DNA from: Cyanobium sp. E1_MAG_00006
GTDB lineage: Bacteria > Cyanobacteriota > Cyanobacteriia > PCC-6307 > Cyanobiaceae
Assembly (NCBI GenBank): GCA_027488975.1
Contig: JAIYAQ010000035.1
Coordinates: forward strand, 1-43,989
DNA length: 43,989 nucleotides
Reading direction: 5' to 3'
Shown here: positions 1 to 43,989 of the stretch, piece by piece
How positions within the stretch are numbered: the stretch's first letter is position 1
Layout of the letters: each line of letters opens with the position of its first letter
Program-made: the position numbers and the translations under genes
Notes under the pieces: model-generated
Told to the model about the DNA's origin: nothing
Databases searched by the model: none
What the model saw: the letters and a program-made list of their open reading frames with translations, nothing else

Positions 1-1
1 C

Positions 2-262
2 GCCACGGCGGTGGAGGCCGAGCTGCTGGTGGCACCGCTGCGCGTTGACGGCAGCCAGGGCAGTTTCGTGAGCCTGTGCAAGGTGGCCGTACCTGCCCAG
101 GGCGGTCTGGTGGAGGCCCGCATCAGCGGGCACGACATCGTCCTGGATCCGGCGGATCAGCCCCATGTGCAGTTCCCGGCGGTGGCCCTGGCCAAGGCCG
201 TGATCACCCCGGGCACGCCTGCCGGCCTGCTGGCAGGCCTGACCGCGACCGTTCCCGCTTGA
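2..262 (+). CDS. C-terminal part of an unrecognised protein, probably phage-tail associated
   Basis: The reading frame is open from the first complete codon of the window, so this is the 3' end of a gene that begins outside it. The visible 87 codons encode a small, beta-rich looking, Ala/Val/Pro-rich segment with no motif I recognise. The stop is followed 11 bases later by the next gene, which has a clear GAGGAGA ribosome binding site, so the two are probably co-transcribed. The neighbours to the right include a collagen-repeat tail-fibre-like protein, so a virion or tailocin structural role is possible by association only. Confidence 0.55.
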   Translation, partial: ATAVEAELLVAPLRVDGSQGSFVSLCKVAVPAQGGLVEARISGHDIVLDPADQPHVQFPAVALAKAVITPGTPAGLLAGLTATVPA

Positions 263-273
263 GGAGAGACGTG

Positions 274-618
274 ATGGCACGAACCAGAACCACGGCGGCG
301 GACGCGATCGAGATCCCCGCTCCGATCAGCGACGGCAGCGAGCCGGCCCGCCTCGATGCGGGTGAGGCTGTGGTGGTGCCGCCGCCGGCAACACCAACAG
401 CTGCGACAGTCGTAGCGGGGCCGCCCATGCTGCCTGCGCCGCCGTTGGCGTCACCGGTGCAGCCATCCCAGCCTGCAGGTGGAGCCACGCCCCCCACACG
501 GCCAGGGCTGGTGCGCATCAGCAAGGCAGGGCAGATCCGCCAGGTGCATCCGGTGGATGTGGCCGACTGGATCGCCCTGGGCTGGACGGTGAGCCCGGCC
601 GGCCAGCCGGACCTGTGA
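274..618 (+). CDS. Small Ala/Pro-rich protein with a C-terminal DWIALGW motif
   Basis: The protein has 114 residues. I chose the ATG at 274 because GAGGAGA lies just upstream; an adjacent in-frame GTG at 271 is equally possible. Residues 25-85 are low-complexity Ala/Pro/Thr, and the last 30 residues are more ordered. The end contains a VDVADWIALGW motif that recurs in similar form (VDSGDWLALGY) in the next gene. This shared motif suggests a common attachment or folding module within one structural cassette. No known family is recognised. It sits between a truncated upstream gene and a 277-aa gene 19 bases downstream, all on the same strand. Confidence 0.6.
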   Translation: MARTRTTAADAIEIPAPISDGSEPARLDAGEAVVVPPPATPTAATVVAGPPMLPAPPLASPVQPSQPAGGATPPTRPGLVRISKAGQIRQVHPVDVADWIALGWTVSPAGQPDL

Positions 619-637
619 AACCTGGAACTGAGCGGCC

Positions 638-1471
638 ATGCCCTTCCCGCTCACCAGCAGCAGTCCATCGGGGGTGGACGGCCGTCAGCGGCTGATTCCT
701 CCCCACGGCTGCCCCGGCGAGCCCGAGCTCGTGTGGCCGGTGGATTCCGGCGACTGGCTGGCTCTGGGGTACCGGCGGGTGCCGCTCGACCCCCAGCCGC
801 TGGAGCTGTACTGGCTGCCGGACACCTGCAGCGCCGGGAGCTTCGTGATCTGGCTGCTGCTGCGCTGCCGCTCGACACCGCCTGCAGCGATCCATGTGAG
901 CTGGGGGGATGGGGCGAGCACGACAGTGGCCTGGCCCCAGGGTCAGCGTCTGCGCCACAGCTATCTGAGCCCGGCCGATCTGACGGTGGCTGTGAGCGCG
1001 GTTGCGCCTGGCAGCCTGCAGGCGCAGCTGGCGGTGCATGGCCTGAAATGCCCATGCGTGCTGAGGCCTGCATCGCAGCCGGCATCTGCGGCTCCCAACG
1101 GTCTGCAGCCGCTGATCCCTGGGGCCGGGCTGCAGGGGGCGCTCTATGACGGCCGGCAACCACAGCGCTGGCATCTGCGTCTCGCCCAGGCCGGGGGGCT
1201 GCGGTTCGTCGCCCAGGCGCCGGATGGCGATGCGGCACTGGCGCTGACGCCGTTCTCCACCGACGGCTCGGGGCTGCCGGGAGGTGTACCGGGATCCAAT
1301 GGCGCGGCCGATCTGTTTCTGGCCGCAGACGGCCACTGGAGGGAGGTGAGCGGAACCGGCACCCGCTGGTGGCATGGCGAGGGACCGCCGGCAGGGTTGC
1401 CGCAGGCGCGCAGCGGTGACTTCTACCTCGATGGCCTCAGTGGCCAGGTGTACGTGCTGGAGGAGTTCTGA
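638..1471 (+). CDS. Putative tail/baseplate-associated protein
   Basis: This is a 277-residue protein with no family I can name. Residues 32-47 carry the WPVDSGDWLALGY motif shared with the preceding small protein. Residues 85-135 are beta-rich with a WGDG turn typical of Ig/PKD-like folds. The C-terminus (GDFYLDGLSGQVYVLEEF) closely resembles the end of the collagen-like protein at 1993-2553 ([15 protein letters not shown]). That kind of ending is common in phage tail fibres with collagen repeats. The stop codon overlaps the next start by one base (TGATG), which indicates translational coupling. A structural role in a phage or phage-like particle is inference from these features and the neighbours. 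Confidence 0.6.
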   Translation: MPFPLTSSSPSGVDGRQRLIPPHGCPGEPELVWPVDSGDWLALGYRRVPLDPQPLELYWLPDTCSAGSFVIWLLLRCRSTPPAAIHVSWGDGASTTVAWPQGQRLRHSYLSPADLTVAVSAVAPGSLQAQLAVHGLKCPCVLRPASQPASAAPNGLQPLIPGAGLQGALYDGRQPQRWHLRLAQAGGLRFVAQAPDGDAALALTPFSTDGSGLPGGVPGSNGAADLFLAADGHWREVSGTGTRWWHGEGPPAGLPQARSGDFYLDGLSGQVYVLEEF

Positions 1472-1941
1472 TGCCCTGGCAACTGCAGAGCAATCTCAGA
1501 GGGCCATCGGCGATGCGGCTGGGGCGGTTGCGCACGCCGCTGAGCAGCAGCTCCAACAACGTCTGGAGCCCGGTCTTCTCCGTGTCGATCGAGGCGCAGG
1601 CGTGCCTGTCGTTTCAGGCCTGGCTGTATTTCACGGCGGCGGCACCGGGCACCGGCCTGGTGGTGAGCCTCAGCGGACCCACGGGGGGCGCGGCGGTGAT
1701 CGTGACCATGCTGACCGGCGAATCGGCGACGAATCTCCGCACCCTCAGTGCCACGAGCTACGACACACCGCTGATCGGCACCGGGTCCGGCGGCAGCAAT
1801 CTCACCCTGCTGAGCCAGGTGAGTGGCACGGTGGAGAACGGCCTCAGCGGCGGCACGCTTGAGCTGCGCTTTCGCTCAGAGGTGAACGGCAGTGCCGTGA
1901 ACCTGGCGCGTGGCAGTTGGTGGCAGGTGCTGCAGCACTGA
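1471..1941 (+). CDS. Small beta-rich structural-type protein
   Basis: The protein has 156 residues, and its ATG overlaps the preceding stop. It is Ser/Gly/Thr-rich with alternating hydrophobic residues, as in beta-sandwich tail proteins. It has no signal peptide, membrane segment or catalytic motif. It lies between two proteins that share a tail-fibre-like C-terminus, so membership of a phage tail or adhesion cassette is likely by context. It could alternatively be a chaperone or trimerisation accessory for the collagen-like fibre encoded 51 bases downstream. Confidence 0.55.
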
Positions 1942-1992
1942 CGCGGCTCGGCAATAGGAGATGACCTGAACCGGGCGACAGCCCGCACCGCC

Positions 1993-2553
1993 ATGGCCTG
2001 GATTCCCTCCGGTTCAATCAGGGGCCCGCAGGGGGAGCAGGGGCCACAAGGTCTCCAGGGCGTGCAGGGCCTGCCCGGTGCCGACGGCATGGCGGGCCCG
2101 CAAGGTCCGCAGGGTCCGGCCGGGCCGCAGGGGGCGACAGGGCCACAGGGACCACAGGGCCTGCAGGGGATTCAGGGTGCGCCGGGCCTCGGCATCACCT
2201 TCAAGGGGCATGTGCCCACCAGCGCGGATCTGCCCGGCAGCGCCAGCCAGGGCGATGCCTACATCGTTCAGGCCGACGACTCATTCCGCGTGTGGGACGC
2301 CGGCACCGCCAACTGGGTGGACGGCGGTTCGATTCAGGGTCCGCAGGGGATCCAGGGCCCACAGGGTCCGCAGGGTCTGCAGGGCAATCCCGGACCTCAG
2401 GGCATGCAGGGCATCCAGGGACCGGCCGGCCCCCAGGGCAACCGCGGCAACGGCTGGTTCACCGGCAGCGGGGCACCGACGACGGTGCCGGGGGCGATGC
2501 CCGGAGACCTGTATCTCGACCAGAGCAACGGCAATGTCTACGTCCTGAACTGA
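1993..2553 (+). CDS. Collagen-like tail-fibre-type protein
   Basis: The 186-residue protein contains two blocks of Gly-X-Y repeats, about residues 10-62 and 115-148, dominated by GPQ and GLQ triplets. A short globular insert (about 66-112, with [16 protein letters not shown]) separates them. It ends with [16 protein letters not shown]. Collagen-like triplets with such inserts and tails are known from phage tail fibres and bacterial surface filaments, where they trimerise into rods. There is no signal peptide, which favours a phage or tailocin particle over a secreted surface protein. The C-terminal motif is shared with the gene at 638-1471. The ATG at 1993 is chosen because the repeats start soon after it; no strong ribosome binding site is seen. 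Confidence 0.75.
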
Positions 2554-2989
2554 CTGGAAGGCACTCCATCTCGTCGTGCTCCAGCTCGGTTCTGGGCTGT
2601 AATGGGCTGGCGGGCGTTGGTCACTCGGAATGCCACTGGCATCGCCATCCCAGGTCAATCACATGGTTGAGATGTGCATATCTCAGGCATGGGGAACCAC
2701 AGGGATGCACCCCTGAGGGATTGCTGATCGCACACGCCTCCCAATCAAGTGGGGCCATGTAAGACCCGTACCACTCATCGCTTGGCTGGCCCAGGCAGGC
2801 GTAGAGCTTCAGCGGCGGCCGGCAAAGGGGAGCATCGCACCAACCGCCCGGAACCGGCTTCGTGATCTGCGCCTGGCGCACTGACGACGCGGAGCACGAC
2901 CTGAGCCTGCAGGAGCTGCTGGCGTTCTGCAGAGCCGTGATCAGGCTCTGGGGCCGCGGCAGCGCCACCACTGCCGCGGCCGCCGACCC
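2554..2989. other. Gap after the tail cassette; possible minus-strand hypothetical ORF
   Basis: These 436 bases lie between the collagen-like gene and a convergent small gene. The only candidate is a minus-strand frame at 2621-2971 (116 codons), which is Trp/Cys/Pro-rich (segments such as EWYGSYMAPLDWEAC) and could be a real small protein or a gene remnant. A plus-strand frame beginning about 2862 is also open but runs across the better-supported gene at 2990-3313. No terminator with a T-run was seen. I do not support either frame firmly. Confidence 0.25.
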
Positions 2990-3313
2990 TCAGGCCATCT
3001 GCAGCCGGAGCTCCGCAAGGGCATCACGCACGGCTTCCAGATGCCAGCGCTGCAGCAGCTCCTGCTCAGCCAGCAGCCGCCCATCGAGCTCATCGATGCG
3101 CGCCAGGCACTGCTGGATCGCCGGGATCACCTCCTCCTCAAGCAGGGTGATCTCCTCTTCTCCATAGGGCTGCTCGATCCAGGTGCGGCGCAGCGGCAAC
3201 CCCCGCCGGCGCAGCAGGATCTCCTGCACTGAGCGCAGGGTGGACTCGAGCAGCAGGAACGGATCCTCCTCAGGCCGGCAGAACGGCGAGGCGGCAGCTG
3301 AGAGCGTGACCAT
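2990..3313 (-). CDS. Small coiled-coil protein
   Basis: The product is 107 residues, with an acidic, Leu-rich helical region from about residue 20 to the end (EEEITLLEEEV, LLAEQELLQRW), which predicts a coiled coil. No known family is recognised. It is convergent with the tail-like cassette on its left. On its right, the next minus-strand gene (the membrane protein) ends 206 bases away. Amino-acid composition favours this frame over the plus-strand frames covering the same bases. Role unknown. Confidence 0.5.
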   Translation of the reverse strand: MVTLSAAASPFCRPEEDPFLLLESTLRSVQEILLRRRGLPLRRTWIEQPYGEEEITLLEEEVIPAIQQCLARIDELDGRLLAEQELLQRWHLEAVRDALAELRLQMA

Positions 3314-3518
3314 GGAATCGGCGCCGAGAGCGGCGCAGCGACGGGACCGATCCCAGTGGAGGCCCGACGCAGGAGGGCCTCAGACTGGAGAGGGCCGGCG
3401 CAAGACCCCAGAAGGGCAGAAAAGCCAATGATTCGCCAACCCTACGAAAACATTCGCAGATAAAGGCTCAGGCGCATAAGCCGAGGTCATCTGCAGCCTG
3501 ATCAAGCAACGACCCCGC

Positions 3519-4106
3519 CTAGAATCTGTTGGGATTCTCGTGATACACTTGATACCAATAGACGGTTCGAAATAAAGACATTGCAGCCGCGACCATGCTG
3601 AATATGGCATAGAGAAATAGCAGGTAGCCAATGGCGCTAAAGACGCAAAATGCAGGTCGCACAAACGTGTCGAGCGGGGCCGGCCAGTCAAGATCAAAGT
3701 CAAGTGACTTGGCGACGATCGCGAAGACGAGCGACATAAACTGAATCACAACAAAATGAATATATGTTGCGCAAGTGCTCAGAAAAACAGACGTGCCTTT
3801 GTCGTCTTTCGTGGTAGCCAGTAGCGTCTGGTACTCACGATCTGAAAAGCCTACAAAAACAGCAAGACCTGCCAGAGAAAAACCAAGAAGATTGGGTATA
3901 ATAGAAAGAGGCTGCTCCCACCATTTGTGGAAGATCCAGAAGTGAAAAGTGATGACCAACATCACTACAGATGCATGAAGATAAGCAGATCTGGCTAGAT
4001 CACGAGTCCCGCCGTAAGCTTTCCAGTAGCGAGAAAAGATATCCATTGGGCCCTCAAGCGAGGCCTCCCAGTAGCGTCGCGAGAGCCCCTTGTTATTCCT
4101 GCCCAT
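3519..4106 (-). CDS. Four-helix membrane protein, candidate effector of the defence locus
   Basis: The protein has 195 residues from the ATG at 4106, chosen because GGAGGG lies 3 bases upstream. Another ATG at 4046 would remove about 20 residues. Four hydrophobic stretches are visible, at about residues 38-60, 68-88, 107-132 and 146-170, including NLLGFSLAGLAVFVGFSD. Small four-helix membrane proteins are frequent killing or signalling effectors in bacterial immunity (SLATT and related folds). This one is not clearly a named family. Its start overlaps the stop of the DUF4747-like gene by 14 bases, so the two are coupled. The gene is AT-richer than the surroundings. An effector role is inference from position and topology. 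Confidence 0.65.
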   Translation of the reverse strand: MGRNNKGLSRRYWEASLEGPMDIFSRYWKAYGGTRDLARSAYLHASVVMLVITFHFWIFHKWWEQPLSIIPNLLGFSLAGLAVFVGFSDREYQTLLATTKDDKGTSVFLSTCATYIHFVVIQFMSLVFAIVAKSLDFDLDWPAPLDTFVRPAFCVFSAIGYLLFLYAIFSMVAAAMSLFRTVYWYQVYHENPNRF

Positions 4107-4989
4107 CTTCCCTCCAAAAGACACTATTGATTCGGCGGGCTTGTTCGATCATGAACGCGATAAGAGAAGATTCCCTAGGGTTGAATAAGACTTTTTCAAT
4201 CAAGGGGCTTTCTCGTGTCGAAATAGAAGTCGGAGCGTTGTTCAAGTCCCTCCCCGATGCCTCAACAAATCCGTTGGATGCAGCAATTTGAGCTAGCATT
4301 TTGGTTTCGTCGTCTGGACGAAGTGAGGTTTCCTTCTCGGAAATCCAGTCTTCAGACATCTTTGAGGCGGATACACTTTCCAATCTAGCAAGAAGACGCC
4401 TTTCATCCCTATGGCCGTCATCGGGATTGGGACGCAGCAACTCAATATGTAGCCTTCTCAGGAAGGGCATATCAAATATTCGGTCTACAACGTCCTTGGA
4501 GGGCTCAGCTGTTACATCTACAGGTGCATAGTCTTCAAGCTCAGGCATTGCGAGGAGTCTCGAGAAGCCGGCTGCTGCAGCTTGGATTCCAAGGCTGCGA
4601 CGACCTGATTTAAGCTGTATATACATACGATGAGTCGATAAAATAAATACGAACACAAACTTTGAGAAATGAGGCTTCAGATTCTCCGGGATAAACACCT
4701 CTTTGACCTCGTTCTCTAGCGCCTCCTCGCTTCTTTCGGTATTTAGCCATGGCGACTTGGTGTCGAGATCAAAGAAAGTATATATTTCTCCGGACACCAT
4801 TCCGCTCTCCGCTGATGCCTCGGGTCTCGAGTAGAGCCGGCCTATCATCATCTTGGATGTGCCCCTTGTAGCAGCAGAATTCTTGGCGGCAAAAAGGGCT
4901 TTGATAAGCTCGGAATAACGCGCCTCCGAATGAGGCGCATGCATGGCAAGATTAAGAACTCCGATTGGGATTAATCTGTTTCGATGCAT
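4093..4989 (-). CDS. DUF4747-like protein appended to the defence operon
   Basis: This 298-residue soluble protein opens with a segment resembling DUF4747 (IGVLNLAMHAPHSEARYSEL). Its length also fits that family as I remember it; the assignment is tentative. No catalytic motif is obvious. It lies 103 bases downstream of the helicase gene on the same strand and overlaps the membrane-protein gene that follows. Base composition is clearly lower in GC than the helicase, with codons such as ATA and AGA. This suggests that the pair was acquired separately from the main operon. It could be a sensor or regulator paired with the membrane protein, which is inference. Confidence 0.6.
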   Translation of the reverse strand: MHRNRLIPIGVLNLAMHAPHSEARYSELIKALFAAKNSAATRGTSKMMIGRLYSRPEASAESGMVSGEIYTFFDLDTKSPWLNTERSEEALENEVKEVFIPENLKPHFSKFVFVFILSTHRMYIQLKSGRRSLGIQAAAAGFSRLLAMPELEDYAPVDVTAEPSKDVVDRIFDMPFLRRLHIELLRPNPDDGHRDERRLLARLESVSASKMSEDWISEKETSLRPDDETKMLAQIAASNGFVEASGRDLNNAPTSISTRESPLIEKVLFNPRESSLIAFMIEQARRINSVFWREDGQE

Positions 4990-5092
4990 GCCGCCAAGAG
5001 AGATCTCTTATCCTATTGCTAGCAAGACCTCAAGGGCTGTCAAGCCATGAGTAGCTAAAGGTTGGCAATGGCCAGGTATTCGCGCCTTGCGC

Positions 5093-8000
5093 TTATGTTC
5101 CTGTCCCCATGATTGATCTAAAAAGACTCGGGTCGGCGATCTTGTCCATCGCGGCCGAACTCTGCGCAATAATAGATGGAAACAGCGGACTCCCCGGCAC
5201 CCAGAGCTCACAACTATCGCTGTTGTCCTCGTAGTAGGCGGCGTTGCAGGTGACGCGCATTTCCTTGTCGAGGCCGGGCTGGGTCCAGGCGAAGTCGTAG
5301 GCGCCAATCGGGCGGGAGCTGCAACCGGGTGGCAGTAAGGCCGGTTGCCTGAGGATGGCTTCAAGATCAGCCAGGGTGAGCGGCGGAGGCTGCAGGGTGT
5401 TCACCACATCACGGATGGCATCAAGATCCTGGAGGACGTCATCAAGGTCCAGACCCTTGATCTCGGGCTCCTGCTGCACAGCAGCCACAGCGGATGCCCG
5501 CGCCTTTTCCCGCTGATCACGGCTGACGAGGGTGGCCTGGGAGATGGAGCTCGATGCCTTGGCAAGGATCGGTTGCAGCTTGCCCACCACCTGCTCAAAC
5601 ATTGCGATCCGGCCCTTCAGCGCCCGGTAAACATCAGCCTCCACGGTGCCCTCAAGGTGCAGGTTGATGATCTGCATCTGCTCGTGGGTCTGGCCAATGC
5701 GGTCGATGCGTCCGATCCGCTGCTCCACCCGCATCGGGTTCCAGGGCATGTCGTAGTTGATCAGGGCGCCGCAGAACTGGAAGTTCAAGCCCTCAGCTGC
5801 GGCATCGGTGCAGAGCAGGATCTCGGCCTTGCCTTCCTTGAAGTCGCGTTTGGTGGCTTCGCGGTTCAGCGCTTTCCACACCCCGCCCTTCTGGAGGATC
5901 TCGCCACCGCGACCGGTGAAGGCCATCAGGCTGGTACGTCCTGCCGCGATCAGTAGCTCCTTGAGGGCATCGACCGTGTCGGTGTACTGGGAGAAGACGA
6001 TCACCTGCTTGTAGCCCTGGGCCTGCAGCTGCTCGATTGCCTTGAGGAACTCGGAGCCCTTGCTGTCATGGCCGACCAGGGGCCGGGCCTGATCTAGCAG
6101 CACACCGATGGCATCGAGCTCGATCTGCAGCGTGGCCTCCTGGAAGGCGCTCTGCATCCCCTCCAGATCGAGGGTGAGTTCACCCGTGATGTCGTCATCT
6201 TCACTGGCGGCGGCGTCTTCCTCCAGCTGTTGCTGTTGGCCGGCCAGCCGTTTCTCAAGGGTGGAGACCAGAGCGGCCACGCTGCTGGCGAGGCGGCGGC
6301 GGTAGATCGTCATCACGAAGCCCACAGCCGACTTTTTCTGGCCGGTTGCCTGGGCGTACTGGGTGGAGATGAAGTCCTCCACGGCGTCGTACAGCGCTCG
6401 CTCCTGCAGGCTGCTCTCCAGGAAGCGGTCGTCCACATGGCGGGTGCCGATGGCCAGATCCATCGATCCCTGCTGCTTGTAGGCCCGCAGCAGGTTGCGG
6501 CTGTGGCGGGAGATCAGACCCTGCACCGGGGTCCAGCGTTTGGCCAGGGCCAGCGAGGCCTGGCGGATCTCGATGCTGAGATTGCGGCGGGAGAGGGGAT
6601 CGGTGTCGTTCAGGGCGCGTAGGGCCTTGCGTTTGCGCAGCGGCGATTTACGCAGGTCTTCCGGCAGGGCGTTGCCCGGTGCCTCGCCAAACGCGGACAC
6701 GCTGCTGCGCCACAGACCGGCCAGGTACGCAAGGGTGGCCTCATCCGGGTTCTCCTTCTCCACCCACTCGAAGAACTTCTCAAAGGCGTCCTCGGTCCAC
6801 TCAGGGGGCATGCCGAGCAGACAGAGCAGATCCCACACTTCCAGCTCACTCACCTGCATCGGTGTGGCGGTGAGCAGCAGCAGGCCGTTGGTGCGCTGGC
6901 GCAGCTGCTGCATGAGCTGCATCAGGGTGTTGGGGCGGAGGCGCTCACCGCCGCTGCTGCTGTTCTCCCGTCGGGTGCGGGCGTGGTGGGCTTCATCGAG
7001 CACCACCAGGTCGTAGGGCTCGGCTTCCAGCAGATCCTTGTGGCGATCGCGCCGACGCAGCAGGTGGCTGGAGACCAGCACGAAGGGCTCTGCGGTCCAG
7101 CTGCTCCGGTCCACGGGCCGGGAGAGCCCAGCTGGGCGGAAGCGGGTGGGCTGCCAGTCGAGCGACTTGCCGCTGTAGATAGGCCAATCGAGGCCGAACT
7201 TCTCGCGCAATTCCCGCTGCCACTGCTTGAGCACCGACGCAGGTGCCATCACCAACATGCGGCGGGCACGGCCGCTCAACCAGGCCTGGCGTAGCAACAA
7301 GCCAGCCTGCACCGTTTTGCCGAGGCCCACCTCATCGGCGATCAGCAGGCGGGGCGGCCACTGCTGCCAGAGGCGCTGGAAGGCGCGCTGCTGATGGGGC
7401 CAGGGGGTCACCGCACTGGTGCCTTCCCCAACCCGTTCTGCCCCGGGCAGATCGCTGGCAGCGGCCTGGAGCACATAGCTCCACACGATGCGGCGCCGTT
7501 CATCGATGTCGGGGACGATCTCAACGACGGGCTCTGGCTCCGGCGCGGGCAGATCCTTGAGGAAGGGTTGGAGGCGACGAGGCAGGCCCCCCTCGGCCGG
7601 GGCGTAGATGGCCAGCTGCTGGCGGATTGCCTCGGGCAGTGTGAGGGTGCGGGCGCCGGAGTCCTGGTTTTCCCAGAGCCGCAGGAAGCCAGCCTCCAGA
7701 TCATCGATGGCCTCGGCACCACCAGGCTTCCAGGAGCAGAAGGTCTGGATGGTTTCGAAGTTGCTGGTCCAGCCGTTGGGGGTTTCGTTGACGCTGCCGC
7801 TGAAGCCCAATCGATGCCCTTCCTTGTCTTCGATCACGCCTTCCTTGGCGTGGAAGATCGCGCCGTCGTTGACGATCAGCCCGTCGATGAGGGGCAGCCC
7901 CACGCGGATCTCCAGATGCCCACGGCCCACCAGCCAGGCCAGGAGCTCGGCCCCGAGGGCTGCGGCTCCCTGGCCGCCTGGCTCTACACCCCTGAAGGGG

Positions 8001-8311
8001 AAGTGTTTCGAGAGGTGATCGCTGAGAACGGTTTCAGCGGGGGTTCCGGCTGCCAGGGCTGCGATATCTGCCTCACTGAGGAACACGCCTGTGATCAGAC
8101 GCATCTGGCCATGACCTATCCCATCGGGTGAGGCCGCCACCAGGTGCTCCACTCCTTCCAGTACCTGGAGAAGGGAGCGGCTGGTGAAGTAGCCGGTGAT
8201 GCGCCAGTAGCGGGTGGCATCCATCAGGGCCGGCCTGTAGAACCCTTCCAGCAGACTTTCGATCGAGCTGCTGAAGCGCCCCTTCCAGGCGTGATCGGCG
8301 AGGCCGGCCAT
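5093..8311 (-). CDS. PLD-SNF2 helicase of an Hma-type defence system
   Basis: The protein has 1072 residues. The N-terminus is a phospholipase-D-like domain with an HAK...GSVNET signature (His154, Lys156, Asn175). An SNF2/superfamily 2 helicase follows: Walker A ADEVGLGKT (326-334), DEAHH box (439-443), TATP (481-484), and a C-terminal helicase half with DAAAEGLNF and the arginine-rich motif QRIGRIDRIGQ (about 850-890). This domain pair is characteristic of helicases in DISARM-like and helicase-methylase-ATPase loci, where they act on DNA in anti-phage defence. The start lies 6 bases after the methylase stop, so both are one operon. It is GC-rich like the host. The specific biochemical activity is inferred from the family. 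Confidence 0.88.
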   Translation of the reverse strand: MAGLADHAWKGRFSSSIESLLEGFYRPALMDATRYWRITGYFTSRSLLQVLEGVEHLVAASPDGIGHGQMRLITGVFLSEADIAALAAGTPAETVLSDHLSKHFPFRGVEPGGQGAAALGAELLAWLVGRGHLEIRVGLPLIDGLIVNDGAIFHAKEGVIEDKEGHRLGFSGSVNETPNGWTSNFETIQTFCSWKPGGAEAIDDLEAGFLRLWENQDSGARTLTLPEAIRQQLAIYAPAEGGLPRRLQPFLKDLPAPEPEPVVEIVPDIDERRRIVWSYVLQAAASDLPGAERVGEGTSAVTPWPHQQRAFQRLWQQWPPRLLIADEVGLGKTVQAGLLLRQAWLSGRARRMLVMAPASVLKQWQRELREKFGLDWPIYSGKSLDWQPTRFRPAGLSRPVDRSSWTAEPFVLVSSHLLRRRDRHKDLLEAEPYDLVVLDEAHHARTRRENSSSGGERLRPNTLMQLMQQLRQRTNGLLLLTATPMQVSELEVWDLLCLLGMPPEWTEDAFEKFFEWVEKENPDEATLAYLAGLWRSSVSAFGEAPGNALPEDLRKSPLRKRKALRALNDTDPLSRRNLSIEIRQASLALAKRWTPVQGLISRHSRNLLRAYKQQGSMDLAIGTRHVDDRFLESSLQERALYDAVEDFISTQYAQATGQKKSAVGFVMTIYRRRLASSVAALVSTLEKRLAGQQQQLEEDAAASEDDDITGELTLDLEGMQSAFQEATLQIELDAIGVLLDQARPLVGHDSKGSEFLKAIEQLQAQGYKQVIVFSQYTDTVDALKELLIAAGRTSLMAFTGRGGEILQKGGVWKALNREATKRDFKEGKAEILLCTDAAAEGLNFQFCGALINYDMPWNPMRVEQRIGRIDRIGQTHEQMQIINLHLEGTVEADVYRALKGRIAMFEQVVGKLQPILAKASSSISQATLVSRDQREKARASAVAAVQQEPEIKGLDLDDVLQDLDAIRDVVNTLQPPPLTLADLEAILRQPALLPPGCSSRPIGAYDFAWTQPGLDKEMRVTCNAAYYEDNSDSCELWVPGSPLFPSIIAQSSAAMDKIADPSLFRSIMGTGT

Positions 8312-8317
8312 GGCTTC

Positions 8318-11299
8318 TTATGCCTCAGCCAGTTCCGCCAGCACCAGCTCCAGCTGCTTGGGTGCCGGCACCTGTTCTGCGAGGGCCAAGCGCCGCAGGT
8401 TCTCCAGGGCTTCGAAGTCTGAAGCGGCTGGGGCCGCGGCCTTCACCGGATCGAAGCCGGTGTAGCGAGCTGAGAGGGGCAGCACCTCCAGCACGGCCTC
8501 CAGGGCGGTGAGAAAGATGGGGCTATTGGCCAGGCCGTTGTCATCGAGCAGCTGCTTGGCGGCGTTGAGGTCGATGCTGCGGGCACGGTGGGCGCAGTGG
8601 TGGATGGCATCGATCCAGGATTTGGTGCCATCTGGTGCGCCGAGTTTGCCCTTGGTGGCGCGGGTAGAGCTGTCCCAAAGGATCAGATCGCTGGCCTTCT
8701 TCTCGGCCAACACGCCCACCACGTCTTTATCGAGATCGAGGCCCACAACTCGGGCGAGTCGAAGGGCTTCGTCGTAAGGGAACTGGGGCGCCTGGAAGGC
8801 ATCCCAGGCGAGCACGAACCACTCGGTAAGCGGATCGAGCTGAGTTCGACGGGATCCGGAGGTGAGCTTCTCCATGCGCCAAGCCTTCACCTCGCGCCGG
8901 GCGGCGTCGAGTGCATCTTCTGGGCTGACCGCATAGGGATCATCTTGCCCCAGCAGTTCCTCGAGTGTGAGCTGAGCTCGACCGCGCTTCTTGACCTTCT
9001 CTTCGAAAGACTTTGGTTGACCTCGCTTGATGGGCCAGTGCAGGGAAAACTCCTCTAGTGCAGGCCCAAAACATGAAAGATACAGATCGACGCCGCGGAT
9101 GCCGCCAGCTTGAAACTGCTCAACCTTCCTCCGCACGGCGGCCTTCACACGAGGCTCAAGATCTTCCCAATACCTAATTTCATCATTCTCTTGCTTGGCT
9201 GGGCGCGGTCGACATACAAGAAAAATTGTGCTACTTGCAGAAGCCTTGTCTTTTATGTGGAGAGAGCTCTCTGCTTCTGTATTTATTGGCCAAGAGGCTG
9301 TTATGGAGAAATTTGCATCTATCAGGCCCTTCGCCAATGCATCCCAAGCGCCAGTCGCCTTGTGGGTAAACATTACTGTCATTATGCCATCATCCTTTAG
9401 CACTCTGCGGCACTCCGAGAAAATCTCGGCCATCTTTGTCTGATAGTCAATACCCGCGAGGGCCCGCGCCCCCTTCTTGCCGGAATGAAGAGCGGGACTT
9501 GCAACAGCCTCGCTTTCCTTGTCAGTTAGAGGAGCGAAGAACAATTCAGGGAGAATCATTCCTGCCGTTCGCTTAAGCCAAACATAAAAGAAATCGCTTA
9601 GCTCTGCATACATTACCTTGTCATAATAAGGGGGGTCCATGACAATTACGTCTACAGACCCTGATTGCAGATGCGTCAATGAATCGCCTGGTCCGCATGT
9701 GACAACCAGCTGCTCAGCGATCTCTGGAGGCGAACCAATTTCTAACGACGCAAATAGCGGACCCGACTTCTGGAGGTAGCCCTTTCCAGATCCAATTAAA
9801 TCAATTAACTCACCAAGGCATTTAGATGTTTGCCGAAAAGTCCACTCATAACCCCCGCCTGCAACCAACAAGGGCATTTCAGCGAATGACCAGCGGACGG
9901 GAAAAGCATGGACTGAGAATGTGTGAGCCATGCGCTGCTTATCTTGCTCCCAGGTGGACTGTCTAGAGTTCCAGTCAATCAACCTATCAATTGCAATAGC
10001 AAGATAGCCAAAGGCAGCCTTCTTTAGCTCGCTTAGCTGCGATTGGCGTTCAACTTCTTCGCGAAGCATCTCAGAAAACACTTCCATGCTTATGCCATGG
10101 GCCATAAGCTGCCTAGAGGAGAACAAGTCCCTCCACATCGGCATTCCATACTGAATGGGACGATCATCATTTGAAACCGCCGGGAATTGCTCATCGGGAA
10201 TCAGATTGAGCGCATCCCATTCGGGAAGTTTTTCGGCAAGCCGTTCTTCTACGAGCTTGGCATTGTCGTCCTCAAGGCATGCCGCTCGGTAGCACTGCTT
10301 CCATTTATGTTTCTTTGGCTTACCTGATTTTGTGAATTCTAGAGGAAGACGCTGCTTATATACAACCGCAAAAAGCTGCTCTCCCATGCCATCACTTTGG
10401 GCGAACTGCTTAATCTGATCACCATTTATGATTCTGGCACAATCCGGGAAGGGGCAAGTAGCTGATCCCCCTTTTGCGGTGCCATCACTCTGTTCTCTAG
10501 CGGACTTAACAATCTCAAAGCTACAATGCCGAGAATCGTCGCCAAGACCATTCCCTAAATTGGGAACCAACTTAATGCCAGTACCATCAGGAGCGAGCTT
10601 CCAATTTGGTGAAAGTGGAATCCTTCCTGCGCAATATGGACAACGGATAGTCCGCGCCCAGACATACCCCAAGACCTGCTTGTCATCGCCCTCTACAGGA
10701 TATAGGCCACGATATTTTGGAAGCGCAAGGCAAAGAAATCTATCCGTTAGCAGGTTAAATTCTTCAAGCAATGCATGCCCATACTTGGCTGGCCACTCAT
10801 ACGTGGCTTTTTGAACAATAACAGCGACAGGGTTTAAGTCGTTGGCAAGAGTTTTACAGCCCAGCCTCAGGCTTTCAAATGGTATTGAGCCTCCACCCGC
10901 AGTTGGATCCAGAACAGCGGGCTGATTAATGCCAAGCTTTCTGGCTTCGTCTGCAAGCCAGGCCTCATCCTCTTTGCTTGGTTTGTATTGAAATGCCCTT
11001 GGATAGCCATACGGATTAAGGCCAAGATTTTCGCCAGACTTCTTAGCCTTGTCTATTCGCTTCTTTGCGGCCACTGGGTCCCCATGGATGCCTAAAGCAT
11101 GAAGGAATCGTTTGTGGTCGGCGTCGGAAGGGAGCAGCGACGCCAAAATCGCAGCTCGCGATGCGACGAGAGGTCTTCTTGCCCACCAGACGTGTAGATA
11201 ATTAACCGCTGGCAAGGCGGTCATCGAGCGCCGCTCGCGCATGCTCTCTTCGCCCAACTCAGCAATCGGCAGCCACTCTTCGATCAGGCGTTTGGTCAT
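8318..11299 (-). CDS. DUF1156 DNA methyltransferase of an Hma-type defence system
   Basis: The protein has 993 residues. The N-terminus (about 1-60, with ALPAVNYLHVWWARRPL) matches the DUF1156 domain. An AdoMet-binding motif DPTAGGGS is at 131-138, and a catalytic DPPY motif (VIVMDPPYYDKV) is at about residue 550. DPPY indicates N6-adenine or N4-cytosine methylation. Cys pairs (CPYC, CPFPDC) in between suggest a zinc ribbon. In Hma-type loci this enzyme is thought to mark self DNA. Its ATG overlaps the stop of the 388-aa gene (ATGA). Oddly, the coding sequence from about 9060 to 11160 is much AT-richer than both ends, so residues about 46-745 look exchanged within an otherwise GC-rich gene. 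Confidence 0.88.
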   Translation of the reverse strand: MTKRLIEEWLPIAELGEESMRERRSMTALPAVNYLHVWWARRPLVASRAAILASLLPSDADHKRFLHALGIHGDPVAAKKRIDKAKKSGENLGLNPYGYPRAFQYKPSKEDEAWLADEARKLGINQPAVLDPTAGGGSIPFESLRLGCKTLANDLNPVAVIVQKATYEWPAKYGHALLEEFNLLTDRFLCLALPKYRGLYPVEGDDKQVLGYVWARTIRCPYCAGRIPLSPNWKLAPDGTGIKLVPNLGNGLGDDSRHCSFEIVKSAREQSDGTAKGGSATCPFPDCARIINGDQIKQFAQSDGMGEQLFAVVYKQRLPLEFTKSGKPKKHKWKQCYRAACLEDDNAKLVEERLAEKLPEWDALNLIPDEQFPAVSNDDRPIQYGMPMWRDLFSSRQLMAHGISMEVFSEMLREEVERQSQLSELKKAAFGYLAIAIDRLIDWNSRQSTWEQDKQRMAHTFSVHAFPVRWSFAEMPLLVAGGGYEWTFRQTSKCLGELIDLIGSGKGYLQKSGPLFASLEIGSPPEIAEQLVVTCGPGDSLTHLQSGSVDVIVMDPPYYDKVMYAELSDFFYVWLKRTAGMILPELFFAPLTDKESEAVASPALHSGKKGARALAGIDYQTKMAEIFSECRRVLKDDGIMTVMFTHKATGAWDALAKGLIDANFSITASWPINTEAESSLHIKDKASASSTIFLVCRPRPAKQENDEIRYWEDLEPRVKAAVRRKVEQFQAGGIRGVDLYLSCFGPALEEFSLHWPIKRGQPKSFEEKVKKRGRAQLTLEELLGQDDPYAVSPEDALDAARREVKAWRMEKLTSGSRRTQLDPLTEWFVLAWDAFQAPQFPYDEALRLARVVGLDLDKDVVGVLAEKKASDLILWDSSTRATKGKLGAPDGTKSWIDAIHHCAHRARSIDLNAAKQLLDDNGLANSPIFLTALEAVLEVLPLSARYTGFDPVKAAAPAASDFEALENLRRLALAEQVPAPKQLELVLAELAEA

Positions 11300-12462
11300 G
11301 CGGGCACCTCAACAGCAATCCAACGAGTATCCAGAACAACGGCAGCCGCCTGCCCCTCTGGCAGCAGGAGTTGCTGCTTCAGGTCCGTGGGTTTCAGCCC
11401 CAATCGCTCCATTTCTTCGAGTTGAAGCACCTGGGCCATCAGCCTGTCGTGAGCTTCCACCACTGCAACAATCTTGTTCAGGCCTTCGGCAAGCCCCTCT
11501 TTGACCTGCCTGAAGCGTGCAGCCTTATCCATGCCCTGGTTGAGAGGACCAATCCACCAATCAGGCACATCACTGGTGTCGACGATCACCTGAGGTATCT
11601 CACCGTGCCAATCCTCGTGGCTCTTGAACACCTTGGTGATGTGAGGTCGCATGATCTCAAACAGTTCGGAGGCGCTCAGCTGCTCAGCTGCTTCTTCTGG
11701 CTTGCACTTCATGCGGCGAAACCCGTTGTGAAGCCAAAGCATCAAGCCCAAATCGACCTCACCAGCAAACTCAGGCTTGAGGTAGTGGCATGTGCAATCC
11801 AGCACAGCGTTCATGAGCTGAGTGAGAGCTGGTCGTAGTTCGTCCAGGCCCTGAGAGAGTGTTCGTGCCGCCTTGACACCTTCATCCAGCTGCAGGTAGG
11901 TCTGCACCTCTGCGGCCAAGGCCACAAATGCCAAACCCACGTATTCAGCGCTGGATGCTTCCGCCTTGCCGGCACTGCGCACCACCTGTTGATTGAAGAA
12001 CTGCCTGGCGGCATGGAGTGTGGTGAGCGCCTGGCCTGCCATCTGGATCCGCAGGGTTGGATCATTCAGCTCCACCGCGTTCTGACAGGCATTGATACCG
12101 GCCTTCAGCTGGGCCAGAGCCTGATCGTCGAGCTTGTGGCTGATCCGATCCACCTTGGCCTCCACCGCCCGAATCTGATCGCTGATGCGGTTCAGCTGCT
12201 GGAGCACCATCGCGAAGCCAGCCACCGACACCCCGAGGTTGGCGGTGGCCAGCAAAGGGTTTGCCGCGGCCAGGGCATTCGCTCCCCCCGCCAAGGGTGG
12301 GTTGGCCAAGGCCTTGGACACCTCGGAGCCGCCCTCCTGCAGCCACATCACCACCTGCTTGCTCGAGGAGTCGCGCACCACGCCACCCACCCTTTCCAGC
12401 GAGCCATTCATCAGCCCCTGGGCGACGAGGGCAGGGACATCAAAGAGAACGTTGATGTTCAT
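11296..12462 (-). CDS. Embedded defence gene with hydrophobic hairpin and coiled coil
   Basis: The 388-residue protein is not in a family I can name. Residues 25-45 contain GGVVRDSSSKQVVMWLQEGG. Residues 65-95 are hydrophobic (LLATANLGVSVAGFAMVL) and run into a heptad-like stretch, QQLNRISDQIRAVEAKVDR. The rest is helical, with a Trp-rich patch at about 300-310. The architecture (short motif, hydrophobic segment, coiled coil) recalls membrane-inserting effectors, but this is inference. It overlaps the genes on both sides (TGATG upstream, ATGA downstream), so its product is made together with the ATPase and methylase. Genes in this position of Hma loci are reported to vary and to include candidate extra effectors. 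Confidence 0.7.
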   Translation of the reverse strand: MNINVLFDVPALVAQGLMNGSLERVGGVVRDSSSKQVVMWLQEGGSEVSKALANPPLAGGANALAAANPLLATANLGVSVAGFAMVLQQLNRISDQIRAVEAKVDRISHKLDDQALAQLKAGINACQNAVELNDPTLRIQMAGQALTTLHAARQFFNQQVVRSAGKAEASSAEYVGLAFVALAAEVQTYLQLDEGVKAARTLSQGLDELRPALTQLMNAVLDCTCHYLKPEFAGEVDLGLMLWLHNGFRRMKCKPEEAAEQLSASELFEIMRPHITKVFKSHEDWHGEIPQVIVDTSDVPDWWIGPLNQGMDKAARFRQVKEGLAEGLNKIVAVVEAHDRLMAQVLQLEEMERLGLKPTDLKQQLLLPEGQAAAVVLDTRWIAVEVPA

Positions 12463-12914
12463 CAGCTTGCACTCAGCAACAGCCGCAGCGCCGCCAGCAC
12501 CCGGCGCGGGTTCTTGCGGTGCATCGCCATTCCCAGCCAGTACGCGGCCTCTTCGCGGGCCATGGCATCGATGCCACGGGCGCAGTTCTCGATCGCGGCC
12601 ACGTTTCGCATTGGGGCCAGCAGCTTGAACAGCAGCCCCATCGCCAGGGCCAGATCCTCAGAGAGGGCGTCCCGCCTGGCCTCGCCCTTCTTGAGCTTGG
12701 CCAGGCTCACCTGCTCGGCCTTGAGCCGCCGCAGCACTGCTCCCTCCACCAGCAGGAGCTTGTGGCCGCCGAGGCCCGCAATGCGCCGAGGCTCCTTCAG
12801 CTCGGGGGTCGCGGTACTGGGCACCTGCCACACCTCCAGCTCCAGATCGCTGGGCCCGCGCTGCTTGCTGCGCAGTTCGTAGGCCGGCCGGCCAGAAGCA
12901 ATGGCCTGGGTCAT
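12462..12914 (-). CDS. Small embedded protein between ATPase and methylase genes
   Basis: The protein has 150 residues with two apparent parts: an N-terminal beta-rich region (about 10-65, LELEVWQV ... GHKLLLVEGAVL) and a C-terminal helical region with EEAAYWLGMAMHRKNPRRVLAALRLLL. The strongly basic, helical end could bind nucleic acid or a partner subunit. I believe similar small proteins accompany DUF499/DUF1156 gene pairs, but I cannot name the family with confidence. It overlaps the ATPase gene by 4 bases (ATGA) and the 388-aa gene by 1 base, which implies a stoichiometric component of the complex rather than an independent cargo gene. Confidence 0.7.
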   Translation of the reverse strand: MTQAIASGRPAYELRSKQRGPSDLELEVWQVPSTATPELKEPRRIAGLGGHKLLLVEGAVLRRLKAEQVSLAKLKKGEARRDALSEDLALAMGLLFKLLAPMRNVAAIENCARGIDAMAREEAAYWLGMAMHRKNPRRVLAALRLLLSAS

Positions 12915-15900
12915 GGCTGTTCCTCGCCAACAGCGGTCAACTCCAGGCGGATCGTGGCGGTCTGAGCGCTGAGGCCAGCTCGGGTGAGGCGAGCGATCCA
13001 GCCCTCGCCGCCGTCATCCCAGCGCAAGGGTGGCTCGTAGCGGAGCTGATAGGTGATGTCGAGCGACTTTTCGCCGCCTCTCCGCCACTGGCCCTCGATG
13101 AAGCCCCGCAGATGGCTGGCTTCCTCCGGCGTGCCGTTGAAGTCGAAGCTCCACTCGGCGCTGCCGTCGCCGCTGCTCCAGCCGCCCTCCATCATCTCGA
13201 CCCGCACCGTGGCGCCAGGCTCGGCCTTGAGCAGGGCCATCGGCAGGAAGCCGTCGCCACTGTTCATGCGCCAGGTGAGGTTTTTGATCGCCTTGCCCGA
13301 GCTGCTCACCTGCTGGGCCAGCTGGGTGAGGGCTGTCTTCACGTTGTCGGTGCGCTCGATCACCCCAGGGCCTGGGGGCGGTGGCGGTGGTTGCGGAGGA
13401 GGATTGGGACCAGGACCAGGACCAGGACCAGGACCGGGACCGGGACCAGGGCCGGGACCAGGGCCGGGACCAGGGCCAGGAGGTTCTGGATCTGGATCAG
13501 TCTTTGGAGGCCAGACGCTCAACTCCAGCGCCTTCTCCATCGTGTAGATCTTGCCGTCCTCACTGATCGAGAGCGTGCCTGGTGGCAGGCCCTGGCCTTC
13601 GAGGCGATCACCTTCCTTGTAGACGAACAGGCCCTGATCCAGCCCCATGCGCAGGCACTTCTTGAGCACCTCATCCCCCAGAAGGATCGGCAGGGCCGGA
13701 TCGCGGTAGTACTCGTTGCGCAGATCCCGCGTGCTCATTACCCCCACGCGCTTCAGGGGTGTCTTGTCGGCCATGAAGTTCGGGGCCGGCGGTGCATCTT
13801 CCGCCAACACCAGTTCGCGAGCTTCCCGCAGCACCCGCTCCACCTGTCTCTGACCCACCCCAGGCTCACTGCTGGCACTGGTAACGGTGATGGCGGCATG
13901 GGTGAGGGGCACATCAGGCCACTGACCCCGTTCGGGATAGAACACATGCCGGTAGCACTGCTGCACCGCCAGGGCGAAGCCCTGCTGGGCCTGGCCGTAG
14001 CGCTCCTTCACCTGATCCTGCTGGTGCGACTGGAGGCTGGCGAACAGATCACCCTGCTGCATCTGCTGAAGCGCCAGGTAGGTGCGGGCCTTGCGCAGCA
14101 TGTCGTCCACCTGCAGGGCATCGGCGCAGACGAACACCAGGTTGTTGCGGTTCAGGCGCACATTGGCGTTGTCGCCCTTCTCCTTGAACAGCCGCACCAC
14201 CAGCTCCGGCAGGTGGATGTTCGCCTGCTCCACGGTGTGGCCTTCCCAGTGGATCACCGCCAAGTAAGGGCCATCGGTGTCGTCGGGGATGTCGGCCGGG
14301 CTGGAGGGGAACAACACAGGCTCCAGCCGTTGTTTGGCGAAGATCGTGCCGATGCGTCGGTTCAGCTCCTCTCGCACCGACTCCAGATCAAACTGCCCCT
14401 CGCGCTTCCTCACCATCTGGTTGAGGTTGGCGTCGGTGAGGAAGCGCAGCTTGCTGGTGCCGCTGTCGTCTAGATACTCCGACTCTTCCTGCAGAAGGCG
14501 CACCGCCTTGTCGACAAACGCCGGGTCCACAGCCGGGGCATAGAGGCTGTAGTTCAGCTCCAGGCGGCTGAGGCCCTTCAGCGGTTCGTTGAAGGCCAGG
14601 GAGTGGAACAGCACCGTGCGTGCGGTCATGGATCCATAGGGCTCCATCCCCGAGAACTCCTGGGCGTCCAGCCTCTGGGCCAGGGCCCTGCCCCCCTCGG
14701 CCGGTGTGGTGGACACATCCGCGCGGATCGCCGGGATGAAGGCCTGCAGCCCCAACTTGGTGGAGAGCTCCAACCGAATCCGCTCGTTGCCCGGATCCAC
14801 GTGGTGGAGATGGACAGCCGTGACGCCCCTTGGCTGGTCGCGCCAGAGCTGGCCAACGGTCTGCGCCAGCAGCCGCAACATGCCCCGCACCCGCTGGAAG
14901 TTCTCCAGAGTCGAGGTCTTCTGCATGAGGGTGTCGATCAACTCCGGATGGAGCGGATACCCCTTGCGCAAGTTGGCAGCACGGTCATCGCTCTGCCCCA
15001 CCGGCGGCAGGGCCTCGGCGGTGCGGCTCCAGATCTCCTGGTAGGAACGCACGACCTCCTCCACGCGGCTGCGGTCGATCGACTCGAACAGACGCCGGGT
15101 CAGCACCTGCACCGTTTCGTCTTCGCTGGTGGGCGTGAGGGCGGTGATCTGCCGGCCGGTGACCGACTGCAGCTCGGCAAAGATCCGATCGATCCTCTGG
15201 TTTTCCTCCCCATAGGCATCCACCGCCTGGCCGCCCTTGCCCAGGGCCAGGGTGAACACCAGCACCGCCTGAGGCGAGGAGTTCACCGCCTTGATCAGGT
15301 CGGTGAGGAAAGGGGTGAGCTGCTCGGCGGCTTGGCCGGCAGCGGGGCCCTTGATCTTGCGTAGGTAGATCGAGAGCTCATCGATCAGGATCAGCACCGG
15401 CCGCTCACCGATCAGCTCGCGCAGGGTTTCGGCGCCGGGAGGCGCGGCACCAAGACGGTCGCTGTTGCGGATTCGCTCGTAGCCCGCCGGCCCTGCCAGC
15501 TGCACCGCCAGCTCCCCCCAGGGGGTGAAGGCCAGCACATTGCCATCCATGCGCCGGCCGTTCATCGGGTCGGCGTTCTCCCCGTCAAAGGCCGCCACTT
15601 TGACCTTCTGGCTGGGCAGGCGGGCTGGGTCGATGAACTCCGCCAGGTTGGGGATCTGATCGGCGGCCGTCAGGATGTGGTTCAGGCCAATCAGGGCGTG
15701 CGTCTTGCCGCCGCCGTAGCTGGTGTCGAGCCGCAGGATGCTGCCCAGCTGGCTGCCGGCGCCTGTCAGCCGGTCCACCACGGCCAGGAACAGCTCGCGC
15801 AGGCCCCTGGTGGGGTGGGTGTTCGCGAAGAACAGGGCCGGGTTCTTGTAGAGATCGGGCGCCGTGCCCTTCAGCACCTGGCTGAGGTCGGCAGCGAAGT

Positions 15901-15973
15901 CTTCATCGCGAATGCGCCCTTCCAGCACGTCGGCCCGGGGCCGGCAGAGCTCGTAGATGGTGGGGGGGCTCAT
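12911..15973 (-). CDS. DUF499-type ATPase, first gene of the Hma-type defence operon
   Basis: The protein has 1020 residues. The N-terminal DUF499 ATPase region carries Walker A (LDTSYGGGKTHALIGL, GGGKT at 87-91) and Walker B (VLILIDEL, 193-200), followed by SIYLRK. A linker at about residues 832-855 is almost pure Gly-Pro, encoded by a hexanucleotide repeat, followed by a Pro-rich run. The C-terminal 130 residues form a separate beta-rich domain. DUF499 ATPases pair with DUF1156 methylases and SNF2 helicases in the Hma anti-phage layout, probably as an AAA-type motor. It is the promoter-proximal gene; a perfect 10-bp inverted repeat lies about 31 bases upstream of its ATG. Confidence 0.87.
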   Translation of the reverse strand: MSPPTIYELCRPRADVLEGRIRDEDFAADLSQVLKGTAPDLYKNPALFFANTHPTRGLRELFLAVVDRLTGAGSQLGSILRLDTSYGGGKTHALIGLNHILTAADQIPNLAEFIDPARLPSQKVKVAAFDGENADPMNGRRMDGNVLAFTPWGELAVQLAGPAGYERIRNSDRLGAAPPGAETLRELIGERPVLILIDELSIYLRKIKGPAAGQAAEQLTPFLTDLIKAVNSSPQAVLVFTLALGKGGQAVDAYGEENQRIDRIFAELQSVTGRQITALTPTSEDETVQVLTRRLFESIDRSRVEEVVRSYQEIWSRTAEALPPVGQSDDRAANLRKGYPLHPELIDTLMQKTSTLENFQRVRGMLRLLAQTVGQLWRDQPRGVTAVHLHHVDPGNERIRLELSTKLGLQAFIPAIRADVSTTPAEGGRALAQRLDAQEFSGMEPYGSMTARTVLFHSLAFNEPLKGLSRLELNYSLYAPAVDPAFVDKAVRLLQEESEYLDDSGTSKLRFLTDANLNQMVRKREGQFDLESVREELNRRIGTIFAKQRLEPVLFPSSPADIPDDTDGPYLAVIHWEGHTVEQANIHLPELVVRLFKEKGDNANVRLNRNNLVFVCADALQVDDMLRKARTYLALQQMQQGDLFASLQSHQQDQVKERYGQAQQGFALAVQQCYRHVFYPERGQWPDVPLTHAAITVTSASSEPGVGQRQVERVLREARELVLAEDAPPAPNFMADKTPLKRVGVMSTRDLRNEYYRDPALPILLGDEVLKKCLRMGLDQGLFVYKEGDRLEGQGLPPGTLSISEDGKIYTMEKALELSVWPPKTDPDPEPPGPGPGPGPGPGPGPGPGPGPGPGPNPPPQPPPPPPGPGVIERTDNVKTALTQLAQQVSSSGKAIKNLTWRMNSGDGFLPMALLKAEPGATVRVEMMEGGWSSGDGSAEWSFDFNGTPEEASHLRGFIEGQWRRGGEKSLDITYQLRYEPPLRWDDGGEGWIARLTRAGLSAQTATIRLELTAVGEEQP
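13407..13478 (-). repeat. Hexanucleotide repeat encoding a Gly-Pro linker
   Basis: Twelve tandem hexamers of the form GGRCCR on the plus strand run in the order 4x GGACCA, 2x GGACCG, then GGACCA/GGGCCR alternating. On the coding strand they specify Gly-Pro dipeptides joining the ATPase body to a C-terminal domain. Unit length is two codons, so gain or loss of copies would change linker length without a frameshift. Confidence 0.9.
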
Positions 15974-16003
15974 GGAGGCGGCTGGTCGCCCCTGGTGAGA
16001 CAG

Positions 16004-16026
16004 GGTGCTCGACGGTGTCGAGCACC
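16004..16026. promoter_or_regulatory. Perfect inverted repeat upstream of the defence operon
   Basis: GGTGCTCGAC and its exact complement flank a 3-base spacer (GGT). The element ends about 31 bases before the ATG of the DUF499 ATPase gene on the minus strand, in the expected leader or promoter region. It could be an operator for a repressor or an RNA hairpin in the leader. There is no T-run on either side, so a terminator is unlikely. No regulator gene is adjacent. Confidence 0.5.
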
Positions 16027-16102
16027 ATCCTGACTGTTGGGCGGGCCCAGGTCAGCCCCAAGCCTTCAAGCCGAGACGAGCCGTTAAATCGGAGGCAAAA
16101 CT

Positions 16103-16216
16103 ATGCAGCTGGTGCATGAAAACGCCCTTGGGGCCTTATCTCAGTCTTGCCAGGGCTGGTCTCACTGGTTTCGCTTCACTTATCCGCGCGATGTGGTGAG
16201 TTGCGCTGTTCGTTGA
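16103..16216 (+). CDS. Possible 37-aa ORF divergent from the defence operon
   Basis: An ATG at 16103 has GGAGG 8 bases upstream, and the frame runs 37 codons to TGA at 16214-16216. The product contains GWSHWFRFTYPRDVV and is rich in aromatic residues. It is divergent from the DUF499 gene. The good ribosome binding site is the only real support. It could be chance, a leader peptide, or a small toxin-like protein. The rest of the 345-base region between 15974 and 16318 holds only the inverted repeat and a stem-loop listed separately. Confidence 0.25.
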   Translation: MQLVHENALGALSQSCQGWSHWFRFTYPRDVVSCAVR

Positions 16217-16269
16217 TCGCTTGAACAAGGTTCAGCTTCGCTCTTCTGGCTGCATGAAGCCTGCGGAAA

Positions 16270-16293
16270 GCCCGGCGGAGTGACCTGCCGGGC
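16270..16293 (-). terminator. Probable terminator after the small-gene operon
   Basis: Read on the minus strand, GCCCGGC and GCCGGGC form a 7-bp GC stem with a 10-base loop, followed by TTTCC. It lies 26 bases past the stop of the small gene at 16319-16558 and before the defence operon. It would separate the early-gene transcript from the DUF499 operon. The T-run is short, so confidence is moderate. Confidence 0.45.
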
Positions 16294-16318
16294 GGAGGCC
16301 CGATGGTGCGCGTGAGAC

Positions 16319-16558
16319 TCAGAGCACCTGCACCCGGGCCTGAGGCCCAAGCACCCGCCGCTGATTGGCGGCCAGGATCAGGGCCTCGGGGCGTGCCATG
16401 GGATGGGGCTGCCCGCTGATGTGGCCCTCGCGATCGAGGAAGAGCACCCGCAGCAGCTGGCCGGCTGTGCCCAGCAGGTGGACGGAAACCACGCGGATCG
16501 GGCACTGGCGCTCAATCGGCCCGCGGCCGGGCTGAGGCAGGAGGAGAGGGCGAGCCAT
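16319..16558 (-). CDS. Small hypothetical protein
   Basis: The product has 79 residues from the ATG at 16558; an in-frame GTG at 16582 would add 8. It is basic and Leu/Pro-rich, with a central segment CPIRVVSVHLLGTAGQLLRVLFLDREGHI that reads like a small beta-barrel or swapped-hairpin fold. No family is recognised. It is the last of five same-strand genes (19270 down to 16319) that look like phage or plasmid early genes, and a probable terminator follows it. No strong ribosome binding site is visible. Function unknown. Confidence 0.5.
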   Translation of the reverse strand: MARPLLLPQPGRGPIERQCPIRVVSVHLLGTAGQLLRVLFLDREGHISGQPHPMARPEALILAANQRRVLGPQARVQVL

Positions 16559-16606
16559 GGCAGGGATGGCGAACGACACCACCGCTGCGCCCCGGTGAAG
16601 CCAGCG

Positions 16607-16659
16607 CCGCGCAAGGGTCGCGGAACGCAGTGGAGCGACTCGCGTCAGCCCTTGCGCGG
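16607..16659. repeat. 11-bp inverted repeat with large loop
   Basis: CCGCGCAAGGG (16607-16617) and its exact complement CCCTTGCGCGG (16649-16659) are separated by 31 bases that contain further GCG-rich self-complementary bits. The repeat lies in the 142-base gap between two small minus-strand genes. There is no T-run, so it is not a clear terminator. A transcript hairpin or protein-binding site is possible. Confidence 0.45.
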
Positions 16660-16724
16660 TGCGCGAGCCGGGGCAGTCCGGGTGGCGTGATCGCCAGCCC
16701 CCAGGGCTCGCCTGCTCTCAGACC

Positions 16725-17006
16725 TCAGTAGTCCTCAGGGAACAGCACGGTGGTGATCGGGCCGCCACCCTCGCCGCGCAGGTCTTCAGTGATCACCCAG
16801 ATGGTTCCGTGCTCGGGGGTGTCGTAGCTGGAGAACAGGCGCCCTTCTGCGTGGCTGTGATCGGAGTCGTTAGCGGCTCGGTCCTCGGCATCGAGGTCGC
16901 CCCAGTCGCGGCCTGCATGCCGATCCAGCAGGCCGACGATCACCTCATGGGGCACGGCAGCGGTGACAGAGGCCGTGGCGACGACCTTGCCGAGGGAGTG
17001 GCGCAT
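16725..17006 (-). CDS. Small phage/plasmid protein of unknown function
   Basis: The protein has 93 residues and resembles small proteins common on plasmids and phages that run MRHSLGKVVAT...RH.GRDWGDLD...D...N........GTIWVITED....TTVLFPEDY. The pattern (VVAT near the start, DWGDLD, IWVITED, TTVLFPEDY at the end) is recognisable, but no biochemical role is known to me. Some databases label such proteins misleadingly as restriction subunits. It lies 67 bases downstream of the Rad52-like gene on the same strand. An anti-host or replication accessory role is possible; I infer none. Confidence 0.7.
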   Translation of the reverse strand: MRHSLGKVVATASVTAAVPHEVIVGLLDRHAGRDWGDLDAEDRAANDSDHSHAEGRLFSSYDTPEHGTIWVITEDLRGEGGGPITTVLFPEDY

Positions 17007-17073
17007 GGAAAAAAGGGGGGGAGGCGCAGGAACGCTCCTGCGGCCTGTTGTCAGTGAGGGGAGTCTGATCGGC

Positions 17074-18027
17074 TCAGCCGGGCTGGGCGTCCGGCTGACT
17101 GGAAGCCGGGGCGTGGTGCTGCAGCAGAAAAGCTTCGATCCAGTCGTGATGGCGTTTCTGCAGGATCCGGTCTGCGATCGAGGGTGCTTCTTCCGGCACC
17201 TGGAACCGCTTGCGGAACGCCTTGGTGAATCCCTCCAGGGCTGGCCGGGGAAGGCCGCGCAAGGTGGTCAGGATCTGGCTGATCGTGGACGCATCCAAGG
17301 CGGCAAGTCCAGGGTCAGCCAGAGCAGCTTCTGCAGGAGGAGCCGCTGCTCTCCGGAGGGGTAGCTGCGCTGACGGCGCCGGCCTGCTGGTGGCAACGGC
17401 CGATTGCAGGGGCCTCGCTTCAGGACTGCTGACCTCCCGCTGCTGTTTGTCGTACAGCGCCAGCCCGAAGGGATTGCCGAAGGTCATCAGGGCACGCTTC
17501 ATGGCGTCGGTTTCGGCCTCCTTGAGGGCGGATTCATGGGCCTGGCCGAGGTCCACGTCGATGCCGTGACCGGCTCCGCTGCCCTCTCGTATCAGTGGAG
17601 CGGCGCCATGAACCGCGACCGTCACCCTCACCCTGGCGATGTAGGTGACACCCCAGCCGGGCCGGTTATCGCGGCCAATGCTGCGCTCGGCCTGGCTGAC
17701 GCAGCGAATGGAGGTGGTCTGCCGCTGCCAGCCATCGAATCCGAAGATCCGATTGGCCTCGGCGATCACCTGCCACCCCTCCAGGTAGCTGACCCGGCCG
17801 CGGCCCTGCTCGCGCTGCTTGACCTTGGCGCGATCGAGGGGCGCTGCGAGAGCCGAGATCTGCTCAGCTGAGAACCCTGCACCCGGCTGCATGGATGCCG
17901 AAGGAGGGGCTGGCATCGCCTCATCGCGGCGGATCAGCTCCAGGGCAGTGGGTGGCCTCTGGATAGTTCGAGGAGCTGCGGAGCGGTTGGTGCTGGTCCC
18001 GTTGGCGGAGGGAGCGGCGACGGTCAT
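17074..18027 (-). CDS. Rad52/Rad22-family recombination mediator
   Basis: The protein has 317 residues from the ATG at 18027; a longer upstream frame to 18231 is unlikely because it overlaps the Gp157-like gene. The first 50 residues are low-complexity. The Rad52 core follows (FSAEQISAL ... LDRAKVKQREQG...YLEGWQVIAEANRIFGFDGW, about 50-105), then HGIDVDLGQAHESALKEAETDAMKRALMTFGNPFG. Rad52-type proteins bind single-stranded DNA and anneal complementary strands; in phages they act as single-strand annealing recombinases. It lies 83 bases after the Gp157-like gene, consistent with a phage-derived recombination cassette. Confidence 0.82.
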   Translation of the reverse strand: MTVAAPSANGTSTNRSAAPRTIQRPPTALELIRRDEAMPAPPSASMQPGAGFSAEQISALAAPLDRAKVKQREQGRGRVSYLEGWQVIAEANRIFGFDGWQRQTTSIRCVSQAERSIGRDNRPGWGVTYIARVRVTVAVHGAAPLIREGSGAGHGIDVDLGQAHESALKEAETDAMKRALMTFGNPFGLALYDKQQREVSSPEARPLQSAVATSRPAPSAQLPLRRAAAPPAEAALADPGLAALDASTISQILTTLRGLPRPALEGFTKAFRKRFQVPEEAPSIADRILQKRHHDWIEAFLLQHHAPASSQPDAQPG

Positions 18028-18110
18028 GGCGGTGGAAGGCGATTGTGTGAGGAAGGGAAGGGGGTCCGGCTTCACCACCGGAACCCCATATCCGAGGGGC
18101 CTCTGTCCCC

Positions 18111-18740
18111 TCAGTGGATGCGCCAGGAGCGGCGGGAGAGGAGCTGGGCGCCGGTGATCTGCCGGCCGGCCTTGAGGGCTTCCTTGATGGCGTTCTTGTC
18201 CGGCTTGCTGGTGGTGGTGACGGTGAGCCACTCGGAATCGAGGGCCTCTTCGTCGTCGATCACGACGGCGCAGGACTTGCGGCTGCTGAGCTCGTGATTG
18301 GGGAAGGAGAAGCGGGTGGCCGCCGGCTGCAGCTGGGTGAGCACAAAGATCAGGGACTCCTCCAGCGCATCGGCCCGGCTGGTGTCGCCAGTGGCCAGGG
18401 CCGCGAGGCGCTTGGCCTGCTGCTGGCGGTAGGCCGCCTGGCCGCGCAGGTGTTCGATCACCCAGCAGGTGGCATCGGCTTTGGCGGCGAGGGCTTTCTT
18501 GTTGCCCTCTTCTGCCAGGAGCGCCGCCTCCAGCTCAGCGAGGGCCAGGGCCCGCTGTTCGGGGGCCTCGGCTTCCAGCTGCTGGGCCAGCTGGCCGATG
18601 GCGGTGGTGAGCTCCTGGGCCTCGATGCCCAGCTGCCAGAGGGAACCGGAGCGCTGGAGGGAACAGGCAGGGCCTTGTGCCGAGGGGGCTGGCGCTGGGG
18701 CATCGGCTGGAGCTGCGGGACTGGGAGTGAGAACGGCCAT
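18111..18740 (-). CDS. Gp157-like phage protein
   Basis: The protein has 209 residues from the ATG at 18740. The middle (about 25-110: SLWQLGIEAQELTTAIGQLAQQLEAE ... ALAELEAALLAEEGNKKALAAKADATCWVIEHL) matches the siphovirus Gp157 pattern: a helical N-terminal segment, then a hinge, then a Lys/Ala-rich helix ending in the EHLR region. Gp157 proteins are reported in phage-resistance contexts and recombination cassettes, and the exact function is uncertain. The C-terminal 80 residues are unlike the family core and include DDEEALDSEWLTVTTTSKPDKNAIKEALKAG. It is followed by the Rad52-like gene and preceded by the SLOG gene. Confidence 0.75.
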   Translation of the reverse strand: MAVLTPSPAAPADAPAPAPSAQGPACSLQRSGSLWQLGIEAQELTTAIGQLAQQLEAEAPEQRALALAELEAALLAEEGNKKALAAKADATCWVIEHLRGQAAYRQQQAKRLAALATGDTSRADALEESLIFVLTQLQPAATRFSFPNHELSSRKSCAVVIDDEEALDSEWLTVTTTSKPDKNAIKEALKAGRQITGAQLLSRRSWRIH

Positions 18741-18793
18741 GACGGTGTGACGGAGAGAAGAGGAACAGGGGGCGCCATCAGGCGCAGAGGGCT

Positions 18794-19270
18794 TCAAGGG
18801 ATGGGGCAGGCGCATGGCGCCTGGACCTCCGCCACGGAGATCGGCACCGGCGAGCGGGACGCCATCCGCCGCGCCTGCTGCACGAGCGAGGCCGTGCCGG
18901 CACCACCGGGGAAGGCCACCACCAGCACCGAGGCGATCGAGCCCGGGGAGGTGTGGGCCACGGCCCGGGCGATGGCCTGCTTGAGCAGCTCGCGATTGCG
19001 GATCGGCCCGGCGGCGCGGCCATGGCGCCCCCACTCGGCCGGCATCACCAGAGAGCACCAGCCCAGCTGATGGGCTGCCCGGGCAATGGCGGCATCGGCG
19101 CCGCGGGCACCGCCGTGGAGAACCAGATGGACAAGGCGGCCGCCACTGCGGGCCAGCAGCTCAGCGGCAACCCGCTGATGGGACCAGGCCAGATCACGGC
19201 CGCCACCGGCCGCGATCACAAGCGAACGAGCAGGACCCGAACCTGGCTCGGATGAATGACAAACAAGCAT
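18794..19270 (-). CDS. SLOG-domain protein (YspA/cpYpsA-related)
   Basis: The protein has 158 residues from the ATG at 19270; a TTG at 19294 is in frame. It has the pattern of the YspA/cpYpsA-related SLOG family: GGGRDLAW near the start, HLVLHGGARGADAAIARAA, PAEWGRHGRAAGPIRNRELL, and a C-terminal VVAFPGGAGTASLV motif. SLOG folds bind nucleotide-derived ligands and occur in nucleotide-signalling immunity, while phage and plasmid copies are of unknown function. The frame ends 53 bases before the Gp157-like gene, so it probably leads that transcript. Confidence 0.78.
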   Translation of the reverse strand: MLVCHSSEPGSGPARSLVIAAGGGRDLAWSHQRVAAELLARSGGRLVHLVLHGGARGADAAIARAAHQLGWCSLVMPAEWGRHGRAAGPIRNRELLKQAIARAVAHTSPGSIASVLVVAFPGGAGTASLVQQARRMASRSPVPISVAEVQAPCACPIP

Positions 19271-19294
19271 GGAATCAGCTGCCTTGAGGGACAA

Positions 19295-19783
19295 CTGACC
19301 GGGGCATCATGCCGCTGATGAGAGTGCGACAGTGATGGCGAGATCAGGGGATGACGTTGCCGCAGGCGATGGGCTCGTGGCCTTTGGCGCAACCCATATT
19401 CTACCAGTACGAATGCACTGCAGGTCCGGCAGAATGGCTGCAGGGCAGTGGGTCCAAGCGAAGCAAAGCCATCCGCCGGCAGCTCTGAACATTCATAAGG
19501 AGGACGATCAGATCTGGCCTCAGGCAATCAGCCGGCCGCGCAGCCGCGCGAGGCAATCTTGAATACACTCTCCCCCCTGCCGGCTGACCGGTGCGTTGCC
19601 ACCGCAGCCGCGGGAGAGCAGCCCTGCCTGCCACCCCAGCACCGGCCCCGGAGCGGAGGGCGGCGGCGGCTGGCCGATGCACGCCACGGCGCAGCCGTGG
19701 CACGCTGAAGGACGGCCGTCGTCGACCGCAGCGCGTCGTCAGCGCAGCCAGGCAGCACCGCCGCATTGGCGTCAACGGCAAGA
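19295..19783. other. Intergenic region without a supported gene
   Basis: About 490 bases lie between the SLOG gene (minus) and the AbiE operon (plus). Open frames exist on both strands but have Arg/Ala-rich, shadow-like composition, and I support none. A perfect palindrome, GCCACGGC-GCA-GCCGTGGC, lies at 19683-19701. Promoters for the divergent SLOG and AbiE transcripts should be here; no convincing -35/-10 pair was identified. Confidence 0.5.
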
Positions 19784-19854
19784 GCCCTGTGGACAAAGTG
19801 TCAGAAACTCACGTAGTCTTCTGACACAACAGAGCACAACAAGACCCACAGGGC
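19784..19854 (+). promoter_or_regulatory. Nested inverted repeats, likely AbiEi operator
   Basis: An inner perfect 9-bp inverted repeat, GTGTCAGAA (19798-19806) / TTCTGACAC (19819-19827), sits inside an outer one, GCCCTGTGG (19784-19792) / CCACAGGGC (19846-19854). The outer arm ends 4 bases before the antitoxin ATG at 19859. AbiEi antitoxins are known to repress their own operon by binding inverted repeats in the promoter, so this is the expected place for autoregulation. The outer pair could also fold in the mRNA and limit translation. Confidence 0.65.
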
Positions 19855-19858
19855 CGCC

Positions 19859-20473
19859 ATGGCAGGGCTGAGCGAGCAGATCCTGGAAGCCGCGGGCAAA
19901 CGCCCGGAGGGATCCCTGCTGGCTGCCAAGCAGTTCCTCGGTTTGGGCAAACGGGATGCGGTCGACCAGGCCCTGCGGCGCCTGGCGGCTCGCGGCAAGC
20001 TTGTGAAGATCACCCGCGGCCGCTACGCCCTGCCCATCAGCAGCCGCTTCGGGACCAGGCCTCCGGCGCCGGAGGTGGTGATCGCCCAGCTCAACCGCGA
20101 GGGTGCCCAGCAGCTGGTGAGCAGCGGTGCCGCTGCGGCCAATGCCCTTGGCCTCACCACCCAGATGCCGGTGCAACAGACCTTCCTGGCCCGCACCCGG
20201 AGCCAGAAGCGCTACGTCTTCGGGAAGCAGCAGGTCACGATCCGCCCGGCAGCTTCCTGGAACTTCCTGCTGCCCGAGCGCCCCGCCGGCCAGGCGATCC
20301 GGGCCCTCACCTGGCTTGGCCCTGATCAGGCCTCAGCGGCCCTGCCGACACTCCGCCGTGTGCTGCCGCCGGTGGAATGGGATGCCCTGCTCTCCGTCCG
20401 TGCCGAGCTGCCCCTCTGGCTGGCGGAGCTGCTGAGCGAGCGGGCACTGGAGCCGCAGAAGGCTCGTGGCTGA
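19859..20473 (+). CDS. abiEi: AbiEi-family antitoxin of a type IV TA system
   Basis: The protein has 204 residues. The N-terminal winged helix (about 5-60: SEQILEAAGKRPEGSLLAAKQFLGLGKRDAVDQALRRLAARGKLVKITRGRYALP) is typical of AbiEi/DUF6088 antitoxins, and the C-terminal antitoxin domain follows. AbiEi neutralises the AbiEii nucleotidyltransferase toxin without tight binding and represses the operon. The stop codon overlaps the toxin GTG start by 8 bases, the normal AbiE arrangement. The nested inverted repeats upstream are candidate operators. The gene appears intact although its toxin partner is interrupted. Confidence 0.85.
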   Translation: MAGLSEQILEAAGKRPEGSLLAAKQFLGLGKRDAVDQALRRLAARGKLVKITRGRYALPISSRFGTRPPAPEVVIAQLNREGAQQLVSSGAAAANALGLTTQMPVQQTFLARTRSQKRYVFGKQQVTIRPAASWNFLLPERPAGQAIRALTWLGPDQASAALPTLRRVLPPVEWDALLSVRAELPLWLAELLSERALEPQKARG

Positions 20474-21493
20474 GTCCTGGTTCGCGCTTTCTCCAGAGGA
20501 CCAGACGGAAGCCCTGGCGGTCGCTGCTGCCGAATCCGGCTGGCCGGCCAACCTGCTGGAGAAGGACATCTGGGTGGTCTGGGCCCTGCAGACCCTGGGG
20601 GCAGAGCGGCTGTTGCTGAAGACCCTCACCTTCAAGGGGGGCACCTCGCTGTCGAAGGCCTACGGGCTGATCGATCGCTTCTCGGAAGACGTCGATCTCA
20701 CCCTCAACATCCAGCACCTCTGGCCTGAGGTTGACCTGTCTCCAGCCGTCAATCCCAGCCAGGCAGACAGGCGCCGCAAGGCCGCCGACAAGAAGCTCAA
20801 GGAGTGGGTCCGGAAGATCCCCCTACCGCTGCTCCAGGGTGCAGCAGCAGCAGCCGGAGTCACCCTTGAGCTGGATCTGGAGCAGCCAGAGGCAGGCCGG
20901 CGGCAGCCACCCACCATCGTCATCCACTACCAACCGCTGATCCCGGCGCCGGATAACAACTCTGGGTATGTGCGGCCGACGGTGCGACTGGAGTTCGGCG
21001 CCCACTCGACGGGTGAGCCGCACGGACCCATGCCAATCACCTGCGAGGCGGCGACCCATCTGGCGATGCTCGACTTCCCGGCCGCCAGGCCCCTGGTGAT
21101 GGATGCCAGGCGCACGTTCCTGGAGAAGGCCGCGGCTATCCATGTCGCCTGCAGGCGGGGGCGCTGGGGCAGCGGCGAGGGCGACCGCTATTCACGGCAC
21201 TGGTATGACCTCGATCGCCTGGCCCGTGCAGGGATCGCGGAGGCGGCCATTCGTGACAGGGCCCTCGCCATGGAGGTGGCGCAGCACAAGGAGGACTTCT
21301 GGCGTGCCACCGATGCCGATGAGCAGCCGATCGACTACCTCCGCGCCCTCAGTGGCAACCTGCAGCTGGTACCGACGGCTGCAGCAAGGGATGCACTGGA
21401 AGCGGACTACAGGGCCATGACCGACTCAGGAATGTTGCGCGGTGAGGTCCCTAGCTGTTCTGTCTCAGCAGGTTGGTCAGTAGCCAATGAGGT

Positions 21494-21540
21494 GTGAGGT
21501 CGCTACCGGTTGAGGTGTCACCGCCCAACCGAGACCTCAC
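21494..21540 (+). promoter_or_regulatory. Conserved hairpin before the transposase start
   Basis: GTGAGGTC (21494-21501) pairs with GACCTCAC (21533-21540), and CGGTTG (21507-21512) pairs with CAACCG (21526-21531) inside it. The ATG follows 6 bases later. The second IS copy (43914-43960) keeps the fold, with a compensatory change to GGGTTG/CAACCC. Hairpins of this kind in other IS elements block transposase translation from read-through transcripts; that role here is inference. Confidence 0.6.
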
Positions 21541-21545
21541 GCCCC

Positions 21546-22478
21546 ATGCATACACACGCCAATGCCCGCCTGACGCAGCGAGGCCGGCTGCGATTGGTTT
21601 CTCAACACCTGCATGAGAACCGGTCCCTGCCCGAACTGGCTGCAGAAGCGGGGATCTCCCTGCGCTGCGCCTACAAGTGGCTGGCCCGCTACCGCTCAGG
21701 TGGGGCAGCTGCACTGGCGGATCGACGGAGTGTTCGCCGCAGCCAGGGTCGGACGCTCGATCAACAGCAACTGCAGCAGGCAGTGGATCTCCGCCACCAA
21801 CGCCTCCACCTCCGGCACATCGCCAGGCTGCTGGCCGCTCCCTTCTCCACCGTGGCCAGGGTGCTCAACCGCCTGGGTCTCGGGCGGTTGCGGAATCTCG
21901 AGCCCAAACCTCCAGTGCAGCGCTACGAGCGGGAGCATCCCGGAGACCTGATCCATATCGACGTCAAAAAGCTCGCCCGCTTTCGCAAAGTCGGCCACCG
22001 CATCACCGGTAACCGGCAGCAGGGCCGCTCTGCCGGCGTCGGCTACGACCGTGTGCACGTTGCGATCGACGATGCCACGCGGCTCGCCTACGTGGAAGTG
22101 CTGGCGGACGAACAGCAGGCCACCGCGATCGGCTTCCTGAGCCGGGCTGTGGCCTGGTTCAACGGCCATGGCGTGGAGTGCCGGCAAGTGATGTCGGATA
22201 ACGGTCCTGCTTACCTCTCACGCAGCTTTGCCAAGGCCTGCAAAGCCCTTGGCCTCAAGCACATCCGCACCAGGCCCTACACGCCCCGCACCAACGGAAA
22301 GGCCGAGCGCTTTATCCAGACCCTCTGTAAGGAATGGGCCTATGCGATGGCCTTCCAGAACTCCCAGGAACGCGACCACTGGCTGCCGCGATACCTCTCG
22401 ATCTATAACCGGCTAAGGAAGCACTCAGCCCTCGGCGGCCGATCCCCTCAGCAGCGGCTCAACGAGCTGCTCTGCTGA
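21546..22478 (+). CDS. IS481-family DDE transposase
   Basis: The protein has 310 residues from the ATG at 21546. The N-terminal helix-turn-helix (about 8-55, RLVSQHLHENRSLPELAAEAGISLRCAYKWLARY) is followed by a second HTH-like part and an RNase H-fold integrase core. Catalytic residues visible are the first Asp in HIDVKKLARF, the second in VMSDNGPAYLS and the Glu in NGKAERFIQTLCKEW, with the usual final SALGGRSPQQRLNELL. Length and motifs are typical of IS481, and the gene appears intact and possibly active. The end region of the second copy (43967 on) starts with a similar but not identical sequence, so the two copies are relatives, not recent duplicates. Confidence 0.93.
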   Translation: MHTHANARLTQRGRLRLVSQHLHENRSLPELAAEAGISLRCAYKWLARYRSGGAAALADRRSVRRSQGRTLDQQQLQQAVDLRHQRLHLRHIARLLAAPFSTVARVLNRLGLGRLRNLEPKPPVQRYEREHPGDLIHIDVKKLARFRKVGHRITGNRQQGRSAGVGYDRVHVAIDDATRLAYVEVLADEQQATAIGFLSRAVAWFNGHGVECRQVMSDNGPAYLSRSFAKACKALGLKHIRTRPYTPRTNGKAERFIQTLCKEWAYAMAFQNSQERDHWLPRYLSIYNRLRKHSALGGRSPQQRLNELLC

Positions 22479-22518
22479 TCAACGTGGTGAGACACAACAC
22501 CTAGCTTCCAGGGGCTAA

Positions 22519-22619
22519 GGAAGGTCTGGACAACCTCCTGTTGAGAAATCACCTTCAAGACAGGGGCATGAGTCTCAGCGCCTGCCTTGAGCAATTTTCT
22601 GGGTTATCCAGACCCTCCC
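22519..22619. mobile_element. 101-bp MITE with TAA duplication (IS5-like ends)
   Basis: Left end GGAAGGTCTGGACAACC and right end, read inwards, GGGAGGGTCTGGATAACC form imperfect terminal inverted repeats of about 17-18 bp. TAA occurs on both sides (22516-22518 and 22620-22622). A 3-bp TNA duplication is typical of the IS1031-like subgroup of IS5. There is no coding capacity. Removing the element plus one TAA restores the toxin reading frame, which proves it is an insertion. It lies 13 bp past the IS481 element's target duplication. Confidence 0.85.
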
Positions 22620-22681
22620 TAATGGAGCGGATCGCCCTTCTGGAGCAGCAGTGCAACGCCATCAGCAGAACCGCCCCCTGA

Positions 22682-22739
22682 GTGAGATCCAGGCCTGGAC
22701 CAGGCACTGTCGGATCAATGCCGCCAGGTTGGCCTTCAC
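22682..22739 (-). pseudogene. Remnant of a second AbiEii-type toxin gene
   Basis: The stop of the minus-strand AbiEi-like gene (TGA 22738-22736) overlaps a GTG at 22739-22737. It reads VKANLAALIRQCLVQAW for about 20 codons before running into the 3' end of the other toxin gene. AbiEii-type toxins often begin with a similar NLAASVR.RLL segment right after or overlapping their antitoxin. This is therefore probably the 5' stub of a lost partner toxin. The short length leaves real doubt. Confidence 0.5.
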
Positions 22740-23344
22740 AGCAGGGCTTCCAGGTACGGAGTGATCACCCGCTGCATGCGCTGCGCCTGCGCCTGACGCC
22801 AGAGCTCATCGACGTTCAGCCGTCTCTGGCTGATCGCATCCTTCAGGGCCTCCAGCACCGGCTCCATGCCCAGCCTGCGGCGATGGCGGAAGCAGTCGAC
22901 CAGGGTCTTCTCCACCCCGTAGACCTTCAGCCGGATCGGACCGGAGCGCCGTGATTCCACCTGCAGGCGATGCAGCTCCGGCTGCACATGAATCACCTCC
23001 AGTGGGGGGAACTGCAGGGTGGGGCGATGGACGCCCCGCGGCAGGCTGATCGAGACCCGGCGGGGCTGCTGCGTCCCCAGACCATGCAGCCGCAGGGCCG
23101 TGAGCAGACAGAACACCGCCTGAGGCACCCGCTTCGCAACGATCTCCAGGTCAACGTGCTCGCGAACGGCCGCGGCCGGCAGGCCGTAAAGCCCCCGTTC
23201 CAGCCGCTCCAGCAGGCCGCTGTCGCACAGCCGCGCCAGGGTCGAGCGATCAACGCCAGCCGCCGCGGCCTCCCGGGACCGGAGCAGTCCCTTACTGCGC
23301 GCCAGCTGCAGGGCCGTCTCTCTCCTGTCGAGCACTGGGGTCAT
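22736..23344 (-). CDS. Second AbiEi-family antitoxin, toxin partner lost
   Basis: The protein has 202 residues from the ATG at 23344; a GTG at 23371 would add 9. It carries the AbiEi winged-helix region (about 1-55: LARSKGLLRSREAAAAGVDRSTLARLCDSGLLERLERGLYGLP), then VPQAVFCLLTALRLHGL, and a C-terminal domain with VYGVEKTLVDCFRHRRRLGMEPVLEAL. It belongs to a different AbiEi subgroup from the gene at 19859. It faces the first AbiE operon tail to tail. Downstream only a short remnant of a toxin start is left, so this is an orphan antitoxin that may persist for its DNA-binding or cross-neutralising activity. Confidence 0.82.
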   Translation of the reverse strand: MTPVLDRRETALQLARSKGLLRSREAAAAGVDRSTLARLCDSGLLERLERGLYGLPAAAVREHVDLEIVAKRVPQAVFCLLTALRLHGLGTQQPRRVSISLPRGVHRPTLQFPPLEVIHVQPELHRLQVESRRSGPIRLKVYGVEKTLVDCFRHRRRLGMEPVLEALKDAISQRRLNVDELWRQAQAQRMQRVITPYLEALL

Positions 23345-23405
23345 GGCCCCATCATGCAACAAAACCTCCACATCTGTTTGCGACTGTGCCGTATTCGTCG
23401 CATCT

Positions 23406-23687
23406 CCACCCCTTGCCAGGGCTTGCCCGTGCCTTGGCCACCCCTCGGACCACCCCTAAAAGAGGAGAAAAATCTCTCTCTTCTCCTGTCAGGACTGGGA
23501 TCTGAGCACTCGTCACCTTCAATGGGTGGACGCGGGGAGTGCCTCAGGAACCATCGACGTGCCTTGAGCCATGGCCCCACTCACGAGTCATCCACCAACC
23601 CTCCACCCCTATGGGTTGAACTTCAGTCCTGGCAGGCGATCTGGCCGGTCCTGAGCGGTGGATTAATCGGTGGCAGCGCAGGGGTGG
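23406..23687. repeat. CCACCCCT iterons, possible replication origin
   Basis: The 8-mer CCACCCCT occurs at 23406, 23438, 23450 and 23603, and inverted (AGGGGTGG) at 23680-23687. All lie in the roughly 370-base gap between the antitoxin gene and the 3' end of the replication protein gene. A hairpin-like AGGAGA ... TCTCCT lies at about 23463-23486. No gene is visible in this gap. Clustered short direct repeats beside a primase/replication gene are the usual form of an iteron origin. The assignment is inference. Confidence 0.5.
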
Positions 23688-23716
23688 AACGCCCCCAAGC
23701 GGTGGAGCACACCGCC

Positions 23717-26503
23717 TCAGCTGGAGGCCAGCAACGGCTTGGTGGCCGTGTATCTCCAGCCAGACTGCCCCTTGTATTCCATCTGCTCCAGCTCGCCATA
23801 GCCCCGCTCCTGCAGCACCTGCAGGGCATGCAGCACTTCAGTGGACTCAGGCCGCTGCTTGCCACTCAGGGCACGGCGCAGCGTGCTCAGTGACAGCGGT
23901 GTCTTCTTCTCCCAGGCCACCCGCTGCAGCCGCAGCATCAGAGCGCCCAGCTCACTGTTGCCGGCTGAGGTGAGGCGCACACCGACCGTCTGATCCAGCA
24001 GAAACCTGTTGAAGCGGATTGCCCGCTGCATGGCCTCCACACCGACCAGGCCATTCCCCAGGGAAATGGGCCCATCGACCCGTTCGGCCAGGCACCAAAG
24101 CAGGTGGAACAGGGCGGCCAGCCGGCCGATCCGCCCAGCGGCCTTGTTCGCCAGGGAGCGCTCCGCCGCGGAGATGCTGGCCCGCTTGCGTTGATACATC
24201 GCGGCTCGCTCCGCCTGGAACAGTGCGAAGGCCTCCGCAGTCAGCCGCAGCTCGAGCTGCTCCTGCCTCGCCAGGGCCCCGTAACAGCGAATCAGCAGCT
24301 GCTTGAGAGCGTCAGCCTTGTGGATTTCGTCTTCCGAGCAGCTGGTGGGGAAATGCTGTGGGACACTCAACTGCTCGATCACGATGAAGCGGGCTGACAG
24401 ACCTGACTGGTCGGCATCACCAGTGATCTCTCGGTACACCTCCGGCTGACAGCCCGCCACCATCGCCAGGCGGCAGCTCCTGTACTGCCGCTCCCGGCTC
24501 TGATCAACCTTGGCGCCACGGGCACCGGTGCCGTCGTAACGGGAGAGGAGCCAGCCTCCGAGCGTGGCGTCCTTACCGGCACGCCCTGGATCCGCCATCT
24601 GCCGCAGGGTGGCCGCGGCCTCATCCAGCCAGATGCAGACCGAGCGATTGGCCCACTTGTCGTGGATCTCCAGGTGAACCTCCACGCCTGGCACGGTGAG
24701 GTCTTCCGTGATCAGGGTCTGGGGCATCCGGGGAGGGGGGCCCGCTGGTGGGCCGGCCCCGTTGTCGGCATCCAGCTTTCTGATCTCCCACTCCTGCATC
24801 TGCCTCCTATGGACCTGCTCCACGACCCCATCGACTGACTGCTGCCAGGGCTGGACCAGGAGTCGCGAAAGCAGGGGGGTCTTCAGCTCACCGCTGGGCA
24901 TCAGCAACAGCACCCAGAGGGTCAGCGGCTGACTGAAGTCTTCTGACGGATCCAGCTCGATCCTGCTGCGCAACGGCAGGGCTGCTGAAAACCCAGCCAA
25001 CAGGACGGCCAACAGGGTGCTGTGCTGAAACTCCGCTGTGCGCCGGATCGCCTGCAGCGCCTCCAACAACACCGGTGGAATCAGGCTGCCGATATCCAGA
25101 TCGACCGTGGCGCCGAGCTGCTCCAGCTGATCGAGGGAGTCATCGGCATCGAGGGACGCTTCCTGCTCCTGGATCAGCTCCCGGTACAGACCCTGCACGT
25201 CCCGCAGGCCGCGGTCGTGGTCGCCGGCGATGCGCTCCAGGCGAAAGGACAGCTCTGAGCCACTGAGGCCTGCTGCCGCCAGCTCCTCCAGAGCTTGCTG
25301 CAACGTGGGCTTTCCCTGCCCTGCTGCCGCTGGAGGCGCGCCTGTGGAGCCAGGCGACCCAGAGGATCCTGGGGTGCCGACTGAGCCGCTGCTCAGGCGC
25401 TGGTAACGGCGCAGGGCGGCATCACTGTCCCGATGCCGGCAGTGATCCAAGTCGATCGTGGCCAGGACACGATCCGCCTTGTCCTCGATGGCCAGGACCC
25501 CGATGGCCTGCTGGATCAGATCGTCCGGACTGCCGCTGAAGCGCAGACCGTGGGCATCGAGCAGGTTGACCCAGCTGTAGAGCTCCTTCACGAACCCCGT
25601 GAGCTGAGCGCTGCGATCCACCGCCGCTCCCTCACTCCCGCGATAAGGGCAGCCACCTGCCAGGACATCCCTGGCCTTGCTGCCGATCAACTCCGCCAGT
25701 GCCGGTGCTGCCGAGGCAGAGGCCTGCGGTGGCGTGCTCGTGGTTCGGCTTTGCCTCTGGGGCGGCTTCGTGGTCGAACCGGTCGCCCTGGCCCTGGGGT
25801 AGATGCCGATGGCCCCGAGGGCCCTGACCTCGACCAGGCTGTAGGCGTGATCGGGATTGACCAGCTCATAGGCACCGGCTCCGTTGCGGGTTGGCGCACA
25901 GACGCACACCCGGGTGCCGGCCAGCACCTCCCCGCGATGCTCACCGCCAGGAACGGTCGTGAAATTGCAGTGCCGTTTCCCTGCTGCATTCCGCCAGCTG
26001 GCCATTCCGTCAGCCGGTCGTACATAAATGTGGACCCCGCCGCCGGGCGTGCGCTCAATCCGGGTCTGCGTGAGCTCCGGGCAGAGATCGAGCAGGCGCA
26101 TCCAGTCTTGGTCCAGGGACTCCTGAGTTGGGTAGTTCTTGCGATCGAAATCAATCACCACCACATCTGTGGACGGGATGATGGCCAGTCCGATCGGCCG
26201 TCCCAGCCGCTCGGCAACCTCAAGCCGTTTCAATACCTCAGGTTCATCAGCCGGCTGGCTCTGACTTGTCAATCTCGGCTCACCATCGGCCAGCCAGAAG
26301 CTCGGATTCTTGCCGACAAATGCCGGCAGAGGCTGCCCGTTCTTGTCACGCTGAATCTCTCTCTGGCCGGTCTGGCTGTTCAGCCTGGTCACCGGATAGG
26401 ACTCGGCGGGCAGCGCGACTGGAATCACCGTCTGCAGACTGAGCCCCAGCTCGGCCAGTCGACCAGCTGCTTCCCTCAGTGCGCCGTAATCGCAGGGGGT
26501 CAT
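23717..26503 (-). CDS. PrimPol/DUF3987 replication protein of the mobile element
   Basis: The protein has 928 residues from the ATG at 26503, which is preceded by AGGGGGATCGCCG. A longer frame to 26731 is rejected because it crosses a strong inverted repeat. The N-terminal bifunctional primase/polymerase domain shows the metal-binding pair VVVIDFD and the RTPGGGVHIYVRP motif. The C-terminal half is a DUF3987-type ATPase/helicase-like domain with a degenerate Walker A (PSGELKTPLL) and a later LDEAAATLRQM. Such fusions initiate replication of plasmids, phage satellites and integrative elements. It is transcribed towards the putative iteron region and lies near the integrase. Confidence 0.82.
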   Translation of the reverse strand: MTPCDYGALREAAGRLAELGLSLQTVIPVALPAESYPVTRLNSQTGQREIQRDKNGQPLPAFVGKNPSFWLADGEPRLTSQSQPADEPEVLKRLEVAERLGRPIGLAIIPSTDVVVIDFDRKNYPTQESLDQDWMRLLDLCPELTQTRIERTPGGGVHIYVRPADGMASWRNAAGKRHCNFTTVPGGEHRGEVLAGTRVCVCAPTRNGAGAYELVNPDHAYSLVEVRALGAIGIYPRARATGSTTKPPQRQSRTTSTPPQASASAAPALAELIGSKARDVLAGGCPYRGSEGAAVDRSAQLTGFVKELYSWVNLLDAHGLRFSGSPDDLIQQAIGVLAIEDKADRVLATIDLDHCRHRDSDAALRRYQRLSSGSVGTPGSSGSPGSTGAPPAAAGQGKPTLQQALEELAAAGLSGSELSFRLERIAGDHDRGLRDVQGLYRELIQEQEASLDADDSLDQLEQLGATVDLDIGSLIPPVLLEALQAIRRTAEFQHSTLLAVLLAGFSAALPLRSRIELDPSEDFSQPLTLWVLLLMPSGELKTPLLSRLLVQPWQQSVDGVVEQVHRRQMQEWEIRKLDADNGAGPPAGPPPRMPQTLITEDLTVPGVEVHLEIHDKWANRSVCIWLDEAAATLRQMADPGRAGKDATLGGWLLSRYDGTGARGAKVDQSRERQYRSCRLAMVAGCQPEVYREITGDADQSGLSARFIVIEQLSVPQHFPTSCSEDEIHKADALKQLLIRCYGALARQEQLELRLTAEAFALFQAERAAMYQRKRASISAAERSLANKAAGRIGRLAALFHLLWCLAERVDGPISLGNGLVGVEAMQRAIRFNRFLLDQTVGVRLTSAGNSELGALMLRLQRVAWEKKTPLSLSTLRRALSGKQRPESTEVLHALQVLQERGYGELEQMEYKGQSGWRYTATKPLLASS

Positions 26504-26618
26504 CGGCGATCCCCCTGGCAGAAGGCAGCCCGGAATGCACCTTTCTGTTGTGGAACAGTGCAGCAGAAAGCAGCCGCAGCAATCGCCGGAGATGCCATAA
26601 TTGATCCACAGAAACACC

Positions 26619-26649
26619 AAGGCCGCGGCGAACTTCGCTGCGGCCTTTT
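26619..26649 (+). other. Strong stem-loop upstream of the replication gene
   Basis: GGCCGCGGCGAA pairs with TTCGCTGCGGCC with one wobble, and TTTTC follows on the plus strand, so it looks like an intrinsic terminator in that direction. No plus-strand gene precedes it. On the minus strand it would be in the leader of the PrimPol gene without a T-run. It may insulate the replication gene promoter region or form a leader hairpin. Confidence 0.4.
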
Positions 26650-26685
26650 CATTTGAGCTCCTATGCGGCTTGCCTGGATGGCCTG

Positions 26686-26736
26686 GAACCGTGCAGACCG
26701 TGCAAGTCCTGGACATCTGCACGGTCTGCACGGTTC
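26686..26736. promoter_or_regulatory. 19-bp perfect inverted repeat between divergent genes
   Basis: GAACCGTGCAGACCGTGCA (26686-26704) and its exact complement (26718-26736) are separated by 13 bases. Each arm itself has CCGTGCA twice in direct orientation. It lies between the divergent PrimPol gene and the small DNA-binding protein gene, about 58 bases before the latter's ATG. An operator for that protein, or a replication/termination structure, are the main possibilities. Confidence 0.65.
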
Positions 26737-26794
26737 AGCAGCGCTTAATCGCTGAAATCAGGGGCTCAAATGGTGTTGTGCGAATCCAACTGCC

Positions 26795-27094
26795 ATGAGC
26801 GCATCTCTGACAGCTGCGGATGACATCAAGCAGCAACTCAATCTCATCTGCGCCCAGCTGAATGTGATCCAGGCGAGGCTGGAGCTCAAGCCCACCCTCA
26901 GCAGCAGCCCCTGGCTGCCCCTGTCGGAAGCCGCCAGGGCCCTTCACTTCCCCAGCGCCCGTGCCTTGCGGGTCGCCATCGATCGCGGTCGGATCCCGCC
27001 TCAGTTCGTCAGCGCCACCACCGGCGAGACCGGCAGGCGCCGGACGCTTTACGTGGACGTGGAAGGCTTCGCCTCACATCTGCGCAACAAGTGA
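26795..27094 (+). CDS. Small DNA-binding, excisionase-like protein
   Basis: The protein has 99 residues. The first 40 are helical (DIKQQLNLICAQLNVIQARLEL). The second half reads like a MerR/excisionase-type winged helix: PLSEAARALHFPSARALRVAIDRGRIPPQFV...RRRTLYVDVEGFASHL. Such proteins next to an integrase usually act as directionality factors or transcription regulators. It is convergent with the integrase, and the two coding regions overlap by 21 bases at their 3' ends. It is divergent from the PrimPol gene with a 19-bp inverted repeat between. It has no match I can name precisely. Confidence 0.65.
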   Translation: MSASLTAADDIKQQLNLICAQLNVIQARLELKPTLSSSPWLPLSEAARALHFPSARALRVAIDRGRIPPQFVSATTGETGRRRTLYVDVEGFASHLRNK

Positions 27095-28177
27095 CGCCAT
27101 CGAGGCGCTGTCGAACCAGCGCTGATACAGCGACGTGTGGACCATCAGCGAGTGCCCGAGGCTCTTGGCTGCCAGCGACGGGCTGATCTGCGGGTTGTGA
27201 ATCGCCCGCACCGCCCAGGCATGCCGCAGGTCGTAGGGGAGGAACGGGGCCCCATGGCGGCGCAGGGCCACCCCCAGCTGGGAGCCGACCGTGCGGTGGT
27301 CGCGATCGAGATTGATCGCCGGCAGGCGCTTGTCCTGCAGCTCCCAACGGCTGATCCATGCCTTCGGCAGCGGCAGGCCCTGCCGGGCACCGGTCTTGCC
27401 ACCACGGATCACCACCAGCCCGTTGCTCTCAACCTCCGCCATCAGCAGGGCCTCGTGGGGCCTGGCTCCGTAGGTGGCGCAGATCCCGGCAACCCATTGC
27501 CACCCCGATGGCAGCCCATCGATCAACGCCACGATCTCCTCGTCGGCAGGCAGGTGGCGCGGCGCCGCATCCTTCAGCGGGGTGTAGCCCTTGCCCAGGC
27601 CCCTGAGCTCCTGCACGGCATCCGTGCCCATCTCCAGGGCCTGGGCCACGGCGGTTGCCGCCAGGGCCGCCTTACGGCGGCTGCAGCTGCCGATCGGCTT
27701 GCTTGCCACAAGAGCACGCAGGGTGTCGAGAGTCACGTCCCGCTGCGGCAGCAGGGGCTTCAGCGGGCCTGCATAAGCGGTGGCCCAGGTCACATCCGCG
27801 CTGGGGCCTCGCTTGCGCTGCTGGATCCACCAGGCCTCTGTGCGCCGCAGGGCTTCGAGACCGCTGATCCCCTCGCCCGTGGGGCCTGCTGCCTGGCTGG
27901 CCTGCAGCCACCGCTCGGACGGGAAGGTCTCCAGCCCCCGGCGGTGCAGCTCCAGATCCCTGCCAAGCTCCTCGGCCAGCTGACGCGCCTGATCGACGCC
28001 GGACGGATAGGGGAAAGCGGTGGTGATGCGCCGCTGCTTCCAGCTCCCATCGGGCAAAGGCAGGCTGGCCCGCAGCCGCAGCTTTGCCCCGGACGGAGAA
28101 ACTTCGAGGCTGACACTGGAGCCCAGGTCTCTCAGGGCCCGGTTGATCCGCGTGAGGTAGGGGTCCCGGCCGGCCAT
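27074..28177 (-). CDS. Tyrosine recombinase (integrase) of the element
   Basis: The protein has 367 residues. The catalytic set is visible: Arg239 in ARPHEALLM, Lys261 in GGKTGA, Tyr315-x-x-Arg318-His319 in PYDLRHAW, His342 in LGHSLMVHTSLY and the nucleophile Tyr351. The box II position normally occupied by His is Tyr here, a known variation in phage integrases. The N-terminal 90 residues resemble an AP2-like arm-binding domain (SVSLEVSPSGAKLRLRASLP). It lies 130 bases from the 3' end of a tRNA-Met gene, the usual location for element integrases. GTGCCTA repeats are present just upstream of its ATG. Confidence 0.88.
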   Translation of the reverse strand: MAGRDPYLTRINRALRDLGSSVSLEVSPSGAKLRLRASLPLPDGSWKQRRITTAFPYPSGVDQARQLAEELGRDLELHRRGLETFPSERWLQASQAAGPTGEGISGLEALRRTEAWWIQQRKRGPSADVTWATAYAGPLKPLLPQRDVTLDTLRALVASKPIGSCSRRKAALAATAVAQALEMGTDAVQELRGLGKGYTPLKDAAPRHLPADEEIVALIDGLPSGWQWVAGICATYGARPHEALLMAEVESNGLVVIRGGKTGARQGLPLPKAWISRWELQDKRLPAINLDRDHRTVGSQLGVALRRHGAPFLPYDLRHAWAVRAIHNPQISPSLAAKSLGHSLMVHTSLYQRWFDSASMASLVAQM

Positions 28178-28182
28178 GAGGC

Positions 28183-28243
28183 GTGCCTAAAAGCGTGCCT
28201 ACTCTCGCCCAAAACGGGCCGATCTGTGCCTAAACGGTGCCTA
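28183..28243. repeat. Four GTGCCTA repeats between integrase and tRNA
   Basis: GTGCCTA occurs at 28183-28189, 28195-28201, 28226-28232 and 28237-28243, arranged as two close pairs (11-12 bp apart, about one helical turn) with 31 bp between. They cover the integrase promoter/attachment region. Arm-type integrase sites or binding sites of the excisionase-like protein are the likely role. Confidence 0.7.
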
Positions 28244-28307
28244 GCCAGAACTCTCGTCGCTGCTCAGCTTTGCCTGAAAACCTCCTCTGTGACTGGGTTT
28301 TTGGGGA

Positions 28308-28380
28308 TGGGGGCCGTGGGGATCGAACCCACCTACTGCGAATTATGAGTCCGCTGCATTCACCAGATTGCTAGACCCCC
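28308..28380 (-). tRNA. tRNA-Met (CAU)
   Basis: On the minus strand the 73-nt sequence begins GGGGGTCTAGCAATCTGG and ends GGCCCCC plus discriminator A. The acceptor stem pairs 7/7 with one G-U. The anticodon arm is GCGGA-CTCATAA-TTCGC, giving anticodon CAT, and the T-arm is GTGGG-TTCGATC-CCCAC. CCA is not encoded. A CAT anticodon could also be tRNA-Ile(k2C), but initiator-type features are absent and picocyanobacterial elongator tRNA-Met is my best reading. Its 3' end faces the integrase, so it is the probable attachment site. Confidence 0.92.
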
Positions 28381-28426
28381 GTGGGTCGCTGCCCCAGGCA
28401 CCGGTTTGCCTGGATGGCCAAGGTAC

Positions 28427-28957
28427 TCACCAGAGCCCGCGCACAATCCGCGCACCGGGTTGCGGCCAGGCCACTGGAGCGGAGGGCGCACTGCAGCCAC
28501 CCTGGGGCAAGCCCTGGCAGAAGCCGTTGTTGATATCGGCGGTGCGCCAGGGCATGGGGTTGCTCTGTTGATCCAGGAGCACCTGATAGGTGTTCTCAAC
28601 CGCGGAACCATCCCAGACGATGGTCTGATCGGGGAAGCCGAAGCCCATCACCCGGGTGCCATCGCCACCGCCCATCGAGATGCCGAGCACATCGGTGATC
28701 TGGTGCGTGATGTCGATGCCGCGGGCGAAGGGGGCGGTGTAGCTGAAGAAGCGACGCTCCATCAGATCGGACGTGGTGGTCACCGGGCCGCAGCGGGTCA
28801 CTTCGACAGGGGCCGAACCGGCCAGCGGTGCCTCGATCGTGCTGGTGCAGACGACCGGCCCGGCCTGGGCGCCCCCAGCCCCGGCGACAGCCGCCGCAAC
28901 CACGAGCACCGCGGCGCACGAACCCACCCCCATCAGCGCCGCGTGTCGGGCCGCCAT
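28427..28957 (-). CDS. Secreted protein of unknown function
   Basis: The protein has 176 residues and an N-terminal signal peptide (about 1-32, hydrophobic LMGVGSCAAVLVVAAAVAGAG, cleavage near AQA-G). The mature part has three or four Cys that could form disulfides, plus the segments ERRFFSYTAPFARGIDITHQITDVLGI and GFGFPDQTIVWDGSAVENTY. It probably resides in the periplasm or outside the cell. It is divergent from pyrE with a 58-base spacer. I believe similar proteins occur in other picocyanobacteria; no function is known to me. Confidence 0.7.
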   Translation of the reverse strand: MAARHAALMGVGSCAAVLVVAAAVAGAGGAQAGPVVCTSTIEAPLAGSAPVEVTRCGPVTTTSDLMERRFFSYTAPFARGIDITHQITDVLGISMGGGDGTRVMGFGFPDQTIVWDGSAVENTYQVLLDQQSNPMPWRTADINNGFCQGLPQGGCSAPSAPVAWPQPGARIVRGLW

Positions 28958-29015
28958 CGATCTGGTGTCAGCAATGAACGCAAACTAGACAACACAAACC
29001 GCCGATGCCAGAGGC

Positions 29016-29606
29016 ATGACCCAGTCGCTCCACCTGCCCCAGGCCAGCGCCGACCAGCGGCAGCGACTGCTGCAGCTGCTGGCGGAGCGTGCCTACCGCC
29101 ACGGCAGCTTCACCCTGGCCTCGGGCCGCAGCAGCGATCACTACGTGAACTGCAAACCGGTGAGCCTCAGTGGCGAGGGGCTGGCCCTGCTCTCGGCGCG
29201 GATGCTGGAGCTGGTGGAAGCGGAGGCGGTGGCGGTGGCGGGCCTCACCCTCGGCGCCGATCCGCTGGTGAGCGGCGTGGCCCAGGCGGCCGCGCTGGCG
29301 GGCCGACCACTGGATGCCCTGATCGTGCGCAAGGAGGCCAAGGGCCACGGCACCGGCGCCTGGCTGGAGGGCCCGCTGCCGGCGGCCGGCAGCCGCATCA
29401 CCGTGCTGGAGGACGTGGTCACCACCGGTGGCTCCTCGCTCAAGGCGGTGAAGCAACTGCGCGAAGCCGGCTACACGGTGGAGCGGGTGGTCACGATCGT
29501 GGATCGCCAGGAGGGCGGCCTCGAGGCGATGAATGCTGCCGGCCTGGAGCTGCGCAGCCTGTTCCTGCTGGAGGAGGTGGCCGCCACCTCTGCCGCTCAG
29601 GGCTGA
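29016..29606 (+). CDS. pyrE: Orotate phosphoribosyltransferase
   Basis: The 196-residue enzyme converts orotate and PRPP to orotidine monophosphate in pyrimidine synthesis. Visible signatures are the substrate loop region [16 protein letters not shown] near the start, RKEAKGHG in the catalytic loop, and the PRPP-binding motif [15 protein letters not shown]. Length is normal. It is followed by a stem-loop and then the YgfZ-type gene, on the same strand. First clearly core-genome gene to the right of the tRNA. Confidence 0.93.
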
Positions 29607-29630
29607 TCCGCAGGGGATTGCCGTCGCCCC

Positions 29631-29697
29631 GGTCTGCGGAGGTGCGACCACATCCCATCCCAATCCTGTACAACCCCTGGACACCGCTCCGCAGACC
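29631..29697 (+). other. Stem-loop between pyrE and the YgfZ gene
   Basis: GGTCTGCGGA (29631-29640) pairs exactly with TCCGCAGACC (29688-29697), and GGTG/CACC just inside extends it with small bulges. There is no T-run, so it may be an RNA processing or stability element rather than a terminator. The loop includes GCGACCACATCCCATCC, which resembles half of the inverted repeat at 33786-33834. Confidence 0.45.
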
Positions 29698-29711
29698 CGT
29701 CTGCCGCCCGC

Positions 29712-30737
29712 TTGAACCCCGCAAACGCTCCATCGCCTGAGCACAGCCACGGCCGCTGGAGCATCCCGATCAGCCAGATCCGGCTGGAGGGGGCCGATGC
29801 CCTCCGCTTCCTGCACGGCCAGAGCAGCCAGGCGATCGAGCTGGCCCGCCCAGGCGACTGCCTCGCCACCTGTCTGATCAGCCCCACCGGCCGCATGCGC
29901 GCCTTGGCGCTGGTGTGCGTCGACGACGCCGGCGCCGATCTGCTGGTGCTGGCGGGAGAGGGTACGGCCGTGCATCAGGCCCTCGATCGGGTGCTGTTCC
30001 CGGCGGATCAGGTCCGGCTGAGCGCACCGGTACCAGCCACGCTGGTGCGCTGGCTGGGCAGCGGCGCCGGCGAACCCACCACCGAACCCACCACCAAACC
30101 CGCCAGCGACCCGCGTCTGCTCCATCCCGGCGTCGACCTGGGTGCCGGCGCCGATCAGCCCGCCCTGCTGCTGGCCGATGGCGAGAACCTGCCGCCCTGG
30201 CTGGCGGCCCTACCAGAGCTGCCCTGGGAGCAGGTGGAGCGCCTGCGCCTGCGCCAGGGGTTCCCGGCCGCACCGGCGGAGCTCAACGACGACACCAACC
30301 CCTTCGAGCTCGGCCTGGCCGATTGGGTCAGCCTCAGCAAGGGCTGCTACGTGGGCCAGGAGACCCTGGCGAAGCTGGCCACCTACGACGGCGTCAAGCA
30401 GCAGTTGCGCCACTGGCGCGCCCCCCGCACCGGCCCTGCGGCGGCCGACGCCTGCGCCCCGGGAACGCCCCTGAGCACAACGGCCGGCGGGCGGGCCGGT
30501 GTGATCACCTCGGTGCTGTCTGGGCCCGAGGGCCTGGAGGGGCTGGCCCTGGTGCGCCGTCAGGCCCTGGCAGAGCCGGAGCTGGTGGTAACCAGCGCAG
30601 CCGATGGAGGCAGCACCAGCGCGATCCACCTGCAAATCAGCGTGCCGGAGGGCTTCACGCCGCCACCGGTTGGCGCTGGTGGCGCTGGTGGCGCTGGCCG
30701 CAGTGATGGCACCACAAAACCGACTCCGTCGGCCTGA
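29712..30737 (+). CDS. ygfZ: YgfZ/GcvT-like folate-binding protein
   Basis: The protein has 341 residues from a TTG at 29712; the conserved region begins soon after (WSIPISQIRLEGADALRFLHGQSSQ). The diagnostic motif KGCYVGQE is present (LSKGCYVGQETLAKL). YgfZ proteins bind tetrahydrofolate and help in iron-sulfur cluster enzyme maturation or repair. Residues about 115-125 have a Thr/Pro/Glu repeat, and the C-terminal tail is Gly/Ala-rich (VGAGGAGGAG), probably disordered. The gene converges on the RecB-like nuclease gene with an 18-base gap. Confidence 0.85.
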   Translation: MNPANAPSPEHSHGRWSIPISQIRLEGADALRFLHGQSSQAIELARPGDCLATCLISPTGRMRALALVCVDDAGADLLVLAGEGTAVHQALDRVLFPADQVRLSAPVPATLVRWLGSGAGEPTTEPTTKPASDPRLLHPGVDLGAGADQPALLLADGENLPPWLAALPELPWEQVERLRLRQGFPAAPAELNDDTNPFELGLADWVSLSKGCYVGQETLAKLATYDGVKQQLRHWRAPRTGPAAADACAPGTPLSTTAGGRAGVITSVLSGPEGLEGLALVRRQALAEPELVVTSAADGGSTSAIHLQISVPEGFTPPPVGAGGAGGAGRSDGTTKPTPSA

Positions 30738-30755
30738 CCCTCACTCGGCTGATCC

Positions 30756-32219
30756 TCAGCCGGCCTGATCGCTCTGCAGCAGCCAGTGCGCCACGGCCCA
30801 GGTGGCCAGGGCGTCGTCGTGGTTGTAGCGGAAGATCCAGCGCAGGTTCTGGCGGCCGCCGCCGCCCAGGCGCCAGCGGCGCCACCAGAGCAGCGCCCGC
30901 GCACCGTCGGCCCCCTTCAGACTCCAGCGGAAGCCCAGCCAGCCCGCGGTGGCCTTGAGGCCGTAGCCGTTGGTGGGCAGCCACCAGTGCTGGCGCAGCC
31001 TCTGGTGCACATCCACCAGCCGCTCCCGCAGCAGCGCCAGCTCCCGTTCGCGCGCTCCCTGCCGCTGAGCCAGGCGCAGCACCGCCAGCCGCTCGGTTTC
31101 GCCGTAGTGCAGCACCGGCCAGTCGGGGTAGGCGTTGAGCAGCTGCTGCAGGCGCTGCCACAGCCGCGCCTCGCCGTGCTCCAGCCGCGCCAGCACCGGC
31201 CGGTAGGGCGCCTGGGCAGCCTCAGCCAGGTCGGGCCAGCGGCCATCGGCGCGCCGCTCCAGCCGCACGAAGCCGTGCAGGAAGTCGTCGCGGGCGTCGG
31301 GGTCGGATTCGATGTCGTAGATCAGCACCCCCGGCGCTGCCGCCAGCTCGGGCAGGGCAGGGCCGGGCTCGCGCCGCAGGGGCGTACCGCTCTGCTGCAC
31401 CCGCGCCTGGGTGATCAGCTGCGGGGACATCTCGGCGTGCTGCTCACCGTGAACCGCGAGGGCCTCGGCCAGCTGCTCGGGCTCAGAGGCGGCCAGATCG
31501 CTGAGGCGGCTGATGCCCAGCTCCAGCAGCATCTCCCGCCGTTTGGCGCCGATGCCGCTCACCTCGCTGAGGTGCCCCTCAGCGGCCGCGACCTGATCAC
31601 AGGCGGCCTTCCAACCGCAAAGCACGCATTTCTTGCGATCGGCCACCAGCGGCGGCGGCTCGGGCCGCGCCAGATCGTCCGCCAGCTTGAGCAGGGCGTC
31701 ATCCAGCTGGCGAGGCAGGCCGCCCGTCAGAGGCAGGGCCTCCTGCTCCATGCCGCGGCCGGCCCAGGCCAGCACAAGGCCGCTGCGCACAGGAGCGCCC
31801 TGATCGCTCTCCAGCAGACGCCCCCACAAGGCCAGCACCAGCCTGTGCTCGCGGGTGGTGCGCCGGCCCTGGCGGAACAGCACCGGCCTGTAGGCGTGTG
31901 CGCCCCAGCGGCTCTGGCCCTCCAGCCGCTGCAGCAGCGGTGGATGGGCCTCCAGTGGCAGGCCGCCCAGGCTGCCGCGCAGGCGCAGACCCACCACGGC
32001 AGCGGCACCCGCGCTGGCGGCCGCCTCGCCCCGCTGCGGGCGCTGGGGGAACAGCATCGAAAAGCAGCGGCGCTGCTCATCGAGCTGCAGCTCGCGGTGG
32101 GCGGTCCACTGGCGCTCGGCCGGGTCGCCGAAACGATCGAGCCACGCCCGGCGCTTGCAGCGCAGCCAGCTGCGCAGCAGCCGGTCGTTGAGCAGAGTCT
32201 CACTGGGCACGGTGGTCAC
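30756..32219 (-). CDS. TM0106-family RecB-like nuclease
   Basis: The protein has 487 residues from a GTG at 32219. The N-terminal region (LLNDRLLRSWLRCKRRAWLDRFGD) and the cysteine motif CVLCGWKAACDQVAAAEGHLSEVSGIG belong to the TM0106 RecB-like family. A helix-hairpin-helix (SGIGAKRREMLLELGI) follows. The C-terminal half has an RNase H-like domain starting at VLIYDIESDPDARDDF, with predicted metal-binding Asp/Glu. The family is widespread in cyanobacteria; the substrate is not established. It is divergent from the phosphohexomutase gene (89-base gap). Confidence 0.8.
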   Translation of the reverse strand: MTTVPSETLLNDRLLRSWLRCKRRAWLDRFGDPAERQWTAHRELQLDEQRRCFSMLFPQRPQRGEAAASAGAAAVVGLRLRGSLGGLPLEAHPPLLQRLEGQSRWGAHAYRPVLFRQGRRTTREHRLVLALWGRLLESDQGAPVRSGLVLAWAGRGMEQEALPLTGGLPRQLDDALLKLADDLARPEPPPLVADRKKCVLCGWKAACDQVAAAEGHLSEVSGIGAKRREMLLELGISRLSDLAASEPEQLAEALAVHGEQHAEMSPQLITQARVQQSGTPLRREPGPALPELAAAPGVLIYDIESDPDARDDFLHGFVRLERRADGRWPDLAEAAQAPYRPVLARLEHGEARLWQRLQQLLNAYPDWPVLHYGETERLAVLRLAQRQGARERELALLRERLVDVHQRLRQHWWLPTNGYGLKATAGWLGFRWSLKGADGARALLWWRRWRLGGGGRQNLRWIFRYNHDDALATWAVAHWLLQSDQAG

Positions 32220-32308
32220 CGTAGGCCGTCCGCCCCGCCGGCACCCGCAGGCGCGCAGCGGGGCAGGCCCGCTGCTAGCACCATCGATAACGACCGTGCT
32301 TCACCCCG

Positions 32309-33775
32309 ATGGCTTCTGCGCCCCTGCCCCTCGAGGCCAGTCCGATCGCCTTCGGCACCGACGGCTGGCGCGGCATCCTCGGGGTGGACATCACGGTGGA
32401 GCGCCTGCTGCCGGTGGCGGCGGCCTCGGCCCGCGAGCTGGAGTTCTCAGCCCCCGCGGGTCTGAACAGCCGCGAGATCGTGATCGGCTACGACCGCCGC
32501 TTTCTGGCACCGGAGCTTGCCGAGGCGATCTGCAGCGCGGTGCGCGGCGCTGATCTGGTGCCGGTGCTGGCCGAGGCCCCGATCCCAACCCCGGCCGCCA
32601 GCTGGGCCGTGGTGGAGCGCAAGGCCCTGGGGGCTCTGGTGATCACCGCCAGCCACAACCCGCCCGAATGGCTGGGCCTGAAGATCAAGGGCCCCTTCGG
32701 CGGCTCGGTGGAGGGGGATTTCACCCAGCGGGTGGAGCGCCGCCTGGAAGCCGGCGGCATCACGGTGCCGATCCCGGGCGAGAGCCTGCGCTTCGATGCC
32801 ATGGGCACCTACCTGGCCGGCCTCAAAACCAAGGTGGACACGGCCGCATTGAGCGCCGGTCTTGAGCGCCTGGGGCTACAGGTGATCGTCGATCCGATGC
32901 ACGGCTCCGCCGCCGGTGGCCTGAGCCGCCTGCTGGAGGGCGCCGCGGCCAGTGATCACCTGCGCGAGATCCGGGCGAACCGCGACCCGCTGTTCGGCGG
33001 CAACCCGCCGGAACCGCTGGCCCCCTACCTCCAGCAACTGATCGCCGAGGTGCGCGCCTCCACCCTGGCCGGCCGACCGGCGGTGGGCATCGTCTTCGAT
33101 GGCGATGGCGACCGCATCGCCGCCGTGGATGAGCACGGCCGCTTCTGCAGCACCCAGCTGCTGATGCCGCTGTTCATCGATCACCTGGCCCGGGCCCGCC
33201 AGCTGCCTGGTTCCGTCATCAAGACCGTGAGCGGCTCCGATCTGATGCAGCTGGTGGCCGAGGGCCTCGGCCGCACGGTGCAGGAGAAACCGGTGGGCTT
33301 CAAGTACATCGCCGCCGAGATGCTGGCCGGCGAGGTGCTGGTGGGCGGCGAGGAATCAGGTGGGGTGGGCTTCGGCATGCACCTGCCGGAGCGTGATGCC
33401 CTCTTTGCCGCGCTGCTGCTGATCGAGGCGCTGGTGGAGGGCGGCGTGCCCCTGGGCCAGCGGATCGATGCCCTGCAGGAGCGTTGTGGCGGTGCCGCCG
33501 CCTACGACCGCCTCGACCTGCGCCTGCCCGACATGGCCACCCGCCAGCGCCTCGAGGCCTTCCTGGCCGCCACCCCGCCGGCCGAGGTGGCCGGCTCGCC
33601 GGTGCACGAGGTCATCACCACTGACGGGGTCAAGCTGCGGCTGGGGCCCAACCACTGGCTGATGCTGCGCTTCTCCGGCACCGAACCGCTGCTGCGCCTC
33701 TACTGCGAAGCCCCCAGCGACGCACGGGTGGCCGAGGTCCTCGCCTGGGCGCGGCAGCTGGCCGAGGCGATCTGA
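32309..33775 (+). CDS. Phosphoglucomutase/phosphomannomutase family enzyme
   Basis: The 488-residue alpha-D-phosphohexomutase has all four family loops: phosphoserine TASHNPPEWLGLK, metal-binding DGDGDRIAAVD, sugar-binding GGEESGGVGFGMH and phosphate-binding RFSGTEPLLRLY. It interconverts hexose 1- and 6-phosphates; whether glucose, mannose or glucosamine is preferred cannot be read from the sequence. Its start follows a short intergenic region shared with the nuclease gene. The stop is followed after 10 bases by a 20-bp perfect inverted repeat. Confidence 0.9.
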   Translation: MASAPLPLEASPIAFGTDGWRGILGVDITVERLLPVAAASARELEFSAPAGLNSREIVIGYDRRFLAPELAEAICSAVRGADLVPVLAEAPIPTPAASWAVVERKALGALVITASHNPPEWLGLKIKGPFGGSVEGDFTQRVERRLEAGGITVPIPGESLRFDAMGTYLAGLKTKVDTAALSAGLERLGLQVIVDPMHGSAAGGLSRLLEGAAASDHLREIRANRDPLFGGNPPEPLAPYLQQLIAEVRASTLAGRPAVGIVFDGDGDRIAAVDEHGRFCSTQLLMPLFIDHLARARQLPGSVIKTVSGSDLMQLVAEGLGRTVQEKPVGFKYIAAEMLAGEVLVGGEESGGVGFGMHLPERDALFAALLLIEALVEGGVPLGQRIDALQERCGGAAAYDRLDLRLPDMATRQRLEAFLAATPPAEVAGSPVHEVITTDGVKLRLGPNHWLMLRFSGTEPLLRLYCEAPSDARVAEVLAWARQLAEAI

Positions 33776-33785
33776 GGGCAGCAGC

Positions 33786-33834
33786 GTCCGGATGTGGGAC
33801 CACATTCGAGAGCCATGTGGTCCCACATCCGGAC
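33786..33834. repeat. 20-bp perfect inverted repeat after the phosphohexomutase gene
   Basis: The arms at 33786-33805 and 33815-33834 (starting GTCCGGATGTGGGACC) are exact complements around a 9-base loop. There is no T-run, so it may be a factor-dependent or bidirectional terminator, or a copy of a dispersed REP-like repeat. A related half-site (GCGACCACATCCC) occurs in the loop of the stem-loop after pyrE at about 29644. Confidence 0.8.
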
Positions 33835-33895
33835 GGACACGCACCGGTTCCCAGCCAGTCCGCCAACCAACCAGCTCCGTCACTCCACGCAACCG

Positions 33896-34546
33896 ATGAC
33901 CGCCCAAGCCCCACCCACTGTTCTGGTGATCGCCAGCGGCAATGCCGGCAAGGTGCGCGAATTCGCAGCCCTGCTGGCTGACCTCGGCCTTGAGGTGCGG
34001 CCACAGCCGGAGGGACTGGAAGTGGAGGAAAGCGGCTCCACCTTCGCCGAGAACGCCCGGCTGAAGGCCGTGGCTGTGGCCCGCGCCAACAGCTGCTGGG
34101 CCCTGGCGGACGATTCCGGCCTCAGCGTCGACGCGCTCGGCGGCGCCCCCGGCGTGCACTCGGCTCGCTACGCCGACAACGATGCCGCCCGCATCGCCCG
34201 CCTGCTGGACGAGCTCGCGGCCGCCGGCGCCCGCAACGCCGAAGCCGATGCCCGCAGCGCTCGCTTCAGCGCCGCGCTGGCCCTGGCGGATCCCGGTGGC
34301 ACCGTGGTGCTGGAGGTGGAGGGCCACTGCCCCGGCACGATCCTGGAGGCCCCGCGGGGCGAGGGCGGCTTCGGCTACGACCCTGTGTTCTTCGTGCCCG
34401 AGGCGGGGCTCAGCTTCGCCGAAATGCCCCACAGCCAGAAGGCGGCCCTGGGCCATCGCGGCCGCGCCTTCGCGGCGCTGCGACCGCAGCTGGAGGCCCT
34501 GCTGCAGCAGGGTGCGATCGAAACGGCCGCTCAGGAGAGGCAGTAA
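33896..34546 (+). CDS. rdgB: XTP/dITP diphosphatase (RdgB/HAM1)
   Basis: The 216-residue enzyme hydrolyses non-canonical purine nucleotides (dITP, XTP) to monophosphates and keeps them out of DNA. Signatures seen are VIASGNAGKVREF at the start, FAENARLKA, ADDSGLSVDALGGAPGVHSARYA and GEGGFGYDPVFF. Start ATG 33896 is chosen by the conserved start. It overlaps the convergent SIMPL-domain gene by 16 bases at the 3' ends. Normal family length. Confidence 0.93.
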   Translation: MTAQAPPTVLVIASGNAGKVREFAALLADLGLEVRPQPEGLEVEESGSTFAENARLKAVAVARANSCWALADDSGLSVDALGGAPGVHSARYADNDAARIARLLDELAAAGARNAEADARSARFSAALALADPGGTVVLEVEGHCPGTILEAPRGEGGFGYDPVFFVPEAGLSFAEMPHSQKAALGHRGRAFAALRPQLEALLQQGAIETAAQERQ

Positions 34547-35313
34547 TCCAGCGCCAGGCTCAGAGTGCGCTCGGGAGCCGGGGCCTCATTGGGATCAAAG
34601 CTGCGCGCCGCGGCCATCGCATAGGGCATCGGCCGCACCATGCCGCCGCCACGCTGATCGATGCGCAGCAGCTTCACCCGCCCCAGGCCCAGGGCGGCGG
34701 CTGTCACTCCCGCCTGACGACGCCCCTCAGCCAGGGCCTTGCGCAGAAGTGCCGTCTGCAGCTCCTGCTCACTACCGCCCACCGCCTCGGCACTGAAACC
34801 GCGCAGGTTCACCCCCGGCAGGCGTCCGGCGCTCTGGATCAGGGCGTCGTAGCTGGCCTTCACCACCACGCCGGACACGGAGGTGCTGGCGTGCTCACGC
34901 ACGGGGGTGGAGCCAGACCCCGTGCCCCCGCCGCTGCGGTAGGTGCTGGGGGCAGGGATGGTGAGGTCGCCGGTCACAAGAGGCCGCAGGGCCTCCCGCA
35001 CGGCAGCCAGCCGCTGGTTGAGCAGATCCATCGCCTCGCCCTTGCTGGTGCCCTCCGCCTCCAGGCCCAGATCAAAGCGGAAGCGATCAAAGGCGGCCGT
35101 GCCGCGCTGCTCCACCTGCAGCTGCAGCAGGGTGCCGCTGCAGCGATTCGGCGCGCCGGCAGGCAGGCCATCCATGGCCAGGGCCGCCGCAGGCGTCAGC
35201 GCCCAGCCGCCCAGCAGAAGCAGAGCAAGGGGCCGGCGCAGCGGCCGGCGGAGCGGCCGGGCCAGTGAGCCGTTCCCTGGCCTGGATCTTGCGGTGGGGA
35301 GGAGGAGCATCAA
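34531..35313 (-). CDS. SIMPL (DUF541) periplasmic protein
   Basis: The protein has 260 residues. The N-terminus is an Arg-rich tail with a short repeat (RPLRRPLRRPL) and a hydrophobic core ending in ALA, consistent with a signal peptide (about 1-46). A SIMPL/DUF541 domain follows: FDLGLEAEGTSKGEAMDLLNQRLAAVREAL ... ALIQSAGRLPGV ... LLRKALAEGRRQAGVTAAALGLGRVKLLRI. Members are periplasmic or outer-membrane associated with poorly defined roles. It is the last gene of the minus-strand series starting at fabI, 123 bases after the YciI gene. Confidence 0.78.
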   Translation of the reverse strand: MMLLLPTARSRPGNGSLARPLRRPLRRPLALLLLGGWALTPAAALAMDGLPAGAPNRCSGTLLQLQVEQRGTAAFDRFRFDLGLEAEGTSKGEAMDLLNQRLAAVREALRPLVTGDLTIPAPSTYRSGGGTGSGSTPVREHASTSVSGVVVKASYDALIQSAGRLPGVNLRGFSAEAVGGSEQELQTALLRKALAEGRRQAGVTAAALGLGRVKLLRIDQRGGGMVRPMPYAMAAARSFDPNEAPAPERTLSLALDYCLS

Positions 35314-35436
35314 CAGCCAAAGGAGGGGCTAACCCGTGTCTAGTCCGATCCAGCGGACCAGTTGCGACACCAGGCCAGCCCATCTGCAACCAGCTGTGAC
35401 CGGGGCACCCGCCGCCAGCCAACGGCGCCGCCCCCC

Positions 35437-35733
35437 TCAGCGCACCGCCAGATCACCCACCGACGGTTGCCACTGCTCGAGCCGCCAGTCCACACCGCCG
35501 CTGCACACCATCGGGTCCGACCACACCAGGGCCTCGGCCTCGCCATAGCTGGCGGCCTCCAGCAGCAGCAGGCCACCACCGCCGGGCCGGCCCTCGCCGT
35601 CCACCAGGTAGCCGCTGCTGATCACCACACCCCGATCGCGCAGCTGACGCACCCAGGCCCGGTGAGCCTCCAGGTGAGGCTGCATCGCGCTGTAGGGGCG
35701 CAAGAACGTCTCCTGCTTCAGAAACCAGGGCAT
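35437..35733 (-). CDS. YciI-family small protein
   Basis: The protein has 98 residues with the YciI pattern: RPYSAMQPHLEAHRAWVRQLRDRGVVISSGYLVDGEGRPGGGGLLLLEAASYGEAEALVWSDP, i.e. the conserved His at HRAW and the DP motif. YciI proteins form small ferredoxin-like dimers, and some act as dehydrochlorinase-like or accessory enzymes. Its ATG overlaps the carotenoid oxygenase stop (TGATG), so the two are translated together, which may link it to apocarotenoid metabolism. That link is inference. Confidence 0.82.
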   Translation of the reverse strand: MPWFLKQETFLRPYSAMQPHLEAHRAWVRQLRDRGVVISSGYLVDGEGRPGGGGLLLLEAASYGEAEALVWSDPMVCSGGVDWRLEQWQPSVGDLAVR

Positions 35734-37226
35734 CAGGCGGGAACGAAACTGCCGTGCAGGCCGTAGGGGAGCGCCAGGGGCAGCTCCAGAACCGCGATCT
35801 CGCTCAGGCAGGCGGCATCGAGGATCACCAGATCGCTGGCACAGCGGGCCCCGTTCCAGATCATGCAGAGCACCCAGCCGTCGTCCTCGGCGCTGGCCCC
35901 AGGCCGCGGCACCATCACCGGCTCAGTCACGAAGCCACGCGGCGCCGCACTCCACACCCGCCGCTCCCCACTGAGCAGATCGAGCTTCTTGATCGCCTGC
36001 AGCGGGTCGTTGCCGAGCTCCCGCTCGGCCACCGCCATCCAGGCGTAACGACAGGACAATCCCTCCCGCTCCGGGTTCACCATCGCGAACTCACAACAGC
36101 GCTCGCTCAGGCGCGTGGTTCGCACCGTGCCGTCGGCCAGATGGATGCGGCATTGCTCCAGCAGACCCTCCGGCAGCAGCTCGAAATCGATCGAGCGGAA
36201 GTCCTGATCCGGGCCGATCGAAGGGAAATCGCTGTAGTAGATGCTCTCCACCGCCACCGTGTCGCCCTCCTCCCAGGCGTTGAGGTGGTGGAACACGAAA
36301 CCGTCGGGGGCATCGATGATGCGCGGCGCCTGGCCGGCGAAGGCGCCGCTGTCGCGCGGGATCAGCCAGAACTTGGCCTGCCCGCCGGGCTGCGACTGCA
36401 GACACTGGGCCGCACCCTTGCGGCCAAGCACATAGGGCAGCGGGTTGAAGGCGATGGCGTTCTGCAGGAACACCGCCCAGTTGGGGGTGATGGCGAAGTC
36501 GTGCAGGAAGGCGAAACCGCCGAAGCTGTCGCGGCGCTCACTGAGCAGCTGGCCAGCCTTCACGCCGGTGGCCGGGTCGTCCTCCACCGCGAACTCCATC
36601 AGCCGGATCGTGCTGCGCGGGCCGCTCTTCACACCGAAGGTCACCATGCGGGGAGCGCCGTGATGGCCGGGATCGAAGCGTGGGTGGGCGCTGAAAGCCT
36701 CACCGGGCTTGAGCACGCCATCGAGCAGCGAGAGGCCGCGGGTCTCGAGCGTGTCGGGGTCGAGGGCGTGGGGTTCGGCGGCCTCCCACAGGGCCAGCAG
36801 CTGATCGCCCAGGCGCACCACGTGGGTGTTGGCGATGTTCTTGAGCCGTAGGTCGAACGCGTTGGCCACGGGGCCACCGGGCTTCTGGCTGCCGAACACA
36901 CCGCGGTAGAGCACCTTGCCGGCCTGCTCCTCCGCCAGCCAGCCCTCGGTGCGGATGAAGCGGTTGCGCAACTCGGCCCGGCCGTCCGCGAAGCGCAGGG
37001 CCGTGATCATGCCGTCGCCGTCAAACGGATGGTGAACCCACTGCCCACCGCGCTCCAGCCGGCCGGGGCCGTTGCGATACAGCGTGCCCACCAGCTCGGC
37101 CGGAATCTCCCCGCGGACCGGTGCCACCGCCACACCATCCAGCTCCACACCCACATTGCGGAAGGCGCTGGCCCAGTCGGCACGGTCGTAGGCGGGGGCT
37201 GGCGCAGCGGCGGGGGTGGCAGTCAT
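35733..37226 (-). CDS. Carotenoid cleavage oxygenase
   Basis: The protein has 497 residues from the ATG at 37226. It belongs to the RPE65/CCD family of iron(II) dioxygenases. Four His ligands fit HPRFDPG, LHDFAITPN, FHHLNAWEEGD and the C-terminal HGSFVPA. These enzymes cleave carotenoids or related polyenes to apocarotenals. The N-terminal YRNGPGRLERGGQWVHHPFDGDGMI is also typical. Substrate preference cannot be read here; cyanobacterial relatives include apocarotenoid oxygenases. It is followed by, and coupled to, the YciI gene. Confidence 0.9.
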   Translation of the reverse strand: MTATPAAAPAPAYDRADWASAFRNVGVELDGVAVAPVRGEIPAELVGTLYRNGPGRLERGGQWVHHPFDGDGMITALRFADGRAELRNRFIRTEGWLAEEQAGKVLYRGVFGSQKPGGPVANAFDLRLKNIANTHVVRLGDQLLALWEAAEPHALDPDTLETRGLSLLDGVLKPGEAFSAHPRFDPGHHGAPRMVTFGVKSGPRSTIRLMEFAVEDDPATGVKAGQLLSERRDSFGGFAFLHDFAITPNWAVFLQNAIAFNPLPYVLGRKGAAQCLQSQPGGQAKFWLIPRDSGAFAGQAPRIIDAPDGFVFHHLNAWEEGDTVAVESIYYSDFPSIGPDQDFRSIDFELLPEGLLEQCRIHLADGTVRTTRLSERCCEFAMVNPEREGLSCRYAWMAVAERELGNDPLQAIKKLDLLSGERRVWSAAPRGFVTEPVMVPRPGASAEDDGWVLCMIWNGARCASDLVILDAACLSEIAVLELPLALPYGLHGSFVPA

Positions 37227-37317
37227 GACGGAGCAGCGCAACGCGGCAGCCCATCATCCCGTAACGGAGTGTTAAGCGGCGGCCTGGCCGGGGTCGGATC
37301 CCCGAGCCTCAGGCGCT

Positions 37318-37920
37318 TCAGCTCCCCGCCCGCTCCAGCACCCCTTTGCTGCTCGGCACCGCACCGGCGCGGCGGGGATCGATCTCGGTGGCCTGGAGCA
37401 GGGCCCGCGCAAAGGCCTTGAAGCAAGCCTCCACGATGTGATGCGAATTCACGCCATCCAGCTGACGGATGTGCAGGGTGAGGCCGGCATTGTTGGCCAC
37501 CGCCACGAAGAACTCCTTCACCAGCTCGGTGTCGTACGTGCCGATCTTCTGGGCCGGGATCTGCAGGCCGTAGCTCAGGTGCGGCCGACCGCTGCAATCC
37601 AGCGCCACCTGCACCAACGCCTCATCCAGGGGCGCCAGAAAGTGGCCGAAACGGTGGATGCCGCGCCGATCACCAAGGGCCTGCGCCAGCGCCTGGCCAA
37701 CGGCGATGCCCACATCCTCATTGGTGTGGTGGTCGTCGATGTGGGTGTCGCCCGTGGCCTGGATCTCCAGATCGATCAGCCCGTGGCTGCTGATCTGGTG
37801 GAGCATGTGATCCAGGAAAGGCACGCCGGTACTCACCGTGCAGGCGCCGCTGCCGTCGAGCCCGAGGGTCACGTGCACATCGGTTTCGCCGGTAACGCGG
37901 TGGATCGTGCCGGTGCGCAT
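37318..37920 (-). CDS. hisB: Imidazoleglycerol-phosphate dehydratase
   Basis: The 200-residue enzyme of histidine synthesis dehydrates imidazoleglycerol phosphate to imidazoleacetol phosphate. Family motifs are [21 protein letters not shown], the metal-binding [17 protein letters not shown] and a second set in [20 protein letters not shown]. Monofunctional, as in most cyanobacteria. It lies 70 bases after the bestrophin-type gene and is followed by the carotenoid oxygenase gene. Confidence 0.95.
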
Positions 37921-37990
37921 GGAATCTGAGGGTCCGGACGCCGCCGGATCTGGATCCCCCCGATCATGCCGAAGCCCGCGAGCAGCTGCC

Positions 37991-38881
37991 TCAGGTCCAC
38001 ACCGTGGCGGAGGCGGGCTGGGGCGGCTGGGCCAGGGGATGGGAGGGTCCGAGCAGGTCGCGGCTGATGGCTGCGGCGATGTGATGCTGCGGTAAGCCCA
38101 GCAGGGGATCGGCGAGCGGTTGATCCAGATAAGACGCCAACCGTTCCGCCGAGATGTAGCCAGCCATCAGCGCAAAGGCCACGGCGTTGCCAATGGTGGG
38201 CGTAGTCGGAGCCGCTTCCAGACGCAGAAACATCAGCCAGGCGAACAGCCACACCACCAGGCGGCTGAACAGGGCCATCGCCGCCGGGAAGGGCTGGGCC
38301 CGGATGCGCTCCAAACCGCCGATGGCATTGCCGATATCGCGCAGCCGCTCACTGAGCACCCCTCGCCCCGTGGGCTCCAGCTGGCCATCGCCGTAGGCCA
38401 CGGCAACCGCACGAGCCTGGGCATCCAGCAGGGCCTGGCTGCCACCCTCCCCAGGAAAGCTCTGGCGCAGCTGCTCCAGAGGCAGCGTCAGCGCCAGCGG
38501 GCAGGGCACGGATGGCCGCAGCTCAGCCACCAGGCTCCACACCAGCAGCACCTGCCGCTCCAGCAGTGGCTGCAGCGGCTCCACCGCCAGGGCCAGCAGC
38601 GCCGTTGTCCAGGCCCGGGAGGCGTTGCGAAGCTGGCCCCACAGGGTGCGGGCCTCCCACCAGCGGGCATAGGCCTGGCTGAAGCGAAAGCCGATCAGCA
38701 CCGATGCGGCGATGCCCAGCAGCGGCAGCACCAGATCGGGGGTGAGCCTGCGGCTGAGGGCTGGGCCCAGGAACACCGAGAGTCCGGCGATCACAAGGGC
38801 CAAGGCCAGATCAGGCCAGAGCCTGCCCAACAGGGCCGCCAGCAGCCGCAGCGCCCCGCATCGACCCTGCGCGCGCAGCAT
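37991..38881 (-). CDS. Bestrophin-type chloride/anion channel
   Basis: The 296-residue membrane protein of the bestrophin/UPF0187 family has membrane segments at about 18-38, 48-65, 209-226 and 232-250. The signatures [14 protein letters not shown]...[10 protein letters not shown] and [17 protein letters not shown] are clear. In cyanobacteria bestrophins are proposed to move chloride or bicarbonate, some in the thylakoid; localisation is not determined here. It starts 4 bases after the fabI stop, so it is co-transcribed with it. The start at 38881 is the first codon giving the full N-terminal helix. Confidence 0.87.
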
Positions 38882-38885
38882 CAGC

Positions 38886-39668
38886 TCACATGCCGGTGAT
38901 GCAGTAGCCGGCGTCCACGTAGATCACCTGGCCGGTGATGCCGGAGGCCAACGGGCTGGCCAGGAAGGCGGCTGTGCTGCCCACCTCCTCCTGGGTCACG
39001 GTGCGGCGCAAGGGGGCCTTCTCCTCCACGTTGTGGATCATGTGGAGGATGCCGCCGATGGCGGAGCTGGCCAGGGTGCGGATCGGGCCGGCGCTGATGG
39101 CGTTCACGCGCACCTGCTTCTCGCCGCCCAGCTCGGCGGCCAGATAGCGCACCGAGGCCTCGAGGGCCGCCTTGGCCACGCCCATCACGTTGTAGTTGGG
39201 GATGGCCCTCTCAGCGCCGAGGTAGCTGAGGGTGATCACGCTGGCACCCTCGTTGAACAGGGGCTTGGCGTAGCGGCACAGGGGCGCCAGCGAGTAGGCG
39301 CTCACCTCCAGGGCCCGGGCAAACCCCTCCGGGGAGATGTTGGAGTAATCGCCGATCAGCTCCTCCTTGCCGGCGAAGGCCAGGCAGTGAACGAGCACGT
39401 CGATCGAGCCCCACTGCTCCTTCACCCTGGTGAACACGGCTTCGATCTGGGCCGGGTCCTGCACGTTGAGGGGCTCGAACAGGGTGGGGGCCAGTGGCGC
39501 GGTGAGGTCGCGCACCTTGGCCTCGAAGCGGCCCTTCTCATCGGGCAGGTAGGTCACGCCCAGCTCGGCGCCGGCGGCATGCAGCTGCTGGGCGATCCCC
39601 CAGGCGATCGACTTGTTGTTGGCAATGCCCGTCACCAGGGCCTTCTTGCCGCGCAGATCGAGAAGCAT
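38886..39668 (-). CDS. fabI: Enoyl-[acyl-carrier-protein] reductase (NADH)
   Basis: The 260-residue protein, from the ATG at 39668, begins MLLDLRGKKALVTGIANNKSI, the FabI-type NAD-binding start. The SDR catalytic pair Y-x6-K is seen in YAKPLF...ERAIPNYNVMGVAKAAL. The end has ITGQVIYVDAGYCITGM. It performs the last reduction of each fatty-acid elongation cycle. It is divergent from the photolyase-like gene, whose start lies 26 bases away, so the promoters must overlap. It leads a minus-strand series with bestrophin, hisB, carotenoid oxygenase, yciI and SIMPL genes. Confidence 0.95.
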   Translation of the reverse strand: MLLDLRGKKALVTGIANNKSIAWGIAQQLHAAGAELGVTYLPDEKGRFEAKVRDLTAPLAPTLFEPLNVQDPAQIEAVFTRVKEQWGSIDVLVHCLAFAGKEELIGDYSNISPEGFARALEVSAYSLAPLCRYAKPLFNEGASVITLSYLGAERAIPNYNVMGVAKAALEASVRYLAAELGGEKQVRVNAISAGPIRTLASSAIGGILHMIHNVEEKAPLRRTVTQEEVGSTAAFLASPLASGITGQVIYVDAGYCITGM

Positions 39669-39694
39669 GGGGAGGAACGCCGCCGGGCGCCGCT

Positions 39695-41029
39695 GTGCAA
39701 TCGCAGGATTCTCCCCCAACCCGTTTCCGTGGCGGCCGCACCGCGGCCGAGGCGGCCCTGGCGGCGATCGATCCGCCCCGTTACGGCGCCAGCCGCAACC
39801 ACCTGGATGGGGCTGTCACCGGCCTCTCCCCCTGGATCCGCCACGGGGTGCTGACGCTGCCGGAGGTGCGCGATGCCGTGTTCGCCTGGCTCGATGCCCG
39901 TGGGTATGGCGCCACGCCCGTGAGCCGAGCCGAGGGCCAGCGCATCGCCGGCAAGCTGATCAACGAACTCGGCTGGCGCGACTACTGGCAGCGCCTCTGG
40001 AGCCGCCTGGGCGACGGCATCTGGATCGACCTGGAACCCCTCAAAACCGGCCACGCCGCAGCCAGCTACAGCCCGGAGCTGCCGGCCGATCTGGCCGAGG
40101 CCCGCACCGGCCTGGCCTGCATGGATGGCTTCTCGCGCCAGCTGCAGGAACTGGGCTGGCTGCACAACCATGCGCGGATGTGGCTGGGCAGCTACCTGGT
40201 GCACTGGCGGCGCGTGCAGTGGCAAACCGGCGCCCGCTGGTTCCTGCAGCACCTGCTCGATGGCGACCCCGCCAGCAACAACCTCAGCTGGCAGTGGCTG
40301 GCCAGCAGCTTCAGCAGCAAGCCCTACATCTTCAACAGGGCCAACCTGGAGCGCTTCAGCTCGGGCCGCTACTGCCGCAGCTGCCAGGCCGCCGCGGCCG
40401 GCACCTGCCCGTTCGAGGCCAGCTACGAGGCCCTGCAGGAGCAGCTGTTCGCGCCGCAGACCCCGGCGCCATCCGGCGGCGCCTCCGGGAACGCCTCCCC
40501 AAACGACTCCGCAAACGACTCGCCATGGCGAGCCACTCCCGCACACTCCGCCAGCAGCTCGTCCTCGAGCAGCCACTCGCCCCGCCAGCCGCTGCTCTGG
40601 ATCCACCATGAAGCCCTTGGCCCCGCCAACCCGGCCCTGCGCACCCACCCCGACCGGCCGGCCCTGTTCGTGCTCGATGCTGCGCCGCTCAGTGCCAATC
40701 GCCTGCGCTTCCTGCAGGAGTGCACCGCCGAGCTACCGCTGCAGCAGCGCCACGGCGTGGTGGCCGAGGTGCTGCTCACCGCCGCCCATGCCGAGGGGGC
40801 CGATGCGATCGTCACCAGCCGGGCGGTCGATCCCCACATCGCCACCATCGCCGCCGAGCTGGAGGCGCTGCAGCGGCACGAGCCGCCCGCCCTGCGGCTG
40901 CCGCTGATCGCCCTGGATCCCGATCCGTTCGTGGAGCTGGAGGAGCCCGTGGATCTGGGGCGCTTCAGCCGCTACTGGCGCCGCGCCGAACGGAGGGTCT
41001 GGGCCGGCTGGGGCCAGGAGCCGAGCTGA
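39695..41029 (+). CDS. Photolyase/cryptochrome homologue with permuted domain order
   Basis: The protein has 444 residues from a GTG at 39695. Residues 10-250 match the FAD-binding (catalytic) domain of photolyases: TGLSPWIRHGVL, NELGWRDYWQRLW, TGLACMDGFSRQLQELGWLHNHARMWLG, then GARWFLQHLLDGDPASNNLSWQW and KPYIFN. A Ser/Ala/Pro-rich linker follows (about 255-298). Residues 299-425 (LLWIHHEALGPANPALRTHPDRPALFVLDAAPLS...RLRFLQE...) look like the alpha/beta domain that normally comes first in this family. Light-driven repair or sensing is the family role; whether this one binds FAD or an antenna is unknown. The divergent fabI start is 26 bases away. Confidence 0.75.
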   Translation: MQSQDSPPTRFRGGRTAAEAALAAIDPPRYGASRNHLDGAVTGLSPWIRHGVLTLPEVRDAVFAWLDARGYGATPVSRAEGQRIAGKLINELGWRDYWQRLWSRLGDGIWIDLEPLKTGHAAASYSPELPADLAEARTGLACMDGFSRQLQELGWLHNHARMWLGSYLVHWRRVQWQTGARWFLQHLLDGDPASNNLSWQWLASSFSSKPYIFNRANLERFSSGRYCRSCQAAAAGTCPFEASYEALQEQLFAPQTPAPSGGASGNASPNDSANDSPWRATPAHSASSSSSSSHSPRQPLLWIHHEALGPANPALRTHPDRPALFVLDAAPLSANRLRFLQECTAELPLQQRHGVVAEVLLTAAHAEGADAIVTSRAVDPHIATIAAELEALQRHEPPALRLPLIALDPDPFVELEEPVDLGRFSRYWRRAERRVWAGWGQEPS

Positions 41030-41078
41030 ACCGCAAGTCCTCGCAGCGGCTGAACCCCGCGGCGGCCGCGCCCGTTCC

Positions 41079-41630
41079 TCAGGGGCTGGTCTCCGGAGGA
41101 GCGCCCTGCAGGATCGCCTCCTCCTGCTGGCGGATGGCGGAGGGAGCGGGCAGCAGATCCGGCTCCTCCACCAGAGGGAAGCTGGGCTGCTTCACCTGGG
41201 CGGGGTTGCGGGGGGGCTCGCTCCAGCGCCACTCGGCCCGCGGCGCCCGGCTACGGCAGAGGGCCTCAAGTTCGCGGCGCAGGGCGCGCTGCACGTCCTT
41301 GCGGGCCACCACGGCGAAGAACTCGGCGCGCGATGCCAGGCCGGAGCTGAACGGAGCGGTGCCATTGCCGTTGAACAGCCGGGCCGGATCCGACAGCCAG
41401 CGGGGCCGGCACACCCCCTTCTGGCTGGTGTCCGTGGCCAGCCACAGATGCACGCCGTAGCCGTCGGGCTGGCTCACCACCGCCAGGCCGTCGTGGGGCT
41501 GACTGCGCTGCAGCGGATAGATCGCCCAGGTGGGGCGCCGCTGGGCCGGCACGCAACTGCTCAGCGGCAGGGCCAGCAGCAACGCCGCAGCCAGGCAGGC
41601 CCGGGGGAACCGCTTCGAGATCGGACTCAC
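41079..41630 (-). CDS. Putative lipoprotein of unknown function
   Basis: The protein has 183 residues from the GTG at 41630; a TTG at 41669 is in frame but leaves the signal peptide internal. A lipobox LSSC follows a hydrophobic stretch (ACLAAALLLALPLSSC), so lipid attachment at that Cys is likely. The mature protein has RRPTWAIYPLQRSQPHDGLAVVSQPDGYGVHLWLATD in the middle and a Pro/Glu-rich tail. No family is recognised. It is divergent from the thioredoxin-like gene and convergent with the photolyase-like gene. Confidence 0.65.
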   Translation of the reverse strand: MSPISKRFPRACLAAALLLALPLSSCVPAQRRPTWAIYPLQRSQPHDGLAVVSQPDGYGVHLWLATDTSQKGVCRPRWLSDPARLFNGNGTAPFSSGLASRAEFFAVVARKDVQRALRRELEALCRSRAPRAEWRWSEPPRNPAQVKQPSFPLVEEPDLLPAPSAIRQQEEAILQGAPPETSP

Positions 41631-41689
41631 GGGCCGGCAGCGCCACAATCGGCGCGCATCCTGCCCCAACGCGCCACGCGCCCACGGTC

Positions 41690-42271
41690 ATGGTTCTCAC
41701 CGCTTCCGCGATGCTCCCCCTGGGCACGCCCCTGCCGGCCTTCACCCTGCCCCAAGTGGCGGGTGATGCCAGCAACCAGGAGCCCTGGAGCTCCACGGCC
41801 CTCACGCCCGGGCCCGTGCTGGTGCTGTTCCTCTGTGCCCACTGTCCCTTCGTGAAGCACATCGAGCCCGAACTCACCCGCCTGGAGCACGACTACGGCG
41901 AGCGGCTGCAGATCGTGGCGATCAGCAGCAACAGCACCGTCACCCACCCGCAGGACGGCCCCGAGGGCCTGCGCGCCCAGGCGGAGCGCTGCGGCTGGCG
42001 CTTCCCGTACCTGTTCGATGCCAGCCAGGCGGTGGCCCACGCCTTCCAGGCCGCCTGCACGCCGGATCTGTTTCTGTTCGATGCCCGGCACCGGCTCGCC
42101 TACCGCGGCCAGCTCGATGGCAGCCGCCCGGGCACCGGCGGGCCCCAGGCCCCACCGCTCGATGGCCGCGACCTGCGCGCCGCCCTGGATGCCCTGCTGG
42201 CCGGCCAAGCGGTGAATCCCGAGCAGACCGCCTCGATCGGCTGCAACATCAAATGGCACCCGGCCGGATAA
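41690..42271 (+). CDS. Thioredoxin-fold (AhpC/TSA-like) protein
   Basis: The protein has 193 residues with the thioredoxin-fold pattern LPAFTLPQVAG..., then a CAHCPFVKH motif (CxxC as CAHC), RLQIVAISSNS...HPQDGPEGLRAQA, and CTPDLFLFDA.HRLAYRGQLD. This is the widespread thioredoxin-family protein with CxxC followed by PFVK, near peroxiredoxin/AhpC relatives. A thiol-disulfide reductase or peroxidase role is likely. It is followed by the DegT gene 27 bases later. Confidence 0.85.
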   Translation: MVLTASAMLPLGTPLPAFTLPQVAGDASNQEPWSSTALTPGPVLVLFLCAHCPFVKHIEPELTRLEHDYGERLQIVAISSNSTVTHPQDGPEGLRAQAERCGWRFPYLFDASQAVAHAFQAACTPDLFLFDARHRLAYRGQLDGSRPGTGGPQAPPLDGRDLRAALDALLAGQAVNPEQTASIGCNIKWHPAG

Positions 42272-42298
42272 CCGAACAGGGGGCTTAAGGTTGCCTTT

Positions 42299-43537
42299 AT
42301 GCAGGTGCCCCCCTTCAGCCTCAGAGAACAGCTGGATCACCTCGGTGAGGAGCTGGATGCCGCCGTACTGCAGGTTCTACGCAGCGGTCAGTACATCGGC
42401 GGCGGGGTGATCGCCGCCTTCGAGCAGGCCTTTGCCGCCGCTGTCGGCACTCCGCACGCCATCGGCTGCAACAGCGGCACCGATGCCCTGATCCTGGCCC
42501 TGCGCGGCCTCGGTGTAGGCCCCGGCGATGAGGTGATCACCTGCTCCTTCAGCTTTTTCGCCACCGCCGAAGCGATCAGCGCCGTGGGCGCCACGCCGGT
42601 GTTCGTGGATGTGGAGGAGAGCAGCTATCTGATCGATCTCGATCAGCTCGAGGCGGCGATCACACCGGCCACCAAGGTGCTGCTGCCGGTGCATCTGTTC
42701 GGCCGCCCGGTCGACATGGAGCGCGTCTGCGCCATCGCCGAACGCCACGGCCTGAAGGTGGTGGAAGACTGCGCCCAGGCCACCGGCGCCAGCTGGGCCG
42801 GCCGCCCCGTGGGCAGCTGGGGCGATGTGGGCTGCTTCAGCTTCTTCCCCACCAAGAACCTCGGCGGCGCCGGTGATGGCGGTGCCATCACCTGCAGCGA
42901 TCCCGCTTTGGCGCAGAGCATGCGCGAGCTGGCGGTGCACGGCATGCCGCGCCGCTACCTGCACACCTCACTCGGCTACAACAGCCGCCTCGATGCCATT
43001 CAGGCGGCGGTGCTCAATGTGAAGCTGCCGCATCTGACCAGCTGGATCGAGCGACGCCGCAGCGTCTCGGCCCGTTACCGCAGCGCCCTGGCCGACGCGG
43101 CGGCCATCCAGCTCCCCGAGGCAGGCCCTGAGGGCCACAGCTGGAACCAGTTCGTGGTGCGTGTGCCCAGCTGCGGCACCAGCAAGGCCTGCGCCACGGC
43201 TAGCGGCAACGGCAATGGCTGCGGCAGCCAGGCCTGCGTGCCCTCCGCCGACAGCGCCAGCTTCGGCCTGCCGGAAGCCGCCTGCCGCGACTGGCTGCAA
43301 AAGCAGCTGCAGGAGGCGGGTGTGATCACGATCATCTACTACCCGATCCCCATTCATCGCCAGCCCGCTTATGCGGAGCTGGGCTACGGCCCAGGGTCCC
43401 TGCCGATCACCGAGCGGCTCTGCACGGAGGTGCTCAGCCTGCCGATCTTCCCCGAACTGAGCGGCGAGCAGCAACAGCGGGTGATCGGTGTGCTCAGTCA
43501 GCTGGTGGGCATGCTCCAGCCGGCGATTGCGGCCTGA
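42299..43537 (+). CDS. DegT/DnrJ/EryC1-family aminotransferase
   Basis: The 412-residue PLP enzyme transfers amino groups to keto-sugars or related compounds, usually for surface polysaccharides. Typical segments are YIGGGVIAAFEQAFAAAVG, CNSGTDALILALRGLGVGPGDEVITCSFSFFATAEAI, the Lys in FSFFPTKNLGGAGDGG and the C-terminal YYPIPIHRQPAY. Unusually, residues about 290-329 form an extra loop with several Cys and Gly/Asn runs (CGTSKACATASGNGNGCGSQAC) where the family normally has a short turn. The product is not fixed by sequence alone. Confidence 0.88.
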   Translation: MQVPPFSLREQLDHLGEELDAAVLQVLRSGQYIGGGVIAAFEQAFAAAVGTPHAIGCNSGTDALILALRGLGVGPGDEVITCSFSFFATAEAISAVGATPVFVDVEESSYLIDLDQLEAAITPATKVLLPVHLFGRPVDMERVCAIAERHGLKVVEDCAQATGASWAGRPVGSWGDVGCFSFFPTKNLGGAGDGGAITCSDPALAQSMRELAVHGMPRRYLHTSLGYNSRLDAIQAAVLNVKLPHLTSWIERRRSVSARYRSALADAAAIQLPEAGPEGHSWNQFVVRVPSCGTSKACATASGNGNGCGSQACVPSADSASFGLPEAACRDWLQKQLQEAGVITIIYYPIPIHRQPAYAELGYGPGSLPITERLCTEVLSLPIFPELSGEQQQRVIGVLSQLVGMLQPAIAA

Positions 43538-43557
43538 GTCAGGCAGCATTCGCTGTA

Positions 43558-43875
43558 ATGCAACCTCCGAGCATGCAGCGAAGCGTCATCAGGCAAAGCC
43601 ACAGCCAGAGATGGCTCCATCGGTTGACCATCAGCCGGCGGAATCGATGGCTGGGTCTTCTGGGTGCCGTGGCGCTTGGCTTGGCGCCGCCGGCAGCGGC
43701 ACAGGGTGTGGTCCGCATCGGCGTGGTCGACGACCAGGCCCCCTGCTCGGATGTCGTCAACAGCAGCTTCAGCGGCAGCGCTATCGACGTCTGGCACCAA
43801 GTGGCCAGCAGAGCCAACCTGCTCCACACCTTCGTTGCACTCCCCAACCCGGACGCGGCCGTTCGCGCAGCTAGC
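43558..43875 (+). pseudogene. Periplasmic binding-protein gene, cut by an IS
   Basis: The start ATG is at 43558 or 43573. A signal peptide (hydrophobic LLGAVALGLAPPAAAQG) is followed by VVRIGVVDDQAPCSDVVNSSFSGSAIDVWHQVAS, the start of a family 3 solute-binding or glutamate-receptor-like domain. About 105 native codons remain before the IS481-type end at 43876; beyond it the frame reads into the IS and stops at 43915-43917. The 6-bp site at the junction is GCTAGC. The remaining two thirds of the gene, if present, lie past the window. Confidence 0.7.
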
Positions 43876-43989
43876 TGTTCTGTCTCAGCAGGTTGTTCAG
43901 CTGACAAGGGGGTGTGAGGCCGCTACGGGTTGAGGTGCGACCCAGCAACCCCGACCTCACGCCTCCATGCATAGCCACCCCAATGCCCG
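43876..43989 (+). mobile_element. Second IS481-family element, left end only
   Basis: The sequence begins TGTTCTGTCTCAGCAGGTTG, identical to the left end at 21456 for the first 20 bases. It keeps the hairpin with one compensatory base-pair change, and the transposase ATG at 43967 (MHSHPNAR, against MHTHANAR in the first copy). The copies differ at many positions, so they are different members of one family. The window ends inside the transposase. Confidence 0.92.
43967..43989 (+). CDS. Start of the second IS481-type transposase
   Basis: Seven codons are visible (MHSHPNA) before the window ends. They align with the start of the transposase at 21546. Identity beyond this point is unknown. Confidence 0.8.

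Follow-up and report, generated by a model that had tools for sequence, protein, structure and literature searches.

The Gene and Its FAD Module

The window (the whole stretch of 43,989 nucleotides of Cyanobium DNA that was analysed) carries a photolyase gene whose product has a FAD module, a linker and an alpha/beta module in that order (Table 1). An initial annotation made from the letters alone had claimed that this frame encodes a photolyase homologue with the FAD-binding half first, and both points hold, with a Pfam FAD_binding_7 match at residues 90–214 (E 1.9e-22; 80.1 bits against a curated cut-off of 27) placing the protein in the photolyase/cryptochrome superfamily and the FAD half aligning structurally with photolyases over about residues 8–255. 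At E <= 10 FAD_binding_7 was the only Pfam family matched by the full-length protein; four photolyase models of NCBIfam hit the FAD half, each scoring far under its curated cut-off. In VIA-align comparisons the FAD half reached Z 17.9 with the (6-4) photolyase of V. cholerae (7ykn; rmsd 3.7, 237 residues aligned) and Z 14.4 with the Thermus photolyase (1iqr; rmsd 3.0, 225 aligned), the seven highest structural-aligner rows all being enzymes of the FeS-BCP type.

Table 1. Position of the photolyase gene and its features in the window.
Feature	Position	Strand	Remarks
Phr6-type fused photolyase gene	39695..41029	+	444 aa, GTG start, TGA stop
FAD/catalytic module, residues 10–252, Phr4-like	39722..40450	+	PF03441 E 1.9e-22; VIA-align
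Ser/Ala/Pro linker, residues 253–296	40451..40582	+	Partly low model confidence, little constrained
C-terminal alpha/beta antenna-type module, residues 297–438, Phr5-like	40583..41008	+	hhalign, Foldseek, PF00875 in relatives
Cys142, first putative Fe-S ligand	40118..40120	+	93/93; a Cys of the own-genome FeS-BCP (L004) aligns here
CxxC-x7-C motif: Cys227, Cys230, Cys238, remaining putative Fe-S ligands	40373..40408	+	93, 93 and 92 of 93
Asn158-His159	40166..40171	+	Asn at the PhrB His366 site, His at the class I Arg site; both 93/93

The AlphaFold2 model of the full-length protein has pLDDT 91.2 and pTM 0.90, the latter suggesting that in the model the two domains are fixed in their mutual placement. 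The linker is rich in Ser, Ala and Pro as had been annotated, with mean pLDDT of 53, 59 and 57 in three blocks spanning residues 261–290, and its dN/dS against two relatives was 3.2 and 0.75. For the C-terminal module, again against two relatives, the values were 0.39 and 0.43, indicating purifying selection; together with the retention in the window protein of all residues conserved in at least 97% of rows, this excludes a decaying C-terminal domain. A relative in genome G004 is 92% identical over residues 1–444 and has the same fused frame, which, with the fused state of 34 of 93 unique loci (see below), excludes an assembly or sequencing artefact.

Upstream lies an enoyl-ACP-reductase-like gene on the opposite strand (38886–39668) with a divergent start, its probable ATG being 26 bp from the photolyase GTG, such that promoters would need to overlap or sit within the opposite gene. 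In many relatives a second photolyase frame is found on the opposite strand a few kb downstream; the window contig ends soon after the gene (43537–43989). The genome's own class I photolyase (L001; G000:C31:1-3110) begins contig C31 with an orientation that would suit this arrangement, so that contigs C24 and C31 may be neighbours.

Identity of the C-terminal Module

The C-terminal part of the protein is a photolyase antenna-type domain, normally N-terminal, as judged from AlphaFold2, Foldseek and profile comparison. Taken alone the stretch has no significant Pfam match, its last 145 residues reaching PF00875 (DNA_photolyase) at only 9.3 bits (E 1.4), under the cut-off, and its module giving no match at E <= 1 in a scan of 38 such modules, so that the case rests on relatives and fold. 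Of these modules 33 match PF00875 at E <= 1 (best 1.3e-5; the window's not included), nine match Usp (best 2e-4) and three match DPRP weakly (best 0.014). Profile-profile comparison by hhalign of an alignment of the 38 modules (A2) with one of eight canonical N-terminal photolyase domains (A3) gave a probability of 94.8 and E 5.1e-8. A PDB sequence search with the A2 profile was weak, finding a single photolyase relative (cryptochrome 8p4x, E 0.0062) followed by calsequestrin at 0.23.

Folded alone, the last 149 residues gave pLDDT 87.5, and all 18 PDB matches of this domain at E <= 0.001 in Foldseek are photolyases or cryptochromes, the first being a Thermus photolyase with 8-HDF. By VIA-align the module scored Z 11.9 with both PhrB (5kcm; rmsd 4.2, 140 aligned) and the Thermus enzyme (1iqr; rmsd 4.1, 137 aligned), against Z 10.0 with the universal stress protein 1mjh (rmsd 3.2, 105 aligned). 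As these values hardly separate photolyase from Usp by fold alone, the sequence evidence decides. An unrelated C-terminal fold, for which structure prediction was to be the check, was looked for and not obtained, and is excluded by the hhalign, Foldseek and VIA-align results. The domain might instead be a Rossmann-like lid without antenna function rather than a moved antenna domain, in keeping with the close score of 1mjh, the Usp matches and the low PF00875 score of the window's own domain, but the hhalign value, the PF00875 matches across most of the modules and the uniform Foldseek result make this unlikely.

Over 292 genomes the A2 profile also matched the stretch preceding the FAD half in a photolyase frame of ordinary size (554 aa, G047; E 4.1e-5), with a second weak match in a frame of 482 aa (G172; E 4.3e-4).

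Fused, Adjacent and Distant Genes

The inverted architecture has been described as Phr6 where fused and as Phr4 and Phr5 where encoded by adjacent genes (Haney et al., 2022; PMC9426592). The genes phr4 and phr5 are adjacent in marine Synechococcus, where their spacing is closely kept, and in half of six Cyanobium strains, while phr6 is a single gene in two Cyanobium strains, with the FAD domain first and four Fe-S cysteines; the same set was noted in Nostoc punctiforme (PMC9426592). Both +1 frameshifting and (6-4) activity were suggested as possibilities for phr4/phr5 (PMC9426592), and a heterodimer of the two products of strain WH7803 had already been proposed in 2012 (PMC3441193).

From 114 loci, 12 without both modules were removed to leave 102, and the removal of nine duplicates left 93 unique loci, window included, one of which (L013) is cut by its contig end and was excluded from the trees. 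The modules are fused in one frame at 40 of the 102 loci and, among the unique ones, at 34 (window included), with 59 separate; the order that the initial annotation had proposed to look for in other picocyanobacteria is thus repeatedly found in relatives.

Haney et al. (2022; PMC9426592) raised the possibility that separate phr4 and phr5 are one gene read by programmed +1 frameshift, such that all members would be fused, which would fit the adjacency and spacing of the genes in marine strains. The junctions make this hardly credible. Among the 59 separate loci, 40 have the two modules in a common frame interrupted by a stop, and 14 and five have the C module in one or the other of the remaining frames; an ATG stands near the C-module start at 55, the genes overlap at 11 and more than 100 bp separates them at 15. 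In WH7803 (L055) both modules are in one frame, with a stop and then 27 bp before the ATG. The junction frames, together with the 18 of 58 genomes that have the two genes apart (below), are grounds for rejecting general frameshifting across separate loci.

Co-occurrence was assessed in 292 related genomes belonging to the window's phylum. Searching them with a single C module gave 58 carriers and with a single FAD module (E <= 1e-25) 60; the FAD-module set includes every one of the 58, and its two additional members (G083 and G188) have inverted proteins lacking CxxC. Apart from the weak matches in G047 and G172, the C-module profile added no carriers among the 292 genomes. The hypergeometric value for co-occurrence (1.8e-59) ignores shared descent and is a guide only. 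Forty of the 58 pairs lie within 5 kb on the same strand, those of G000 and G315 in one long frame. The other 18 are not near each other, with ten on the same contig 0.48–4.9 Mb apart and eight on different contigs, where gene positions place the two modules at least 6 kb apart even were the contigs abutting.

Complete co-occurrence combined with distant location in 18 genomes argues for a two-subunit enzyme that was fused several times in gene order. The permuted domain order reported in the initial annotation is real, but an internal rearrangement of an ordinary photolyase is not the better reading. The window gene is preferably seen as two genes sharing a frame, which most relatives examined have as separate or even widely spaced genes, and as the permuted order is that of the two genes where they are adjacent, it is explained without permutation inside one protein.

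One genome (G329) holds, in addition to an intact pair, a second, fragmentary pair (G329:C1:293235-293917) with 109 residues of FAD module and about 116 of C module, possibly a decayed duplicate. Separate FAD proteins of Nostocales (L073, L088–L096 and others) share a basic tail, about NSQSWQRGKKGK, that is absent from the window linker and may bind DNA or the partner.

Distribution and Trees

A contig scan with patterns from the window protein, biased to close relatives, gave 480 candidates, and among the best 80 the module pair was found in a Chloroflexi-named record (L103, separate) and in Eremiobacterota- and Acidobacteriaceae-named records (L105 and L109, both fused), with the titles of MAG records accepted as given. 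In a plasmid collection four Deinococcus records have a C module at E <= 0.01, three with both modules in one gene and one with two genes overlapping by four bases. On the 669 kb plasmid pDrdI of Deinococcus wulumuqiensis the fused gene adjoins three transposase genes (L175 1-5329), which would fit horizontal spread. Among phage records a search at E <= 1e-5 yielded nothing close to the FAD module: the 10 records found all have below 60% identity and none covers 80% of the query.

Trees were quick and had long branches, with sequences thinned at 95% and 90% identity and loci holding no C module left off the C-module tree. The FAD-module tree of 104 rows needs at least four changes between fused and separate states, two of them forced by well supported branches; a thinned version of 92 rows without the outgroup needs at least five (three forced), and the C-module tree of 81 rows at least six (two forced). 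The three outgroup rows have end branches of 7.6–10 and do not group. With no trustworthy root on these trees, no direction is assigned to the changes between fused and separate states. A pair from a MAG record named for Tatlockia (Legionellaceae; L086) groups among cyanobacterial pairs, probably through misbinning of the contig or through transfer.

Fe-S Cysteines, Active-Site Residues and Lesion Specificity

A cysteine motif after the FAD core (C227, C230 and C238, with C142) had been missed in the initial annotation, as had the published status of the arrangement. These cysteines align with the Fe-S cysteines of the FeS-BCP encoded in the same genome, which on sequence grounds suggests a [4Fe-4S]-type site with four cysteines in the FAD module. 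In PhrB, mutation of Fe-S cysteines gave protein that was insoluble or failed to be expressed (PMC4619345), from which the cluster would probably be structural.

The His in the HNHARM motif, where Arg is usual, had been noted from the sequence and is real; within this genome the class I photolyase has Arg there and the FeS-BCP has Ile. As His159 is found in all 93 unique members, it is no oddity of the window gene. Around it Asn158 is likewise invariant, as are N195, W199 and W201, with W94 in 92 members, E91 in 91 (Gln in one) and residue 162 Met in 85 and Leu in eight. In the window protein E91, W94, N158, M162, N195, W199 and W201 are all identical to the residues of the class I enzyme of its own genome. 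The sites of Asn158 and residue 162 match His366 and Leu370 of PhrB, where H366N abolishes (6-4) repair and the substituted residues were termed CPD photolyase counterparts, the His being needed for (6-4) repair in PhrB and in eukaryotic enzymes (PMC4619345). These CPD-type residues predict specificity for CPDs rather than (6-4) lesions, contrary to the suggestion of Haney et al. (2022).

According to that suggestion the protein would be a (6-4) photolyase, its Fe-S cysteines marking an FeS-BCP-like function (PMC9426592). Disruption of phr4 in Synechococcus RS9916 lowered survival of UV-C 20–30 times with no measurable effect under UV-B, and as UV-B yields relatively more CPDs than UV-C, (6-4) specificity was favoured (PMC9426592). 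The four conserved cysteines, the FeS-BCP-type enzymes heading the structural rows of the FAD half, the weak DPRP matches in three C modules and the top structural score for the C module, which PhrB shares, point the same way. The essential His is, however, Asn in every one of the 93 members and the Leu370 site is mostly Met, and no N-terminal DPRP domain was matched by Pfam in the window protein, whereas the FeS-BCP of its own genome (L004) has one; (6-4) repair is accordingly a doubtful assignment.

The protein could also have lost repair while keeping the fold, acting instead as a light sensor or in UV protection that needs no light. E. coli carrying the phr4/phr5 region survived UV-C better, with no significant difference between light and dark (Haney et al., 2022; PMC9426592), a result not expected of an active photolyase and one that counts against light-driven repair. 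Near invariance of the CPD-site residues among the 93 members speaks against a loss of repair, leaving this reading quite improbable.

Predicted Function

The window gene is probably a Phr6-type fusion within a photolyase family of inverted topology, for which light-driven CPD repair is predicted. The working mechanism of the FAD and alpha/beta modules is inferred from knowledge of the photolyase family. The FAD module would bind reduced FAD and take the lesion into its pocket, with the alpha/beta module docking on it to cover the site as antenna or lid and, if pigment-bound, to feed it energy. Light received via the antenna or by reduced FAD would then lead to electron transfer and splitting of, most likely, a cyclobutane pyrimidine dimer. 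CofG- and CofH-like frames are present in the window's genome, both under their curated cut-offs, and 8-HDF may therefore be available and is a possible antenna pigment. In most of the relatives examined two proteins from adjacent or distant genes would assemble, while Cyanobium-like picocyanobacteria, Deinococcus plasmids and a few MAGs encode them as one chain in which the FAD module leads, following the order of the two genes.

Against this reading stand the UV-B-insensitive loss of phr4 and the FeS-BCP structural matches, together with M162L in eight members and E91Q in one; the NCBIfam scores below cut-off and the weak PDB sequence search with A2 are further points against it.

A wider reading is put forward tentatively and may well be wrong: inverted photolyases at their root would be light-driven repair enzymes of two subunits, one of them a detachable antenna protein, encoded far apart in about a third of the cyanobacterial carriers examined yet retained together in all of them, and joined in reverse several times, with the NewPHLs having lost the Fe-S site and their antenna having decayed into the Z-domain. 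If true, short photolyases would be reduced or partnered enzymes and not single-domain ancestors of the whole family. A separately encoded, working antenna domain would show that light harvesting and catalysis are separable photolyase modules and would be relevant to the claimed ancestral status of short photolyases that lack an alpha/beta domain, and as such the wider two-gene pattern matters more than one added fused member. The active-site residues provide sequence grounds for testing CPD instead of (6-4) repair.

Comparison with Known Systems

The class I CPD photolyase of the same genome (L001) shares the lesion-site residues and both domain types with the window protein, but has the ordinary order, no Fe-S cysteines, Arg in place of His159 and a longer C-terminus of the FAD domain. 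The FeS-BCP or prokaryotic (6-4) photolyases (PhrB, CryB) have four cysteines at the aligned places and give the best structural matches to the FAD half, but have a DPRP N-terminal domain, the ordinary order and His at the Asn158 site. Membership of either group is thus contradicted, in the first by domain order and in the second by the absence of DPRP and of His366, while the CxxC motif separates the window protein from the NewPHLs.

Short photolyase-like proteins (SPL), reportedly described by Xu and colleagues in 2021, have a FAD module but lack the N-terminal alpha/beta domain, and four cysteines occur in some of them. The window family differs in having an alpha/beta partner, fused behind or encoded elsewhere. 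Descriptions of SPL are given in PMC9178010, PMC9498864 and PMC13274461.

NewPHL (Phr7) proteins, reportedly described by Emmerich and colleagues in 2020 and treated in PMC9426592 and PMC13274461, share with the window protein the inverted topology and a related FAD module with HNHARM. The NewPHLs examined have no CxxC Fe-S motif, and their C-terminal Z-domain has no significant match to the window-type C module, with hhalign of the C-module profile against seven Z-domains giving a probability of 4.6 (E 0.009), against 92.5 (E 4.8e-7) for two intermediate C-termini. The seven Z-domains against canonical N-terminal domains gave 2.8 and the two intermediates against the Z-domains 1.7, so that evidence for the Z-domain being the same domain as the C module is suggestive only. 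In G274 a FAD module without the four cysteines (L180, 678–1493) is followed by a separate C module (1506–1922), a pair that is intermediate between Phr4/Phr5 and the NewPHLs. The two intermediates whose C-termini were compared by hhalign are inverted photolyases without CxxC, on a Persicobacter plasmid (L187, 2194–2556) and in G083 (L177, 819–1157); their C-terminal domains match the C module (probability 92.5) and end in an F-x-x-[YF]-W-like motif, near the FSRYW of the window protein. One possible NewPHL (L188) proved to be an ordinary photolyase and was not used.

Phr6 and Phr4/Phr5 have, like the window protein, an N-terminal FAD domain, a C-terminal photolyase alpha/beta domain and four Fe-S cysteines; no structural difference from the window protein was found, and the WH7803 pair (L055) is among its relatives. 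The domain order, two-gene form, Fe-S site and heterodimer idea are already in print, and the window gene is a further, ordinary fused member. No account of distant but co-retained genes, or of the module pair outside cyanobacteria, was found in the part of the literature searched, which is weak evidence of novelty. Added here to the known Phr6 and Phr4/Phr5 systems are the co-occurrence of distant genes, the spread beyond cyanobacteria, the junctions that speak against frameshifting and the CPD-type residues.
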